Source: a virus. From it: a stretch of 40,111 nucleotides of DNA. The notes under the pieces are model-generated. The model did no database searches. It was not told the DNA's origin and was given only the letters and a program-made list of their open reading frames with translations. Both the position numbers and the translations under genes were made by a program. The stretch spans positions 1-40,111 of the IMG/VR virus record IMGVR_UViG_3300049735_000011; one strand, 5' to 3'. Position 1 is the first letter of the stretch; each line of letters opens with the position of its first letter. This document shows positions 1 through 40,111 of this stretch, in pieces.

Positions 1-214
1 TAGCTGTGTCTGATAAGTTTCCAGATGCAGTTACATTATTTCCTGACCACGTATTTACGGCAGCACCCCATACTTGGCGTTGCTCCGTCTCCACTATAGT
101 TTGAGTGGTAGTAGTCGTTGAGTTCATACTCCCTGAAGTAAACTGAGGAGTGACAGTATTGGCTCTAGCTATGCCGGGTGATAGCAGAGCTAAAAGCAGA
201 ATTAATTTCTTCAT
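1..214 (-). CDS. Secreted or virion-associated protein with signal peptide, 3' end missing
   Basis: The first 71 codons are present and the gene runs off the left edge of the window. The product starts with a classic signal peptide: MKK, then a leucine-rich hydrophobic core, then a small-residue cleavage region ending in ARA. A Thr/Ser/Gln-rich stretch follows. The ATG at 214-212 overlaps the TGA of the preceding gene as ATGA, which fixes the start. Similar short exported proteins sit near the tail and lysis genes of marine cyanophages, but I cannot name the family. Export to the periplasm or membrane is inferred from the signal peptide alone. Confidence 0.7.
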   Translation of the reverse strand, partial: MKKLILLLALLSPGIARANTVTPQFTSGSMNSTTTTTQTIVETEQRQVWGAAVNTWSGNNVTASGNLSDTA

Positions 215-522
215 GCTTTTGTTGTTGGTTTTTTAGTTTCTCCGTTTCCGTTTTTCTTTCCGTTACCCGTAGACAGCCCGAAAGTTGCCAGCGCACCCGT
301 AAAGATGCTGGCTACGAACGTGATATCGCCTGCTGTAGCTGACTTTTTAATCATTGGCAGTTCGACATAACTTAATGTAATAATAAATCCACTCCATATA
401 ACAACACCAAGGCGCACTGCTGCACCTAGTATTGCCATTTGTTCTTCATGGTCATCCACATTTTCTTTGAGTTTTTTTAAGAAACTTTTTGGTTGCCCTT
501 TAATTGGCTTAACTTCTTCCAT
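211..522 (-). CDS. Small two-helix membrane protein, candidate holin
   Basis: With the start at the ATG at 522 the protein has 103 residues. A charged N-terminus (about residues 1-28, Lys/Glu-rich) is followed by a hydrophobic segment (about 29-52, AILGAAVRLGVVIWSGFIIT), a short loop, a second hydrophobic segment (about 64-80, ITFVASIFTGALATFGL) and a Lys/Gly/Asn-rich tail. This size and topology fit a phage holin, and the place near the end of the late genes fits a lysis role, but no sequence motif proves it. An in-frame start at 561 is possible but would deepen the overlap with the upstream gene. The stop forms ATGA with the next gene. Confidence 0.55.
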   Translation of the reverse strand: MEEVKPIKGQPKSFLKKLKENVDDHEEQMAILGAAVRLGVVIWSGFIITLSYVELPMIKKSATAGDITFVASIFTGALATFGLSTGNGKKNGNGETKKPTTKA

Positions 523-860
523 GTTGTTTTTAGTATTGGTTTTAATGCAGTAACCGCCCATTTAAAAGCTGCTGTAGCTGTAAGGGTGGCTGCTACAGAG
601 ACAACCGCAGTTGTCCCAGCCGTTACTAAAATCTCGTTTTCCGGGACAGGCATTTTAAAATCTGTAAACGGTATGTCTACTTTTCTTATACCTGTTGCTT
701 CCGGTTCATCATTTGCCTCTGCCTGTACTCCTTCAGGAGCTTCTAAATCGCTAGGCGGTACCACCATAGGAATGTATGATGGTACGTCTGCGGTAGGTAA
801 AGGTATAGATATTGTTTCTATTTTTTGTATTGGTGGTATTACAATAGTGGGTATTTCCAC
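477..860 (-). CDS. Hypothetical protein, Pro/Glu-rich N-terminus with one membrane-like helix
   Basis: The product has 127 residues and starts with GTG at 860-858, overlapping the previous stop as TAGTG. The first 75 residues are rich in Pro, Ile and acidic residues and look extended. Residues about 76-102 are a hydrophobic Ala/Thr/Val segment, followed by a basic C-terminus. I recognise this general layout from small proteins next to cyanophage tail-fibre genes but know no function. It may be a minor structural or membrane-associated protein. It overlaps the holin-like gene by 46 nt. Confidence 0.6.
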   Translation of the reverse strand: MEIPTIVIPPIQKIETISIPLPTADVPSYIPMVVPPSDLEAPEGVQAEANDEPEATGIRKVDIPFTDFKMPVPENEILVTAGTTAVVSVAATLTATAAFKWAVTALKPILKTTWKKLSQLKGNQKVS

Positions 861-2680
861 TAGGTTTTCATTATATAGCAGAGTGCATAGTAAGGTGACA
901 TTGTACTTACTGTATCACTACCAGAGCCACTAAAACTGTGTGTATGATTCCAAAGAGCCATCTGGTATTGAGGAGGGTAACCACCATTACCTGAACCACT
1001 TGGACTTCCAGTAGTACCAGACACAGTAATATTTACAGTATCAGTAGTAGAACCACCAGTAGTTCCTACAGAGTAAGAGTTACCAGCACCAATAACAAAC
1101 CTATCTTGAAGATTTGGTGTACCAGCGTTTCCATCACATAGTACCCATCCAGATGGAATGTTACCTGTAGAACCAGACCATAAAAGTATCATACCACTAA
1201 CAAACGATACGATACCAGTTAATGCAGAACCATCACCAGCAAAAGCTGTAGCTGTGCAAGTACCTGTTATAGTAGCACCTGTGTTAGTAGTTTGAATTTT
1301 TGTGTTACCACTATAATTAATTGACACTCCTCCAGTTTGAGGAGCATATATCATAGTACTATTTTGAGCAACATTCATTAACTGAAACTCGTCAGTACTT
1401 ATTCTTAATGGTCCTGTACCACTTTCTGCTATGTGCGAAACATTACTATCACGATACACTTGTAGTCCATGGTCACTACCCATTTTGATTCTATTATTAT
1501 TACCAAGACTAATGTCACCTGACATAACGCCACCAGTCTTAGGTAGTTTAGTAGCTATTGAGGTTGTAAGTGTTGTATTTAAGGCAGCATCGTTATTTAA
1601 AGCAGTTGCAATTTCGCCAAGTGTATCTAATGTCGATGGTGCTGAATTGACCAAGTTTGATATTGCTGTATCTGTGTAAGCAGTTGTGGCTACTTTTGTA
1701 GAAGCATCTCCAGCAGATTGGGTAGTTGCAGTTACACCATTAACTAACAATCCAGAGCCATTAGCAAAGAAAGAACCTGCATTAGTATTTAATTGTGCTA
1801 CGTCTACACCGTCAACTGTTCCTGTAACTGTGATGTTTCCTGTTACGTCAACACCACCACTAGCGTCTAAATTTCCCGGAATACCAACATTACCAGAAGA
1901 GTCAATATTTAATCTATTAAGACCATTAGTAGCATCTCTAATACGAAAGTTACCGTTCTCATTCATTAATGAGAAATCATCATCATTATTAGTATCTGTT
2001 AGATGAAGTATTGCTGTAGTTCCTGAGACTGTTAAATCTCCACCGTTTGTAGTTATATCTCCAGACGCTGTGATATCTCCTGTTACGCTAATACCGCCTG
2101 ACTGTGTTTTAAACTTTTCACTTGTCCCATGAAATAAAGATACTGCACCTGTGTCATCAGCTAATAAAATATTAGAATTATCAGCAGCATTATTTATATG
2201 TATTGAGTCACATTTTAACTTAAGCCTTTTACCAGTAGCCATAGAGATAAGGGCTTGGTTATTACCGTTATCGTATGAAAGCTGAAAGTCATCATCAGTT
2301 CCTAATTTAACTACAGAACTATCTTCTAAATCTACATGACCTGATGTAGCTATATTTTGAGACCCAAAACTAGGAGATATCTTAGTTCCAGCTATTGCAG
2401 CGTTAGAAACTACGTTTGCATTTGTAACTGTTACGTCTGTTGGTAAAGCTCCAGCAGCAATTTTAGTTGTTGCTATAGAGTCGTTAGCTAATCTACCAGC
2501 AATAGATGCGGAAGATACGTTTGCCATATCTTCTGCTGCTACTGGATGTCCTCCAGCAGTTGAGCCGTCATGTACGACAAGTGTTTCCTTGTCTGTATCT
2601 ACAGTAACTTCGCCTTCGGCTCCAGTAAAGCTACCATGTTGCGTGGTTGTTCCACGTCTTAGTTTTAATAATTTTGCCAT
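860..2680 (-). CDS. Tail fibre or adhesin with Mtd-like N-terminus and phage tail-collar domain
   Basis: This is a 606-residue structural protein. The N-terminus (about residues 5-45, LKLRRGTTTQHGSFTGAEGE and then VVHDG) matches the short N-terminal domain shared by major-tropism-determinant-type fibres. The middle is a long Gly/Thr/Ser/Asn/Asp-rich beta-structured region with repeated VTG, SGD and TAT-type units, typical of trimeric fibres. The C-terminus (about 495-606) is a phage tail-collar domain: SGWVLCDG, a Gly-rich receptor-binding loop region with NHTH, and a closing YYALCYIMKT. It likely forms a host-recognition appendage beside the gp17-type fibre encoded upstream, whose stop it overlaps (TAATG-type junction). 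Confidence 0.85.
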   Translation of the reverse strand: MAKLLKLRRGTTTQHGSFTGAEGEVTVDTDKETLVVHDGSTAGGHPVAAEDMANVSSASIAGRLANDSIATTKIAAGALPTDVTVTNANVVSNAAIAGTKISPSFGSQNIATSGHVDLEDSSVVKLGTDDDFQLSYDNGNNQALISMATGKRLKLKCDSIHINNAADNSNILLADDTGAVSLFHGTSEKFKTQSGGISVTGDITASGDITTNGGDLTVSGTTAILHLTDTNNDDDFSLMNENGNFRIRDATNGLNRLNIDSSGNVGIPGNLDASGGVDVTGNITVTGTVDGVDVAQLNTNAGSFFANGSGLLVNGVTATTQSAGDASTKVATTAYTDTAISNLVNSAPSTLDTLGEIATALNNDAALNTTLTTSIATKLPKTGGVMSGDISLGNNNRIKMGSDHGLQVYRDSNVSHIAESGTGPLRISTDEFQLMNVAQNSTMIYAPQTGGVSINYSGNTKIQTTNTGATITGTCTATAFAGDGSALTGIVSFVSGMILLWSGSTGNIPSGWVLCDGNAGTPNLQDRFVIGAGNSYSVGTTGGSTTDTVNITVSGTTGSPSGSGNGGYPPQYQMALWNHTHSFSGSGSDTVSTMSPYYALCYIMKT

Positions 2681-5313
2681 TAAATTGTTCCAAAGTCGAG
2701 TTGTAAATTAGCACCATCTATAGTACCGATGTTAGACATATTGTTATTTTGTCCATCTAATGCTCCACCTAATTGTGGTGAAGTGTCGTCCACTACAGAG
2801 GCTATACCTGAGTTAGATGTAATACCAGCCCAAATAGTTCCGTTGTAGTTTTTTAATACATTATTGGAAGTGTCAAACCAAAGATCACCATTACTAGGAG
2901 ATCCCGGTTGATTAGCCGATATTGTATACTCATTAGCATATCTATTTACATCTGATATAGACGCACCAACTGTATTTACATTACTAATAGAACCAGCAGT
3001 TAAATTTATATTTGTACTATTATTAGCTACTGATACAATGTTTGCACTTATATCTGAAAGAGTTTTTATTGGGTCATCTTTTACAGTTATAGTATTACCC
3101 ATTCCTGAGTGATTTGTACAGTAATACTGGAAGTTAGTTGGCTGTGATTCTGGTATTACAATCTGTACTTTTGCACCAGCTTGTCCCTGAGTACCAGTAA
3201 CAGTTACGTTAGTTGAGTACTGTGAACTACCAGCATAGAATCGTAATGGATGAGTTGCGTTAGAGGCATCACTTACATCAAATGTGTATGTCCAACCTTT
3301 GTATAAAGTAAGAGCTGGTTTATCTACACCATCAATAATAAATTTACCTGTGGCTGCTGTAACAGTAAATGTAATTTCATCTTCTAAAACGTCTGCAACA
3401 ATATCAAGTGAATCATTAGAACTACCTGTAGATGCAGCATCACTTATAAGACCTAAGTCTTCGGAATAAGTAATCGCACCTGAGACAATAGCAATATTAT
3501 CAAGAACACTCTGTGCAGGGGTGACGATAGCCCAATTAGTCCCGTCATATACCCGTAAATTATCGGAGGAATTATCAAACCATAAATCGCCGTCTTGTAA
3601 GCTTGTTCCATCTGCTCTCTGTGTAGGCGCACTGCCTGATATTTGATAAATGTCTGCAAAGTTATTTATATCAACTACGTTTGCACCAGCATTAACAATG
3701 TTAGTTATGTTTTGAGCAACAGTATTAACTTGTGTTGCTATAGGTACTAATCTATGAAAACTGTATGTATGTAATGTAGATGTTGATTCTACTAAAAAAC
3801 CAAAGTTTTGAGGTATTGCTGTAGGTACACCTGTAATCGTTACAGTGTTACCTGTTCCTGCACCATTTGCTATGGTTAGTGTTGTACCACTTTGAGGAGT
3901 TAACGTTGTACTTGCAGCTTGAATACTTAGTATAGCTGACTGCCCTGTAGCTCCCTGTGGGTTTGTTGTAGGAAAACTAGTCTCATTAGTAATAGCTGTA
4001 AAACCACCAACCTCGTCAATAAGGTCAATAATTCTAGCATTGATTGCAGCAGTAGTAGCTACTTTGTCATCTGCGTTAGACCATGTAACTCCACTAGCAA
4101 TAGTTTCTGAAGAATCCTGTCTAAGAAATAAAGCTTCAGCTTCTGTTTCTGTGTAATATCTGTTATCTAATTGTCCAGCATTAAGTTCGGTTTCTGTGTA
4201 ATATCTGTTATCTAGTTGACCAGCGTCTAGCTCAGTCTCTGTATAATATCTATTATCTAATGTACCTGTTGCTATTTGGGAATCAGTAACAGCATTAGCT
4301 TGTATATGTTCGTTTCCTATAGCATCATCAGCTATTTTTGTGCCATCTACAATATCGGCTGCTAAATGTTCTCTATCTATAGAACCATCTACATAATGCT
4401 CTGAATTAACTGCATTATCAGCTAATTTAGTGCTATCTATTATATCAGCTTCTAAATGAACACGATCTATAGAACCATCTATATATTGATCGCTGTCTAC
4501 AGAATTAGCTGACATGTGACTTAAGTCTACACTGCCATTAACTAATTGGTCACTATCTACTGAGTCAAAAGACATATGAACCAAGTCTACACATCCATTA
4601 ACTAATTGAGGACTGTCTACTGAGCCAGCAGACATATGTAAAAGATCAATAGACCCGTCTACATAGTGCTCAGAGTTAATTTGATTATCAGCTATTTTAG
4701 CACCTGTAACACAATCCGCTCCAAGAGCTGTATTATCTACTGAACCGGGAGCGTAGTGTTCTGTATCAATCGAATCTGCTGCATAATGTTCAGAATTTAT
4801 AACATCATCAGCTATTTTTGTACCATCAATAGCATCATCTGCAATCTTAGACCTAATTACTGCACTATCTCCTATTTTAGTAGTAACAATAGAATCGGTT
4901 TCTAAATCTTCTGTTTCTATTGGACGAGTCTGTAACTCGTGTATTGCAAATAAAGCTTGTTCTTGGTTAGCATTTAAGTCTGTTGCACGAATAGAAGAAC
5001 CGGCTGCAAATACAGCTTTAGGATCTTCGTCACCGTTTGTTTTACCAACAGTTGTTTTTCTATAAACTCTAACACGTACACCTGATTTAGGTGCTCCAGA
5101 AGTTTCTTGTACAGAACTATCAATACTGGTATTGTTAAATTCTATATGAGTAGGGTTGCTGACATTGTCAACAGTATATTTAGTTGTCGCTTGTGTTACT
5201 CCATTAAGAGCAACCTTTACATCTTCAGTTTGTATGACTGGGAAAGAGTACGTAAATTCCTTATCGGAACCATTAGGCGCACCACCCCCATTGTCGGTGT
5301 ATGTAATTGCCAT
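2680..5313 (-). CDS. T7 gp17-like tail fibre with repeat stalk and cupredoxin-like insert
   Basis: The 877-residue fibre begins with the T7-type tail-attachment domain (about residues 1-150; FTYSFPVIQTEDVKVALNG, then RATDLNANQEQALFAIHELQ). Residues about 150-365 are a degenerate repeat stalk of D-S-V/I-D-S-x-x and HYVDGSID-like units, followed by three near-identical 15-residue units LDNRYYTETEL.AGQ. The remainder is beta-rich. Residues about 640-745 look like a cupredoxin insert with His688, Cys732, His735 and Met738. The protein should bind the tail nozzle through its N-terminus and contact the host surface through its C-terminus. It overlaps the next fibre gene by one base. Confidence 0.9.
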   Translation of the reverse strand: MAITYTDNGGGAPNGSDKEFTYSFPVIQTEDVKVALNGVTQATTKYTVDNVSNPTHIEFNNTSIDSSVQETSGAPKSGVRVRVYRKTTVGKTNGDEDPKAVFAAGSSIRATDLNANQEQALFAIHELQTRPIETEDLETDSIVTTKIGDSAVIRSKIADDAIDGTKIADDVINSEHYAADSIDTEHYAPGSVDNTALGADCVTGAKIADNQINSEHYVDGSIDLLHMSAGSVDSPQLVNGCVDLVHMSFDSVDSDQLVNGSVDLSHMSANSVDSDQYIDGSIDRVHLEADIIDSTKLADNAVNSEHYVDGSIDREHLAADIVDGTKIADDAIGNEHIQANAVTDSQIATGTLDNRYYTETELDAGQLDNRYYTETELNAGQLDNRYYTETEAEALFLRQDSSETIASGVTWSNADDKVATTAAINARIIDLIDEVGGFTAITNETSFPTTNPQGATGQSAILSIQAASTTLTPQSGTTLTIANGAGTGNTVTITGVPTAIPQNFGFLVESTSTLHTYSFHRLVPIATQVNTVAQNITNIVNAGANVVDINNFADIYQISGSAPTQRADGTSLQDGDLWFDNSSDNLRVYDGTNWAIVTPAQSVLDNIAIVSGAITYSEDLGLISDAASTGSSNDSLDIVADVLEDEITFTVTAATGKFIIDGVDKPALTLYKGWTYTFDVSDASNATHPLRFYAGSSQYSTNVTVTGTQGQAGAKVQIVIPESQPTNFQYYCTNHSGMGNTITVKDDPIKTLSDISANIVSVANNSTNINLTAGSISNVNTVGASISDVNRYANEYTISANQPGSPSNGDLWFDTSNNVLKNYNGTIWAGITSNSGIASVVDDTSPQLGGALDGQNNNMSNIGTIDGANLQLDFGTI

Positions 5314-5325
5314 TTAATTAGTTAG

Positions 5326-8300
5326 TTATTTAGGCATTTCTAGAATTTTATCTATTGTGCCTTTGTTTGCTTTTCTATTTTTTAATTTTTGTTCTCTTTC
5401 TTCAAGTAATAACTTTTGGACGTCTTGATCTTTTTTAAGGCTTGCCCAAGCTCGTTTCTTAGCCTTGTCAAATGTTCTTGCAATTCGTTTGTAGTGGGGG
5501 AATGATTTAGGTTCAACATCGTTTAGACCATTTCTTTTGTGCCAATTCATCTCAGCAATAGATGTCTGTATAGATTCTTGTTTAGCCATTTTATCAAATT
5601 CAGCTAATAGGTTTTGCTCACCTATAGCTTTTTGGAACATTGACCTAACTCGTGGACTATCAGATAAATCTGTTCCATCTGGAGCTGAGTATGTAGAAGT
5701 TCGCATATCGTAGCCACTATTAAATAACATCTCTCTACCTTCTGAGTAGTCTAAATTAAAGTTGACTGGAGATACTGCATTAAACATGCGAGTAATAAAG
5801 TCGTGATCTTTAATTGGTCTACCAGTTAGTATATCATATTTAATAGGTAGTGGATTTGCTGCAATATTTTCAGTTATTAAGTTTCTGTTTCTTATAGAAC
5901 TATGTAAATCAGATCCTAGTTCTCTTGTGTAAGGAGTCATAACTTTACCTATCTCGTTTCTAAGACCAGATAAAGGTACTGTGTTGTTCATCAACGAAGC
6001 AATAATTCTTTGCTGTTGACCGGGTTTACCAGAAAATAAATCTACAAATGACTGTAATCCAGCTAAGTAAGATTTACTTGTAGCTGTGTTAGCTAATGCC
6101 ATAGATAGTTTTAGTAATCTGTCTTCTGCCCACTCTTCACCCATGAGATCCATGTGATCTCCTATATCTCCTACCAAAGCAAGTATCTGGTTGTAAGGTT
6201 CAAAGGCATCATAATTAACCCAGACGTCACCAATTTTTATAGTTCTTGGTTTCCATCCCATGTCCATCCATGCTTGTCTTTGTTTCCTATCTGTTGGTCC
6301 ATTACCATGTAAACCACCACTAAGATATGCCATACTTGCCATAGTCAAAGCTGCGGAACCCATAGCTAATCTACCGTTCTGTACTGCTTTAGCGTTTATT
6401 AAATCTCTATTAGTTTTTATACCATACTTTGCTAAAGGTCTAAGATCATCTCCGGGTTTTGTTCTAGCTATAACGTTAAACTCGTCAACTAAAAAGTTAA
6501 ATCCGGGAGTATGTTTTGCAGTCAAAGTCAGACCATTGATACCTGTTCTAGCAAATAGAAAGAAAGGTCTAGCCCATGGTGCTGATTGGAAAGCATCACC
6601 TAGTTTCTGAGAAAAACCAGTTAGATCTTGTGTAAGTGTAGCTTCTTTTCTACTATACTCTGCCATTTCGTCAGTCAAAGTATTGTCTGAATTAAATATC
6701 TTTTGGTTAAATTTATCTTCCATATCTTTGAAAAACTTAGCATCAAAGTTTTGGAAGTTACCATCAGGTAATTTTTCAGCAGCTTCTAGAAATGCTTTTT
6801 CTCTAGCTCTAGCTCTACCTACAATTAATGAAAACGCATCGTCAGTAGATGCCATGATTTTGGTTGAGTAAGTAAGAAGACTACTGTCATTCAAACCTCT
6901 AACCATGTTAGCTGTACGATATAATGCTTTATCTAATTTATTACCTCTAGTTTCTGCCCAGTGACCATATGCTATCCACTCATCATCCATCTTACTGCGT
7001 TCAACAAATCTAGTTTTCATTGTTGATATATCACCAGCCCAGTAAGAATTTAGTCTTTTTTTAAATAATTCAAACGATTCTGGTATTGCTTCACGCATTC
7101 CATTTAGTGCAGCTAGTCCAGCTCTTGATGTTACTGCATCACCACTCATTGCACCACCTATAGCCATAGCCATTGGTCTAGCAAATGTTGCAGTAGATGT
7201 ACCCATGATTGCTCGGACTGCTGTTTTAGGTCCAGATAAAACACTATGAGTAAACATAGAACCCATCTCTCTTAAAAATGCACCAGTTTTTTTCTGATCT
7301 CCAGCAAACGTACCACCTCTCATCTTCTTACGCATGAATGCGTCAAGATCATCTAGAGTGTGTACACCATCAGCCATAGATATACCCTCAAACATAGCTT
7401 TGAATACTTCATCACCATCTTGTTCTGTAGTCATATCTAAAGCCATACGGAAAGCATCTATACTTTTTTGTACATCTTTATCAATCTTTGCGTTAAGTTC
7501 TGTTCTACTTAGTTTTGTTTTATTAGTAAGACGAGCATCACCAAACTCTGATAACTGTTGTGATACTTCTGCACTAGATATTTTTCTTAGTCTAAGACCA
7601 GCAATTAGTTTTTCTACCATTTGCTGTGCAGGACCATCTATATCTTTGATGTTGGTAATGTCAGCTAGTTCTCTAGCAGCTATACCAGAGTCTCTAATGT
7701 CATTAAACAAGGAAGTATTAACCATGTCTAATGCTTTTATGTACTCAGGTTTGACATATTCACCGACTTTTTTTTGATATGTTCTGCCAGTTTTAGAAGT
7801 TACAGTTTGATATAGTTTAGTTTGATCGTTAGTAAAGTTTTTAAAAAACTCTTCTGTGCTTATGTCAGTTGTATTTCTACCTTCATACACAGCTCTAAAC
7901 ATATCTAGATCTTTACCTATACTTTCTTGTAATGTTTTACCTTGTCTTCTTGCAGTGTCTACCATCTGAGCTATAAATCCTTGACTTCTAAAATTACCAA
8001 GAATTTCTTTTATAACTTTTTCTGCCTCGCCTGTACCTTTACTCATTCTTTCAATCTGAGTGTTAGAAGTCATAGAACCAACGTGTCCATCTTCTGCACC
8101 CCATTCTGACTTAGTACGTTTCATAGCTCTGTCTACATCTACAGCTTCACTGTTAGAGGTAGTAGCTCCTAAATGTTTATCACCAATAGGTTCATTCTTA
8201 GGAAAACGTACACCGGGATCTTTCATCTGAGATTTAACTTGTTCTCTTTTCTGTACTTCTATACTTTGTCTTCTTGAATTAATAAACTCTTGTAATTTCT

Positions 8301-9240
8301 TTCCAGCAGGCGTTAAGTTTTCAGGATTAGCAGCAGCTACTTCATCTTTAATATCACTAAGTCCTTTACCTACTTTTTTAACTGCATCAGTAACCGGTCT
8401 AAGATCTTCTTTTAATGCACCACCTAAAGCTGCTCTTTCATCATAAATATCTGTTGCAACTTGTCCAACTTTTCTACCAGTCTGTTTAGCAACGTCAGTA
8501 CCTTGCTCAGCTATCATCTTAGCAAGTGGTGTCATCTTAAATATAGTTGCGTCAAACACAGCACCTATACCCATACCTTCAACAATATGTTTTAGTTTTC
8601 TTATTCCGGGATGATCTGTGTCGTTAGTAGCGAAAGGTGTATCAAGCCAACCATAGTGTTGTTTTAATGTACCAGTTAAGTTATCCTGACCTTCGTTTTT
8701 AGCAATCAAGTCATACTTTAAACCGGCTAACGCACCTTGTCGTAAGTGAGCTACTAAACCAGCACCTTTAGCAAGTTTGCCTGCACCACCTGTTACAGCG
8801 ATAGTACCAACAACATCTGTTGCACCTCTAACTAATCCACCCCACCATGTTTTTGTTTCTATAGGGTCGCCATCACCATACATGAAATCATCCCATTCAG
8901 TATCGTAATCTTTCCCCTCTTCTTCCATTTCACCATTAAAAAAGTCAATAACTCTTTCTGGTGTGGTTATGATGTTAGAAGCAATGTCTCTAGCTCCAGC
9001 TCCTAAACCAATAAATGTATCGGCTACATAGTCGCCTGCTGTTGGACCTTCGTTTTCTTTTATAGGTTCGGGTGTAGTAGCTTCTACAGCCTGTTCCTCT
9101 GCAACCTCTTCAGGTGCTTCTGGTCTTTCTAATTTTATGTCAGCAGCCTGAATAGCAGCTACTGCTCTGTTTGTGTCCTGTTCGGATAATCCTGTGCCAG
9201 AGATACCTACCTCTAGCGTTGGATCAAATTCTTCATTCAT
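5326..9240 (-). CDS. Internal virion protein gp16-like (DNA ejection)
   Basis: This very large protein (1304 residues from the ATG at 9240) sits exactly where T7 encodes gp16, the largest inner-core ejection protein. It is acidic at the N-terminus and mostly alpha-helical. A conserved-looking region near the C-terminal third contains GDVWVNYDAFEPYNQILALV and hydrophobic helices that could form part of the trans-envelope channel. The T7 gp16 N-terminal transglycosylase domain is not recognisable here. An alternative GTG start lies three codons upstream at 9249. Neither start has a clear ribosome-binding site. The upstream gap to gp15 is only 47 bp. Confidence 0.85.
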   Translation of the reverse strand: MNEEFDPTLEVGISGTGLSEQDTNRAVAAIQAADIKLERPEAPEEVAEEQAVEATTPEPIKENEGPTAGDYVADTFIGLGAGARDIASNIITTPERVIDFFNGEMEEEGKDYDTEWDDFMYGDGDPIETKTWWGGLVRGATDVVGTIAVTGGAGKLAKGAGLVAHLRQGALAGLKYDLIAKNEGQDNLTGTLKQHYGWLDTPFATNDTDHPGIRKLKHIVEGMGIGAVFDATIFKMTPLAKMIAEQGTDVAKQTGRKVGQVATDIYDERAALGGALKEDLRPVTDAVKKVGKGLSDIKDEVAAANPENLTPAGKKLQEFINSRRQSIEVQKREQVKSQMKDPGVRFPKNEPIGDKHLGATTSNSEAVDVDRAMKRTKSEWGAEDGHVGSMTSNTQIERMSKGTGEAEKVIKEILGNFRSQGFIAQMVDTARRQGKTLQESIGKDLDMFRAVYEGRNTTDISTEEFFKNFTNDQTKLYQTVTSKTGRTYQKKVGEYVKPEYIKALDMVNTSLFNDIRDSGIAARELADITNIKDIDGPAQQMVEKLIAGLRLRKISSAEVSQQLSEFGDARLTNKTKLSRTELNAKIDKDVQKSIDAFRMALDMTTEQDGDEVFKAMFEGISMADGVHTLDDLDAFMRKKMRGGTFAGDQKKTGAFLREMGSMFTHSVLSGPKTAVRAIMGTSTATFARPMAMAIGGAMSGDAVTSRAGLAALNGMREAIPESFELFKKRLNSYWAGDISTMKTRFVERSKMDDEWIAYGHWAETRGNKLDKALYRTANMVRGLNDSSLLTYSTKIMASTDDAFSLIVGRARAREKAFLEAAEKLPDGNFQNFDAKFFKDMEDKFNQKIFNSDNTLTDEMAEYSRKEATLTQDLTGFSQKLGDAFQSAPWARPFFLFARTGINGLTLTAKHTPGFNFLVDEFNVIARTKPGDDLRPLAKYGIKTNRDLINAKAVQNGRLAMGSAALTMASMAYLSGGLHGNGPTDRKQRQAWMDMGWKPRTIKIGDVWVNYDAFEPYNQILALVGDIGDHMDLMGEEWAEDRLLKLSMALANTATSKSYLAGLQSFVDLFSGKPGQQQRIIASLMNNTVPLSGLRNEIGKVMTPYTRELGSDLHSSIRNRNLITENIAANPLPIKYDILTGRPIKDHDFITRMFNAVSPVNFNLDYSEGREMLFNSGYDMRTSTYSAPDGTDLSDSPRVRSMFQKAIGEQNLLAEFDKMAKQESIQTSIAEMNWHKRNGLNDVEPKSFPHYKRIARTFDKAKKRAWASLKKDQDVQKLLLEEREQKLKNRKANKGTIDKILEMPK

Positions 9241-9287
9241 AGTTACCACGGTAATTATTGCCTTAGTAGAAGGCTAGTAATCCGCAG
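9241..9287 (-). promoter_or_regulatory. Short intergenic spacer with small inverted repeat before gp16
   Basis: This 47-bp gap is one of the few spacers in the structural block. It holds the near-palindrome TTACCGTGGTAA, overlapping the alternative GTG start of gp16. I see no clear Shine-Dalgarno sequence or U-run. It could be a processing or regulatory site, but nothing proves this. Confidence 0.25.
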
Positions 9288-11357
9288 TTACTGGTCCTTT
9301 CTTATTAAAGCTTTTTTGTTATAAATAGAAGTTTTTACGTTCTGGTTTCCTGCTCCTTCTGCTTCGAGTCTTGCTCTTGTTATAGTAGAACGAGTAGGGA
9401 ATTTATAGATAAGTTCTAATATTTTATCATCATACTTTTCATCATTTTTATTACCTTCTATCTGTGCATCAGGTAAATAATATTTAATTTGTGAGTTAGC
9501 TAAGTCAAGAGGGTTAACACCCATTCTCATAGCTAAGTCACGATAATATTCTGGTATGTCAGCAGATTGTTTAAGTGGTGTACTATACCAATAAAGTAAC
9601 TCTTCTTGAGTTTTTTTATCAGTAGATAATTTAGTTTTTCTCCATTTACCACCACTAGATTGATTCATATTTAACTGTATTCTTCTGCTATAAGATTTAT
9701 CAGCAGGGTCTAAGTCGGGTGACATTAATCTAGTAACTGTACCTTCATCACTTAATACTTCTTTCACAGCAGCCTGTGCAGCTCTAAAAGCATCACGAGG
9801 TGTACTAACGATAGTTCCATCTTGCATGTAAGTTGCTTGGTAAGTAGAGTTAAATACCTCTTCTAAATTACCATATAAAGTTAACCATTCTTCTGACTTA
9901 GCATCAGTTTCACCGAATGTATCTCCGGTACCTTGGTTAGTGTAGGCTTTTAATAACTTAGTTGCTTTGTCGTGATCGGGTGTCCCGGGAACTAATGCAC
10001 CAGCAGAAATAATTTTATCTTTATGTTTGTTAAACATAGATGTACTAAAGTTAGCTGCTTCAAAATCATATACACCACCTTGGTAACGTACAGACTTTTC
10101 AACTAAATCTTCAGCTATTTCATCTGGTAAAGATCCAGCTAACGCATCAGATAATTCATTAGGTACATATCCGTCATACTTGTCTCTATAGTAAGTATAT
10201 AACTGTTGCTTTGCTTCGTTAGATAAATTAGGTGTAGCTCTAATAACTTGTAAATCAGCAGCTATACCAGCTTCTCTAGCATCTAATCTAGCCTGTGTAC
10301 CTTGCGCTGCTGCGCCTGCTAGTTCACCTTCTAATCCAGACCACTCTTTCCATGAACCCATAGTCTTAGTAGAACCATCACGAGCTGTAATTTCGTGACT
10401 AACTATAGACATAGCTTCTGGATAAGTTATTACATTTTGCTCAACTAAACTAATTAGGTTTTCTTTAAATGCTGTTCTGCCTGCTGCAATAGTAGTTCTA
10501 TTTCTAGCTGCATATCTTGCTGCCCAGTCGTGAGCTAGTTGGTGCCCGTCTTCAGGGTTAGCTGTTACAAAACCTACTGATATCATTTTACTGTCAGAGG
10601 CTGCAACTTGTGCTTGATAATTAGCTTCTCTTTCTACAGCTTGTTTTTTACGTCTAGCTTCGTCAAACTTATCTATTTCTGGTTTGACAACAGTAGCTAC
10701 AAGTGCTTCGTTTAATCCTGCAAATTGTTTTGCATACTCAAACTTAATCTTTGTATCTAGAGCTGCCTGTTCAGCAGGAGATAGGTTATCTAGATGTCCA
10801 ACAGAAACTGACTGACCATCTCTAACAACATCTATCTTAGTTGTTTCGTAAGCTTGATAAACATACTGGTCATAGTCTTTTGCTTTTTGTAAAGCATATT
10901 GTTCTGCAACCATATACTTTTCCCAACCAGCCATGTTACGAAATTCTTGAGCGGTGATAGAGTCACCGGTTTCAGCTTCGTACTTAGATGCAAATTCTTG
11001 AGTAGCAATATCATCATCAAATAGTTGTGATCTTTGCCCTTTAAAATGTTCTTCTAGTTCTGGACTAACACCTTTGGTAAGTATGTCTAGTTTTATCTGT
11101 GCTTCTCTATCTTCTCTAAATTTTTTCTGCCTTTCTTGTAATATAGTACCAAATGTAGATGAAAGATCAGATAACTGACTCCACATCTTTTCAGTGTTTT
11201 TTACTCTATCAGCAGCATTCTGTTCTAAACCTTGTAGGTATCTTTCCTCTGACGCTTGTATAGCTCTGTCAGATGCTTCTTGTTCTGGAATAACGTCAAG
11301 TATTTCTTGAGGCGTTACTGATTGTCCAGTTATATTAAAATCAGGAATTATGCTCAT
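9288..11357 (-). CDS. Internal virion protein gp15-like
   Basis: The 689-residue helical, Gln/Glu/Lys-rich protein lies between gp14- and gp16-type genes, the position of T7 gp15, which forms part of the ejected inner core. Strong heptad-like helices occur around residues 25-100. I see no enzymatic motif. The start ATG at 11357 overlaps the upstream stop as ATGA. The assignment rests on gene order, length (T7 gp15 is about 750 residues) and composition rather than a diagnostic motif. Confidence 0.8.
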   Translation of the reverse strand: MSIIPDFNITGQSVTPQEILDVIPEQEASDRAIQASEERYLQGLEQNAADRVKNTEKMWSQLSDLSSTFGTILQERQKKFREDREAQIKLDILTKGVSPELEEHFKGQRSQLFDDDIATQEFASKYEAETGDSITAQEFRNMAGWEKYMVAEQYALQKAKDYDQYVYQAYETTKIDVVRDGQSVSVGHLDNLSPAEQAALDTKIKFEYAKQFAGLNEALVATVVKPEIDKFDEARRKKQAVEREANYQAQVAASDSKMISVGFVTANPEDGHQLAHDWAARYAARNRTTIAAGRTAFKENLISLVEQNVITYPEAMSIVSHEITARDGSTKTMGSWKEWSGLEGELAGAAAQGTQARLDAREAGIAADLQVIRATPNLSNEAKQQLYTYYRDKYDGYVPNELSDALAGSLPDEIAEDLVEKSVRYQGGVYDFEAANFSTSMFNKHKDKIISAGALVPGTPDHDKATKLLKAYTNQGTGDTFGETDAKSEEWLTLYGNLEEVFNSTYQATYMQDGTIVSTPRDAFRAAQAAVKEVLSDEGTVTRLMSPDLDPADKSYSRRIQLNMNQSSGGKWRKTKLSTDKKTQEELLYWYSTPLKQSADIPEYYRDLAMRMGVNPLDLANSQIKYYLPDAQIEGNKNDEKYDDKILELIYKFPTRSTITRARLEAEGAGNQNVKTSIYNKKALIRKDQ

Positions 11358-12247
11358 ACGACCTCCATGTCAATATCAATTTTGTCGTAGTCAACAGTTA
11401 AATACATGTGTTCTACATTGATTCCTACAGCCATAGGATTCTTAAGTCTAACGTCTTGAGCCATTGCTCCACGCCATCTAACATCATCACCTTTGTAGTT
11501 AAATTCATAAATTTTATAACCTTGTGGTGATACTCCTATTTCTTCAATATTTTCTTTTAGTCTAATATCACTAGCTCCACCATAAGCACCGGGAGGTCTA
11601 GTGTTGGAATAGTTTGGTGTATTCATTCCACCGCCTGCACTTAATCCAGCACCTAATGCTTCTCCCATGCCTAACATTAAAGTCATACCTACGTTCTGCA
11701 TTACTGGTTTTGGAGGTGGTAAATCTGCTATTGGTTGGATAGCTACTCTTCCAAAGGATCTGTTTAGCTGTCCTTTTAAATCTCTATTAATATCTCCATA
11801 CACTTCTCTAGCATCATAGCCAGCTTCTCTTAAACCTCTGGATCTCATTGCTTGAGATATACCAAAGTTAGCATTATTCTGAACTAATTGTCTAGCTACG
11901 CTTGCACCTCTAACTCCACGCTCGGCTGCTGATGCTTCAATCATACCTTCGTTGGCTAACATCTTTTTAAAATCTTCTTGATTCTGTAAGATGGCTAGAG
12001 ATCTTGCGTTATATAGTTGTCTTTGTACTTTTGAATAAGCTCGTTGAGCTGCAATGTTTGACTGGTCAACCTCTTGTTCAAATTGTACTTTTTTAGATGC
12101 GTAAGTAGTTCTTGTTTGCATCCATTTACGTTCTCGGACTTTTAGCTTATGCTCGTAAATCCTACGTTTTTCTTTGTTCGCTTGGGACGCACCCATCGCG
12201 GAGCCTATCGCTCCTACGGCTGGTCCTATTGCTGCTGGATCGCACAC
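11354..12247 (-). CDS. Internal virion protein gp14-like with C-terminal S74/ICA-like domain
   Basis: The 297-residue protein starts with GTG (MCDPAAIGPAVGAIG), a small-residue-rich, amphipathic N-terminus typical of gp14-type ejection proteins. A long Arg/Gln/Glu-rich helical region (about residues 25-165) and a Gly/Pro/Asn-rich linker (about 175-225) follow. The last 72 residues start at Ser226-Asp227 with SDIRLKENIEEIG and continue with IYEFNY and GAMAQDV. This is the signature of the S74 intramolecular-chaperone family, usually found on tail spikes. The first 86 nt overlap the 3' end of the gp13-like gene in another frame. Confidence 0.85.
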   Translation of the reverse strand: MCDPAAIGPAVGAIGSAMGASQANKEKRRIYEHKLKVRERKWMQTRTTYASKKVQFEQEVDQSNIAAQRAYSKVQRQLYNARSLAILQNQEDFKKMLANEGMIEASAAERGVRGASVARQLVQNNANFGISQAMRSRGLREAGYDAREVYGDINRDLKGQLNRSFGRVAIQPIADLPPPKPVMQNVGMTLMLGMGEALGAGLSAGGGMNTPNYSNTRPPGAYGGASDIRLKENIEEIGVSPQGYKIYEFNYKGDDVRWRGAMAQDVRLKNPMAVGINVEHMYLTVDYDKIDIDMEVV

Positions 12248-12671
12248 GGCAAAATTCTATAAAGGATAAATTGTTTGGTCCGTAGGGAAATCTCCTAAGA
12301 AATTTAAAACCTAAAAACCTAAGTAACTTAAGATGTATTTTGTTTCTTTCGTCAACAAAATTCCACAGTAACTTTTCTTGTCTTGAGTTTACATACCTTT
12401 TTGCTTCTCTAGCAAATGTATGAGGAAACTTTAAAATAGCTGGGGTACATAGCATCCATATTTGTCCACCATCGTGAACTCCTGCAATGCCACATATCTC
12501 ATCATCTGGGTTAGTAAAATAGACTGACTCAGAGTTATGTACTCCGACAACCAGAGCATTTAAAGGGTCATGTCCATGACCTTCTTTTACTTCCCGATAA
12601 TCGTCGGGTAGCAAGTTAGAAGCTACACGTAGTGCAGCCTCTGTTGTTGCTGGGTGAATGTATTTACTCAT
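12162..12671 (-). CDS. gp13-like internal or assembly protein
   Basis: The 169-residue product matches the phage gp13-like family (DUF2833-type): ALVVGVHNSESVYFTNPDDE is followed by ICGIAGVHDGGQIWMLCTPA. The fold of this family resembles GNAT acyltransferases, but phage members are needed for internal-core assembly and no catalytic role is established. The conserved part appears to end around FIEFCRVR. The last ~28 residues are Arg/Ser-rich and lie entirely over the gp14 coding sequence, so they may be a non-conserved run-on. The start ATG at 12671 overlaps the previous small gene by 8 nt. Confidence 0.8.
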   Translation of the reverse strand: MSKYIHPATTEAALRVASNLLPDDYREVKEGHGHDPLNALVVGVHNSESVYFTNPDDEICGIAGVHDGGQIWMLCTPAILKFPHTFAREAKRYVNSRQEKLLWNFVDERNKIHLKLLRFLGFKFLRRFPYGPNNLSFIEFCRVRSSSNRTSRRSDRLRDGCVPSEQRKT

Positions 12672-12822
12672 TTAATGCGTGTTGTAATTTATCTATGGTA
12701 TCTTGCATCCAAGATTCCCAAGGATTACCTAGGGGTAGTTTCATACCTTTATACATACGGTTCTTTTTCAACCATTGACTGTATATACGTACTTCTTGTT
12801 CGGTAAGGGTGAGGTTATACAC
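12664..12822 (-). CDS. Conserved-position small protein, 52 residues, GTG start
   Basis: This small frame begins with GTG at 12822-12820 inside the last codons of the tail-tube B gene and ends with TAA at 12664, overlapping the next ATG by 8 nt. The peptide starts MYNLTLTEQEVRIYSQWLKK (GTG read as Met) and ends in a helical DTIDKLQHALNE. It fills almost exactly the gap between gp12 and gp13, has natural codon use and couples to both neighbours. Function is unknown. A minor virion or assembly factor is the likeliest guess. Confidence 0.7.
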   Translation of the reverse strand: MYNLTLTEQEVRIYSQWLKKNRMYKGMKLPLGNPWESWMQDTIDKLQHALNE

Positions 12823-15800
12823 GTTGATAAAATTTAGTATTGTAAGCTCCTTCCCATGTCAAGTTATGAATAGTAGCTGGAGCTGGGTGTGTTGATTTAA
12901 CTGTTAATGCTACGTTTATATTACTGTCATAAATAGGTACTTCTCTTAAAAGATTATCTTCTAATGTTGAAGCATTGTTAGCTGTATATCTATCTGCACC
13001 TGTTAATTCATGTAACTCTGTATAATCAACTCTACCTGTTCTACTTAATGTAGTTTCGTATAAACCTATAGGACCAAATCCAAACTTAGCTCGGTGTAAT
13101 ACAAGACTAGATCTAGTGTCAGCTCTAAAGTTTTCGCCTTCTCTAGTCACATAGTAAATAGTAGGTAAGTCAACTTGCATAGTAAACTGATGACCTATTA
13201 AAAAGGTTTGACTAGACCAGTTACCATCTATTTCTAAGTTACTACCATTGATAGTTATTAATCCATATCTACCTAATTGATCTCCGGAGTCAACATCATA
13301 AGCTGCTAATTGACTTGTACTTTCTATACCAGTAGGTTTAGTAAATGTTGTTTTATTAGTTGTAGCGTTGTAAGTGTTAGATCCTGTTGTTACTGACATT
13401 AAATGATCTAAATGTACTCTATTTTCTGCAATAGCAAAAGTGTTAGAATCCATTTTTATTGCATATTTAAGTAACTGATCTTTACTGTTATTACGTACAA
13501 CTACGTATAAATTATCATCTTGCATACAGTGGTATTGAATTGTTCCAGTCAATGTCCATTTAAACCAAGCTGCTAATTTTCTTTCTCTAATATTGTCAAA
13601 ATACCTATAACCGTACAGTGTAGGTGTACCTTCTTCACTAAAAAATATAACTGAGTTTTCTCTAGAGTTAGATATAAGTTTTAAATCTTTTTCAAACAGT
13701 CTAGCAACTACTGCACTTTGTTCTATAACCTCTGGTTCACCTTCTCTTTGTACCTGTGCCATCTCAAAAAATCTTGAGAACTTACCAGCGTTATCTAAGA
13801 ACCCGATAGTAGTACCAAGAGAGACAGGATTTGTAGCAAAGTTAAAGTTGTAAGTAGAAAGAGCATTGATCTTAGCTGTTGTTGGGCTGAACACGTCACT
13901 ATCTGTAGTAAGCATGAATTGTTGGTTTTTAGAAAATAATAATAAACCTGTGTTTACCTGTATGCCATCATAAATAATAGCAGGATATTCTGAACTTGCT
14001 GCTATATCTATAGGATCACTAGCTATTAACTGTATAGCTGATTTAGCAAAGAAGTTAGTAAAGTCTCCGGGACGAGACATGACTATATTTTCATCAGCAA
14101 GTATTGCAAATCTGTTTCTAAAAAACAACAACTTACTAATTCCTTTACCTATAAAAGAAGGTTCAGGGTTAGTTACGTCATCACCAACTATTGCATCGTC
14201 CCATTGAGGGACAGAATATTGCGTTCCGGAAATAGTATAATTAGAACCATCTAGTTCAGTTAATCTAAAATTACCGTCAGCAGTTCTGATAAGAATGATT
14301 GGCATTCTAGATCTTTTCAATCTAATTAGTCTTCCCGGTTTAGCACACTCTTCCCATGTACCCTCACCATCTTTGTCGTTATTACCAAAAAACTTAACGT
14401 AATGATTATCTTCATCGGCAACACTATTAATTACCTCTACAACCATGCCGTGCTTGCACTGAGAGGGTAAATCACCTACATCGTTAACTTTACTAGCAAC
14501 AACGTTTAACAGCTCTCCTACGGGCGTAGAAGCGTTAAAGACGGAGGTTCGTTTTATATGTAGTCCTGTACCAATAGTTGTAATATCTGAGTTAGTAAAA
14601 TTACCACTAGCTATTAATGAAGTTCTAATATCTCCAAGAATACTCTCAGCAGTAATAGTAGTTTCTGTATCAAATGGTGTAGGGTTAGGTCTAACTAACG
14701 CAAGGTTAGCTTGCACAATAGATTCACTGGTTGCTTCAATAGTTACTTTATAGTAAGCATCCATCATAAATACATAAAAGTAATCACCTGTTTGCCATCC
14801 TTCTCCACCATGTAATAAATCATGTGTAGTTGTATATCTAGCTTGATATGTAACATTACTTCCAGAACCAAAAGGAACTGATTGACCAGTTGTAGCTATA
14901 CGAAAGTATAAATTATTTCTACCAGTTTGACTTCCCTGATTAGAAGCATTAAATATATTAACTGTGTAACTATAGTTAGTATCAGACTGATTACCATTAG
15001 CTAGGGTTCCACCGGTAGCACCTTCGTCAACAAGTGTAGTTCCAGTACTTACACTAAATATACGAGTACCAACGTTAGGTGCGAAAGAATCTCTACCATC
15101 TCCAGCAGGCTCTCCACATCTAGCATTATTACCATCACCTCTAGTTGCATGAGTTCTCATTTTAAAGTTAGAGTCACAGTAATTATTACTTGAGTTTACA
15201 AGAGTTACTTTAATACGTGTGGCTGTGGTAACTGTAGAAGTATTAGTGTTATCAAAAACATTTAACGCATACTGTTTTGCATAAGAAATCTTTTTTAACT
15301 CGACAAAAATTTCTTTGCCAAAATTTCCAAGAGGTTCTGTAGTAGTATCCATCTCTGTAATAATGGACCTATTGTTTAGATAAGTAAAGTCGTTTAAAGT
15401 TAGTGTTTGTAAATCTTCGTCATTTGTGTGCATCAAATAGTTATCTTTTACAGTGACATTACTTGTACTAATAGTTCCACTTGCTGTATCTTCAACTCTA
15501 AATGTATTAGCATCAACTATTTCTGTAACTGAATAAACACCATCTGTAGCTCCGCCTGAAGTAAAGTCTAATTCAACAGCTCTTCCAACAGTAAAATCAT
15601 GGCTACTTAAAGTAACAGTAACTGTATTACCAGACCTAGTATAAGTTGCAGATCTGGATTGAGTAGTATTACCAACTACTACAGACTTTTCTGCTCCAGT
15701 TAAACAATCCCACATTTTAACAATACCAGTACGTGATATTTGTCCTATATATTGTTCGTTTTCGTCACGATAGTAATGAAACCATCTACCGTTTGCTGTA

Positions 15801-15982
15801 GAGTTATTTGAACCATCAGATAAAGATGCCACAAACTTTCCAGCCGGTCTTTTTAATAATCCTTGTGTAACGTCAGGTAAGGCGTTCACCATGTTTTTTA
15901 CCTGACCGGGAATCTTTTGCTCGTCAGGTTGTTGTGAAATGCCAGCCGTTAACGCTGGAATAGTTTGTGTAATGTTTGCCAT
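12815..15982 (-). CDS. Tail tubular protein B (gp12-like nozzle)
   Basis: The 1055-residue protein follows tail tube A in T7 order. The N-terminus ITQTIPALTAGISQQPDEQK, with GQVKNMVNALPDVTQGLLKR, is diagnostic for T7 gp12-type nozzle proteins, which form the tail tube end and hold the fibres. The middle is Thr/Asn/Ser-rich beta structure. The region with NRFAILADENIVMSRPGDFT is the conserved beta-propeller part. T7 gp12 is about 790 residues, so this one carries roughly 260 extra residues, mainly in the first half (about 100-430), as in other cyanopodoviruses. The start overlaps the upstream stop by one base. Confidence 0.93.
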   Translation of the reverse strand: MANITQTIPALTAGISQQPDEQKIPGQVKNMVNALPDVTQGLLKRPAGKFVASLSDGSNNSTANGRWFHYYRDENEQYIGQISRTGIVKMWDCLTGAEKSVVVGNTTQSRSATYTRSGNTVTVTLSSHDFTVGRAVELDFTSGGATDGVYSVTEIVDANTFRVEDTASGTISTSNVTVKDNYLMHTNDEDLQTLTLNDFTYLNNRSIITEMDTTTEPLGNFGKEIFVELKKISYAKQYALNVFDNTNTSTVTTATRIKVTLVNSSNNYCDSNFKMRTHATRGDGNNARCGEPAGDGRDSFAPNVGTRIFSVSTGTTLVDEGATGGTLANGNQSDTNYSYTVNIFNASNQGSQTGRNNLYFRIATTGQSVPFGSGSNVTYQARYTTTHDLLHGGEGWQTGDYFYVFMMDAYYKVTIEATSESIVQANLALVRPNPTPFDTETTITAESILGDIRTSLIASGNFTNSDITTIGTGLHIKRTSVFNASTPVGELLNVVASKVNDVGDLPSQCKHGMVVEVINSVADEDNHYVKFFGNNDKDGEGTWEECAKPGRLIRLKRSRMPIILIRTADGNFRLTELDGSNYTISGTQYSVPQWDDAIVGDDVTNPEPSFIGKGISKLLFFRNRFAILADENIVMSRPGDFTNFFAKSAIQLIASDPIDIAASSEYPAIIYDGIQVNTGLLLFSKNQQFMLTTDSDVFSPTTAKINALSTYNFNFATNPVSLGTTIGFLDNAGKFSRFFEMAQVQREGEPEVIEQSAVVARLFEKDLKLISNSRENSVIFFSEEGTPTLYGYRYFDNIRERKLAAWFKWTLTGTIQYHCMQDDNLYVVVRNNSKDQLLKYAIKMDSNTFAIAENRVHLDHLMSVTTGSNTYNATTNKTTFTKPTGIESTSQLAAYDVDSGDQLGRYGLITINGSNLEIDGNWSSQTFLIGHQFTMQVDLPTIYYVTREGENFRADTRSSLVLHRAKFGFGPIGLYETTLSRTGRVDYTELHELTGADRYTANNASTLEDNLLREVPIYDSNINVALTVKSTHPAPATIHNLTWEGAYNTKFYQRV

Positions 15983-16638
15983 TATCTAATAAGTGCCTTG
16001 TAAGGTTGATAAGATCTGTAGTTACTTTCATGGGGAAAGCCGAAGAAACTATGGTCTCCCTGCTCACAATCGTACTCATATGCTGTTGCTTTAGTTTGTG
16101 CTTCTTCTAATTGAAGTAACTTAACTAAATCAGCATTAGCGACTAATTGAGTTGCAGCTCTTACGGACGCTCTAGCAATAATATATCTCTGTATAGCTGG
16201 AGGTACATCATTGAAAGCTAGTAAGTATGTTATGTCAAAATAGTGATCGCCACTAAAAACAAATGTGTGATTAACATTGTCATATAATTTTCCATCCTTC
16301 CTTACTACATCTTTAGTTTTATCAGACAAACCTTCGTGTACGTCGTACCTAAGATAATTAGTAGGAATTATATAGTGACCATTAGCATCAGGAGATATTA
16401 ATACGTGGTCTTCTTTATTAAAATGCCAGCCTTCGTTTTGCACGTCTTTTGTAACTTCCATTAGAAGTCCATGAATCATTGCAATCTGTGGGTTGGCAAA
16501 TGTGTTTGCTATTTCTTGTCCTGTGTTAGTCGCGTCTGTAGTTACAGTTCCAAGTGTAGTTACAGGTGATTGACCAATGCTACCCAAGATAGAATTAACT
16601 GCGGATAGTTCGGTATCGGTTGCTATTTGAGTAGTCAT
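15982..16638 (-). CDS. Tail tubular protein A (gp11-like adaptor)
   Basis: The 218-residue product has the diagnostic N-terminus DTELSAVNSILGSIGQSPVT and the GWHFN motif of T7 gp11-type adaptors, which bridge portal and nozzle. Length is close to T7 gp11 (196). The ATG at 16638 directly follows the eight-T run of the capsid terminator, so there is no room for a normal ribosome-binding site. The conserved N-terminus nevertheless makes this start very likely. Confidence 0.93.
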   Translation of the reverse strand: MTTQIATDTELSAVNSILGSIGQSPVTTLGTVTTDATNTGQEIANTFANPQIAMIHGLLMEVTKDVQNEGWHFNKEDHVLISPDANGHYIIPTNYLRYDVHEGLSDKTKDVVRKDGKLYDNVNHTFVFSGDHYFDITYLLAFNDVPPAIQRYIIARASVRAATQLVANADLVKLLQLEEAQTKATAYEYDCEQGDHSFFGFPHESNYRSYQPYKALIR

Positions 16639-16664
16639 AAAAAAAAGGGGGACACGAAGTCCCC
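16639..16664 (-). terminator. Rho-independent terminator after the major capsid gene
   Basis: On the minus strand a perfect 6-bp stem, GGGGAC/GTCCCC, with a 5-nt loop (TTCGT) is followed by one extra C and eight Ts. It starts 15 bp after the capsid stop codon. T7 has its major terminator at the same place, just after gene 10. The T-run touches the ATG of the tail tube A gene. Confidence 0.9.
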
Positions 16665-16679
16665 GTATAAAAAAATAAA

Positions 16680-17870
16680 TTAGTTGCTGTTAGCAGGGTA
16701 TGTGTTACCGAATACAGCGTTACCTGTAGATCCGGGTGCAGCACCAGCTATAAGCTCAACGCAAGCAGCAGGGTTTAGGAAATCTGCGCCCATTGCCATA
16801 CGTCCAAGGATTACGTCACCTTGGTAAACAACTGAAACGTCGCCTGAAGTTACTTGAACCTGTGGTCCAATAGCTTCTACAACTCCAGCAGCTTCCTTCT
16901 GGAAGATTAGTCCGCAAGAGTTAGCGAAGTCAGTAGCATTACCGTAGTTACCGTTAATACCTGTTACAGAAGCTCTACCGTCTTCTGCTGTTTCACCTAC
17001 AAATGAACCTGTGTTTCCGGGATCTGTGATTCCGGGGTTAGTTGCAGATGCAGTACCGTACTTAGTACCATAAGATCCGAAGAATGGAATGTTCATTGAC
17101 TTGTAGATCTTGATACCAGCAATCTCAACTACGCCTTGTCCAGACTGTAAAGCTGTTCCTTGTGCGTCACGGTTGATTAGACCAGATGTGATTACACCAG
17201 AACTTACAGTGTTGATAAGACTGTAGTATTGACGAGGGTTTAGAACGGCTACTCTGCCGTCAGAGCTAACTCCTTTTTCGTCAAGAGCAGCAGCAGCATC
17301 ATAGAAAGCATCTACTAGCTTAGCAGCGTCATATGCGTTGTTAGCTTGAGCTGTAGTACCTACTCTGATCTGTGTACCGCCGGGCTCGACAAAGCCAGAC
17401 TTAGAGATTGGTGAAGCTTGACGTGCTCCCTTCGCGATTTGACGGAAGATAAGTCTGTCATACTTCTGAGCAAGAGCATATCCAATCTTCTTAGATATTT
17501 CTCCTCTCAATTCATAGTGTGCTAGTGTTTCATCTAGCTCATAAACAAACGCTGAACTGATTAATAGGTCATCGCAAGTTATGGTTTTTTCAGCAACTGG
17601 AGGTGCTCCGTCGGAGTTACCCATGATGCTGTTGCCGGGCGTATGGAACTCGGCTTTTGTGTGTCCAGTGTAAACGAACTGTAAAGATTTTCCATTCTTA
17701 AGAGTTCTCTTCATAACGAGATCTCTTGCGATTGCATTGTGCTGGAAGCCTTTAAACATTTCTCCACTGAACAACTTTAAATAAAGTGCTCTAGGATCGT
17801 TACCACCATTCAGCGCACCCGGACGGGTTAACTGGGCTAACTGTGAAGCACCTGAATTTTGTTGTGCCAT
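16680..17870 (-). CDS. Major capsid protein (gp10-like)
   Basis: The 396-residue protein is a HK97-fold T7-type capsid protein, judged by its position after portal and scaffold, its length (T7 gp10A is 345) and motifs such as LYLKLFSGEMFKGFQHNAIA, YELDETLAHYELRGE and VAVLNPRQYYSLI. Codon choice is visibly more G+C-rich than in neighbouring fibre genes, as expected for the most highly expressed late product. It has its own 310-bp leader and its own terminator, so it probably also appears as a separate abundant transcript. No Shine-Dalgarno sequence is obvious before the ATG. Confidence 0.96.
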   Translation of the reverse strand: MAQQNSGASQLAQLTRPGALNGGNDPRALYLKLFSGEMFKGFQHNAIARDLVMKRTLKNGKSLQFVYTGHTKAEFHTPGNSIMGNSDGAPPVAEKTITCDDLLISSAFVYELDETLAHYELRGEISKKIGYALAQKYDRLIFRQIAKGARQASPISKSGFVEPGGTQIRVGTTAQANNAYDAAKLVDAFYDAAAALDEKGVSSDGRVAVLNPRQYYSLINTVSSGVITSGLINRDAQGTALQSGQGVVEIAGIKIYKSMNIPFFGSYGTKYGTASATNPGITDPGNTGSFVGETAEDGRASVTGINGNYGNATDFANSCGLIFQKEAAGVVEAIGPQVQVTSGDVSVVYQGDVILGRMAMGADFLNPAACVELIAGAAPGSTGNAVFGNTYPANSN

Positions 17871-18181
17871 TGTTTATGGTTAAAATTAAAGGTATATTGT
17901 ATCGTTCCTAACGTTAGAATGTTGTCAGTCTTAATTGGTCTAACGTGAGACTGGCACGTTTTGTGGTCTTTTCCCACCGTCGACGGGTAAAAGGTATCCT
18001 CCTCAGAGGGCTTTTCCCAAATTGAGTAGGGAGGTAATGCTCCTCCCCTATGGTCTACTTGACTACTCTTGTGTAAGCAACGCCACGATATACGAAAGTA
18101 ACTTTCATGCTTCTCTCCTATACCTAGACCCCGTTCCATGCCTAGGATTCATGCGTCCCCGGAGGGATGAACGGACGTAGA
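17871..18181 (-). promoter_or_regulatory. Structured leader of the capsid gene
   Basis: These 311 bp between the oxygenase genes and the capsid gene carry a dense set of inverted repeats: 18148-18171 (TTCAT/ATGAA arms), 18123-18146 (CCTAG/CTAGG arms), 18094-18106 (GAAAGT/ACTTTC), 18027-18050 (TAGGGAGG arms, one bulge), the palindrome CCGTCGACGG at 17977-17986 and CTAACGTTAG at 17908-17917. The motif GGGAAAAG occurs twice. A late phage promoter, an mRNA stability element or a cis-regulatory RNA are all possible. A 17-codon ORF lies inside. Confidence 0.6.
18055..18108 (-). CDS. 17-residue micropeptide ORF with strong ribosome-binding site
   Basis: The frame encodes MKVTFVYRGVAYTRVVK and stops with TAG. 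An AGGAGAG sequence lies 4-10 nt before the ATG, one of the clearest ribosome-binding sites in a window that mostly lacks them. The YRGxxY core recalls the start of the cyanobacterial DUF4278 family (MKLTYRG-type), so it may be a truncated or minimal member. It could equally be a leader peptide that controls capsid expression through the downstream hairpins. Being only 17 codons, it needs ribosome-profiling or conservation evidence. Confidence 0.5.
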   Translation of the reverse strand: MKVTFVYRGVAYTRVVK

Positions 18182-18721
18182 TTAATAAAAAAGTTTGTTT
18201 GTTGTTATCCAAGTATTTATGGTGTACCTATAACCAATAGGAGAATCAACATAATGTGGATATAAATAATAAACAGGAAACACTATAGCCTCTCCACGTT
18301 TTACAGCCGTTGTGTAATCTTGAAATGGAAAATGAAATTCTCCATATTCATAATTACTGTTTAAACCTAAGATAACACTTACAGTCCTGAGCTTATCAGC
18401 ATCTAGTTTCGGATCACAAATATTATCTACATGTTCTCTAGTTGCGCCTGAGATTTTCCTAAGTTGATAACCTGTATCTCCAGTTGCTACAAACGTAGGA
18501 TATTTTTCAAAGTATTTCTCCAACACATTTTCTAGAATTTTATGAACATGCTGATCTAATTCAGATTTTGGTGTTAGCAGTAACTCTTTACAAATAACAT
18601 GGTTGCCAGAGTTGTATTGTACGTCCTCAGTTTTATCAATATTATTTTCAAGATGTTGAATTAGTAGATTACAAGTTTCCTTATCTACAATGTTTTTAAA
18701 TTTTTCAATTCCTGTTTTCAT
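18182..18721 (-). CDS. 2OG-Fe(II) dioxygenase, prolyl-4-hydroxylase-like
   Basis: The 179-residue protein has the double-stranded beta-helix iron site H97-x-D99 (REHVDN), H156 (YPHYVDSP) and the 2-oxoglutarate-binding Arg165 (RYTINTW). Enzymes of this superfamily couple 2-oxoglutarate decarboxylation to hydroxylation or demethylation; the substrate here is unknown. Its start overlaps the end of a second oxygenase gene by 17 nt, and the capsid gene follows. Cyanophages often carry such genes, and modification of a virion or host protein is a plausible but unproven role. Confidence 0.85.
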   Translation of the reverse strand: MKTGIEKFKNIVDKETCNLLIQHLENNIDKTEDVQYNSGNHVICKELLLTPKSELDQHVHKILENVLEKYFEKYPTFVATGDTGYQLRKISGATREHVDNICDPKLDADKLRTVSVILGLNSNYEYGEFHFPFQDYTTAVKRGEAIVFPVYYLYPHYVDSPIGYRYTINTWITTNKLFY

Positions 18722-19166
18722 TTAGTTTAAAGGCTAGGGTGATTCTCATAGGACATGTCTGACGAGAAAAGGGGAAGGCTTTATGTGGTGTCATACCATC
18801 AAAGGCAATCATTCTTCCTGTTACAGGTGCTATGATTTCTTCTCCAACCTGAGTAAACCCACCCCACTCTCTGTTATAAGGACTTACATATATTAGTGCA
18901 GTCTTATCACAGTTATCAACATGGAATGATCCATCCATGCCATACGATTGACCGTTAAAGTATACCCTTGTAGCAGAGTATTGACCTATCTCCTTCGTAA
19001 TCTTTTCAAATAGATACTTATAAAATTTATCTAGTACTGGAGCGTAGTATAAAAATTCTAAACACTCTGGATTAAGATAATCACTAGCCTGTATATCCCA
19101 AGGTTTACGACACTGCTGTAAATAATTTATTTCTTCAGAATTTAAAAAGTTATCTATTAATTTCAT
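18705..19166 (-). CDS. 2OG-Fe(II) dioxygenase (second copy type)
   Basis: From the ATG at 19166 (MKLIDNFLNSEE) the product has 153 residues. The iron ligands H82-x-D84 (FHVDN) and H128 (TPHKAF) and the 2-oxoglutarate Arg141 (RITLAFK) are all present. A GTG at 19202 would add 12 residues, but the homologue-like start and codon pattern favour the ATG. It is clearly divergent from the adjacent oxygenase, so the two are not a recent duplication. Both may act on the same pathway or as a pair with different substrates. Confidence 0.82.
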   Translation of the reverse strand: MKLIDNFLNSEEINYLQQCRKPWDIQASDYLNPECLEFLYYAPVLDKFYKYLFEKITKEIGQYSATRVYFNGQSYGMDGSFHVDNCDKTALIYVSPYNREWGGFTQVGEEIIAPVTGRMIAFDGMTPHKAFPFSRQTCPMRITLAFKLNENRN

Positions 19167-19219
19167 AATTTTGTTGGGTGGTACTCCAGTGTCGAGTGAC
19201 ACCGGAGATGATAAAGAGA

Positions 19220-19351
19220 TTAGTTATCAGAGTTATCAGAGTCAGAAAGTTCTTTATCAGTTTCTTTCTTCTTTTCTTCTTCTTCATTCCAAAAGCCATA
19301 CCGGGTGACGCTTGCTTTACCGAAACAACCTCCTTCAGATTGTTGTGACAT
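19220..19351 (-). CDS. 43-residue acidic-tailed protein coupled to psbA
   Basis: The ATG at 19351-19349 shares its first base with the psbA stop codon (TAATG), so the frame follows psbA without a gap. The peptide begins [20 protein letters not shown] and then has a run of Glu and Lys followed by an Asp/Ser/Asn tail (DSDNSDN). It has a single Cys and no hydrophobic segment. The direct coupling to psbA suggests co-expression. Function is unknown. Confidence 0.65.
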   Translation of the reverse strand: MSQQSEGGCFGKASVTRYGFWNEEEEKKKETDKELSDSDNSDN

Positions 19352-20430
19352 TATCCTATTGTAGGTGCAGTCAAAGCAACTGATGTTGACTCAGTAGAAG
19401 CTAAGTCAAGTGGGAAGTTGTGAGCGTTACGCTCGTGCATTACCTCGAATCCAAGGTTAGCTCTGTTCAGAACGTCAGCCCATGTTGGGATAACCTTTCC
19501 ATTGACATCAACTACTGATTGGTTAAAGTTAAAACCATTAAGGTTGAAAGCCATAGTGCAGATTCCCATGGAGGTAAGCCATATGCCAACCACGGGGAAA
19601 GTAGCAAGAAAGAAATGTAAAGAACGAGAATTATTGAAAGAAGCATATTGAAAAATTAGTCTCCCAAAGTACCCGTGTGCAGCGACAATATTATATGTCT
19701 CTTCATCTTGCCCGAACTTATAGCCATAGTTCTGCGATACGTCCTCTGTTGTTTCTTTAATAATAGAGGAAGTAACAAGACTTCCGTGCATAGCAGAGAA
19801 AAGAGCTCCACCGAATACCCCAGCAACACCGAGCATGTGGAACGGGTGCATAAGGATATTGTGTTCTGCTTGGAATACGAACATGAAGTTAAAAGTACCA
19901 GAAATACCAAGAGGCATACCATCACTAAAACTCCCTTGTCCAAAAGGGTAAACTAAGAATACTGCTAGAGCTGCTGAGACTGGAGCTGTGTATGCCACAA
20001 ATATCCATGGTCTCATACCTAGTCTGTATGATAGTTCCCATTGTCTGCCTGCGTATGCAAGCACGCCTATCAAAAAATGAAAGACGATAAGTTGGTATGG
20101 TCCACCGTTATATAACCATTCGTCTAAGGTTCCGGCTTCCCAAATAGGGTAAAAATGTAGTCCGATTGCGTTTGAGGAGGGGACGACTGCTCCTGATATA
20201 ATATTGTTTCCGTATAATAACGAGCCGGAAACTGGCTCACGTATGCCATCTATATCTACAGGCGGTGCTGCGATAAAGGCGAGTATGAAACATGTGGTAG
20301 CAGTTAGTAAAGCTGGAATCATTAACACACCAAACCAGCCTACGTATAGACGGTTCTCTGTGCTAGTGACCCAGTTACAAAACTTCTCCCAGTTGGTAGT
20401 AGTGTCTCTTTGTAATGAGATTGCTGCCAT
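19351..20430 (-). CDS. psbA: Photosystem II reaction-centre protein D1
   Basis: The full-length 359-residue D1 protein includes Tyr161 and His190 (redox pair), His198 (P680), His215 and His272 (non-haem iron), Ser264 (QB site), and the Mn-cluster ligands Asp170, Glu189, His332, Glu333, His337, Asp342 and Ala344, after which the C-terminal extension [15 protein letters not shown] is cleaved. Gln130 marks a low-light-type D1:1-like form. All catalytic positions are intact, so the gene should be functional. Phage D1 is known to replace turning-over host D1 and sustain light energy capture during infection. It sits between hli and the capsid genes, the usual cyanopodovirus location. Confidence 0.99.
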
Positions 20431-20436
20431 TTGTGA

Positions 20437-20574
20437 TTAGCTTGAATGTATGTTGTCGCATTCCTCTTCGACTTTAGAGAGGAAAAATTGGATGACTTTA
20501 TATTTTTCCACCATAGGAAGGTCCGCATCCAGAAGAACTTTATGCCTTGTCTGAATAAAATCAAAGCAAGTCAT
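20437..20574 (-). CDS. Small protein between hli and psbA, 45 residues
   Basis: From the ATG at 20574 the peptide starts MTCFDFIQTRHKVLLDADLP, continues as a charged amphipathic helix and ends EEECDNIHSS. It fills the gap between hli and psbA exactly. A longer in-frame version starting at 20706 would overlap hli by about 100 nt in another frame and encode an odd basic N-terminus, so I reject it. Codon use after the chosen start looks normal. Small proteins of this kind are common beside psbA in cyanophages, but I know no function. Confidence 0.6.
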   Translation of the reverse strand: MTCFDFIQTRHKVLLDADLPMVEKYKVIQFFLSKVEEECDNIHSS

Positions 20575-20605
20575 CTTCCACTTATATGGAGGAATTTGCC
20601 TCGGC

Positions 20606-20812
20606 TTAGAATACGCCGGGGATAATCTGACCAGTGGTGATATAAGCACCGACAGCAGCAACAAAGCCAAGCATCGCTGCCCAGCCGTTAAAACGTTCTG
20701 CTTCATGTGTAAAGATTGGGTTGGTGTTGTGGTGTGACATTTCGATTAATTGAATAGGTGGTTCGTAGGGATACTCGTTTTCGAGTAGTGTGTCTAGATC
20801 TCTTGTTTTCAT
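20606..20812 (-). CDS. hli: High-light-inducible protein
   Basis: The 68-residue protein ends in the single-helix chlorophyll-binding signature AERFNGWAAMLGF, followed by a Gly/Ala-rich membrane helix and TTGQIIPGVF. The N-terminal 35 residues are a longer soluble arm than in minimal phage Hlips. These proteins bind chlorophyll and protect photosystem II during assembly and repair. Together with psbA this forms the usual photoprotection module. It starts 3 bp after the scaffold gene stop. Confidence 0.96.
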   Translation of the reverse strand: MKTRDLDTLLENEYPYEPPIQLIEMSHHNTNPIFTHEAERFNGWAAMLGFVAAVGAYITTGQIIPGVF

Positions 20813-20814
20813 AA

Positions 20815-21618
20815 TTAAAACTGAAGATCTGAATTGTCTAATTTTCTGAGGACATCATCTCTGTATGCCTCATCTGTATCATAGCGTGGATCTCCCATCG
20901 CTGATACAAGTTCTGCTTGAGATCTAAATGTTTCTCCAGCAGACGATGCAGCTCTGCCTTGTAGCATTCTGCCTTCGTAGCCATTAGCTTCATTATACTC
21001 ATTTTGTAATCCTTTGAATGCTATGCTAATAGCCATTGGATTACCTGAGTCTACAACAGAATCAAAAGCATTGATAGCGTCGTCAGTTAAATTACTGGCA
21101 GCCCAATCAACAACTGCGTTGTAGTTTGCTTCTCCTCCACAAGCGTTCTGAACACTATTAACTTGTGCCTCAGATAATTCTACACCTTGTGTAGGTGCTT
21201 GAGGATTGTTTGCTTGAATTTCTAAGTAAGCGTTTACTAAGTCTTGACTACTCATCTGACTAAATGACTCTATAGTTTCTTCACTAAGTTGTCCGTCGTT
21301 TGCGTAGTATTCTTCTGATGCTTCAGTAATTAGATTGACCGCAGGAGCATATTCAGATACCTCCTCATCGCTTCCTTCCTCTTCTTCATATCCTTCGTCG
21401 CTGCTTTCGTAGTCGACTTCTTCTTCTTCTTCGGTTTGTCCAAGTTTCTTTTGTAATGATAAGTATGCGTTTTCTAATTCTTCTGCGCTTTTATATTTAC
21501 CAGCTAGTAGTTGTTCTTGTTCTGCTACTAACTTTTCTCCTACTTCAAGAGAGTTCTGCTCCTCTGCGGATAGAACTTCTGTGTCAGGAGTATTATCATA
21601 AGATAAAGTTTCTGCCAT
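20815..21618 (-). CDS. Scaffolding / capsid assembly protein (gp9-like)
   Basis: The 267-residue, strongly acidic protein is rich in Glu, Asp, Ser and Gln, with a long acidic low-complexity stretch (about residues 60-90). The C-terminus contains ENKxxF-like charged helices ending in KLDNSDLQF. Position between portal and capsid genes, size and composition match T7 gp9-type scaffolds, which guide procapsid assembly and leave the head. The start overlaps the portal stop by one base (TAATG). Confidence 0.9.
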   Translation of the reverse strand: MAETLSYDNTPDTEVLSAEEQNSLEVGEKLVAEQEQLLAGKYKSAEELENAYLSLQKKLGQTEEEEEVDYESSDEGYEEEEGSDEEVSEYAPAVNLITEASEEYYANDGQLSEETIESFSQMSSQDLVNAYLEIQANNPQAPTQGVELSEAQVNSVQNACGGEANYNAVVDWAASNLTDDAINAFDSVVDSGNPMAISIAFKGLQNEYNEANGYEGRMLQGRAASSAGETFRSQAELVSAMGDPRYDTDEAYRDDVLRKLDNSDLQF

Positions 21619-23192
21619 TATTCAGGTTCTTGTGGTGGTTGTTCTTGTCCCCCGGGCATCATACCTTGGAGGTTTTCTGTGTCAGCTAATTTAGAATTAG
21701 CAAATTGACCAGCTTGTTGTAAGAGAACTGCTTGTTGTTGCTCTTGCATCATCTGTTCCTTATCACCTTGTAGTTGTTCTGGAGTCTTGACTAGATTTAA
21801 TACATCAATACCTTGTGCAGCAGCCAATCTCTTGATTGCTTCTAATGGATTGATAAATTTCATCAATGCTTCTGGTCCTACTGTTTGTGCAATAGTTCCC
21901 ATAAACATAGTCAAAGCTTCTCTGTCTTGTCCTCTACCTAACGCATTTACACCAGCTACAATAGTTGGTCTAATAATATCTTTAGGTAATTTAGGTAACT
22001 CATTAGTTCTTTGTAGTACTAATAAAGTTCTATCTAAATAAGGTATAAGAAAAGATGTAGTTAACAGTGAGAAGATACCGCCGAGCTGTTGCTCTAGCTC
22101 AAGCTGTGTAAGCCTGACTTCTTCTGCTGTTACTCTTTCTGCATTCCTAACATTCATAACTAGGAAAGCTTCAAGCAATCTTCTTTCTATTGTTTGAGAC
22201 ATCTGTGCAGCCGTTGAGAAGTCAGCAGTTTTACCTACCTGTACAACTTGTACATCTTCTGCCCTGCCTTGCACAATGGCTCCATTTCCAGCCTTTGCAA
22301 TAGTTGCTGGCTTCGTAGTTGAAGATGGACTGACCAGAAAGATTACCTTACTGGCAGCAGCAGCTCCTTCGACAAGAGCTTGTGATAAACCTTCTAGAGA
22401 TTTCAAGTCCCCAAGGAACTCTTCTACTCTACCACGTCCGTATTGTTCTCCGTCAACAGAATTAAAAGTCAGGACAAGCCAAGGACTTGCATTCTTAGGA
22501 GCTGTACTACGTGAGCCCGGTACTATCATATCTTCTACTTCTTGATACCATACCCATCTGCCGTTATCTAGTTTCACGCACGTGTAAACTTCGACATCAT
22601 CAGTATGATTACCATTTGTTTTATCAACGACTGTGTTGGGTTCTTTCTTTGGAAGATCGAAACCGAGTACATCGCGATTTATCAATTCCTTTGTAACTAT
22701 TTCTAGGACGTTACCATTTCCATCTCTGTTAACGACATACCTATTTAGAGGATAGTTTTTGATTCCATCTTTACCCATAAATAGTAACGCATTACCACCA
22801 ACAATTAAATGTTTTAGTGCTTGATGTATTACTACTCTATCATTTGATGCAGCGATATAGTCCATGACCATTCGTTCCATCTTAGATAAAGATAGTTCCA
22901 TTTCTGACATTGCCTCTGGAGGTAAATCCTCACCTATCTTATCTTCTCGTACTCCAAACTTAAAGAAGGTACCTTGTGGAGGTAGGATTGCAAGCATTAG
23001 TTTTGCTGCTAAACCTACCACACACTTGGAACCAACTGACTGCCACGGAATACGTAAAGTTTCGTGTGTAGGTTTTGAGGTTGTATCGTCTTGAATTAAA
23101 TAAGGTAACGTGAGTTCTGAACAATCAACGGCTTTGTCTAGGAATTGTCGTCGATCTGTTACCAGTTGATTGTATCTCTCACGGGCTAACAT
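21618..23192 (-). CDS. Portal protein (gp8-like head-tail connector)
   Basis: The 524-residue protein has the T7 gp8 length (536) and motifs, such as TLPYLIQDD near the N-terminus, SVGSKCVVGLAAKLMLAILP, and VDGEQYGRGRVEEFLGDLKSLEGL in the middle (given here as separate short pieces: GEQYGRGR, EEFLGDLKSLE). The C-terminal ~60 residues are Gln-rich. It forms the dodecameric DNA channel and the docking site for terminase. Neighbouring scaffold and capsid genes agree. It overlaps both neighbours by one base. Confidence 0.95.
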   Translation of the reverse strand: MLARERYNQLVTDRRQFLDKAVDCSELTLPYLIQDDTTSKPTHETLRIPWQSVGSKCVVGLAAKLMLAILPPQGTFFKFGVREDKIGEDLPPEAMSEMELSLSKMERMVMDYIAASNDRVVIHQALKHLIVGGNALLFMGKDGIKNYPLNRYVVNRDGNGNVLEIVTKELINRDVLGFDLPKKEPNTVVDKTNGNHTDDVEVYTCVKLDNGRWVWYQEVEDMIVPGSRSTAPKNASPWLVLTFNSVDGEQYGRGRVEEFLGDLKSLEGLSQALVEGAAAASKVIFLVSPSSTTKPATIAKAGNGAIVQGRAEDVQVVQVGKTADFSTAAQMSQTIERRLLEAFLVMNVRNAERVTAEEVRLTQLELEQQLGGIFSLLTTSFLIPYLDRTLLVLQRTNELPKLPKDIIRPTIVAGVNALGRGQDREALTMFMGTIAQTVGPEALMKFINPLEAIKRLAAAQGIDVLNLVKTPEQLQGDKEQMMQEQQQAVLLQQAGQFANSKLADTENLQGMMPGGQEQPPQEPE

Positions 23193-23452
23193 TAGTTAAT
23201 GCCTCCGGTACCGGCTCCACCGGTGCCACCTGTATTTACTTTAGGATTTAATTTAATCCTTAAATCACCTGTACCTTTTGAGTACTGGTTTTTGTTCTTG
23301 TTACCACGATCATCTTTAGCTCGCTTTACCTGTGGGTTCACATCCTTAATCATAGGATCAGGAGGTGGTGCTGTAGGTGTTGGAGGTAATGGTGGTGGCG
23401 GAGCTGGTGGTAAAGGTGGTGGGGTTGGCGGTGCGCCTCCTCCGATACACAT
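23192..23452 (-). CDS. Proline-rich small protein before the portal gene
   Basis: The 86-residue protein starts MCIGGG, followed by about 27 residues dominated by Pro (PPPLPPAPPPPLPP), then a basic segment with many Lys, Asn and Arg, and a Gly-rich C-terminus. It stands just upstream of the portal gene and overlaps it by one base. Proteins with an MCxGGG start and Pro-rich head are recurrent at this position in cyanophages. Low complexity prevents a functional call. A minor head or connector role is a guess. Confidence 0.75.
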   Translation of the reverse strand: MCIGGGAPPTPPPLPPAPPPPLPPTPTAPPPDPMIKDVNPQVKRAKDDRGNKNKNQYSKGTGDLRIKLNPKVNTGGTGGAGTGGIN

Positions 23453-23454
23453 AA

Positions 23455-23643
23455 TTAAATTTCCTCGTCTGTTTGTTTTTGTTTTATATAATCTATCACA
23501 CTAGCTTGACCAGCACGATACATTATTGTATTTATATCTTCTTTGGGGTGAATAGGTTTCCACCCAAAGTTCTGTTCTAACTCATCAACTAAATCGTCGA
23601 GCTTCTCATTATGAAGCTTAAGAGTATTGAGGGAGATTGACAT
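23455..23643 (-). CDS. 62-residue helical protein after nrdB
   Basis: The likely start is the ATG at 23643 (MSISLNTLKLHNEKLDDLVD), overlapping nrdB by 26 nt. The product is helical, with acidic face DDLVDELEQN and a conserved-looking C-terminal helix MYRAGQASVIDYIKQK. An in-frame upstream start at 23733 would bring in a basic, Cys/His-rich stretch fully over nrdB and is not credible. Short proteins with this C-terminal motif recur in marine phages. Function is unknown. Confidence 0.65.
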   Translation of the reverse strand: MSISLNTLKLHNEKLDDLVDELEQNFGWKPIHPKEDINTIMYRAGQASVIDYIKQKQTDEEI

Positions 23644-24331
23644 TTGAGTGTTCAAAGAATGCAGGCATTCTAGCTGCCTTAGTTTGTGAAAACTCTGGTG
23701 CTTTGCCTTCGTACATAAGTCTGTCGCTGGCATCTAACCAAAATTTTTTGTCCAAATATCTATCGGCATTCTGTTTTAAGGGTTGCATTACCCAGTTGAT
23801 AGTTGCCTTTCTTAACTTGTCTAGTGATTGACTAGGCTTGAGACCTAGCTCTGTACATACCAATGAGTTAGCTGCCACATGGACTTGCTCGTCTCTTGAT
23901 ATATCTGCACTGACAGTTCTTAGACCGGCGTCACCACAAAATCTAAAGAACGGTAGTAATACAAAAAAGATTGCTCTCTCTGCTACTAATGCTTTTAGTA
24001 TTGTGTGGTCAGGATGTTCTTCCCACGCTGCACGTAAGCGTAATGCTTCGGCTTCGGCTTTTTCATCTACGCCTAGTGCGTTGGTGATGTAGCCAAGTGC
24101 AAGATCATGCTTGATCTCGTCCTTAACGTTTGACTCTAGAAGTGCTCTGGCAGAGTCGGGAACTTCCTTATCAAGTGCTTCTGTAATGAACTCGCCAACT
24201 GGTAACTCCATATGGCGTATTGCAAGAGCACGGTAGATGGTTTCTTCTGCACCTTCTTTTAGTTTTCCTTTAGATGTTTGTACTGGTGTCCAAGTTCGTT
24301 TCCGGGACAGTAGTTTTATATAGGGATTCAT
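23618..24331 (-). CDS. nrdB: Class I ribonucleotide reductase beta subunit lacking the radical tyrosine
   Basis: The 237-residue ferritin-like protein follows nrdA with an ATGA overlap. Metal ligands are visible as E72-x-x-H75 (DEIKHD), E118 (VAERAIFF) and E148-x-x-H151 (RDEQVHV), with a further acidic ligand around residues 42-47. The position four residues after H75, which holds the radical Tyr in Escherichia coli NrdB (Tyr122), is Leu79. The protein is much shorter than typical NrdB (about 375). It should generate the radical for the alpha subunit by a Tyr-independent cofactor, as proposed for the cyanopodovirus RNR group. Confidence 0.85.
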   Translation of the reverse strand: MNPYIKLLSRKRTWTPVQTSKGKLKEGAEETIYRALAIRHMELPVGEFITEALDKEVPDSARALLESNVKDEIKHDLALGYITNALGVDEKAEAEALRLRAAWEEHPDHTILKALVAERAIFFVLLPFFRFCGDAGLRTVSADISRDEQVHVAANSLVCTELGLKPSQSLDKLRKATINWVMQPLKQNADRYLDKKFWLDASDRLMYEGKAPEFSQTKAARMPAFFEHSNVNLPQYS

Positions 24332-25734
24332 TGTTGACAGTCACAAGCTATTTCGTCTGGTTTATTACTCATAAGATCTGCCAAGTAATCTTCAACCTCA
24401 GTATCTTCTAGTGCTGCGTAAGCATCTGTCTTATCCTGAGTATCTCCCATCACTTGCAAAGCATAATATAAAGAAGTTTGTGGACTGAGTAACCACTCTT
24501 CTATAAATGCCTCATCGTAAGTCACCATGTCACTCCAACTGTTGAAGCTATAGCCATGAAGCAATCCTGTTCGTTCTAGCATAATCATTATCTGATCTGC
24601 TACTAACTTATAACTCTCCCATCCTACCTCGGATGCGATCTCTACGTTTCCATAGTTGACTTGCTCAACACCAAACTCTCCTGAATCTCTGTCAACAATG
24701 CGACTGATTGGAGGAGCTATCTCTGGTGTAGAAGTAAAACCGTCAACGTCTCTACTTCTGTAAGAACAACTAGCGGTTGGAGCAATAGCAAATGCCCGTT
24801 CCATGTGGTTCTCACGTGCTAGGTTAGCTGCTTCTTGTATGCCGAGAAAGAGCTCGCGTGCAGCTAATCCCGCGTAACCTTCGTAAGGCTCAGCATTATT
24901 AGTTGCTGTTAAAGCCTTACCAAACTCGGCATATGTAATCCTGTTGTGGGCTAGGAAGTTGGCTAACCCAAGAACTCCTAATCCTACTTGTCTATCATGT
25001 TTTGGTTTGAGATACTCTCCAGTCTCTCCAACACCTGTTTTACCATGGAGGTCGCACAGCTCGGACATGCCTTTACGGAAAGCCGGGCGTAAGTCGCCGA
25101 TGCGACAGGCACCGAGATTGATATGTTGGAGAAGGCATGTGCCTCGTGAGGGCAAGTAAACCTCAAGACAGACGTTGCCTCTGATCCTGTTGCCATACTT
25201 ATCATGCTTTATTTTGTTGAGCCAAATGTCTCCTCTTGCAATGCCTCTAAGTATTGCTTTCTTTGTTGCAGTTTCTGTATCACGCCAGAGTCCTGTGGTG
25301 AGGTTAACACATCTTTTAACCCATGGGAGCTCGGCTCTTTCTGCTTGCACGAACTCAAGAATATCGGGGTGGTTAATATCAAGATGGAGGACAACAGCAC
25401 CGTTCCGGTACGTACCTCCGCGCCTAAGAATTTCATTTAATGTTGAGTAGATTTTTCCGAAGGAGACTGGTCCGCTCGCAACGAGTGAATCAGGTCCTTT
25501 ATTAGTTGTTGTTCCTTTGGGTCTAAGTTCCGACATGTGGACTGCGACTCCTGCTCCATATCTAAGAGCATGCGACACAAATCTCCAGCTTGCTTCGATT
25601 CCATCGGTGCCTTCCATTGAATCCTGCACATTAAATATTGTGCAGCTTACGGGTAGACGATTAGTTGGATTATCAATCCATTGCTGAACTCGACCAGTTC
25701 TAGCAATCTGATTTGGTTCTATTTTCGATTTCAT
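24328..25734 (-). CDS. nrdA: Class I ribonucleotide reductase alpha subunit, short form
   Basis: The 468-residue catalytic subunit lacks the N-terminal ATP cone. Active-site residues are all present: Cys31, N187-x-C189-x-E191 (thiyl radical site), Cys200, the Tyr423-Tyr424 radical-transfer pair and a C-terminal CDC pair (464/466). The YY pair and the adjacent beta gene mark it as class I. Homologues in P-SSP7-type phages were once annotated as class II. It makes deoxyribonucleotides for phage DNA synthesis. Without an ATP cone it should not be shut off by dATP in the usual way. The start overlaps the preceding small gene by 35 nt. Confidence 0.92.
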   Translation of the reverse strand: MKSKIEPNQIARTGRVQQWIDNPTNRLPVSCTIFNVQDSMEGTDGIEASWRFVSHALRYGAGVAVHMSELRPKGTTTNKGPDSLVASGPVSFGKIYSTLNEILRRGGTYRNGAVVLHLDINHPDILEFVQAERAELPWVKRCVNLTTGLWRDTETATKKAILRGIARGDIWLNKIKHDKYGNRIRGNVCLEVYLPSRGTCLLQHINLGACRIGDLRPAFRKGMSELCDLHGKTGVGETGEYLKPKHDRQVGLGVLGLANFLAHNRITYAEFGKALTATNNAEPYEGYAGLAARELFLGIQEAANLARENHMERAFAIAPTASCSYRSRDVDGFTSTPEIAPPISRIVDRDSGEFGVEQVNYGNVEIASEVGWESYKLVADQIMIMLERTGLLHGYSFNSWSDMVTYDEAFIEEWLLSPQTSLYYALQVMGDTQDKTDAYAALEDTEVEDYLADLMSNKPDEIACDCQQ

Positions 25735-25912
25735 TGAGTAAATAATGGGCAGCTTTTTTTAAGTCTTTTAAATCGTTGTCTTTATATCCTGCTCTGCATA
25801 CATATTTGATTACGTTTCCAAGGTGATAGTTCAAGGATTGATCTCTTATAAAATCCCATACTTCTATGTTCCCTCTCTGGTAGTAATCAGGACCTTCGCT
25901 TTTTTGCTTCAT
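25700..25912 (-). CDS. DUF3310-like small protein
   Basis: The 70-residue protein contains YYQRGNIEVWDFIRDQSLNY and HLGNVIKYVCRAGYK followed by DLKDLKKAAHYLLNEIE, which is the hallmark of the DUF3310 family. That domain also occurs in T7 gp1.7, a nucleotide kinase, so a role in nucleotide metabolism next to the RNR genes is reasonable, though the isolated domain has no shown activity. It overlaps nrdA by 35 nt and the upstream small gene by 26 nt. Confidence 0.8.
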   Translation of the reverse strand: MKQKSEGPDYYQRGNIEVWDFIRDQSLNYHLGNVIKYVCRAGYKDNDLKDLKKAAHYLLNEIENRTKSDC

Positions 25913-26027
25913 TTAACAACGGGTAGATTAGATTGTTTAATTTAAAAACCTGTTCTTGCAACTTTAAATACAGCTCCATCATTGTTTCTTTATCTATATC
26001 ATATAGAGCTAACTGTATCTCCCTCAT
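25887..26027 (-). CDS. 46-residue helical protein after the exonuclease
   Basis: Taking the ATG at 26027, the peptide starts MREIQLALYDIDKETMMELY and continues as a Leu/Gln-rich amphipathic helix with a basic end (EAKKRRS). An upstream in-frame ATG at 26099 would overlap the exonuclease gene by about 100 nt. The chosen start still overlaps it by 29 nt. I do not recognise the family. The helix could be a coiled-coil partner of a replication protein, but this is a guess. Confidence 0.5.
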   Translation of the reverse strand: MREIQLALYDIDKETMMELYLKLQEQVFKLNNLIYPLLNEAKKRRS

Positions 26028-26781
26028 TTGTAGGTCTTGATGGAGAGTCAACTTGGTAGTCTGGAATGGGTTGCCAGAGGATTGGTTCTTTTCTTTCATG
26101 GTCGTAGTCGTCAGTAGTTAAGATTCGTGCAAGTCTTGCGTTGATTAACGCGTCTTGTTCAGTCATCTCTTTGTCAACAAAAGTTTCAACGACTGCTTTC
26201 CATGTGTATCCTTTTTCTTCAAAGATTTTCTCTGCTTTTTTTATACCAATACCGGGAACGCCTGCGTAACCATCAGTGTTATCGCCTGCCATTGACTGAA
26301 TTAGATGCCATCTTGCTCCTTCTTCTGGAGTGATGTCTACAGTTTCTTTGAAGTCATATAGTTTACCGGGAATCTGTCTCATATCTTTGTCAGGAGAGAC
26401 AATTATGTTTCCGGGATATTTTGTAGCATAGATTCCTATAGAATCATCGGCTTCGAGTGTATCTTTGAGGATAACTCTGTATTGTTTTTTAAGTTCCTGT
26501 ATGACACGTTTAAATCCACAGGGCTTTTTTCGCTGTCGATGACCCTTGTATTCGGGTAGAATTTTTTTCCTAAAATTATTAGGACTTGTAAAAAACAATA
26601 TTAATTCATCATCAAACGAACCTAGTTCATTTTGGATTCTATCTAAATCTCTTTTGACACATTTCATAGCGTCAGAAAAGTTAGAAGTAACAACTATTAC
26701 GTCATCACCAAAATCCATTTCGGTTTCTGCTGCTGCACAGCATTTGTAGACTATATAGTCGCAATCAATTAATAATTTCAT
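25999..26781 (-). CDS. 5'-3' exonuclease (T7 gp6 / FEN-like)
   Basis: The 260-residue nuclease has the 5'-nuclease acidic residues: MKLLIDCDYIVYKC at the N-terminus, LEADDSIGIYA around residue 112, VSPDKDMRQIPG around 130, and the helix-hairpin-helix region MAGDNTDGYAGVPGIGIKKA. It degrades host DNA to recycle nucleotides and removes RNA primers in the T7 scheme. It lies directly downstream of the DNA polymerase gene (3-bp gap), the T7 order gene 5-gene 6. Confidence 0.93.
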   Translation of the reverse strand: MKLLIDCDYIVYKCCAAAETEMDFGDDVIVVTSNFSDAMKCVKRDLDRIQNELGSFDDELILFFTSPNNFRKKILPEYKGHRQRKKPCGFKRVIQELKKQYRVILKDTLEADDSIGIYATKYPGNIIVSPDKDMRQIPGKLYDFKETVDITPEEGARWHLIQSMAGDNTDGYAGVPGIGIKKAEKIFEEKGYTWKAVVETFVDKEMTEQDALINARLARILTTDDYDHERKEPILWQPIPDYQVDSPSRPTNEGDTVSSI

Positions 26782-26784
26782 ATT

Positions 26785-28050
26785 TTAATGTACGTCAGCC
26801 CATGTTTTGCCTTGCTTTGCTTCGGCAGCGATAGGACAACGTAAATCGTAGTATTCGCCAGCTAGTTCTGCTGCTTTTTCTAGAAGATTCATTAAATTTG
26901 TAGCATCTTCTTGTGGTGTTTCGTATTGCAATTCATCATGCACGAATGCTAGTTGATGTGTGTGAGGATTATGTATAGCATCGTTAGCTATAACCATCCA
27001 TCGCTTTGCAACTATACCAGCACTACATTGTAATAAATAATTTAGTGCTTTGTGCGGTGAATCGACCAACACCCTTCGTCCGTCCAGTGCCAAGAGGTAA
27101 CCGTTAGCAGCCTTATTTGAAACCGCTCCCAGTAAGTCACTGAGTCCTTCGATAGCAGATACGAAAGCCTCTCGGATCTCGGATCCTTTTTTTCTAGCTT
27201 CCTTGGGTTGTAAAGAGTTATCATAACTCATACCTATTTTTTCGTTTCCTGCACCGTACAAGAAGGCGTATGTTACGGTCTTAACTTGTCGGCGAGTGAT
27301 TCCTATTTTGTCTGCGTTAACTTGATGTATGTCATCGTTAAGTAATATGTCAGCATATCGACCTCCGTCATATCGTCCTAAATAATGTGCAAGCATTCGT
27401 AGTTCTATACCACTTAAATCTGCGCCTACCATTATATGCCTTGGACTGGCAGTAAATAGTTCTCTAAATTCTTTATCCGAAGGAACTTGGGCAAGATTCG
27501 GTTTACGATGAGCACATCTAAATGTGTTCGTAGAAACTGAACAGTTGTGGTGTATCTTACCTTTAGTCGTAACAAGCTTGTTCCATGCGTTCACGCCTTC
27601 GGATATCATCCCAAGCTTCTTTTTTATCGTCAAACATTTCGCACATGCTCTCGAGAAGGGAATATTTATCTCCGTCAATGTAATCTCGTCGATAATTGGT
27701 TTCCCAGTCGTGGTGATCTTGCTCAATTTGACTTTGAAATGAGTCGTCAAAATCCATGCTATGTGGTCTCGTGAAGTGGGGTTAAATTCTTTTAGTCTTT
27801 GGAACTCTGCTCCGGCTTTATATCCTTGTGTAGAGTTATCTCGTTTAGGAGTGAACAACGCTCCTCCAATGAGAGGGAATTGTCTCCGAAGTACTTGAGT
27901 AAGTTCTTCCATCTCTCTTCTGAGATGTGACTCAAGTTGGAAACTTTTTTGTTCGTCAAATGTCCATCCATGTATTTCTTGTTCTGTTAGTATTTCTGCG
28001 ACTCGGTGCTCTAATCGACACGAGTCAGATAAGGGCGGAAATGTTCGCAT
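26785..28050 (-). CDS. DNA polymerase, family A polymerase domain (split gene, 3' part)
   Basis: From the ATG at 28050 the product has 421 residues and carries only the polymerase domain: motif A DLSGIELRMLAHYL, motif B RRQVKTVTYAFLYGAG and motif C FVHDELQ. The open frame extends to an ATG at 28107, but the first recognisable polymerase sequence is SDSCRLEHRVAEIL. The exonuclease domain lies in a separate frame just upstream, overlapping by 40 nt. Either two polypeptides form the enzyme, or a -1 frameshift joins them, or the sequence has an indel. Combined length (about 590) matches single-chain cyanopodovirus polymerases. Confidence 0.9.
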   Translation of the reverse strand: MRTFPPLSDSCRLEHRVAEILTEQEIHGWTFDEQKSFQLESHLRREMEELTQVLRRQFPLIGGALFTPKRDNSTQGYKAGAEFQRLKEFNPTSRDHIAWILTTHFKVKLSKITTTGKPIIDEITLTEINIPFSRACAKCLTIKKKLGMISEGVNAWNKLVTTKGKIHHNCSVSTNTFRCAHRKPNLAQVPSDKEFRELFTASPRHIMVGADLSGIELRMLAHYLGRYDGGRYADILLNDDIHQVNADKIGITRRQVKTVTYAFLYGAGNEKIGMSYDNSLQPKEARKKGSEIREAFVSAIEGLSDLLGAVSNKAANGYLLALDGRRVLVDSPHKALNYLLQCSAGIVAKRWMVIANDAIHNPHTHQLAFVHDELQYETPQEDATNLMNLLEKAAELAGEYYDLRCPIAAEAKQGKTWADVH

Positions 28051-28529
28051 AATTTTGTAGTTACTTTTACGTCTTGCACCATGTAGTCTTGCATCTCTTG
28101 ACTCCACTCTTGCCAGTCAGAGTTTTTACCAAAGTCTCCTTTGTATTCTCCTAATCTGTAGCCATATGCTTCAAGTGAATGTCTACCATATAACTGTAAT
28201 GGCATATGTCTCCACTGTCTTTTCTTATCTATCTCCATTAAATTTGGGTGATATAAGCGAGAAAGCACAAGAGTATCAATAACTGTAGCATCAGTATGAA
28301 ACCCGTCGCTAAGCTTCCGAAGGACAGCAAGGTCGTACCCAATAAGGTTGTGACCAGCAAGAGTATCAGCTTCCATAATTTGATTGATACCATCCCGTAT
28401 GCTGGGCGTTTCGTCATTCTGATCGTTATATACGTATGTCTTCTCTTCTTTGGTGTCAAAGGTGGAAATGCAATGTATCTTAGAAACGTCATATAATAGT
28501 CCGTTTGTTTCTATGTCAAATACCAGCAC
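28011..28529 (-). CDS. DNA polymerase 3'-5' exonuclease domain (split gene, 5' part)
   Basis: The 172-residue product contains DnaQ-like exonuclease motifs: ExoI VFDIETNG, ExoII HNLIGYD, and ExoIII YMVQDVKVT. The start is GTG at 28529, sharing its first base with the preceding TAG stop (TAGTG). The frame stops at 28011 after CEHFRPYLTRVD, where the polymerase frame already reads parallel sequence in the -1 frame. The split therefore falls exactly at the exonuclease-polymerase domain border. Confidence 0.88.
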   Translation of the reverse strand: MLVFDIETNGLLYDVSKIHCISTFDTKEEKTYVYNDQNDETPSIRDGINQIMEADTLAGHNLIGYDLAVLRKLSDGFHTDATVIDTLVLSRLYHPNLMEIDKKRQWRHMPLQLYGRHSLEAYGYRLGEYKGDFGKNSDWQEWSQEMQDYMVQDVKVTTKLCEHFRPYLTRVD

Positions 28530-28660
28530 TATTTTTTACCGGTATAAGTTTTGTCCTTAAACTTAGCTTTCTTTTTAGCTTGTTTTGTAGGTGGGTTTGG
28601 TTTCACCAGTTCCAGATCAGAAGTCTGTACTGGGATTGAAAATTGGCTCCGTAGTTTCAT
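28529..28660 (-). CDS. 43-residue basic protein between primase-helicase and DNA polymerase
   Basis: The frame starts at ATG 28660 within the end of the primase-helicase gene, runs 43 codons and ends with TAG whose last base starts the polymerase GTG. The peptide begins MKLRSQFSIPVQTSDLELVK and ends in a Lys-rich tail (KQAKKKAKFKDKTYTGKK). Such a basic tail suggests nucleic-acid or polymerase contact. The exact stop-start coupling to the polymerase supports it. The 44-nt overlap with the helicase gene is its weak point. Confidence 0.6.
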   Translation of the reverse strand: MKLRSQFSIPVQTSDLELVKPNPPTKQAKKKAKFKDKTYTGKK

Positions 28661-30176
28661 CGTATTTACATGTTTCTTTGTTGTATTTAAGTTGACATGC
28701 AACACCTACCTCTCCGGAGTAGCGATTCTTTAGAACCCGTAAGATCGTTTGGTCTACAGCTTCAGTTTGTTGGTTTCTTTCGAGTCCCCATACTTCATCT
28801 GCAAGCTGAGATATTGCAGCAGATCCTCTAAGTTGTCCTAGAGTTACGCGTGCTCCTTCTTCGTGGTTTTTGTCTGTCTGTGTTCTACGTAGATGTGATA
28901 CTAAGAATAGCTTGATTCCAGTTCTTTCAACTAAGCTACGTAGTTTAGTCATGGTGTTATCTATCATTTTCCTCTCATCACCATCTAGTCCAGATATAAG
29001 TATGGATAGGTGGTCAAGAAAGATTATTTTTGCTTCGAGTGCGAGTGCCATATATTCAATACGACTGTAAATAATATCAGGGTCAGCACTGCCGAAGTGG
29101 TCATAAAGGAAGAGACGCCAGTTTTTGAGAGTCGCATCATAAGCTGTTACTAATGTTTCCTTGGTATGTTCGCCAAGGTGTAACGCTTGACCTACAGCCA
29201 CGGACATAAGTCCTAGTGCTGTTCTTCTGTTTGACTCTTCCAAAGCAATGTAGCCTACAGGTTCGTCCTTGTCTAAGAAGTGAGTTGCCAACTGGCGTGT
29301 CAGCGTTGACTTACCCTGACCTGTGCCTGCACTGATAACAGTGAGCTCTCCGTATCTGCATCCATGTGTTAGTCTTTGCAATCCAGCAAAGGGATACTCA
29401 AAGTCACATGGTGGGCTAGGGTTTGTTACTAATTCTAGTAGTGATTGACCATCTACTATCCCATCAGGTTGATACGGCGAAGCATTCCAGATAGCCTTCC
29501 TGATCGCTTCAGCATCATTATTTTGTAGTGCGTCAGACGCATCTTTATACGGGTCTGGCAAATGAGCAATCTTAACTTTCCCAGACGGTAAGAGCGCAGC
29601 CACTGCTTCCGTCGCCAGCTTACCCGGCTCGTCTTGATCGAAGAAAAGGATAATTTCTTCATAACCTTGAAAAAGCTGAAGTTGTTTTTGTATGTCCTTT
29701 TTAGCTGACGCAGCTCCGTGAGGAAGTGAGACATGCGCCCAGTTGGGGTAAGCCTCCCAGCCCGATAGTGCATCAAGCTCTCCTTCGTAGACCATGATAC
29801 GTTTGCCAGTAGAAGGAATGAGAGACTGACCAAAAAGAGTGTCAGTAGTATTACCTTCATACTTAAAGTCTTTTAATTTTGTTTTTGTTTTGAACCCTTG
29901 AAGTGTTTTGTCGCTGCTGTAATAAGGGAAGCGTAAAAGTTCTCCATCCCTATAGACTTTGTAGTGTTGGCAGGTTTCTTCACTGATTCTTCGTTTTTGC
30001 AGCCTTTGGGCTGATCCTTTGAATTGAACATTGGTGGGCATGCTATGTGTGTGATTATCTGCTCTTGTTAAATTGTGGCAACTAAAACAAAATGTGTTGC
30101 CATCATCATAAACAGCCTTTGCATCAGAGGAGCCACATACTTCACATGGCTCGTGTCTTAAAAATTCTGCTGTCAT
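28617..30176 (-). CDS. Primase-helicase (T7 gp4-like)
   Basis: The 519-residue bifunctional enzyme has a Zn-binding primase head (C11-x2-C14 and C30-x2-C33), a TOPRIM region (VYEGELDALSGWEAYPNWAH, then ILFFDQDEPG), a Walker A motif GTGQGKSTL near residue 283 and a Walker B region IIFLDHLSIL near 388. T7 gp4 has 566 residues, so this is a full-length compact version. It makes primers and unwinds DNA at the fork. Overlaps endonuclease I by ATGA. Confidence 0.96.
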   Translation of the reverse strand: MTAEFLRHEPCEVCGSSDAKAVYDDGNTFCFSCHNLTRADNHTHSMPTNVQFKGSAQRLQKRRISEETCQHYKVYRDGELLRFPYYSSDKTLQGFKTKTKLKDFKYEGNTTDTLFGQSLIPSTGKRIMVYEGELDALSGWEAYPNWAHVSLPHGAASAKKDIQKQLQLFQGYEEIILFFDQDEPGKLATEAVAALLPSGKVKIAHLPDPYKDASDALQNNDAEAIRKAIWNASPYQPDGIVDGQSLLELVTNPSPPCDFEYPFAGLQRLTHGCRYGELTVISAGTGQGKSTLTRQLATHFLDKDEPVGYIALEESNRRTALGLMSVAVGQALHLGEHTKETLVTAYDATLKNWRLFLYDHFGSADPDIIYSRIEYMALALEAKIIFLDHLSILISGLDGDERKMIDNTMTKLRSLVERTGIKLFLVSHLRRTQTDKNHEEGARVTLGQLRGSAAISQLADEVWGLERNQQTEAVDQTILRVLKNRYSGEVGVACQLKYNKETCKYDETTEPIFNPSTDF

Positions 30177-30529
30177 TTTAACCAGTCAACTGGTATGCAG
30201 TGTGCAGCGCACCAGAGTATTCCGTATCGCTCACACCACTTTGCGTATGTAGTCTTAGATTTTTTAGATATACGTTTGTAAGGGTCTTGAAATACCATAC
30301 GAAGGTCTATCTCTGGGTTGTCCTTGATTACTTGTCTTATCTTACGCCTAGATGGTGGGTCCCAATACCCTTTAACCTCTAGGATTACTCCATTGTTAGG
30401 TAGCACAAAGTCAGGAGTATATTGATGTTGGATTGTGTAAGGGTAGGACGTCTCCTCATACTCATAGTCGACGCCCAACGTTACTAATAGGTCAGCTACC
30501 TTTTCTTCTAGACCTGATCTGAATGCCAT
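30173..30529 (-). CDS. Endonuclease I (T7 gp3-like Holliday junction resolvase)
   Basis: The 118-residue protein contains the family signature SGLEEKVA, QYTPDFVLPNNG and LEVKGYWDP, placing the catalytic residues at Glu8, Asp40, Glu51 and Lys53 (T7: Glu20, Asp55, Glu65, Lys67). It resolves branched DNA and helps degrade host DNA. The SSB gene precedes with a one-base overlap and the primase-helicase follows by ATGA, as in T7 order. Confidence 0.95.
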   Translation of the reverse strand: MAFRSGLEEKVADLLVTLGVDYEYEETSYPYTIQHQYTPDFVLPNNGVILEVKGYWDPPSRRKIRQVIKDNPEIDLRMVFQDPYKRISKKSKTTYAKWCERYGILWCAAHCIPVDWLK

Positions 30530-31098
30530 TAGAAGTCATCTTCTACTGACGAAGGTGTAGTGTCAGGTGTTACATTTGGTTCAGATGTTTTGAACCCTGC
30601 TGTACTACCAAACAAATCAGCAGCTCCTTGCTCGTCAAGGTCTCCAGTGTCGACACCTACCTCTGACTGAATACTAACTATCTGTACTCCAGATAACTTT
30701 AGTGATGTGCCATAGGTCACGCCATCTCTTAGTATGTATGGCTTTTGAGTAAATCCAAGTTTAACTTTACTGCCTGAATATACTGGTGTATCAACGTCCT
30801 TGATCGGTGTGCCTTCAGTATCTACAACTGGAGGTCTTTTGTCGTCACTCCAAGAGAACTTGATAAGATACTTACCATCACTAACTTCTTCCCATGGAGT
30901 AGGTTTTAGTGTAGATCTCTTTGGGTTTTTTAATTTAGACTCTGCCCACTTAAGACAGTCGTCTCTTTCAGTCTCTAGTTTAGAGATTAGATCTTCTCCA
31001 ACTACGGCTTTTAATGAATAGCCAAACTTGCTTGGCTTTAACACAGCTTGGAAACCTTCTAAGGTTACAGGCTCGGGTGTTACGTGTATGTTTCTCAT
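30529..31098 (-). CDS. Single-stranded DNA-binding protein (T7 gp2.5-like)
   Basis: The 189-residue protein has the OB-fold layout and the acidic, Phe-ended C-terminus (SSVEDDF) used by T7 gp2.5 to bind polymerase and helicase. Motifs include FGYSLKAVVG and PYILRDGVTYGTSLKLSGVQ. T7 gp2.5 has 232 residues, so this is a shorter cyanopodovirus form. Overlaps the RNA polymerase gene by one base (TAATG). Confidence 0.93.
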   Translation of the reverse strand: MRNIHVTPEPVTLEGFQAVLKPSKFGYSLKAVVGEDLISKLETERDDCLKWAESKLKNPKRSTLKPTPWEEVSDGKYLIKFSWSDDKRPPVVDTEGTPIKDVDTPVYSGSKVKLGFTQKPYILRDGVTYGTSLKLSGVQIVSIQSEVGVDTGDLDEQGAADLFGSTAGFKTSEPNVTPDTTPSSVEDDF

Positions 31099-33428
31099 TA
31101 ACAGAAAAAATATTGTGAATCAATTACGGCTTCTGGTTTCAGATCGCCAATAATCGGTGGTTGTTCTTCAGCTCCTATTGCTAGGGCGAAGTCGGTTAGT
31201 GGTTCATGCTCTGCGAACAGGTGCATGTAAGTTTTGCGTACAAGGCTTGATAGCGTACACATGTCTGTAGCTCTACATAATACACTGTCATGTATCAATG
31301 CAATGGGAAAGTTGGTTGATGTTGTAGCTAGATGAAGTAGGCTTGCATCTAATGAATGTATTAGATTAGGTGCAGTAGCATTCTTGTGATGGTTCAGGTC
31401 AACACCTGTCTCAGCTCCGGCTACATATATCTCACATCTACCCATAAGTTGAGTACGTATTATAGTTGACTTATACTTCATTAACTTTTGCTTAACATTA
31501 AAACCTGATGGTGTTGTCCATCTGATTTCGCCAGCTCCAGCTCTGATAGCTCGTGCTATCTCTTGTTCAATCCATTTCATTACGCTCATAGCTCCCGGAA
31601 CTACCTCGTTCATGGCAGATCGTACAGCTTTTACGCATTGTGTCAACTCTTCTTTGTCTACATCTACGCCCTTGTCTTTGAATGCGTCCCTGATGTAGGA
31701 GCGATTAGAGAAAGGTTTAGCATTGTATGGTATGGTCATCACACAACGCTTTGTTACCTTTCTATCCCAGTGGGGTTTTAGCCGATCAGGGATTGCGTCC
31801 ATGCTTTTTGCTGCAATAGTTGCATAAGCGTCTTGGGGTTTTTCACTCCCTATGACGTTTACCATACGAGCAGTGGACGCATCCTTGGCAAGTCCTGCCA
31901 AGATTTGTAAACCACTACATGTAGCGTCTACAGCTACAGGCAGATGTGTTGTGTCAGTGTGTCCCATAATGAGACTGACATACTCATTTGCAGCAGCTAG
32001 AAATAACCAAGGCTCGTCTGCATTTTCCCAGTCAGCTATGTATTTGATAGGGTCCTTGACAATTCTAAATACAAGATCTTGGTTAGCTGGTATAGATACC
32101 CACTCTAACCTCTCTTCCATTGTAGCTTTGTCTAACCCATACGTAGTAGCTAACTGAAATTTTATCCAGTCTAAACCCTTGGCGTTTATCTTAGCACCTT
32201 CATTAAATAAAATCAAACTTTTTCCAAAGTCTGTGTCTTGTGGTGTAAGTAAACTAGGTATTGGGTATGCTCTACCCCGATAGTCAAAACTCCAAGGTAT
32301 ATAAAATACCTCGTCTTCAAACTCTCGTACTACTTCCATAGTCATACGAGTTCGGCAGGACTTACGTACTTCAGCAGCCTGCAAGTTTCTAGCTATCGTT
32401 GCTGCTTTTTTCCAACTCTTCCATACCTCCTTGCTTGCCTCTTCTGGAGGTTTTGGAGGGATATCATGTTGAATGACAGGTCTAAATTTTCCTACGCTAA
32501 TTCCTCTATCCTCTAACTCTTTCGCTACCTCTACTATAAAAGGATTTAGCTTGTAAGAAACTTGTTGGATTTTGTTAATAAACTCGTAAGGTATTTCTCC
32601 CTGTATAAGCCCGTCATCGGTCTTGCGTATCAAATTATGGCAACGTGTCAAATCATTTAGATAATAACCACCGTCTTGGAGAGCATTCCAATTACGTGGA
32701 GGGATAAGCATAGGCTTAGCAAGTGGGCTAAATAGCTCAGCCATTCGCATGATTTCGGCATGTTGTTTGATAAGTAGGGAGGATGGTACAAATACTGCTA
32801 TAGTCTTTCTACCTTTACGCACTAAATCCCTCTCGAACCATCCTGATACTTCCATCAGACAGTCCATGAGAAAGGTTCCGACCTTGACTTTGGTCGTTTT
32901 ATCCCAATGCACCCAAGGGGATATGTTTGTCTTGTGCATAAGTGTTTGAATGCACTTACGCTTGTACTCTGTACCCTTGGCTTGATGCCAATAGTTCTTT
33001 TTTAGTGTAGTTAACAAGGCTGGTGCTTCCTTGTCATAGTATTCCATCTGGGCTTCAGCTTCTATCGCTGCGCCAATAGCTATAGCTATAGTCGTTACAC
33101 TGTGTTTCTTCTGTTGTGGCGAAAACACATGGTCAAACACAACCTTACACGTAAGCAAGGCTTGTACTTCTGAGCCACTGGGTAGGATATGCTTGTGAAA
33201 GATGGCATAGTTTTTACCAGCTTGGGTCAAAAACTTTTCTTTTTTACTATCAATGAATGCAATAAGATCAGGCAATATTGAACTAACGCATGCTGAGCCA
33301 TAAACGGTAGCACTTGCATAAGTCTTTTCTTCTAACTTTGTAGTGTTAGCATGTAACTTATGTAAGCCTCCTTGTATTTGTTTACGCTCGTAGTTCTGCT
33401 GGTCCTGTATTTGTTGTTCAGTTAGCAT
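31098..33428 (-). CDS. Single-subunit T7-type RNA polymerase
   Basis: The 776-residue polymerase has motif A DATCSGLQ (Asp501), motif B KRCVMTIPYNAKPFS with the sugar-selecting Tyr, and motif C IHDS (Asp714). The C-terminus SQYFFC is the conserved foot that packs near the active site in T7 (FAFA). It is about 107 residues shorter than T7 gp1, mostly in the N-terminal domain that includes the promoter-recognition and lysozyme contacts. It should transcribe the middle and late genes. No phage-specific promoter consensus is evident to me in the window. Confidence 0.98.
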   Translation of the reverse strand: MLTEQQIQDQQNYERKQIQGGLHKLHANTTKLEEKTYASATVYGSACVSSILPDLIAFIDSKKEKFLTQAGKNYAIFHKHILPSGSEVQALLTCKVVFDHVFSPQQKKHSVTTIAIAIGAAIEAEAQMEYYDKEAPALLTTLKKNYWHQAKGTEYKRKCIQTLMHKTNISPWVHWDKTTKVKVGTFLMDCLMEVSGWFERDLVRKGRKTIAVFVPSSLLIKQHAEIMRMAELFSPLAKPMLIPPRNWNALQDGGYYLNDLTRCHNLIRKTDDGLIQGEIPYEFINKIQQVSYKLNPFIVEVAKELEDRGISVGKFRPVIQHDIPPKPPEEASKEVWKSWKKAATIARNLQAAEVRKSCRTRMTMEVVREFEDEVFYIPWSFDYRGRAYPIPSLLTPQDTDFGKSLILFNEGAKINAKGLDWIKFQLATTYGLDKATMEERLEWVSIPANQDLVFRIVKDPIKYIADWENADEPWLFLAAANEYVSLIMGHTDTTHLPVAVDATCSGLQILAGLAKDASTARMVNVIGSEKPQDAYATIAAKSMDAIPDRLKPHWDRKVTKRCVMTIPYNAKPFSNRSYIRDAFKDKGVDVDKEELTQCVKAVRSAMNEVVPGAMSVMKWIEQEIARAIRAGAGEIRWTTPSGFNVKQKLMKYKSTIIRTQLMGRCEIYVAGAETGVDLNHHKNATAPNLIHSLDASLLHLATTSTNFPIALIHDSVLCRATDMCTLSSLVRKTYMHLFAEHEPLTDFALAIGAEEQPPIIGDLKPEAVIDSQYFFC

Positions 33429-33438
33429 TTAGTGTAAA

Positions 33439-33555
33439 TTAGTTGTCGTCTTTTACTTGCTCTAACATTATAGCAATGAGTTCGTCCTTGTGTGGGTGGT
33501 TTTCAACAAGTGTTGTTAGTTGTTGTAACCTACGTTCAAATGTTGTCTTGTGCAT
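33439..33555 (-). CDS. 38-residue helical protein before RNA polymerase
   Basis: The peptide starts MHKTTFERRLQQLTTLVENH and ends IAIMLEQVKDDN. The start overlaps the upstream gene's 3' end by 20 nt, and the stop lies 10 bp before the RNA polymerase ATG. Its amphipathic helical pattern and natural codon use suggest a real gene. One copy of the CAAGGACG octamer lies inside. Function is unknown. Confidence 0.65.
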   Translation of the reverse strand: MHKTTFERRLQQLTTLVENHPHKDELIAIMLEQVKDDN

Positions 33556-33871
33556 CGTTATTAAAATCAATGTTTAGTGGATTTGGAATCAGGTGATAAA
33601 CACCTTCATCTGTTGCTAGTGTTATGTGTTTATTAGTTCCTATCTCTTTTTTTAGTCTCATCTTTGTGTGATGCTCAGACTTGTATGTATGTTCTGTAAT
33701 CTTACCTGTGTCCTTGTCCTCTATCCTGACTATACCGAAGTGTGAGCTGGGCAGTTGATAACCATGTATCTTCCATGCACGTAGCTCTTCGTATTCCATT
33801 GCAGGAAAGTAGTTAGGTGGGCATGCCTTGATAGCATCCCAGTTGTTTGGGTAGTACTTACGTCGTTTCAT
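33536..33871 (-). CDS. Conserved-looking early protein, 111 residues
   Basis: The start is the ATG at 33871, which forms ATGA with the previous stop. The product starts MKRRKYYPNNWDAIKACPPN and contains FPAMEYEELRAWKIHGYQLP and a basic central part. It resembles a hypothetical protein usually found just before RNA polymerase in cyanopodoviruses (KRRKYYPNNW start). An upstream start at 33916 would overlap the previous gene by 49 nt. Function is unknown. Confidence 0.75.
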   Translation of the reverse strand: MKRRKYYPNNWDAIKACPPNYFPAMEYEELRAWKIHGYQLPSSHFGIVRIEDKDTGKITEHTYKSEHHTKMRLKKEIGTNKHITLATDEGVYHLIPNPLNIDFNNDAQDNI

Positions 33872-34020
33872 GTTCTTGATACGTTCAATAGATTGTAATT
33901 GTGTGCTACTACCCAATCAAGGGCAAAATATGCTGCATCTTCGTCGCTTGGTGCACGAGTATACATGTGTGATTTGTTTTTTGGCTGACCTTTTATACAA
34001 TAGTCGATCTTGTAAATCAT
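33868..34020 (-). CDS. Small early protein, 50 residues
   Basis: From ATG 34020 the peptide is MIYKIDYCIKGQPKNKSHMY, followed by RAPSDEDAAYFALDWVVAHN. A GTG start at 34074 is possible (68 residues), but the first 18 residues would include the odd MPEKNLRYV stretch over a hairpin. The beta-strand then helix pattern fits a small single-domain protein. Function is unknown. The stop couples to the next gene by ATGA. Confidence 0.6.
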   Translation of the reverse strand: MIYKIDYCIKGQPKNKSHMYTRAPSDEDAAYFALDWVVAHNYNLLNVSRT

Positions 34021-34100
34021 GGCAAATGTGTGTTTTTTGAAGGTACAAACGTACCGGAGGTTTTTTTCAGGCACCTCTGAGGCGATTTAAACGCCATGTT

Positions 34101-34304
34101 TTAGCAGATGAAATGACCAGAACAGCTAAATTGCCACTTAAACGGGTACATGTCACCATATTCCTTGGCAACACGTTTGTCTACAATGTTTGCGATTGCG
34201 TCCCTGTCCTCGTATGTGAGAATGTCGGCAATGTTTATGTCCTTGGTACGGTGGAGCTTTTTGTTGAAGTCTTCCGCCTGTTTCATAAGATCATGGTACT
34301 CCAT
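34101..34304 (-). CDS. Small early protein, 67 residues
   Basis: The ATG at 34304 shares a base with the previous TGA stop (TGATG). The product starts MEYHDLMKQAEDFNKKLHRT and is helical and acidic in the middle, with a C-terminal SCSGHFIC. I do not recognise the family. It ends the five-gene coupled microcassette that begins at 35119. An 80-bp gap with a GAGGT/ACCTC hairpin at about 34054-34077 follows. Confidence 0.6.
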   Translation of the reverse strand: MEYHDLMKQAEDFNKKLHRTKDINIADILTYEDRDAIANIVDKRVAKEYGDMYPFKWQFSCSGHFIC

Positions 34305-34492
34305 CAGAACAAGAAGCCTCCGTCCTTGTCGAACTCGTTGAGTTTCTCATTGACTTTGTATGGCTTGAGCCTTACGTCCATGTATAGTACAAGGTACTCG
34401 GCTGCTCTTCTTACTTTGTCGTCGTCCCATTCTGGACGTGCTCTACGTACTGCTTGAGAGTAGTTGAGTTGTTGGGTGATGTCGATTGTCAT
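34304..34492 (-). CDS. Small early protein, 62 residues
   Basis: The peptide MTIDITQQLNYSQAVRRARP continues with WDDDKVRRAAEYLVLYMDVR and ends LNEFDKDGGFLF. It is coupled by ATGA to the 43-residue gene before it and by TGATG to the next. Helical, with balanced charge. The codon pair AAG-GAC near the end contributes a CAAGGACG copy. Function is unknown. Confidence 0.65.
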   Translation of the reverse strand: MTIDITQQLNYSQAVRRARPEWDDDKVRRAAEYLVLYMDVRLKPYKVNEKLNEFDKDGGFLF

Positions 34493-34620
34493 TGTCGAGT
34501 GAGTTTTTTGATTAGTTGTTTAGTGCGTTTCTTTGCTGCCTGTATGATGCGTACATGTTTCTTGTACTTGGGCTGCTTGTCGCTGTGGTGTTGCCAGTTT
34601 GGAACACGTGGAGTAATCAT
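34489..34620 (-). CDS. 43-residue highly basic early protein
   Basis: The frame is linked to both neighbours by ATGA overlaps (34620-34617 and 34492-34489), which makes it a real gene despite its size. The peptide starts MITPRVPNWQHHSDKQPKYK and continues with many Lys and Arg (AAKKRTKQLIKKLTRQ). Net charge is strongly positive, so binding to nucleic acid or an acidic host protein is plausible. T7-like phages encode small host-takeover proteins in this position. Confidence 0.7.
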   Translation of the reverse strand: MITPRVPNWQHHSDKQPKYKKHVRIIQAAKKRTKQLIKKLTRQ

Positions 34621-34808
34621 TGGATTAGTTCTCCTTCGGGTGATACCTGTACAGCATAGTCTATTATTGGCATCATAACAACTGTATTTACCCTTTCAGG
34701 TAAGTTTGCAGGGTCTTGAGCCTTTAACTCAGCTTCTTTTTTTGAGTTAGCTTCTACTCTGTAGTAATGGTAAACTAACTTTCTTTCTCTAACTTCGTAG
34801 GTAGTCAT
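34617..34808 (-). CDS. Small early protein, 63 residues
   Basis: The start is the ATG at 34808 in ATGA overlap with the upstream stop. The product is MTTYEVRERKLVYHYYRVEA, followed by NSKKEAELKAQDPANLPERV and a short beta segment. The layout of beta strand, helix with alternating charge and strands suggests a small alpha/beta fold. Function is unknown. An in-frame start at 34862 lies inside the upstream gene and is unlikely. Confidence 0.65.
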   Translation of the reverse strand: MTTYEVRERKLVYHYYRVEANSKKEAELKAQDPANLPERVNTVVMMPIIDYAVQVSPEGELIQ

Positions 34809-35119
34809 ACGTCGCAAAGGTTGGGGTAAAATGTGTCGTGAGCATCTGCTGCATCCCTGCATTCTAGCTCATTCTGATACTCTTCGTGTGATGTACTGAT
34901 CTCTTCAAGTTTCTCAAAGAGTTCACGTGGTGAGTATTTGTACATTGCGTCCTCGCCAAGTATGACGTCGCAAACGTTGATAACAAACCAGTGCTTGAGC
35001 TGGCTGTCGTCCATTAGCCCTCCGTCCCTGTCATAGGCGTCTAGAGAGTTATGGTAGTGGTGACATTCCATGATGCCGTCCTTGTCTGGGTCTGGTGGTG
35101 GTCCGAATTGAAAGCTCAT
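34805..35119 (-). CDS. Acidic early protein, 104 residues
   Basis: The protein is rich in Asp, Glu, His and Cys, starts MSFQFGPPPDPDKDGIMECH and contains FVINVCDVILGEDAMYKYSP. No family recognised. It opens a chain of five genes (down to 34101) whose junctions are ATGA, ATGA, ATGA and TGATG. Acidic early proteins in T7-like phages often target host enzymes as DNA mimics, but that is speculation here. Confidence 0.65.
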   Translation of the reverse strand: MSFQFGPPPDPDKDGIMECHHYHNSLDAYDRDGGLMDDSQLKHWFVINVCDVILGEDAMYKYSPRELFEKLEEISTSHEEYQNELECRDAADAHDTFYPNLCDV

Positions 35120-35186
35120 AATAAATAGGTGAACTGATAGTAGTCTAATTGGTAAAGGTTAAATATGTGGATTATTGTAACAATTC

Positions 35187-35294
35187 TTAATATGATGGGT
35201 CACCTTCTGGTTCTGGGTAGGTGGGTACGTCCTTGCGTTTAGTTTTAGGGAGCGTCTGCGTCCCTGCGTCCATGCTTGTGAATGATTGTGGCAT
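35187..35294 (-). CDS. Possible 35-residue protein in the early intergenic region
   Basis: The frame from ATG 35294 encodes MPQSFTSMDAGTQTLPKTKR followed by KDVPTYPEPEGDPSY. The Pro/Glu end and lack of stop codons upstream suggest coding. It has no ribosome-binding site, and its 5' part overlaps a tandem repeat. The rest of the 294-bp spacer before 35414 holds the terminator and repeats. Confidence 0.4.
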   Translation of the reverse strand: MPQSFTSMDAGTQTLPKTKRKDVPTYPEPEGDPSY

Positions 35295-35337
35295 ATGATT
35301 GTGTATGAGTGTGGCGTCCTTGATTGTGATGATTGTG
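35283..35337 (-). repeat. Iteron-like CACAATCA repeats
   Basis: Minus-strand CACAATCA (plus TGATTGTG) occurs at 35283, 35296, 35321 and 35330, with a one-base variant at 35306. That is five units in 55 bp, spaced 9-15 bp. The next sequence carries GGACGCA-type repeats (about 35258-35280). It lies between a terminator and the next early gene. An origin, protein-binding array or leader element are options. Confidence 0.55.
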
Positions 35338-35353
35338 TGCTTGTGAAAATAAT

Positions 35354-35394
35354 AAAAAAGCCGAAACCCCTGTCATAGCAGGGGATGTCGGGAT
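35354..35394 (-). terminator. Rho-independent terminator in the early region
   Basis: The minus strand forms a long hairpin, with CCGACATCCCCTG pairing to CAGGGGTTTCGG across a 6-nt loop, then a run of six Ts. It stands 20 bp past the stop of a 55-residue gene and should end or attenuate the first early transcript. Confidence 0.9.
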
Positions 35395-35413
35395 TATTTA
35401 ATTATATTAAATT

Positions 35414-35581
35414 TTACGAATTAACTACAACTCTTGCATATTCATAACGGGCAGAATTATATCCTGCCTCCTTGTGAATTACCCGAAAGCCCTTGTCTAG
35501 CAAGGACTTATGGGTTTCATCCGCGCGTCGTGTAGACTCGGGTGAGCTGTCATCATAAACCATATAAATATGGTTATCCAT
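35414..35581 (-). CDS. Small early protein, 55 residues
   Basis: The ATG at 35581 has a good GGAGG site about 10 nt upstream, inside the previous gene. The product starts MDNHIYMVYDDSSPESTRRA and contains LLDKGFRVIHKEAGYNSARY. The strand-helix-strand pattern suggests a small alpha/beta protein. The longer frame from 35629 overlaps the previous gene and is unlikely. Function unknown. It is followed directly by the strong terminator. Confidence 0.7.
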   Translation of the reverse strand: MDNHIYMVYDDSSPESTRRADETHKSLLDKGFRVIHKEAGYNSARYEYARVVVNS

Positions 35582-36275
35582 TTGTGATTGCCTCCAATGT
35601 TTGATTAAGTTTTTTAGCTCTATTGCCATGAGCTAAGAATGCAACTGCACACTTGCGTTTGGCTTGAGCACATAGACCACAGTCTACGCAGTTTGTGTCG
35701 GATGTTTGAGCTGGACAGACAACAACTTTATTGTTGTTAGGTGTTAGTGTTGGGACGTCCTTGCTGTTGTCTACGACAACTACCGCAGGAATCCCGTTAG
35801 CGATAGCGTCGTCAACTTGAGACATAGTCTCACAACTGGCGTTAACTGTGAAGCCGTTGTTGTTGGCATACTTAACAGCCTCGAGATTATGTATATAATC
35901 TAGCTTGTGGTGTGTGTAAGTATAACCTCTAGCTTTGCTAGCTTTGTTGGCATCGACTAAAGACTTGAGCAAGTCAAGTCTGATTAGCTCACGTCCTTGC
36001 TGATCGGTTGTATAACCGAGGTCACCAGCTTGGTTGTGGCGCCAGATTTGGCGAGGCTTGAGACTACTAACGTAGTCACAAAGCTCAGACCAAGAACCAC
36101 CTCTCTCTTGAGAGGTGACTTTTTTCCAATGCTGAGCTAAATGAAATCCAGATTTTGCGTAGCAATTTCCAGTGATATGTGGACAAGTAGTTGGACATGA
36201 TGAAGCCTCAGTGGTAGTAACTGGCATTCTGCCAGTCTTTGCATTTGCTGAGCGCTTGGTGATGTGGACAAACAT
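35574..36275 (-). CDS. Cys-rich early protein, DUF7227-like
   Basis: The 233-residue protein has an N-terminal Cys cluster (CPTTCPHITGNCYAKSGFH) and a C-terminal one (CPAQTSDTNCVDCGLCAQAKRKC). The second has a ferredoxin- or Zn-like spacing, CxxCxxC with outlying Cys. The middle (WRHNQAGDLGY, KLDYIHNLEAVKYA, VNASCETMSQVDDAI) looks like a TIM-barrel or radical-SAM-like beta/alpha repeat. Similar proteins with the GNCYAK motif occur in many phages and plasmids with no established function. Metal or Fe-S binding is inferred from the cysteines. Confidence 0.75.
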   Translation of the reverse strand: MFVHITKRSANAKTGRMPVTTTEASSCPTTCPHITGNCYAKSGFHLAQHWKKVTSQERGGSWSELCDYVSSLKPRQIWRHNQAGDLGYTTDQQGRELIRLDLLKSLVDANKASKARGYTYTHHKLDYIHNLEAVKYANNNGFTVNASCETMSQVDDAIANGIPAVVVVDNSKDVPTLTPNNNKVVVCPAQTSDTNCVDCGLCAQAKRKCAVAFLAHGNRAKKLNQTLEAITNG

Positions 36276-36300
36276 GACAGGATGAAAGTTAAGTGGACAT

Positions 36301-36350
36301 TTACCCTAAAGGGTAATAGCGTCCTTGGGAATCGAACCCAAGCAAGGACC
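36301..36350 (-). other. tRNA T-arm-like hairpin plus adjacent palindrome
   Basis: On the minus strand a perfect 6-bp stem (CTTGGG/CCCAAG) encloses TTCGATT, exactly a tRNA T-arm, and is followed by GGACGCTA like a 3' acceptor strand (36342-36317). No D-arm, anticodon arm or 5' acceptor strand is found upstream. Next to it the 7-bp palindrome TTACCCT/AGGGTAA lies at 36301-36316. A phage attachment site, an integration relic or a non-tRNA hairpin is possible. No integrase gene is in the window. Confidence 0.55.
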
Positions 36351-36371
36351 AACGACGCAGGGATTAACTAC

Positions 36372-36677
36372 CTAGAAAGGTAGTGAATCAGTAGCGTAGC
36401 CAACGCCAGTTTGCTGGTAGCATAGCTTACCAGTAGCTACAGTGTTACCTCTTAGGTAACCAAGAGCTAGTACAGCATTCTTGCTGAGCTCTTGAATCCA
36501 GAAACCAAAGGACATGTTAGGGTTAATCATAAGATTAACAATCTTAGCTCTGCTAACATTTGAGTACTTGTACTCATAACCGTTGGTAAATCTAACATTG
36601 ACAACCCTTGTAAAAGGGTTAACGTTGATAGCCTCGATAGCATCTGATGTACGAGGAGCTGGAATTGAAGTGAACAT
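36372..36677 (-). CDS. KTSC-domain-like early protein
   Basis: The 101-residue protein starts MFTSIPAPRTSDAIEAINVN. The central part RVVNVRFTNGYEYKYSNVSR followed by MSFGFWIQELSK fits the KTSC small-domain pattern (beta strands F.nG..Y.Y.nV, then S.G..). KTSC domains are found in small DNA- or RNA-associated proteins, but their role is unproven. It is the first gene after the long non-coding region, so it should be the first early product from the promoter near talC. Confidence 0.65.
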   Translation of the reverse strand: MFTSIPAPRTSDAIEAINVNPFTRVVNVRFTNGYEYKYSNVSRAKIVNLMINPNMSFGFWIQELSKNAVLALGYLRGNTVATGKLCYQQTGVGYATDSLPF

Positions 36678-37206
36678 AATCGAAAGTTGTAATTGAACAG
36701 TGAGTAGAGAGTTGTAGTTAAGTTATATTATCTCTCTCACCTATTCTAGGAGAGAGAATATAACATAACGTAAACAACTCTATCTACACCCTCCATTGTA
36801 GTCGGTCTTGGCAAGCATTACAAATCATCTTAACATTCTGTAACAATATATAACTACGTAGTAGTATATTATTGTTGTCTCATCTGTGTCTCAAGCTGGC
36901 AACAGATCGCTTCTCATGCTCGCGTTCTTGTTATCCGCGTGCCTGTATGCCTGCGCGATTTAGTGGTATCCGCTCGCCTACGGCTCGCTCCCTCTGCAGT
37001 ACTGTCTCCTTGACAGCACTACATATCGTGAGAACCCTTGCTATCACTGGCTGTAGCGGTGCGAGCGAAGCGAGCTGGACTCGCATTGGACACGCATACG
37101 CGATCAATTAACGCGTGCGTGCCTGTGCGTTAGAAGAGCACCCCTCCATGGGGGGTCCTGCCGGCGTCGACTATATATAATACACCTGACAAATTTCTGT
37201 CAAAAA
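36678..37206 (-). other. Gene-free early control region, possible genome end or origin
   Basis: About 530 bp hold no accepted gene. Features by position: hairpin with TTATATT and TCTCTC arms 36723-36763; large imperfect cruciform 36842-36876 with the palindrome ACTACGTAGT; GCTCGC/GCGAGC repeats at 36972-36988 and 37061-37075; hairpin AGT-CTGTC/GACAG-ACT 36998-37020; G+C-rich hairpin ACCCC/GGGGT 37140-37156. The block about 36890-37130 is far more G+C-rich than its surroundings. The promoter is at its right end. Related phages have their genome ends between talC and the early genes. Confidence 0.6.
37174..37203 (-). promoter_or_regulatory. Near-consensus host sigma-70 promoter for early genes
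   Basis: A perfect -35 box TTGACA (37203-37198), an 18-nt spacer and a TATATA -10 box (37179-37174), or TTATAT with 17 nt, read toward the early genes. The -35 box touches the talC stop codon. The -35 half of the promoter lies in an inverted repeat, TGACA/TGTCA at 37202-37187, that could serve as an operator. Confidence 0.8.
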
Positions 37207-37851
37207 TTATGCCTGTCCGCTATCAGCTAAGAATTGAAATAAACCCTTATCTGTAAGCACATGTTTGTACATATCGTCAAATACTTTTGGCGGTATGGTA
37301 CAAATGTGTGCACCGGCTTGAAATGCTTTACCAACTGTAGCAGCATCACGTATGCTTGCAGCTAGTATTTTAGTATCTGATCTGTTATGACAAAATACTT
37401 TAGCTATTTCACGTATCAGTCCTATGCCATCATGTCCATTGTCGTCTAAACGTCCAACAAACGGTGACACATAGGTTGCACCAGCTAATGCACAAAGTAT
37501 CGCTTGACTAACACTAAACACTAAGGTCATGTTAGTACGTATGCCCATAAAATTAAGCATTTTACAAGCTTTTATGCCTTCTGGTGTACAAGGTAGTTTG
37601 ATAGTAGCTTGGTCTATCCATAGCTTACCGTATTGTATGCCATTTTCTATAAGTTTGTCTGCATACTTACCATCTACCTCTATCGACACGTCTTGTACGC
37701 CTAAGTCTTGTATTAAGTCAGCGTACACGTCGTCTGGTTCCCTACCACTTTTTTTAATTAGTGTAGGGTTAGTAGTTACACCGGATATAACTCCAGCGTC
37801 TAATCTTTTATCTATATCTTTAATAATAGCTGAGTCTAGAAACAGCTTCAT
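37207..37851 (-). CDS. talC: Transaldolase, TalC type
   Basis: The 214-residue enzyme has the short TalC/Fsa form: N-terminal FLDSA, GVTTNPTL, and the Schiff-base lysine Lys85 in TIKLPCTPEG. NMTLVFSVSQA and the C-terminal AASIRD motif are also present. It acts in the pentose phosphate pathway. Phage TalC is thought to move host carbon toward NADPH and ribose for nucleotide synthesis, which fits the RNR genes here. The early promoter begins at its stop codon. Its start is coupled by ATGA to a 26-residue membrane peptide. Confidence 0.96.
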   Translation of the reverse strand: MKLFLDSAIIKDIDKRLDAGVISGVTTNPTLIKKSGREPDDVYADLIQDLGVQDVSIEVDGKYADKLIENGIQYGKLWIDQATIKLPCTPEGIKACKMLNFMGIRTNMTLVFSVSQAILCALAGATYVSPFVGRLDDNGHDGIGLIREIAKVFCHNRSDTKILAASIRDAATVGKAFQAGAHICTIPPKVFDDMYKHVLTDKGLFQFLADSGQA

Positions 37852-37928
37852 TTAAAAACTCCTATACGGGTGAGAACGTACATTGTTAGTATCGTCCAGA
37901 ATAGTATTTCTAATCCTATATTATTCAT
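37848..37928 (-). CDS. 26-residue single-span membrane peptide
   Basis: The peptide MNNIGLEILFWTILTMYVLT, ending RIGVFK, is a single hydrophobic helix with polar ends. The ATG overlaps the previous stop by 8 nt and the TGA overlaps the talC start (ATGA), which is strong evidence for a real gene. Possible roles include a membrane regulator, an antiholin or lysis helper, or a spacer that couples talC translation. I cannot choose between them. Confidence 0.6.
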   Translation of the reverse strand: MNNIGLEILFWTILTMYVLTRIGVFK

Positions 37929-38196
37929 CTTCTTCAGCTTCAGGAAAGTATCCTATAGTAAAACCGCCATCCTCTGTCTCTTCTATAACAGCTTTGTACA
38001 CTGGCTCTGACAACTCGTCCATTTTTGCGTGGTACTCGTCGATAGCCATGTCTACTGTTTGTTGTGTTTTTAGATTTATCCATCTGTTTTCTAATCCAAT
38101 TAACATGCCTAGTATCAGGAAGTTAAGGGGTGGGAAAGGAGTCTTCAGACTCTTGTATAACTCTTTAAAGTGGTTTATTTTTAGTTTATTTTCCAT
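37921..38196 (-). CDS. Small protein with acidic C-terminus, 91 residues
   Basis: From ATG 38196 (MENKLKINHFKELYKSLKTP) the product contains a hydrophobic middle (PLNFLILGMLIGLENR) and an acidic end (PEAEEDE). An alternative start 15 bp upstream at 38211 would overlap the Zn-ribbon gene more. In T7-like cyanophages an unassigned small gene, sometimes called a putative small terminase or gp18-type product, lies here. I see no DNA-binding motif to support that. Confidence 0.55.
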   Translation of the reverse strand: MENKLKINHFKELYKSLKTPFPPLNFLILGMLIGLENRWINLKTQQTVDMAIDEYHAKMDELSEPVYKAVIEETEDGGFTIGYFPEAEEDE

Positions 38197-38332
38197 GGTA
38201 CACAAAAACAAGTGAATCGCAGTTGTTACAACTTAAATTTGTACGTAACTTATATTCATACTCTTCATCTTCTTGCTCTAGGCTTTCGTCTCCACCCCAT
38301 ATAAGAGGTGTATTACATACATAACAGTTCAT
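38186..38332 (-). CDS. Zn-ribbon microprotein, 48 residues
   Basis: From ATG 38332 the product has two Cys pairs, C3-x2-C6 (MNCYVC) and C36-x2-C39-type (LSCNNCDS), with an acidic loop between (SLEQEDEEYEYK). This is the pattern of a small zinc ribbon. The longer frame to 38416 has an unrelated Ser/Thr-rich head. It overlaps the next gene by 11 nt. Cyanophages carry similar two-CxxC microproteins. Function is unknown. Confidence 0.65.
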   Translation of the reverse strand: MNCYVCNTPLIWGGDESLEQEDEEYEYKLRTNLSCNNCDSLVFVYHGK

Positions 38333-38379
38333 AGTTAAGTTAATGGTAGTAGTTAGAAGTGATATCAAAAAGGATATCC

Positions 38380-38436
38380 GGCTAACAGTGGATGTATTTA
38401 GTGAGGGAGAGTCCACCCTTCTCTCCCCTATTAGCC
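38380..38436 (-). terminator. Nested hairpin after the terminase gene
   Basis: The gap of 115 bp after the terminase stop contains nested inverted repeats: outer GGCTAA/TTAGCC (38380-38385 and 38431-38436) and inner GGGAGAG/CTCTCCC (38405-38411 and 38421-38427). There is no T-run, so it may be an RNase site or a weak terminator rather than a classic one. Confidence 0.4.
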
Positions 38437-38447
38437 CGTCATCGGTC

Positions 38448-40111
38448 TCAGACCCACGTATGACTACCTTTGCTACCAGACTTACCTCGAGCCTCTTTAC
38501 GCTGCTCTACGTCCAATCCTAGCACCAAATGGTTTGTCATTGCCTGTGGGTCGTCTATAAACTGTTCTAGTATATCGTTCCACTCGTCTCTTTTTCTTTG
38601 TTTGATCTGTTCCTGTGCTGATATAGACAGTGCATCTATGTAGTATTTTATACCTTGCGCTAGACAGTCTAACCTGTCATCGTGCTTAACTGCATACTTC
38701 TGTCTACACATGCGACTCATTTGATAGAACAACATGTATAAAAGCCTTTCTTCTGGAGGAGCTTCTCTGTTGGAGTTATAATCCCATTCGATAACAGACT
38801 TGTCAACAATAAGACGGTGCTGATTAAGCACAGGCTCGAGAGTATCAATAATCCTGTCTTCTTTTCTAACATTAGCTCTTACCTCTTCTACTAATATACG
38901 TTGTTTTGTCTGTTGTAAGTGTTTCTTAAATAGCTCTGCTACTATACCATCACCAAAGTTAGACTCTATTACAAGTGTATTTACGTTGTATTTTTTACAA
39001 CCTTTTAGTATGTCTAACAGGGTGCTATCGGAATACCCATCCCTATAGGCACGCATTTCGTGTAGATAGAGTAAGCCATTTTTTTGCGAAATGTACGCTG
39101 CTGCCGTTTCGTCTGCTCCTCTACCGGAGGGGTCGACTGAGCAGATGGTTTCTTGGTAGTCTGTCCATTCCCCCTGTATTTGCATCGGAGAGTAGAAGTA
39201 GTCCCCGGGTAAACCCACTGTGGGCAAATCCTTAAGTACATTCCGTGGGTCTGAGCACCATACGATATTGTCGGGTGCTTTAGTAGGATTGACGCTAGTA
39301 ACAACAAGGTCAGCCATCTTGAGAGGAAACTTCTCAGCATCTGATAGACTTGTATCCAACATAAACTGCAACATAAAGTTGCTACGTCCCATAGATGCTT
39401 CCCGTTCAACAAGGTCATCTTCACTAAATCTGTCATCTGTAGGTGTCCATGGTGTTACTCCTTTGTCTATGTCTTCTTGTAGCTGTGGAGCTATAAGTCC
39501 TTCGTAAGGGGTATTGTTTCTTGGGTATCGCGCGGTCCAAATAAATGGTTTGTAATTCCTGCTTGCCAGCTTACGATAAATAGTAAAAGTAGTCTGAGGA
39601 GTCCCGAGATACATAATACGGCTATCGTCTTTTGGCGTAAGGATCGACTCGGCTTCTGTACAGAGTTGGAGGAGTTTTTCACGCATCAACTCCGTCATGC
39701 TGTTTCCCGGTACCTCTATGTCGTCCAGAATCATTAGGTCTGCTCTGCTTCCCGTTAGCTGACCAGTAATACCAACACTTTTGACTGATGGTGCCTGATG
39801 AGGTGAACATAGAACGTCGAAGGAAATTCTTGACCATCTCGCGTCGTCGCTCTTTGGTTGTAGGTGACTTAGCCATGGTGTTTCAATAATAAGTTTTTGT
39901 AAGAAGATACTCATGTTGTCAGCTCTTTCCTTAGAAGCTGATATAATCATTATCTTCTTTTCTGCGTCATTGAAGAGTGTCCACAACACAAACGCTCCAG
40001 TAATCCAACTTTTTCCGACTCCTCGGAAGGCTTGGATCTGTAAACGTTTTGGTCCGTGTTGTAAATAGTCTGCAATGGCGTATTGTGCCCTAGTAGGTGA
40101 GGGTAGATCAA
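38448..40111 (-). CDS. Terminase large subunit (gp19-like), 5' end missing
   Basis: The open frame continues past the right edge of the window. It contains Walker A FRGVGKSW near its visible start, a Walker B-like region RADLMILDDIE, and the nuclease acidic cluster around VDPSGRGADETAAAYI, with later conserved DRIIDTLEPVLNQHR and HDDRLDCLAQGI. At least 554 codons are visible, of an expected about 590-600. It packages DNA by ATP hydrolysis and cuts concatemers. A GTG-started shorter frame is only an artefact of the edge. Confidence 0.96.
   Translation of the reverse strand, partial: DLPSPTRAQYAIADYLQHGPKRLQIQAFRGVGKSWITGAFVLWTLFNDAEKKIMIISASKERADNMSIFLQKLIIETPWLSHLQPKSDDARWSRISFDVLCSPHQAPSVKSVGITGQLTGSRADLMILDDIEVPGNSMTELMREKLLQLCTEAESILTPKDDSRIMYLGTPQTTFTIYRKLASRNYKPFIWTARYPRNNTPYEGLIAPQLQEDIDKGVTPWTPTDDRFSEDDLVEREASMGRSNFMLQFMLDTSLSDAEKFPLKMADLVVTSVNPTKAPDNIVWCSDPRNVLKDLPTVGLPGDYFYSPMQIQGEWTDYQETICSVDPSGRGADETAAAYISQKNGLLYLHEMRAYRDGYSDSTLLDILKGCKKYNVNTLVIESNFGDGIVAELFKKHLQQTKQRILVEEVRANVRKEDRIIDTLEPVLNQHRLIVDKSVIEWDYNSNREAPPEERLLYMLFYQMSRMCRQKYAVKHDDRLDCLAQGIKYYIDALSISAQEQIKQRKRDEWNDILEQFIDDPQAMTNHLVLGLDVEQRKEARGKSGSKGSHTWV

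Follow-up and report, generated by a model that had tools for sequence, protein, structure and literature searches.

The sites of CsrA/RsmA-type proteins share an A-N-GGA core within the consensus CANGGANG. RegB of phage T4 cuts early mRNA at GGAG or GGAU together with host S1 (PMC3014915), and the class II signal of T7 RNA polymerase is the 7-nt word ATCTGTT, which lacks a hairpin (PMC9624206). On the separation of early and late expression in T7-like cyanophages, an important group of Prochlorococcus and Synechococcus viruses, we found little in the open literature. Here we describe a short oriented word in the early region of a stretch of 40,111 nucleotides from an oceanic cyanobacterial virus (IMG/VR virus record IMGVR_UViG_3300049735_000011, positions 1 to 40,111; hereafter the window). 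No description of this motif was found in the literature searched.

Searching both strands of the window, we found ten exact copies of CAAGGACG between positions 29264 and 36327, all on the minus strand, the one that codes for every gene of the region. The plus strand holds none, nor do positions 1-29263, including the tail and fibre genes. The original prediction had listed eight copies in a single orientation, with two more at 29264 and 30795 and none in the tail and fibre genes, and all of these proved exact. Its chance expectation was about 0.1; Markov models give 0.06 (order 1) and 0.18 (order 2) for the minus strand of 33300-37200 against the eight copies observed. In dinucleotide shuffles of the whole window, the mean was 0.65 and the maximum 3. 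CAAGGACG is the most frequent form of a fuller motif, CANGGACG(YA), with the consensus CANGGACGYA and a C fixed at position 7. Including seven further copies (CATGGACG and CAGGGACG), the window holds 17 copies of this motif, all early and all on the coding strand (Table 1). The copy at 35315 adjoins CACAATCA/CACACTCA repeats. The spacing of sites was not significantly regular overall (Fisher P = 0.07), while S-CBP4 by itself gave P = 0.005.

Table 1. Motif copies and landmark features in the window.
Position	Strand	Feature	Relatives
36319..36358	-	tRNA acceptor/T-arm-like minihelix: GCGTC / 11-nt linker / 6-bp stem, TTCGATT loop / GACGC	loop and stems kept
36320..36327	-	CAAGGACG, non-coding leader, 3' strand of the minihelix	kept in P-GSP1 and about 20 IMG/VR loci
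36301..36316	-	hairpin TTACCC-TTTA-GGGTAA, directly downstream of the minihelix	compensatory changes
35992..35999	-	CAAGGACG, frame CAA GGA CG (QGR), DUF7227 gene	4 codons away, different frame
35756..35763	-	CAAGGACG, frame AAG GAC (KD), DUF7227 gene	shifted in some, frame GCA AGG ACG
35315..35322	-	CAAGGACG, non-coding, flanked by a terminator-like hairpin with its T run and by the following small ORF	kept in P-GSP1
35267..35274	-	CATGGACG, degenerate copy	
35259..35266	-	CAGGGACG, degenerate copy forming a tandem with CATGGACG at 35267 (8-bp register)	
35228..35235	-	CAAGGACG (KD), small ORF	same context in L030
35077..35084	-	CAAGGACG (DKDG), ORF 34805-35119	same context in L032, L034, L036
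35023..35030	-	CAGGGACG, degenerate copy	
34375..34382	-	CATGGACG, degenerate copy, ORF 34304-34492	
34321..34328	-	CAAGGACG (DKDG), ORF 34304-34492	
34199..34206	-	CAGGGACG, degenerate copy, ORF 34101-34304	
33483..33490	-	CAAGGACG (KD), small ORF upstream of the RNA polymerase gene	not retained in P-GSP1 (CAAAGAAG)
31098..33428	-	T7-like RNA polymerase gene, reference point for the motif domain	
31796..31803	-	CATGGACG, degenerate copy, RNA polymerase gene	
31685..31692	-	CAGGGACG, degenerate copy, RNA polymerase gene	
30795..30802	-	CAAGGACG (KD), ssDNA-binding protein gene	
28617..30176	-	primase/helicase gene, where the motif domain ends	
29264..29271	-	CAAGGACG (KD), primase/helicase gene; right-hand limit of the motif domain	

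The motif recurs across the T7-like cyanophages of the clade around P-SSP7 (P-SSP7/P-GSP1/S-CBP). When all octamers were ranked in the early regions of ten genomes, a set that left out the window, P-GSP1 and P-SSP2, CAAGGACG came first (38 copies against 2.40 expected, present in 10/10) and CATGGACG second, and CANGGACG headed the gapped words. The motif domain begins at the left end of the genome, takes in the RNA polymerase gene and ends in the primase/helicase gene. Across 14 genomes, 88 coding-strand sites lie upstream of the RNA polymerase gene, 18 within it (5.5 per 10 kb) and 14 in the 2.7 kb after it; past that point there is one in 70 kb, with 0.33 per 10 kb farther on, and the opposite strand holds 12 sites over the whole genomes. 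The domain ends at the matching place in IMG/VR contigs. A scan of IMG/VR for clustered copies also returned genes for repetitive proteins as background among the matches listed. P-GSP1 keeps 11 of the 12 aligned sites against 6.1 expected from the flanks (P = 5e-4), and the non-coding copies at 35315 and 36320 are both conserved there.

The presence of the motif tracks the phage clade rather than the host. Of two phages of WH8109, S-TIP37 possesses the motif and Syn5 does not; similarly, S-RIP2 and S-SBP1 possess it among the phages of WH7803, while S-CBP42 does not. In the clearly enriched genomes the RNA polymerase is at least about 52% identical to that of the window, and in the non-enriched ones it is at most 43% identical, albeit S-CBP1, S-SRP01 and DSL-LC07 belong to the RNA polymerase clade with little or zero enrichment. 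As the motif follows the clade and is absent from other-clade phages that infect these strains, its reader is probably encoded by the phage.

The original prediction also offered a local codon-pair signature, and this proposal did not survive. Lys-Asp or D-K-D-G codons with chance non-coding copies would account for the fact that 49 of the 67 coding copies in eight genomes are read as AAG GAC, and protein constraint does contribute to where copies are permitted. Nevertheless, synonymous-codon shuffles of the same genomes gave a mean of 21.3 sites and a maximum of 32 in 400 shuffles, each genome exceeded the maximum of its own 400 shuffles, and the excess was seen in all three frames; 15 further sites fall outside called genes. 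The mixture of AAG-GAC, other-frame and non-coding copies noticed originally is real. In the DUF7227 gene of 20 relatives, there were 30 sites against a mean of 3.8 (maximum 9), and the word varied in position and frame; the sites in the RNA polymerase gene are spread over many alignment columns in three frames. Together with the sharp limits of the domain, these observations leave the codon-pair account with hardly any credence. The copies in gaps, the use of all three frames, the threefold excess over shuffles and the shifts in DUF7227 indicate that selection acts on the nucleic acid. Thus, the sequences compared here show CANGGACG(YA) to be an oriented cis signal, selected as nucleic acid independently of frame on the early region's sense strand.

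The copy at 36320 was correctly noticed to lie in a T-arm-like hairpin. The loop (TTCRANY) and both stems are kept in 19 distinct sequences, so the T-loop consensus and the stacked stems of a tRNA-like minihelix are conserved in relatives; the outer stem is invariant, and the support is conservation rather than covariation. The element resembles a tRNA T-arm/acceptor minihelix in its loop, its stacked acceptor-like and T-like stems (11 to 12 bp together) and its GG-containing linker, but differs from a tRNA in having no anticodon arm, D arm or CCA. Neither ARAGORN nor Rfam called it, and a complete cloverleaf was not found. An attP derived from a host tRNA was rejected, the 23-mer being absent from 84,980 prokaryote genomes. 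The attP sites known from cyanopodoviruses correspond to the first half of tRNA-Leu (PMC8776855) and not to a T arm.

Altogether, the motif looks like a genuine control signal with a putative reader, and not like a side effect of protein coding. Our analysis leads us to favour either a tag on early transcripts, with a logic like that of RegB, or a transcription-elongation signal. We put the probability that the oriented word tags early mRNAs for a candidate phage reader at roughly 0.4. The motif would mark early transcripts, a reader, probably phage-encoded, would recognise the word on early mRNA, and the tagged messages would be handled differently from middle and late mRNAs; in the simplest case, early mRNA would be cut or destabilised upon the switch to transcription by the phage polymerase. 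Redundant copies at tolerant positions would fit a tag in which number outweighs exact place, and the 36320 copy in the hairpin may represent a separate structured RNA feature sharing the word. In predicted folds, the sites were no more exposed than a randomly placed word (0.40 vs 0.46 unpaired), and the base pairing of the 36320 copy counts against reading at the RNA level. No clear candidate for a reader emerged among clade-specific early genes. Two shared proteins, KTSC and phrog_9569, were rejected, being also found in the motif-less P-SSP10 and 9515-10a; the AlphaFold model of the phrog_9569 protein had a mean pLDDT of 66 and no significant PDB match. A search for regB (PF10715) in 11 phage records gave no match, and neither did the control genomes.

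Since the genes of the domain all lie on one strand, a signal on mRNA is inseparable from one on non-template DNA. Pause or partial-termination sites on the non-template strand or the nascent RNA are a somewhat doubtful alternative. They could serve the single-subunit RNA polymerase of the clade, in a form comparable to T7 class II sites, and would act as a brake on early-region transcription or on concatemer read-through; they could also serve the host polymerase. The motif is oriented, short, hairpin-free and independent of frame and RNA accessibility, its presence follows RNA polymerase relatedness as given above, and the T7 class II word provides a precedent. On the other hand, its consensus is unlike ATCTGTT, and the three poorly enriched members of the polymerase clade do not fit. 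Other signals at the DNA level, namely a Chi-like, replication/primase, packaging/genome-entry or phage DNA-binding protein site, are improbable, although the word is oriented and short and the domain corresponds to the genome end that enters first in T7. A RecBCD-type enzyme coming from the left end would, we infer, read the opposite strand, and in a host genome of 1.7 Mb the word occurred 7 times and the reversed control word 50 times, with five other genomes similar. As the domain does not reach past the helicase gene and the word lies on one strand only, leaving none for a second fork, primase and packaging fit poorly. Of the recognition sites originally suggested, the general reading stands, being backed by lineage-wide, oriented selection on nucleic acid, with a nuclease or RNA processing as possible readers.

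CsrA/RsmA-type sites, whether for binding or as a sponge, are very unlikely. CANGGACG matches the A-N-GGA core with its free third position, but CsrA is absent from six picocyanobacterial genomes (the search control was positive), and none of the 85 phage records carrying CsrA bears a cyanophage name. Moreover, flank pairing was at expectation over 103 sites, with no sign of a GGA in a hairpin loop, position 7 is invariably C, and CAAGGATG is not enriched. A Shine-Dalgarno role was rejected, as CATGGACG, which has no AAGGA, is more enriched than CAAGGAGG, although the latter is the stronger SD-like word. A T7-like promoter was likewise dismissed, because the word is absent beyond the helicase gene and so does not precede middle or late genes; the late 8-mer TCCCGGAA, considered as a promoter candidate, was inconsistent between genomes.

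A selected signal found throughout a clade and limited to the early operon offers a concrete handle on expression timing. Isolates with and without the motif exist for the same host (S-TIP37 and Syn5 on WH8109), and members of this group of T7-like cyanophages have already been engineered (PMC8776855), so recoding of the sites is feasible. As a method, comparison with synonymous shuffles can detect overlapping nucleic-acid codes in phage genes.

We tentatively suggest an undescribed class of phage cis-signal, in which a redundant oriented word throughout the early operon, within genes and outside them, would mark messages or templates for a phage factor at the early-to-middle switch. The motif resembles Chi and other oriented octamers in length, orientation, over-representation and independence of frame, but occupies only a quarter of a phage genome, is not enriched in hosts and has the wrong orientation for entry from the left end. 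With CsrA/RsmA sites it shares the CANGGA core, in which the third base is free, and it differs in the C at position 7, the lack of a hairpin and the lack of CsrA in hosts and cyanophage records. It is short, oriented and hairpin-free as is the T7 class II signal, and would likewise work with a single-subunit phage polymerase; however, the sequences are unrelated, and here about 7-17 copies, with putative pausing, are confined to the early region. Compared with RegB sites, the motif sets GGAC within a fixed word of 7 bases, preferably followed by YA, its GGA is no more exposed than the control, and it is strongly enriched, mostly in coding sequence, with cleavage being a proposal only. What the two share is a GGA core with 3' preferences, placed on early transcripts in both gaps and coding sequence and on the sense strand only.

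The ten exact copies of CAAGGACG, the repeated octamer of the early region, were found at the positions given in the original prediction, all on the minus strand, the one that encodes every gene of the region. No copy was detected on the plus strand of the window, and shuffles of the window yielded 3 at most. The window is a 40-kb virus record, and among named phages its closest relative is Prochlorococcus phage P-GSP1 (~91% identity over 33300-40111). Its genes for RNAP, ssDNA-binding protein, endonuclease and primase/helicase are in the T7 order. Single-change scans found mainly the third base to be free: 17 close IMG/VR loci contained CAAGGACG (89 versus 2.5 expected), CATGGACG (27 versus 2.2), CAGGGACG (19 versus 1.1) and CACGGACG (6 versus 1.0), with no CAAGGACG on their reverse strand. 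The octamer with its third base free is termed the word here. The consensus of 103 non-redundant sites is CA(A63 T23 G10 C7)GGACG(C53 T26)(A54); outside it the flanks held no strongly informative position, and they did not pair. In many relatives, copies follow one another in tandem with an 8-bp register (CAAGGACGCAAGGACGCA). Some CATGGACG copies coincide with annotated start codons (C/ATG/GAC). DKDG or FDKDG stretches, similar to the beginning of an EF-hand loop, are present in two small proteins of the early region and are encoded by CAAGGACGG.

Other genomes were tested only after the word had been set from the window, and its coding-strand count in each early region was compared with an order-2 expectation. 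Copies seen/expected were 16/0.75 in P-GSP1, 7/0.69 in P-SSP7, 10/0.59 in P-SSP3, 10/0.54 in P-SSP2, 7/0.45 in NATL1A-7, 4/0.41 in S-B28, 11/0.97 in S-CBP3, 7/0.56 in S-CBP4, 3/0.48 in S-RIP1, 7/0.91 in S-RIP2, 9/1.36 in S-SBP1 and 10/1.69 in S-TIP37. There was little signal in S-CBP1, S-SRP01 and DSL-LC07 (2 to 3 copies), one early-region copy each in S-CBP42 and Syn5, and none in the early regions of P-SSP10, 9515-10a, SS120-1 and P60. T7, Syn9, P-SSM2 and PSS2 lacked the strand bias, and host genomes were not enriched in the word. When all octamers of ten genomes (excluding the window, P-GSP1 and P-SSP2) were ranked without bias, CAAGGACG came first (38 versus 2.40 expected; 10/10 genomes) and CATGGACG second. 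Measured from the RNAP gene start in 14 genomes, 88 copies lay upstream, 18 within the gene, 14 at 2.3-5 kb, a single one in the 70 kb of sequence at 5-10 kb, and 12 farther out; the opposite strand of the whole genomes bore 12. Thus, the domain begins at the left end and reaches as far as the primase/helicase gene, and IMG/VR contigs with tandem copies have the same limit.

The word is under selection as nucleic acid. Synonymous codons were shuffled within the genes of eight early regions, preserving protein and codon usage (400 trials); the 67 coding copies exceeded the shuffle mean of 21.3 and maximum of 32, and 15 further copies lay outside called genes. Copies by frame were 49, 13 and 5, versus 14.1, 6.8 and 0.4 after shuffling. 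Every genome was above its own shuffle maximum, the eight being partly non-independent (window/P-GSP1 and P-SSP3/P-SSP2 pairs). The DUF7227 gene of 20 relatives contained 30 copies (shuffle mean 3.8, maximum 9), and within one stretch the word falls, depending on the relative, at column 89 in frame 2 or column 93 in frame 0, and further on at column 171 in frame 2, column 176 in frame 1 or column 207 in frame 0. Copies in the RNAP gene were scattered over many non-homologous alignment columns. Of the 12 sites that align between P-GSP1 and the window, 11 were kept, against 6.1 predicted by flank identity (P = 5e-4). Both comparisons on which the original prediction had been made to depend, the codon-shuffle count and conservation in relatives, came out in favor of its recognition-site reading and against its codon-pair reading, as the word exceeds the shuffles and is conserved beyond its flanks.

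Locations of the additional features
Feature	Location	Strand	Remark
Lysine-rich early protein, phrog_9569	window 33536-33871	-	111 aa; KRRKYYPNNW start
Small early proteins with DKDG or FDKDG	window 34805-35119, 34304-34492	-	
CATGGACG copies at start codons	S-CBP4 1896; S-TIP37 1523; S-SBP1 648		
Second word	window 35282-35344	-	
Second word	P-SSP7 2502, 3524, 6026, 9422, 12513		
Second word	NATL1A-7 early region		
T-arm-like minihelix and covarying hairpin	window 36294-36365	-	conserved; upstream of DUF7227 gene
Glutamine-II riboswitch	window 18122-18176	-	RF01704, 50.9 bits; psbA/capsid region

Carriers and non-carriers share host strains: WH8109 is infected by Syn5 (without the word) and S-TIP37 (with it), and WH7803 by S-CBP42 (without) and by S-RIP2 and S-SBP1 (with). 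The reader of the word is therefore more likely phage- than host-encoded. Setting aside ORFs that overlap a larger gene in a different frame, we saw no early protein family common to all carriers and absent from all non-carriers; the best correlate of the word was RNAP relatedness. CsrA, an RNA-binding protein considered as the reader, was not found in six picocyanobacterial genomes, and none of 85 phage records with CsrA bears a cyanophage name. The phrog_9569 protein, with a predicted beta-beta-alpha-beta-beta core, occurs in all 13 motif-bearing genomes and two without the motif.

Selection, orientation, domain and clade distribution of the word are shown here; its role is inferred. The first-ranked reading, with a probability of roughly 0.4, is that the word may be a tag on early mRNA. 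RNA folding gave no sign that the sites are exposed, which weakens simple RNA binding, albeit translation would open coding sites regardless. A transcription-elongation signal is a possible but less probable reading, and another role at the DNA level is improbable. The features of RegB, the T4 endoribonuclease cutting early mRNA, and of the class II pause/termination signal of T7 RNA polymerase were taken from PMC3014915 and PMC9624206, respectively. The open-access papers searched contained no description of the motif; an earlier mention is possible in subscription articles about the genomes of cyanopodoviruses or about expression in P-SSP7.

A second coding-strand word, CACACTCA/CACAATCA/CACAATCG, was also over-represented in early regions (CACACTCA, 24 versus 2.5 expected in 10 genomes). 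P-SSP7 has five copies of the 12-mer ACACACTCATCA, one of them immediately ahead of the RNAP start codon; this 12-mer has ACTCA in common with the T7 promoter and may serve as a promoter of the phage or in the start of translation.

As the original prediction noted, the copy at 36320 forms half of a T-arm-like hairpin; it makes up the 3' strand. This hairpin has a TTCRANY loop, a 6- or 7-bp stem, an 11- or 12-bp total stack when GCGTC/GACGC is counted in, and a GG-containing linker. Its outer stem never varies and is therefore supported by conservation only. A second hairpin follows, and the pairs of that one change on both sides in relatives. A covariance model located the element in 20 of the searched sources, every one belonging to the P-GSP1 group; scores after these were at chance. 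The element reached the gathering score of no Rfam family, and is neither a tRNA gene nor the known attP; that site matches tRNA-Leu over the first half of the tRNA (PMC8776855). Its likeness is to the acceptor/T-arm half of a tRNA.
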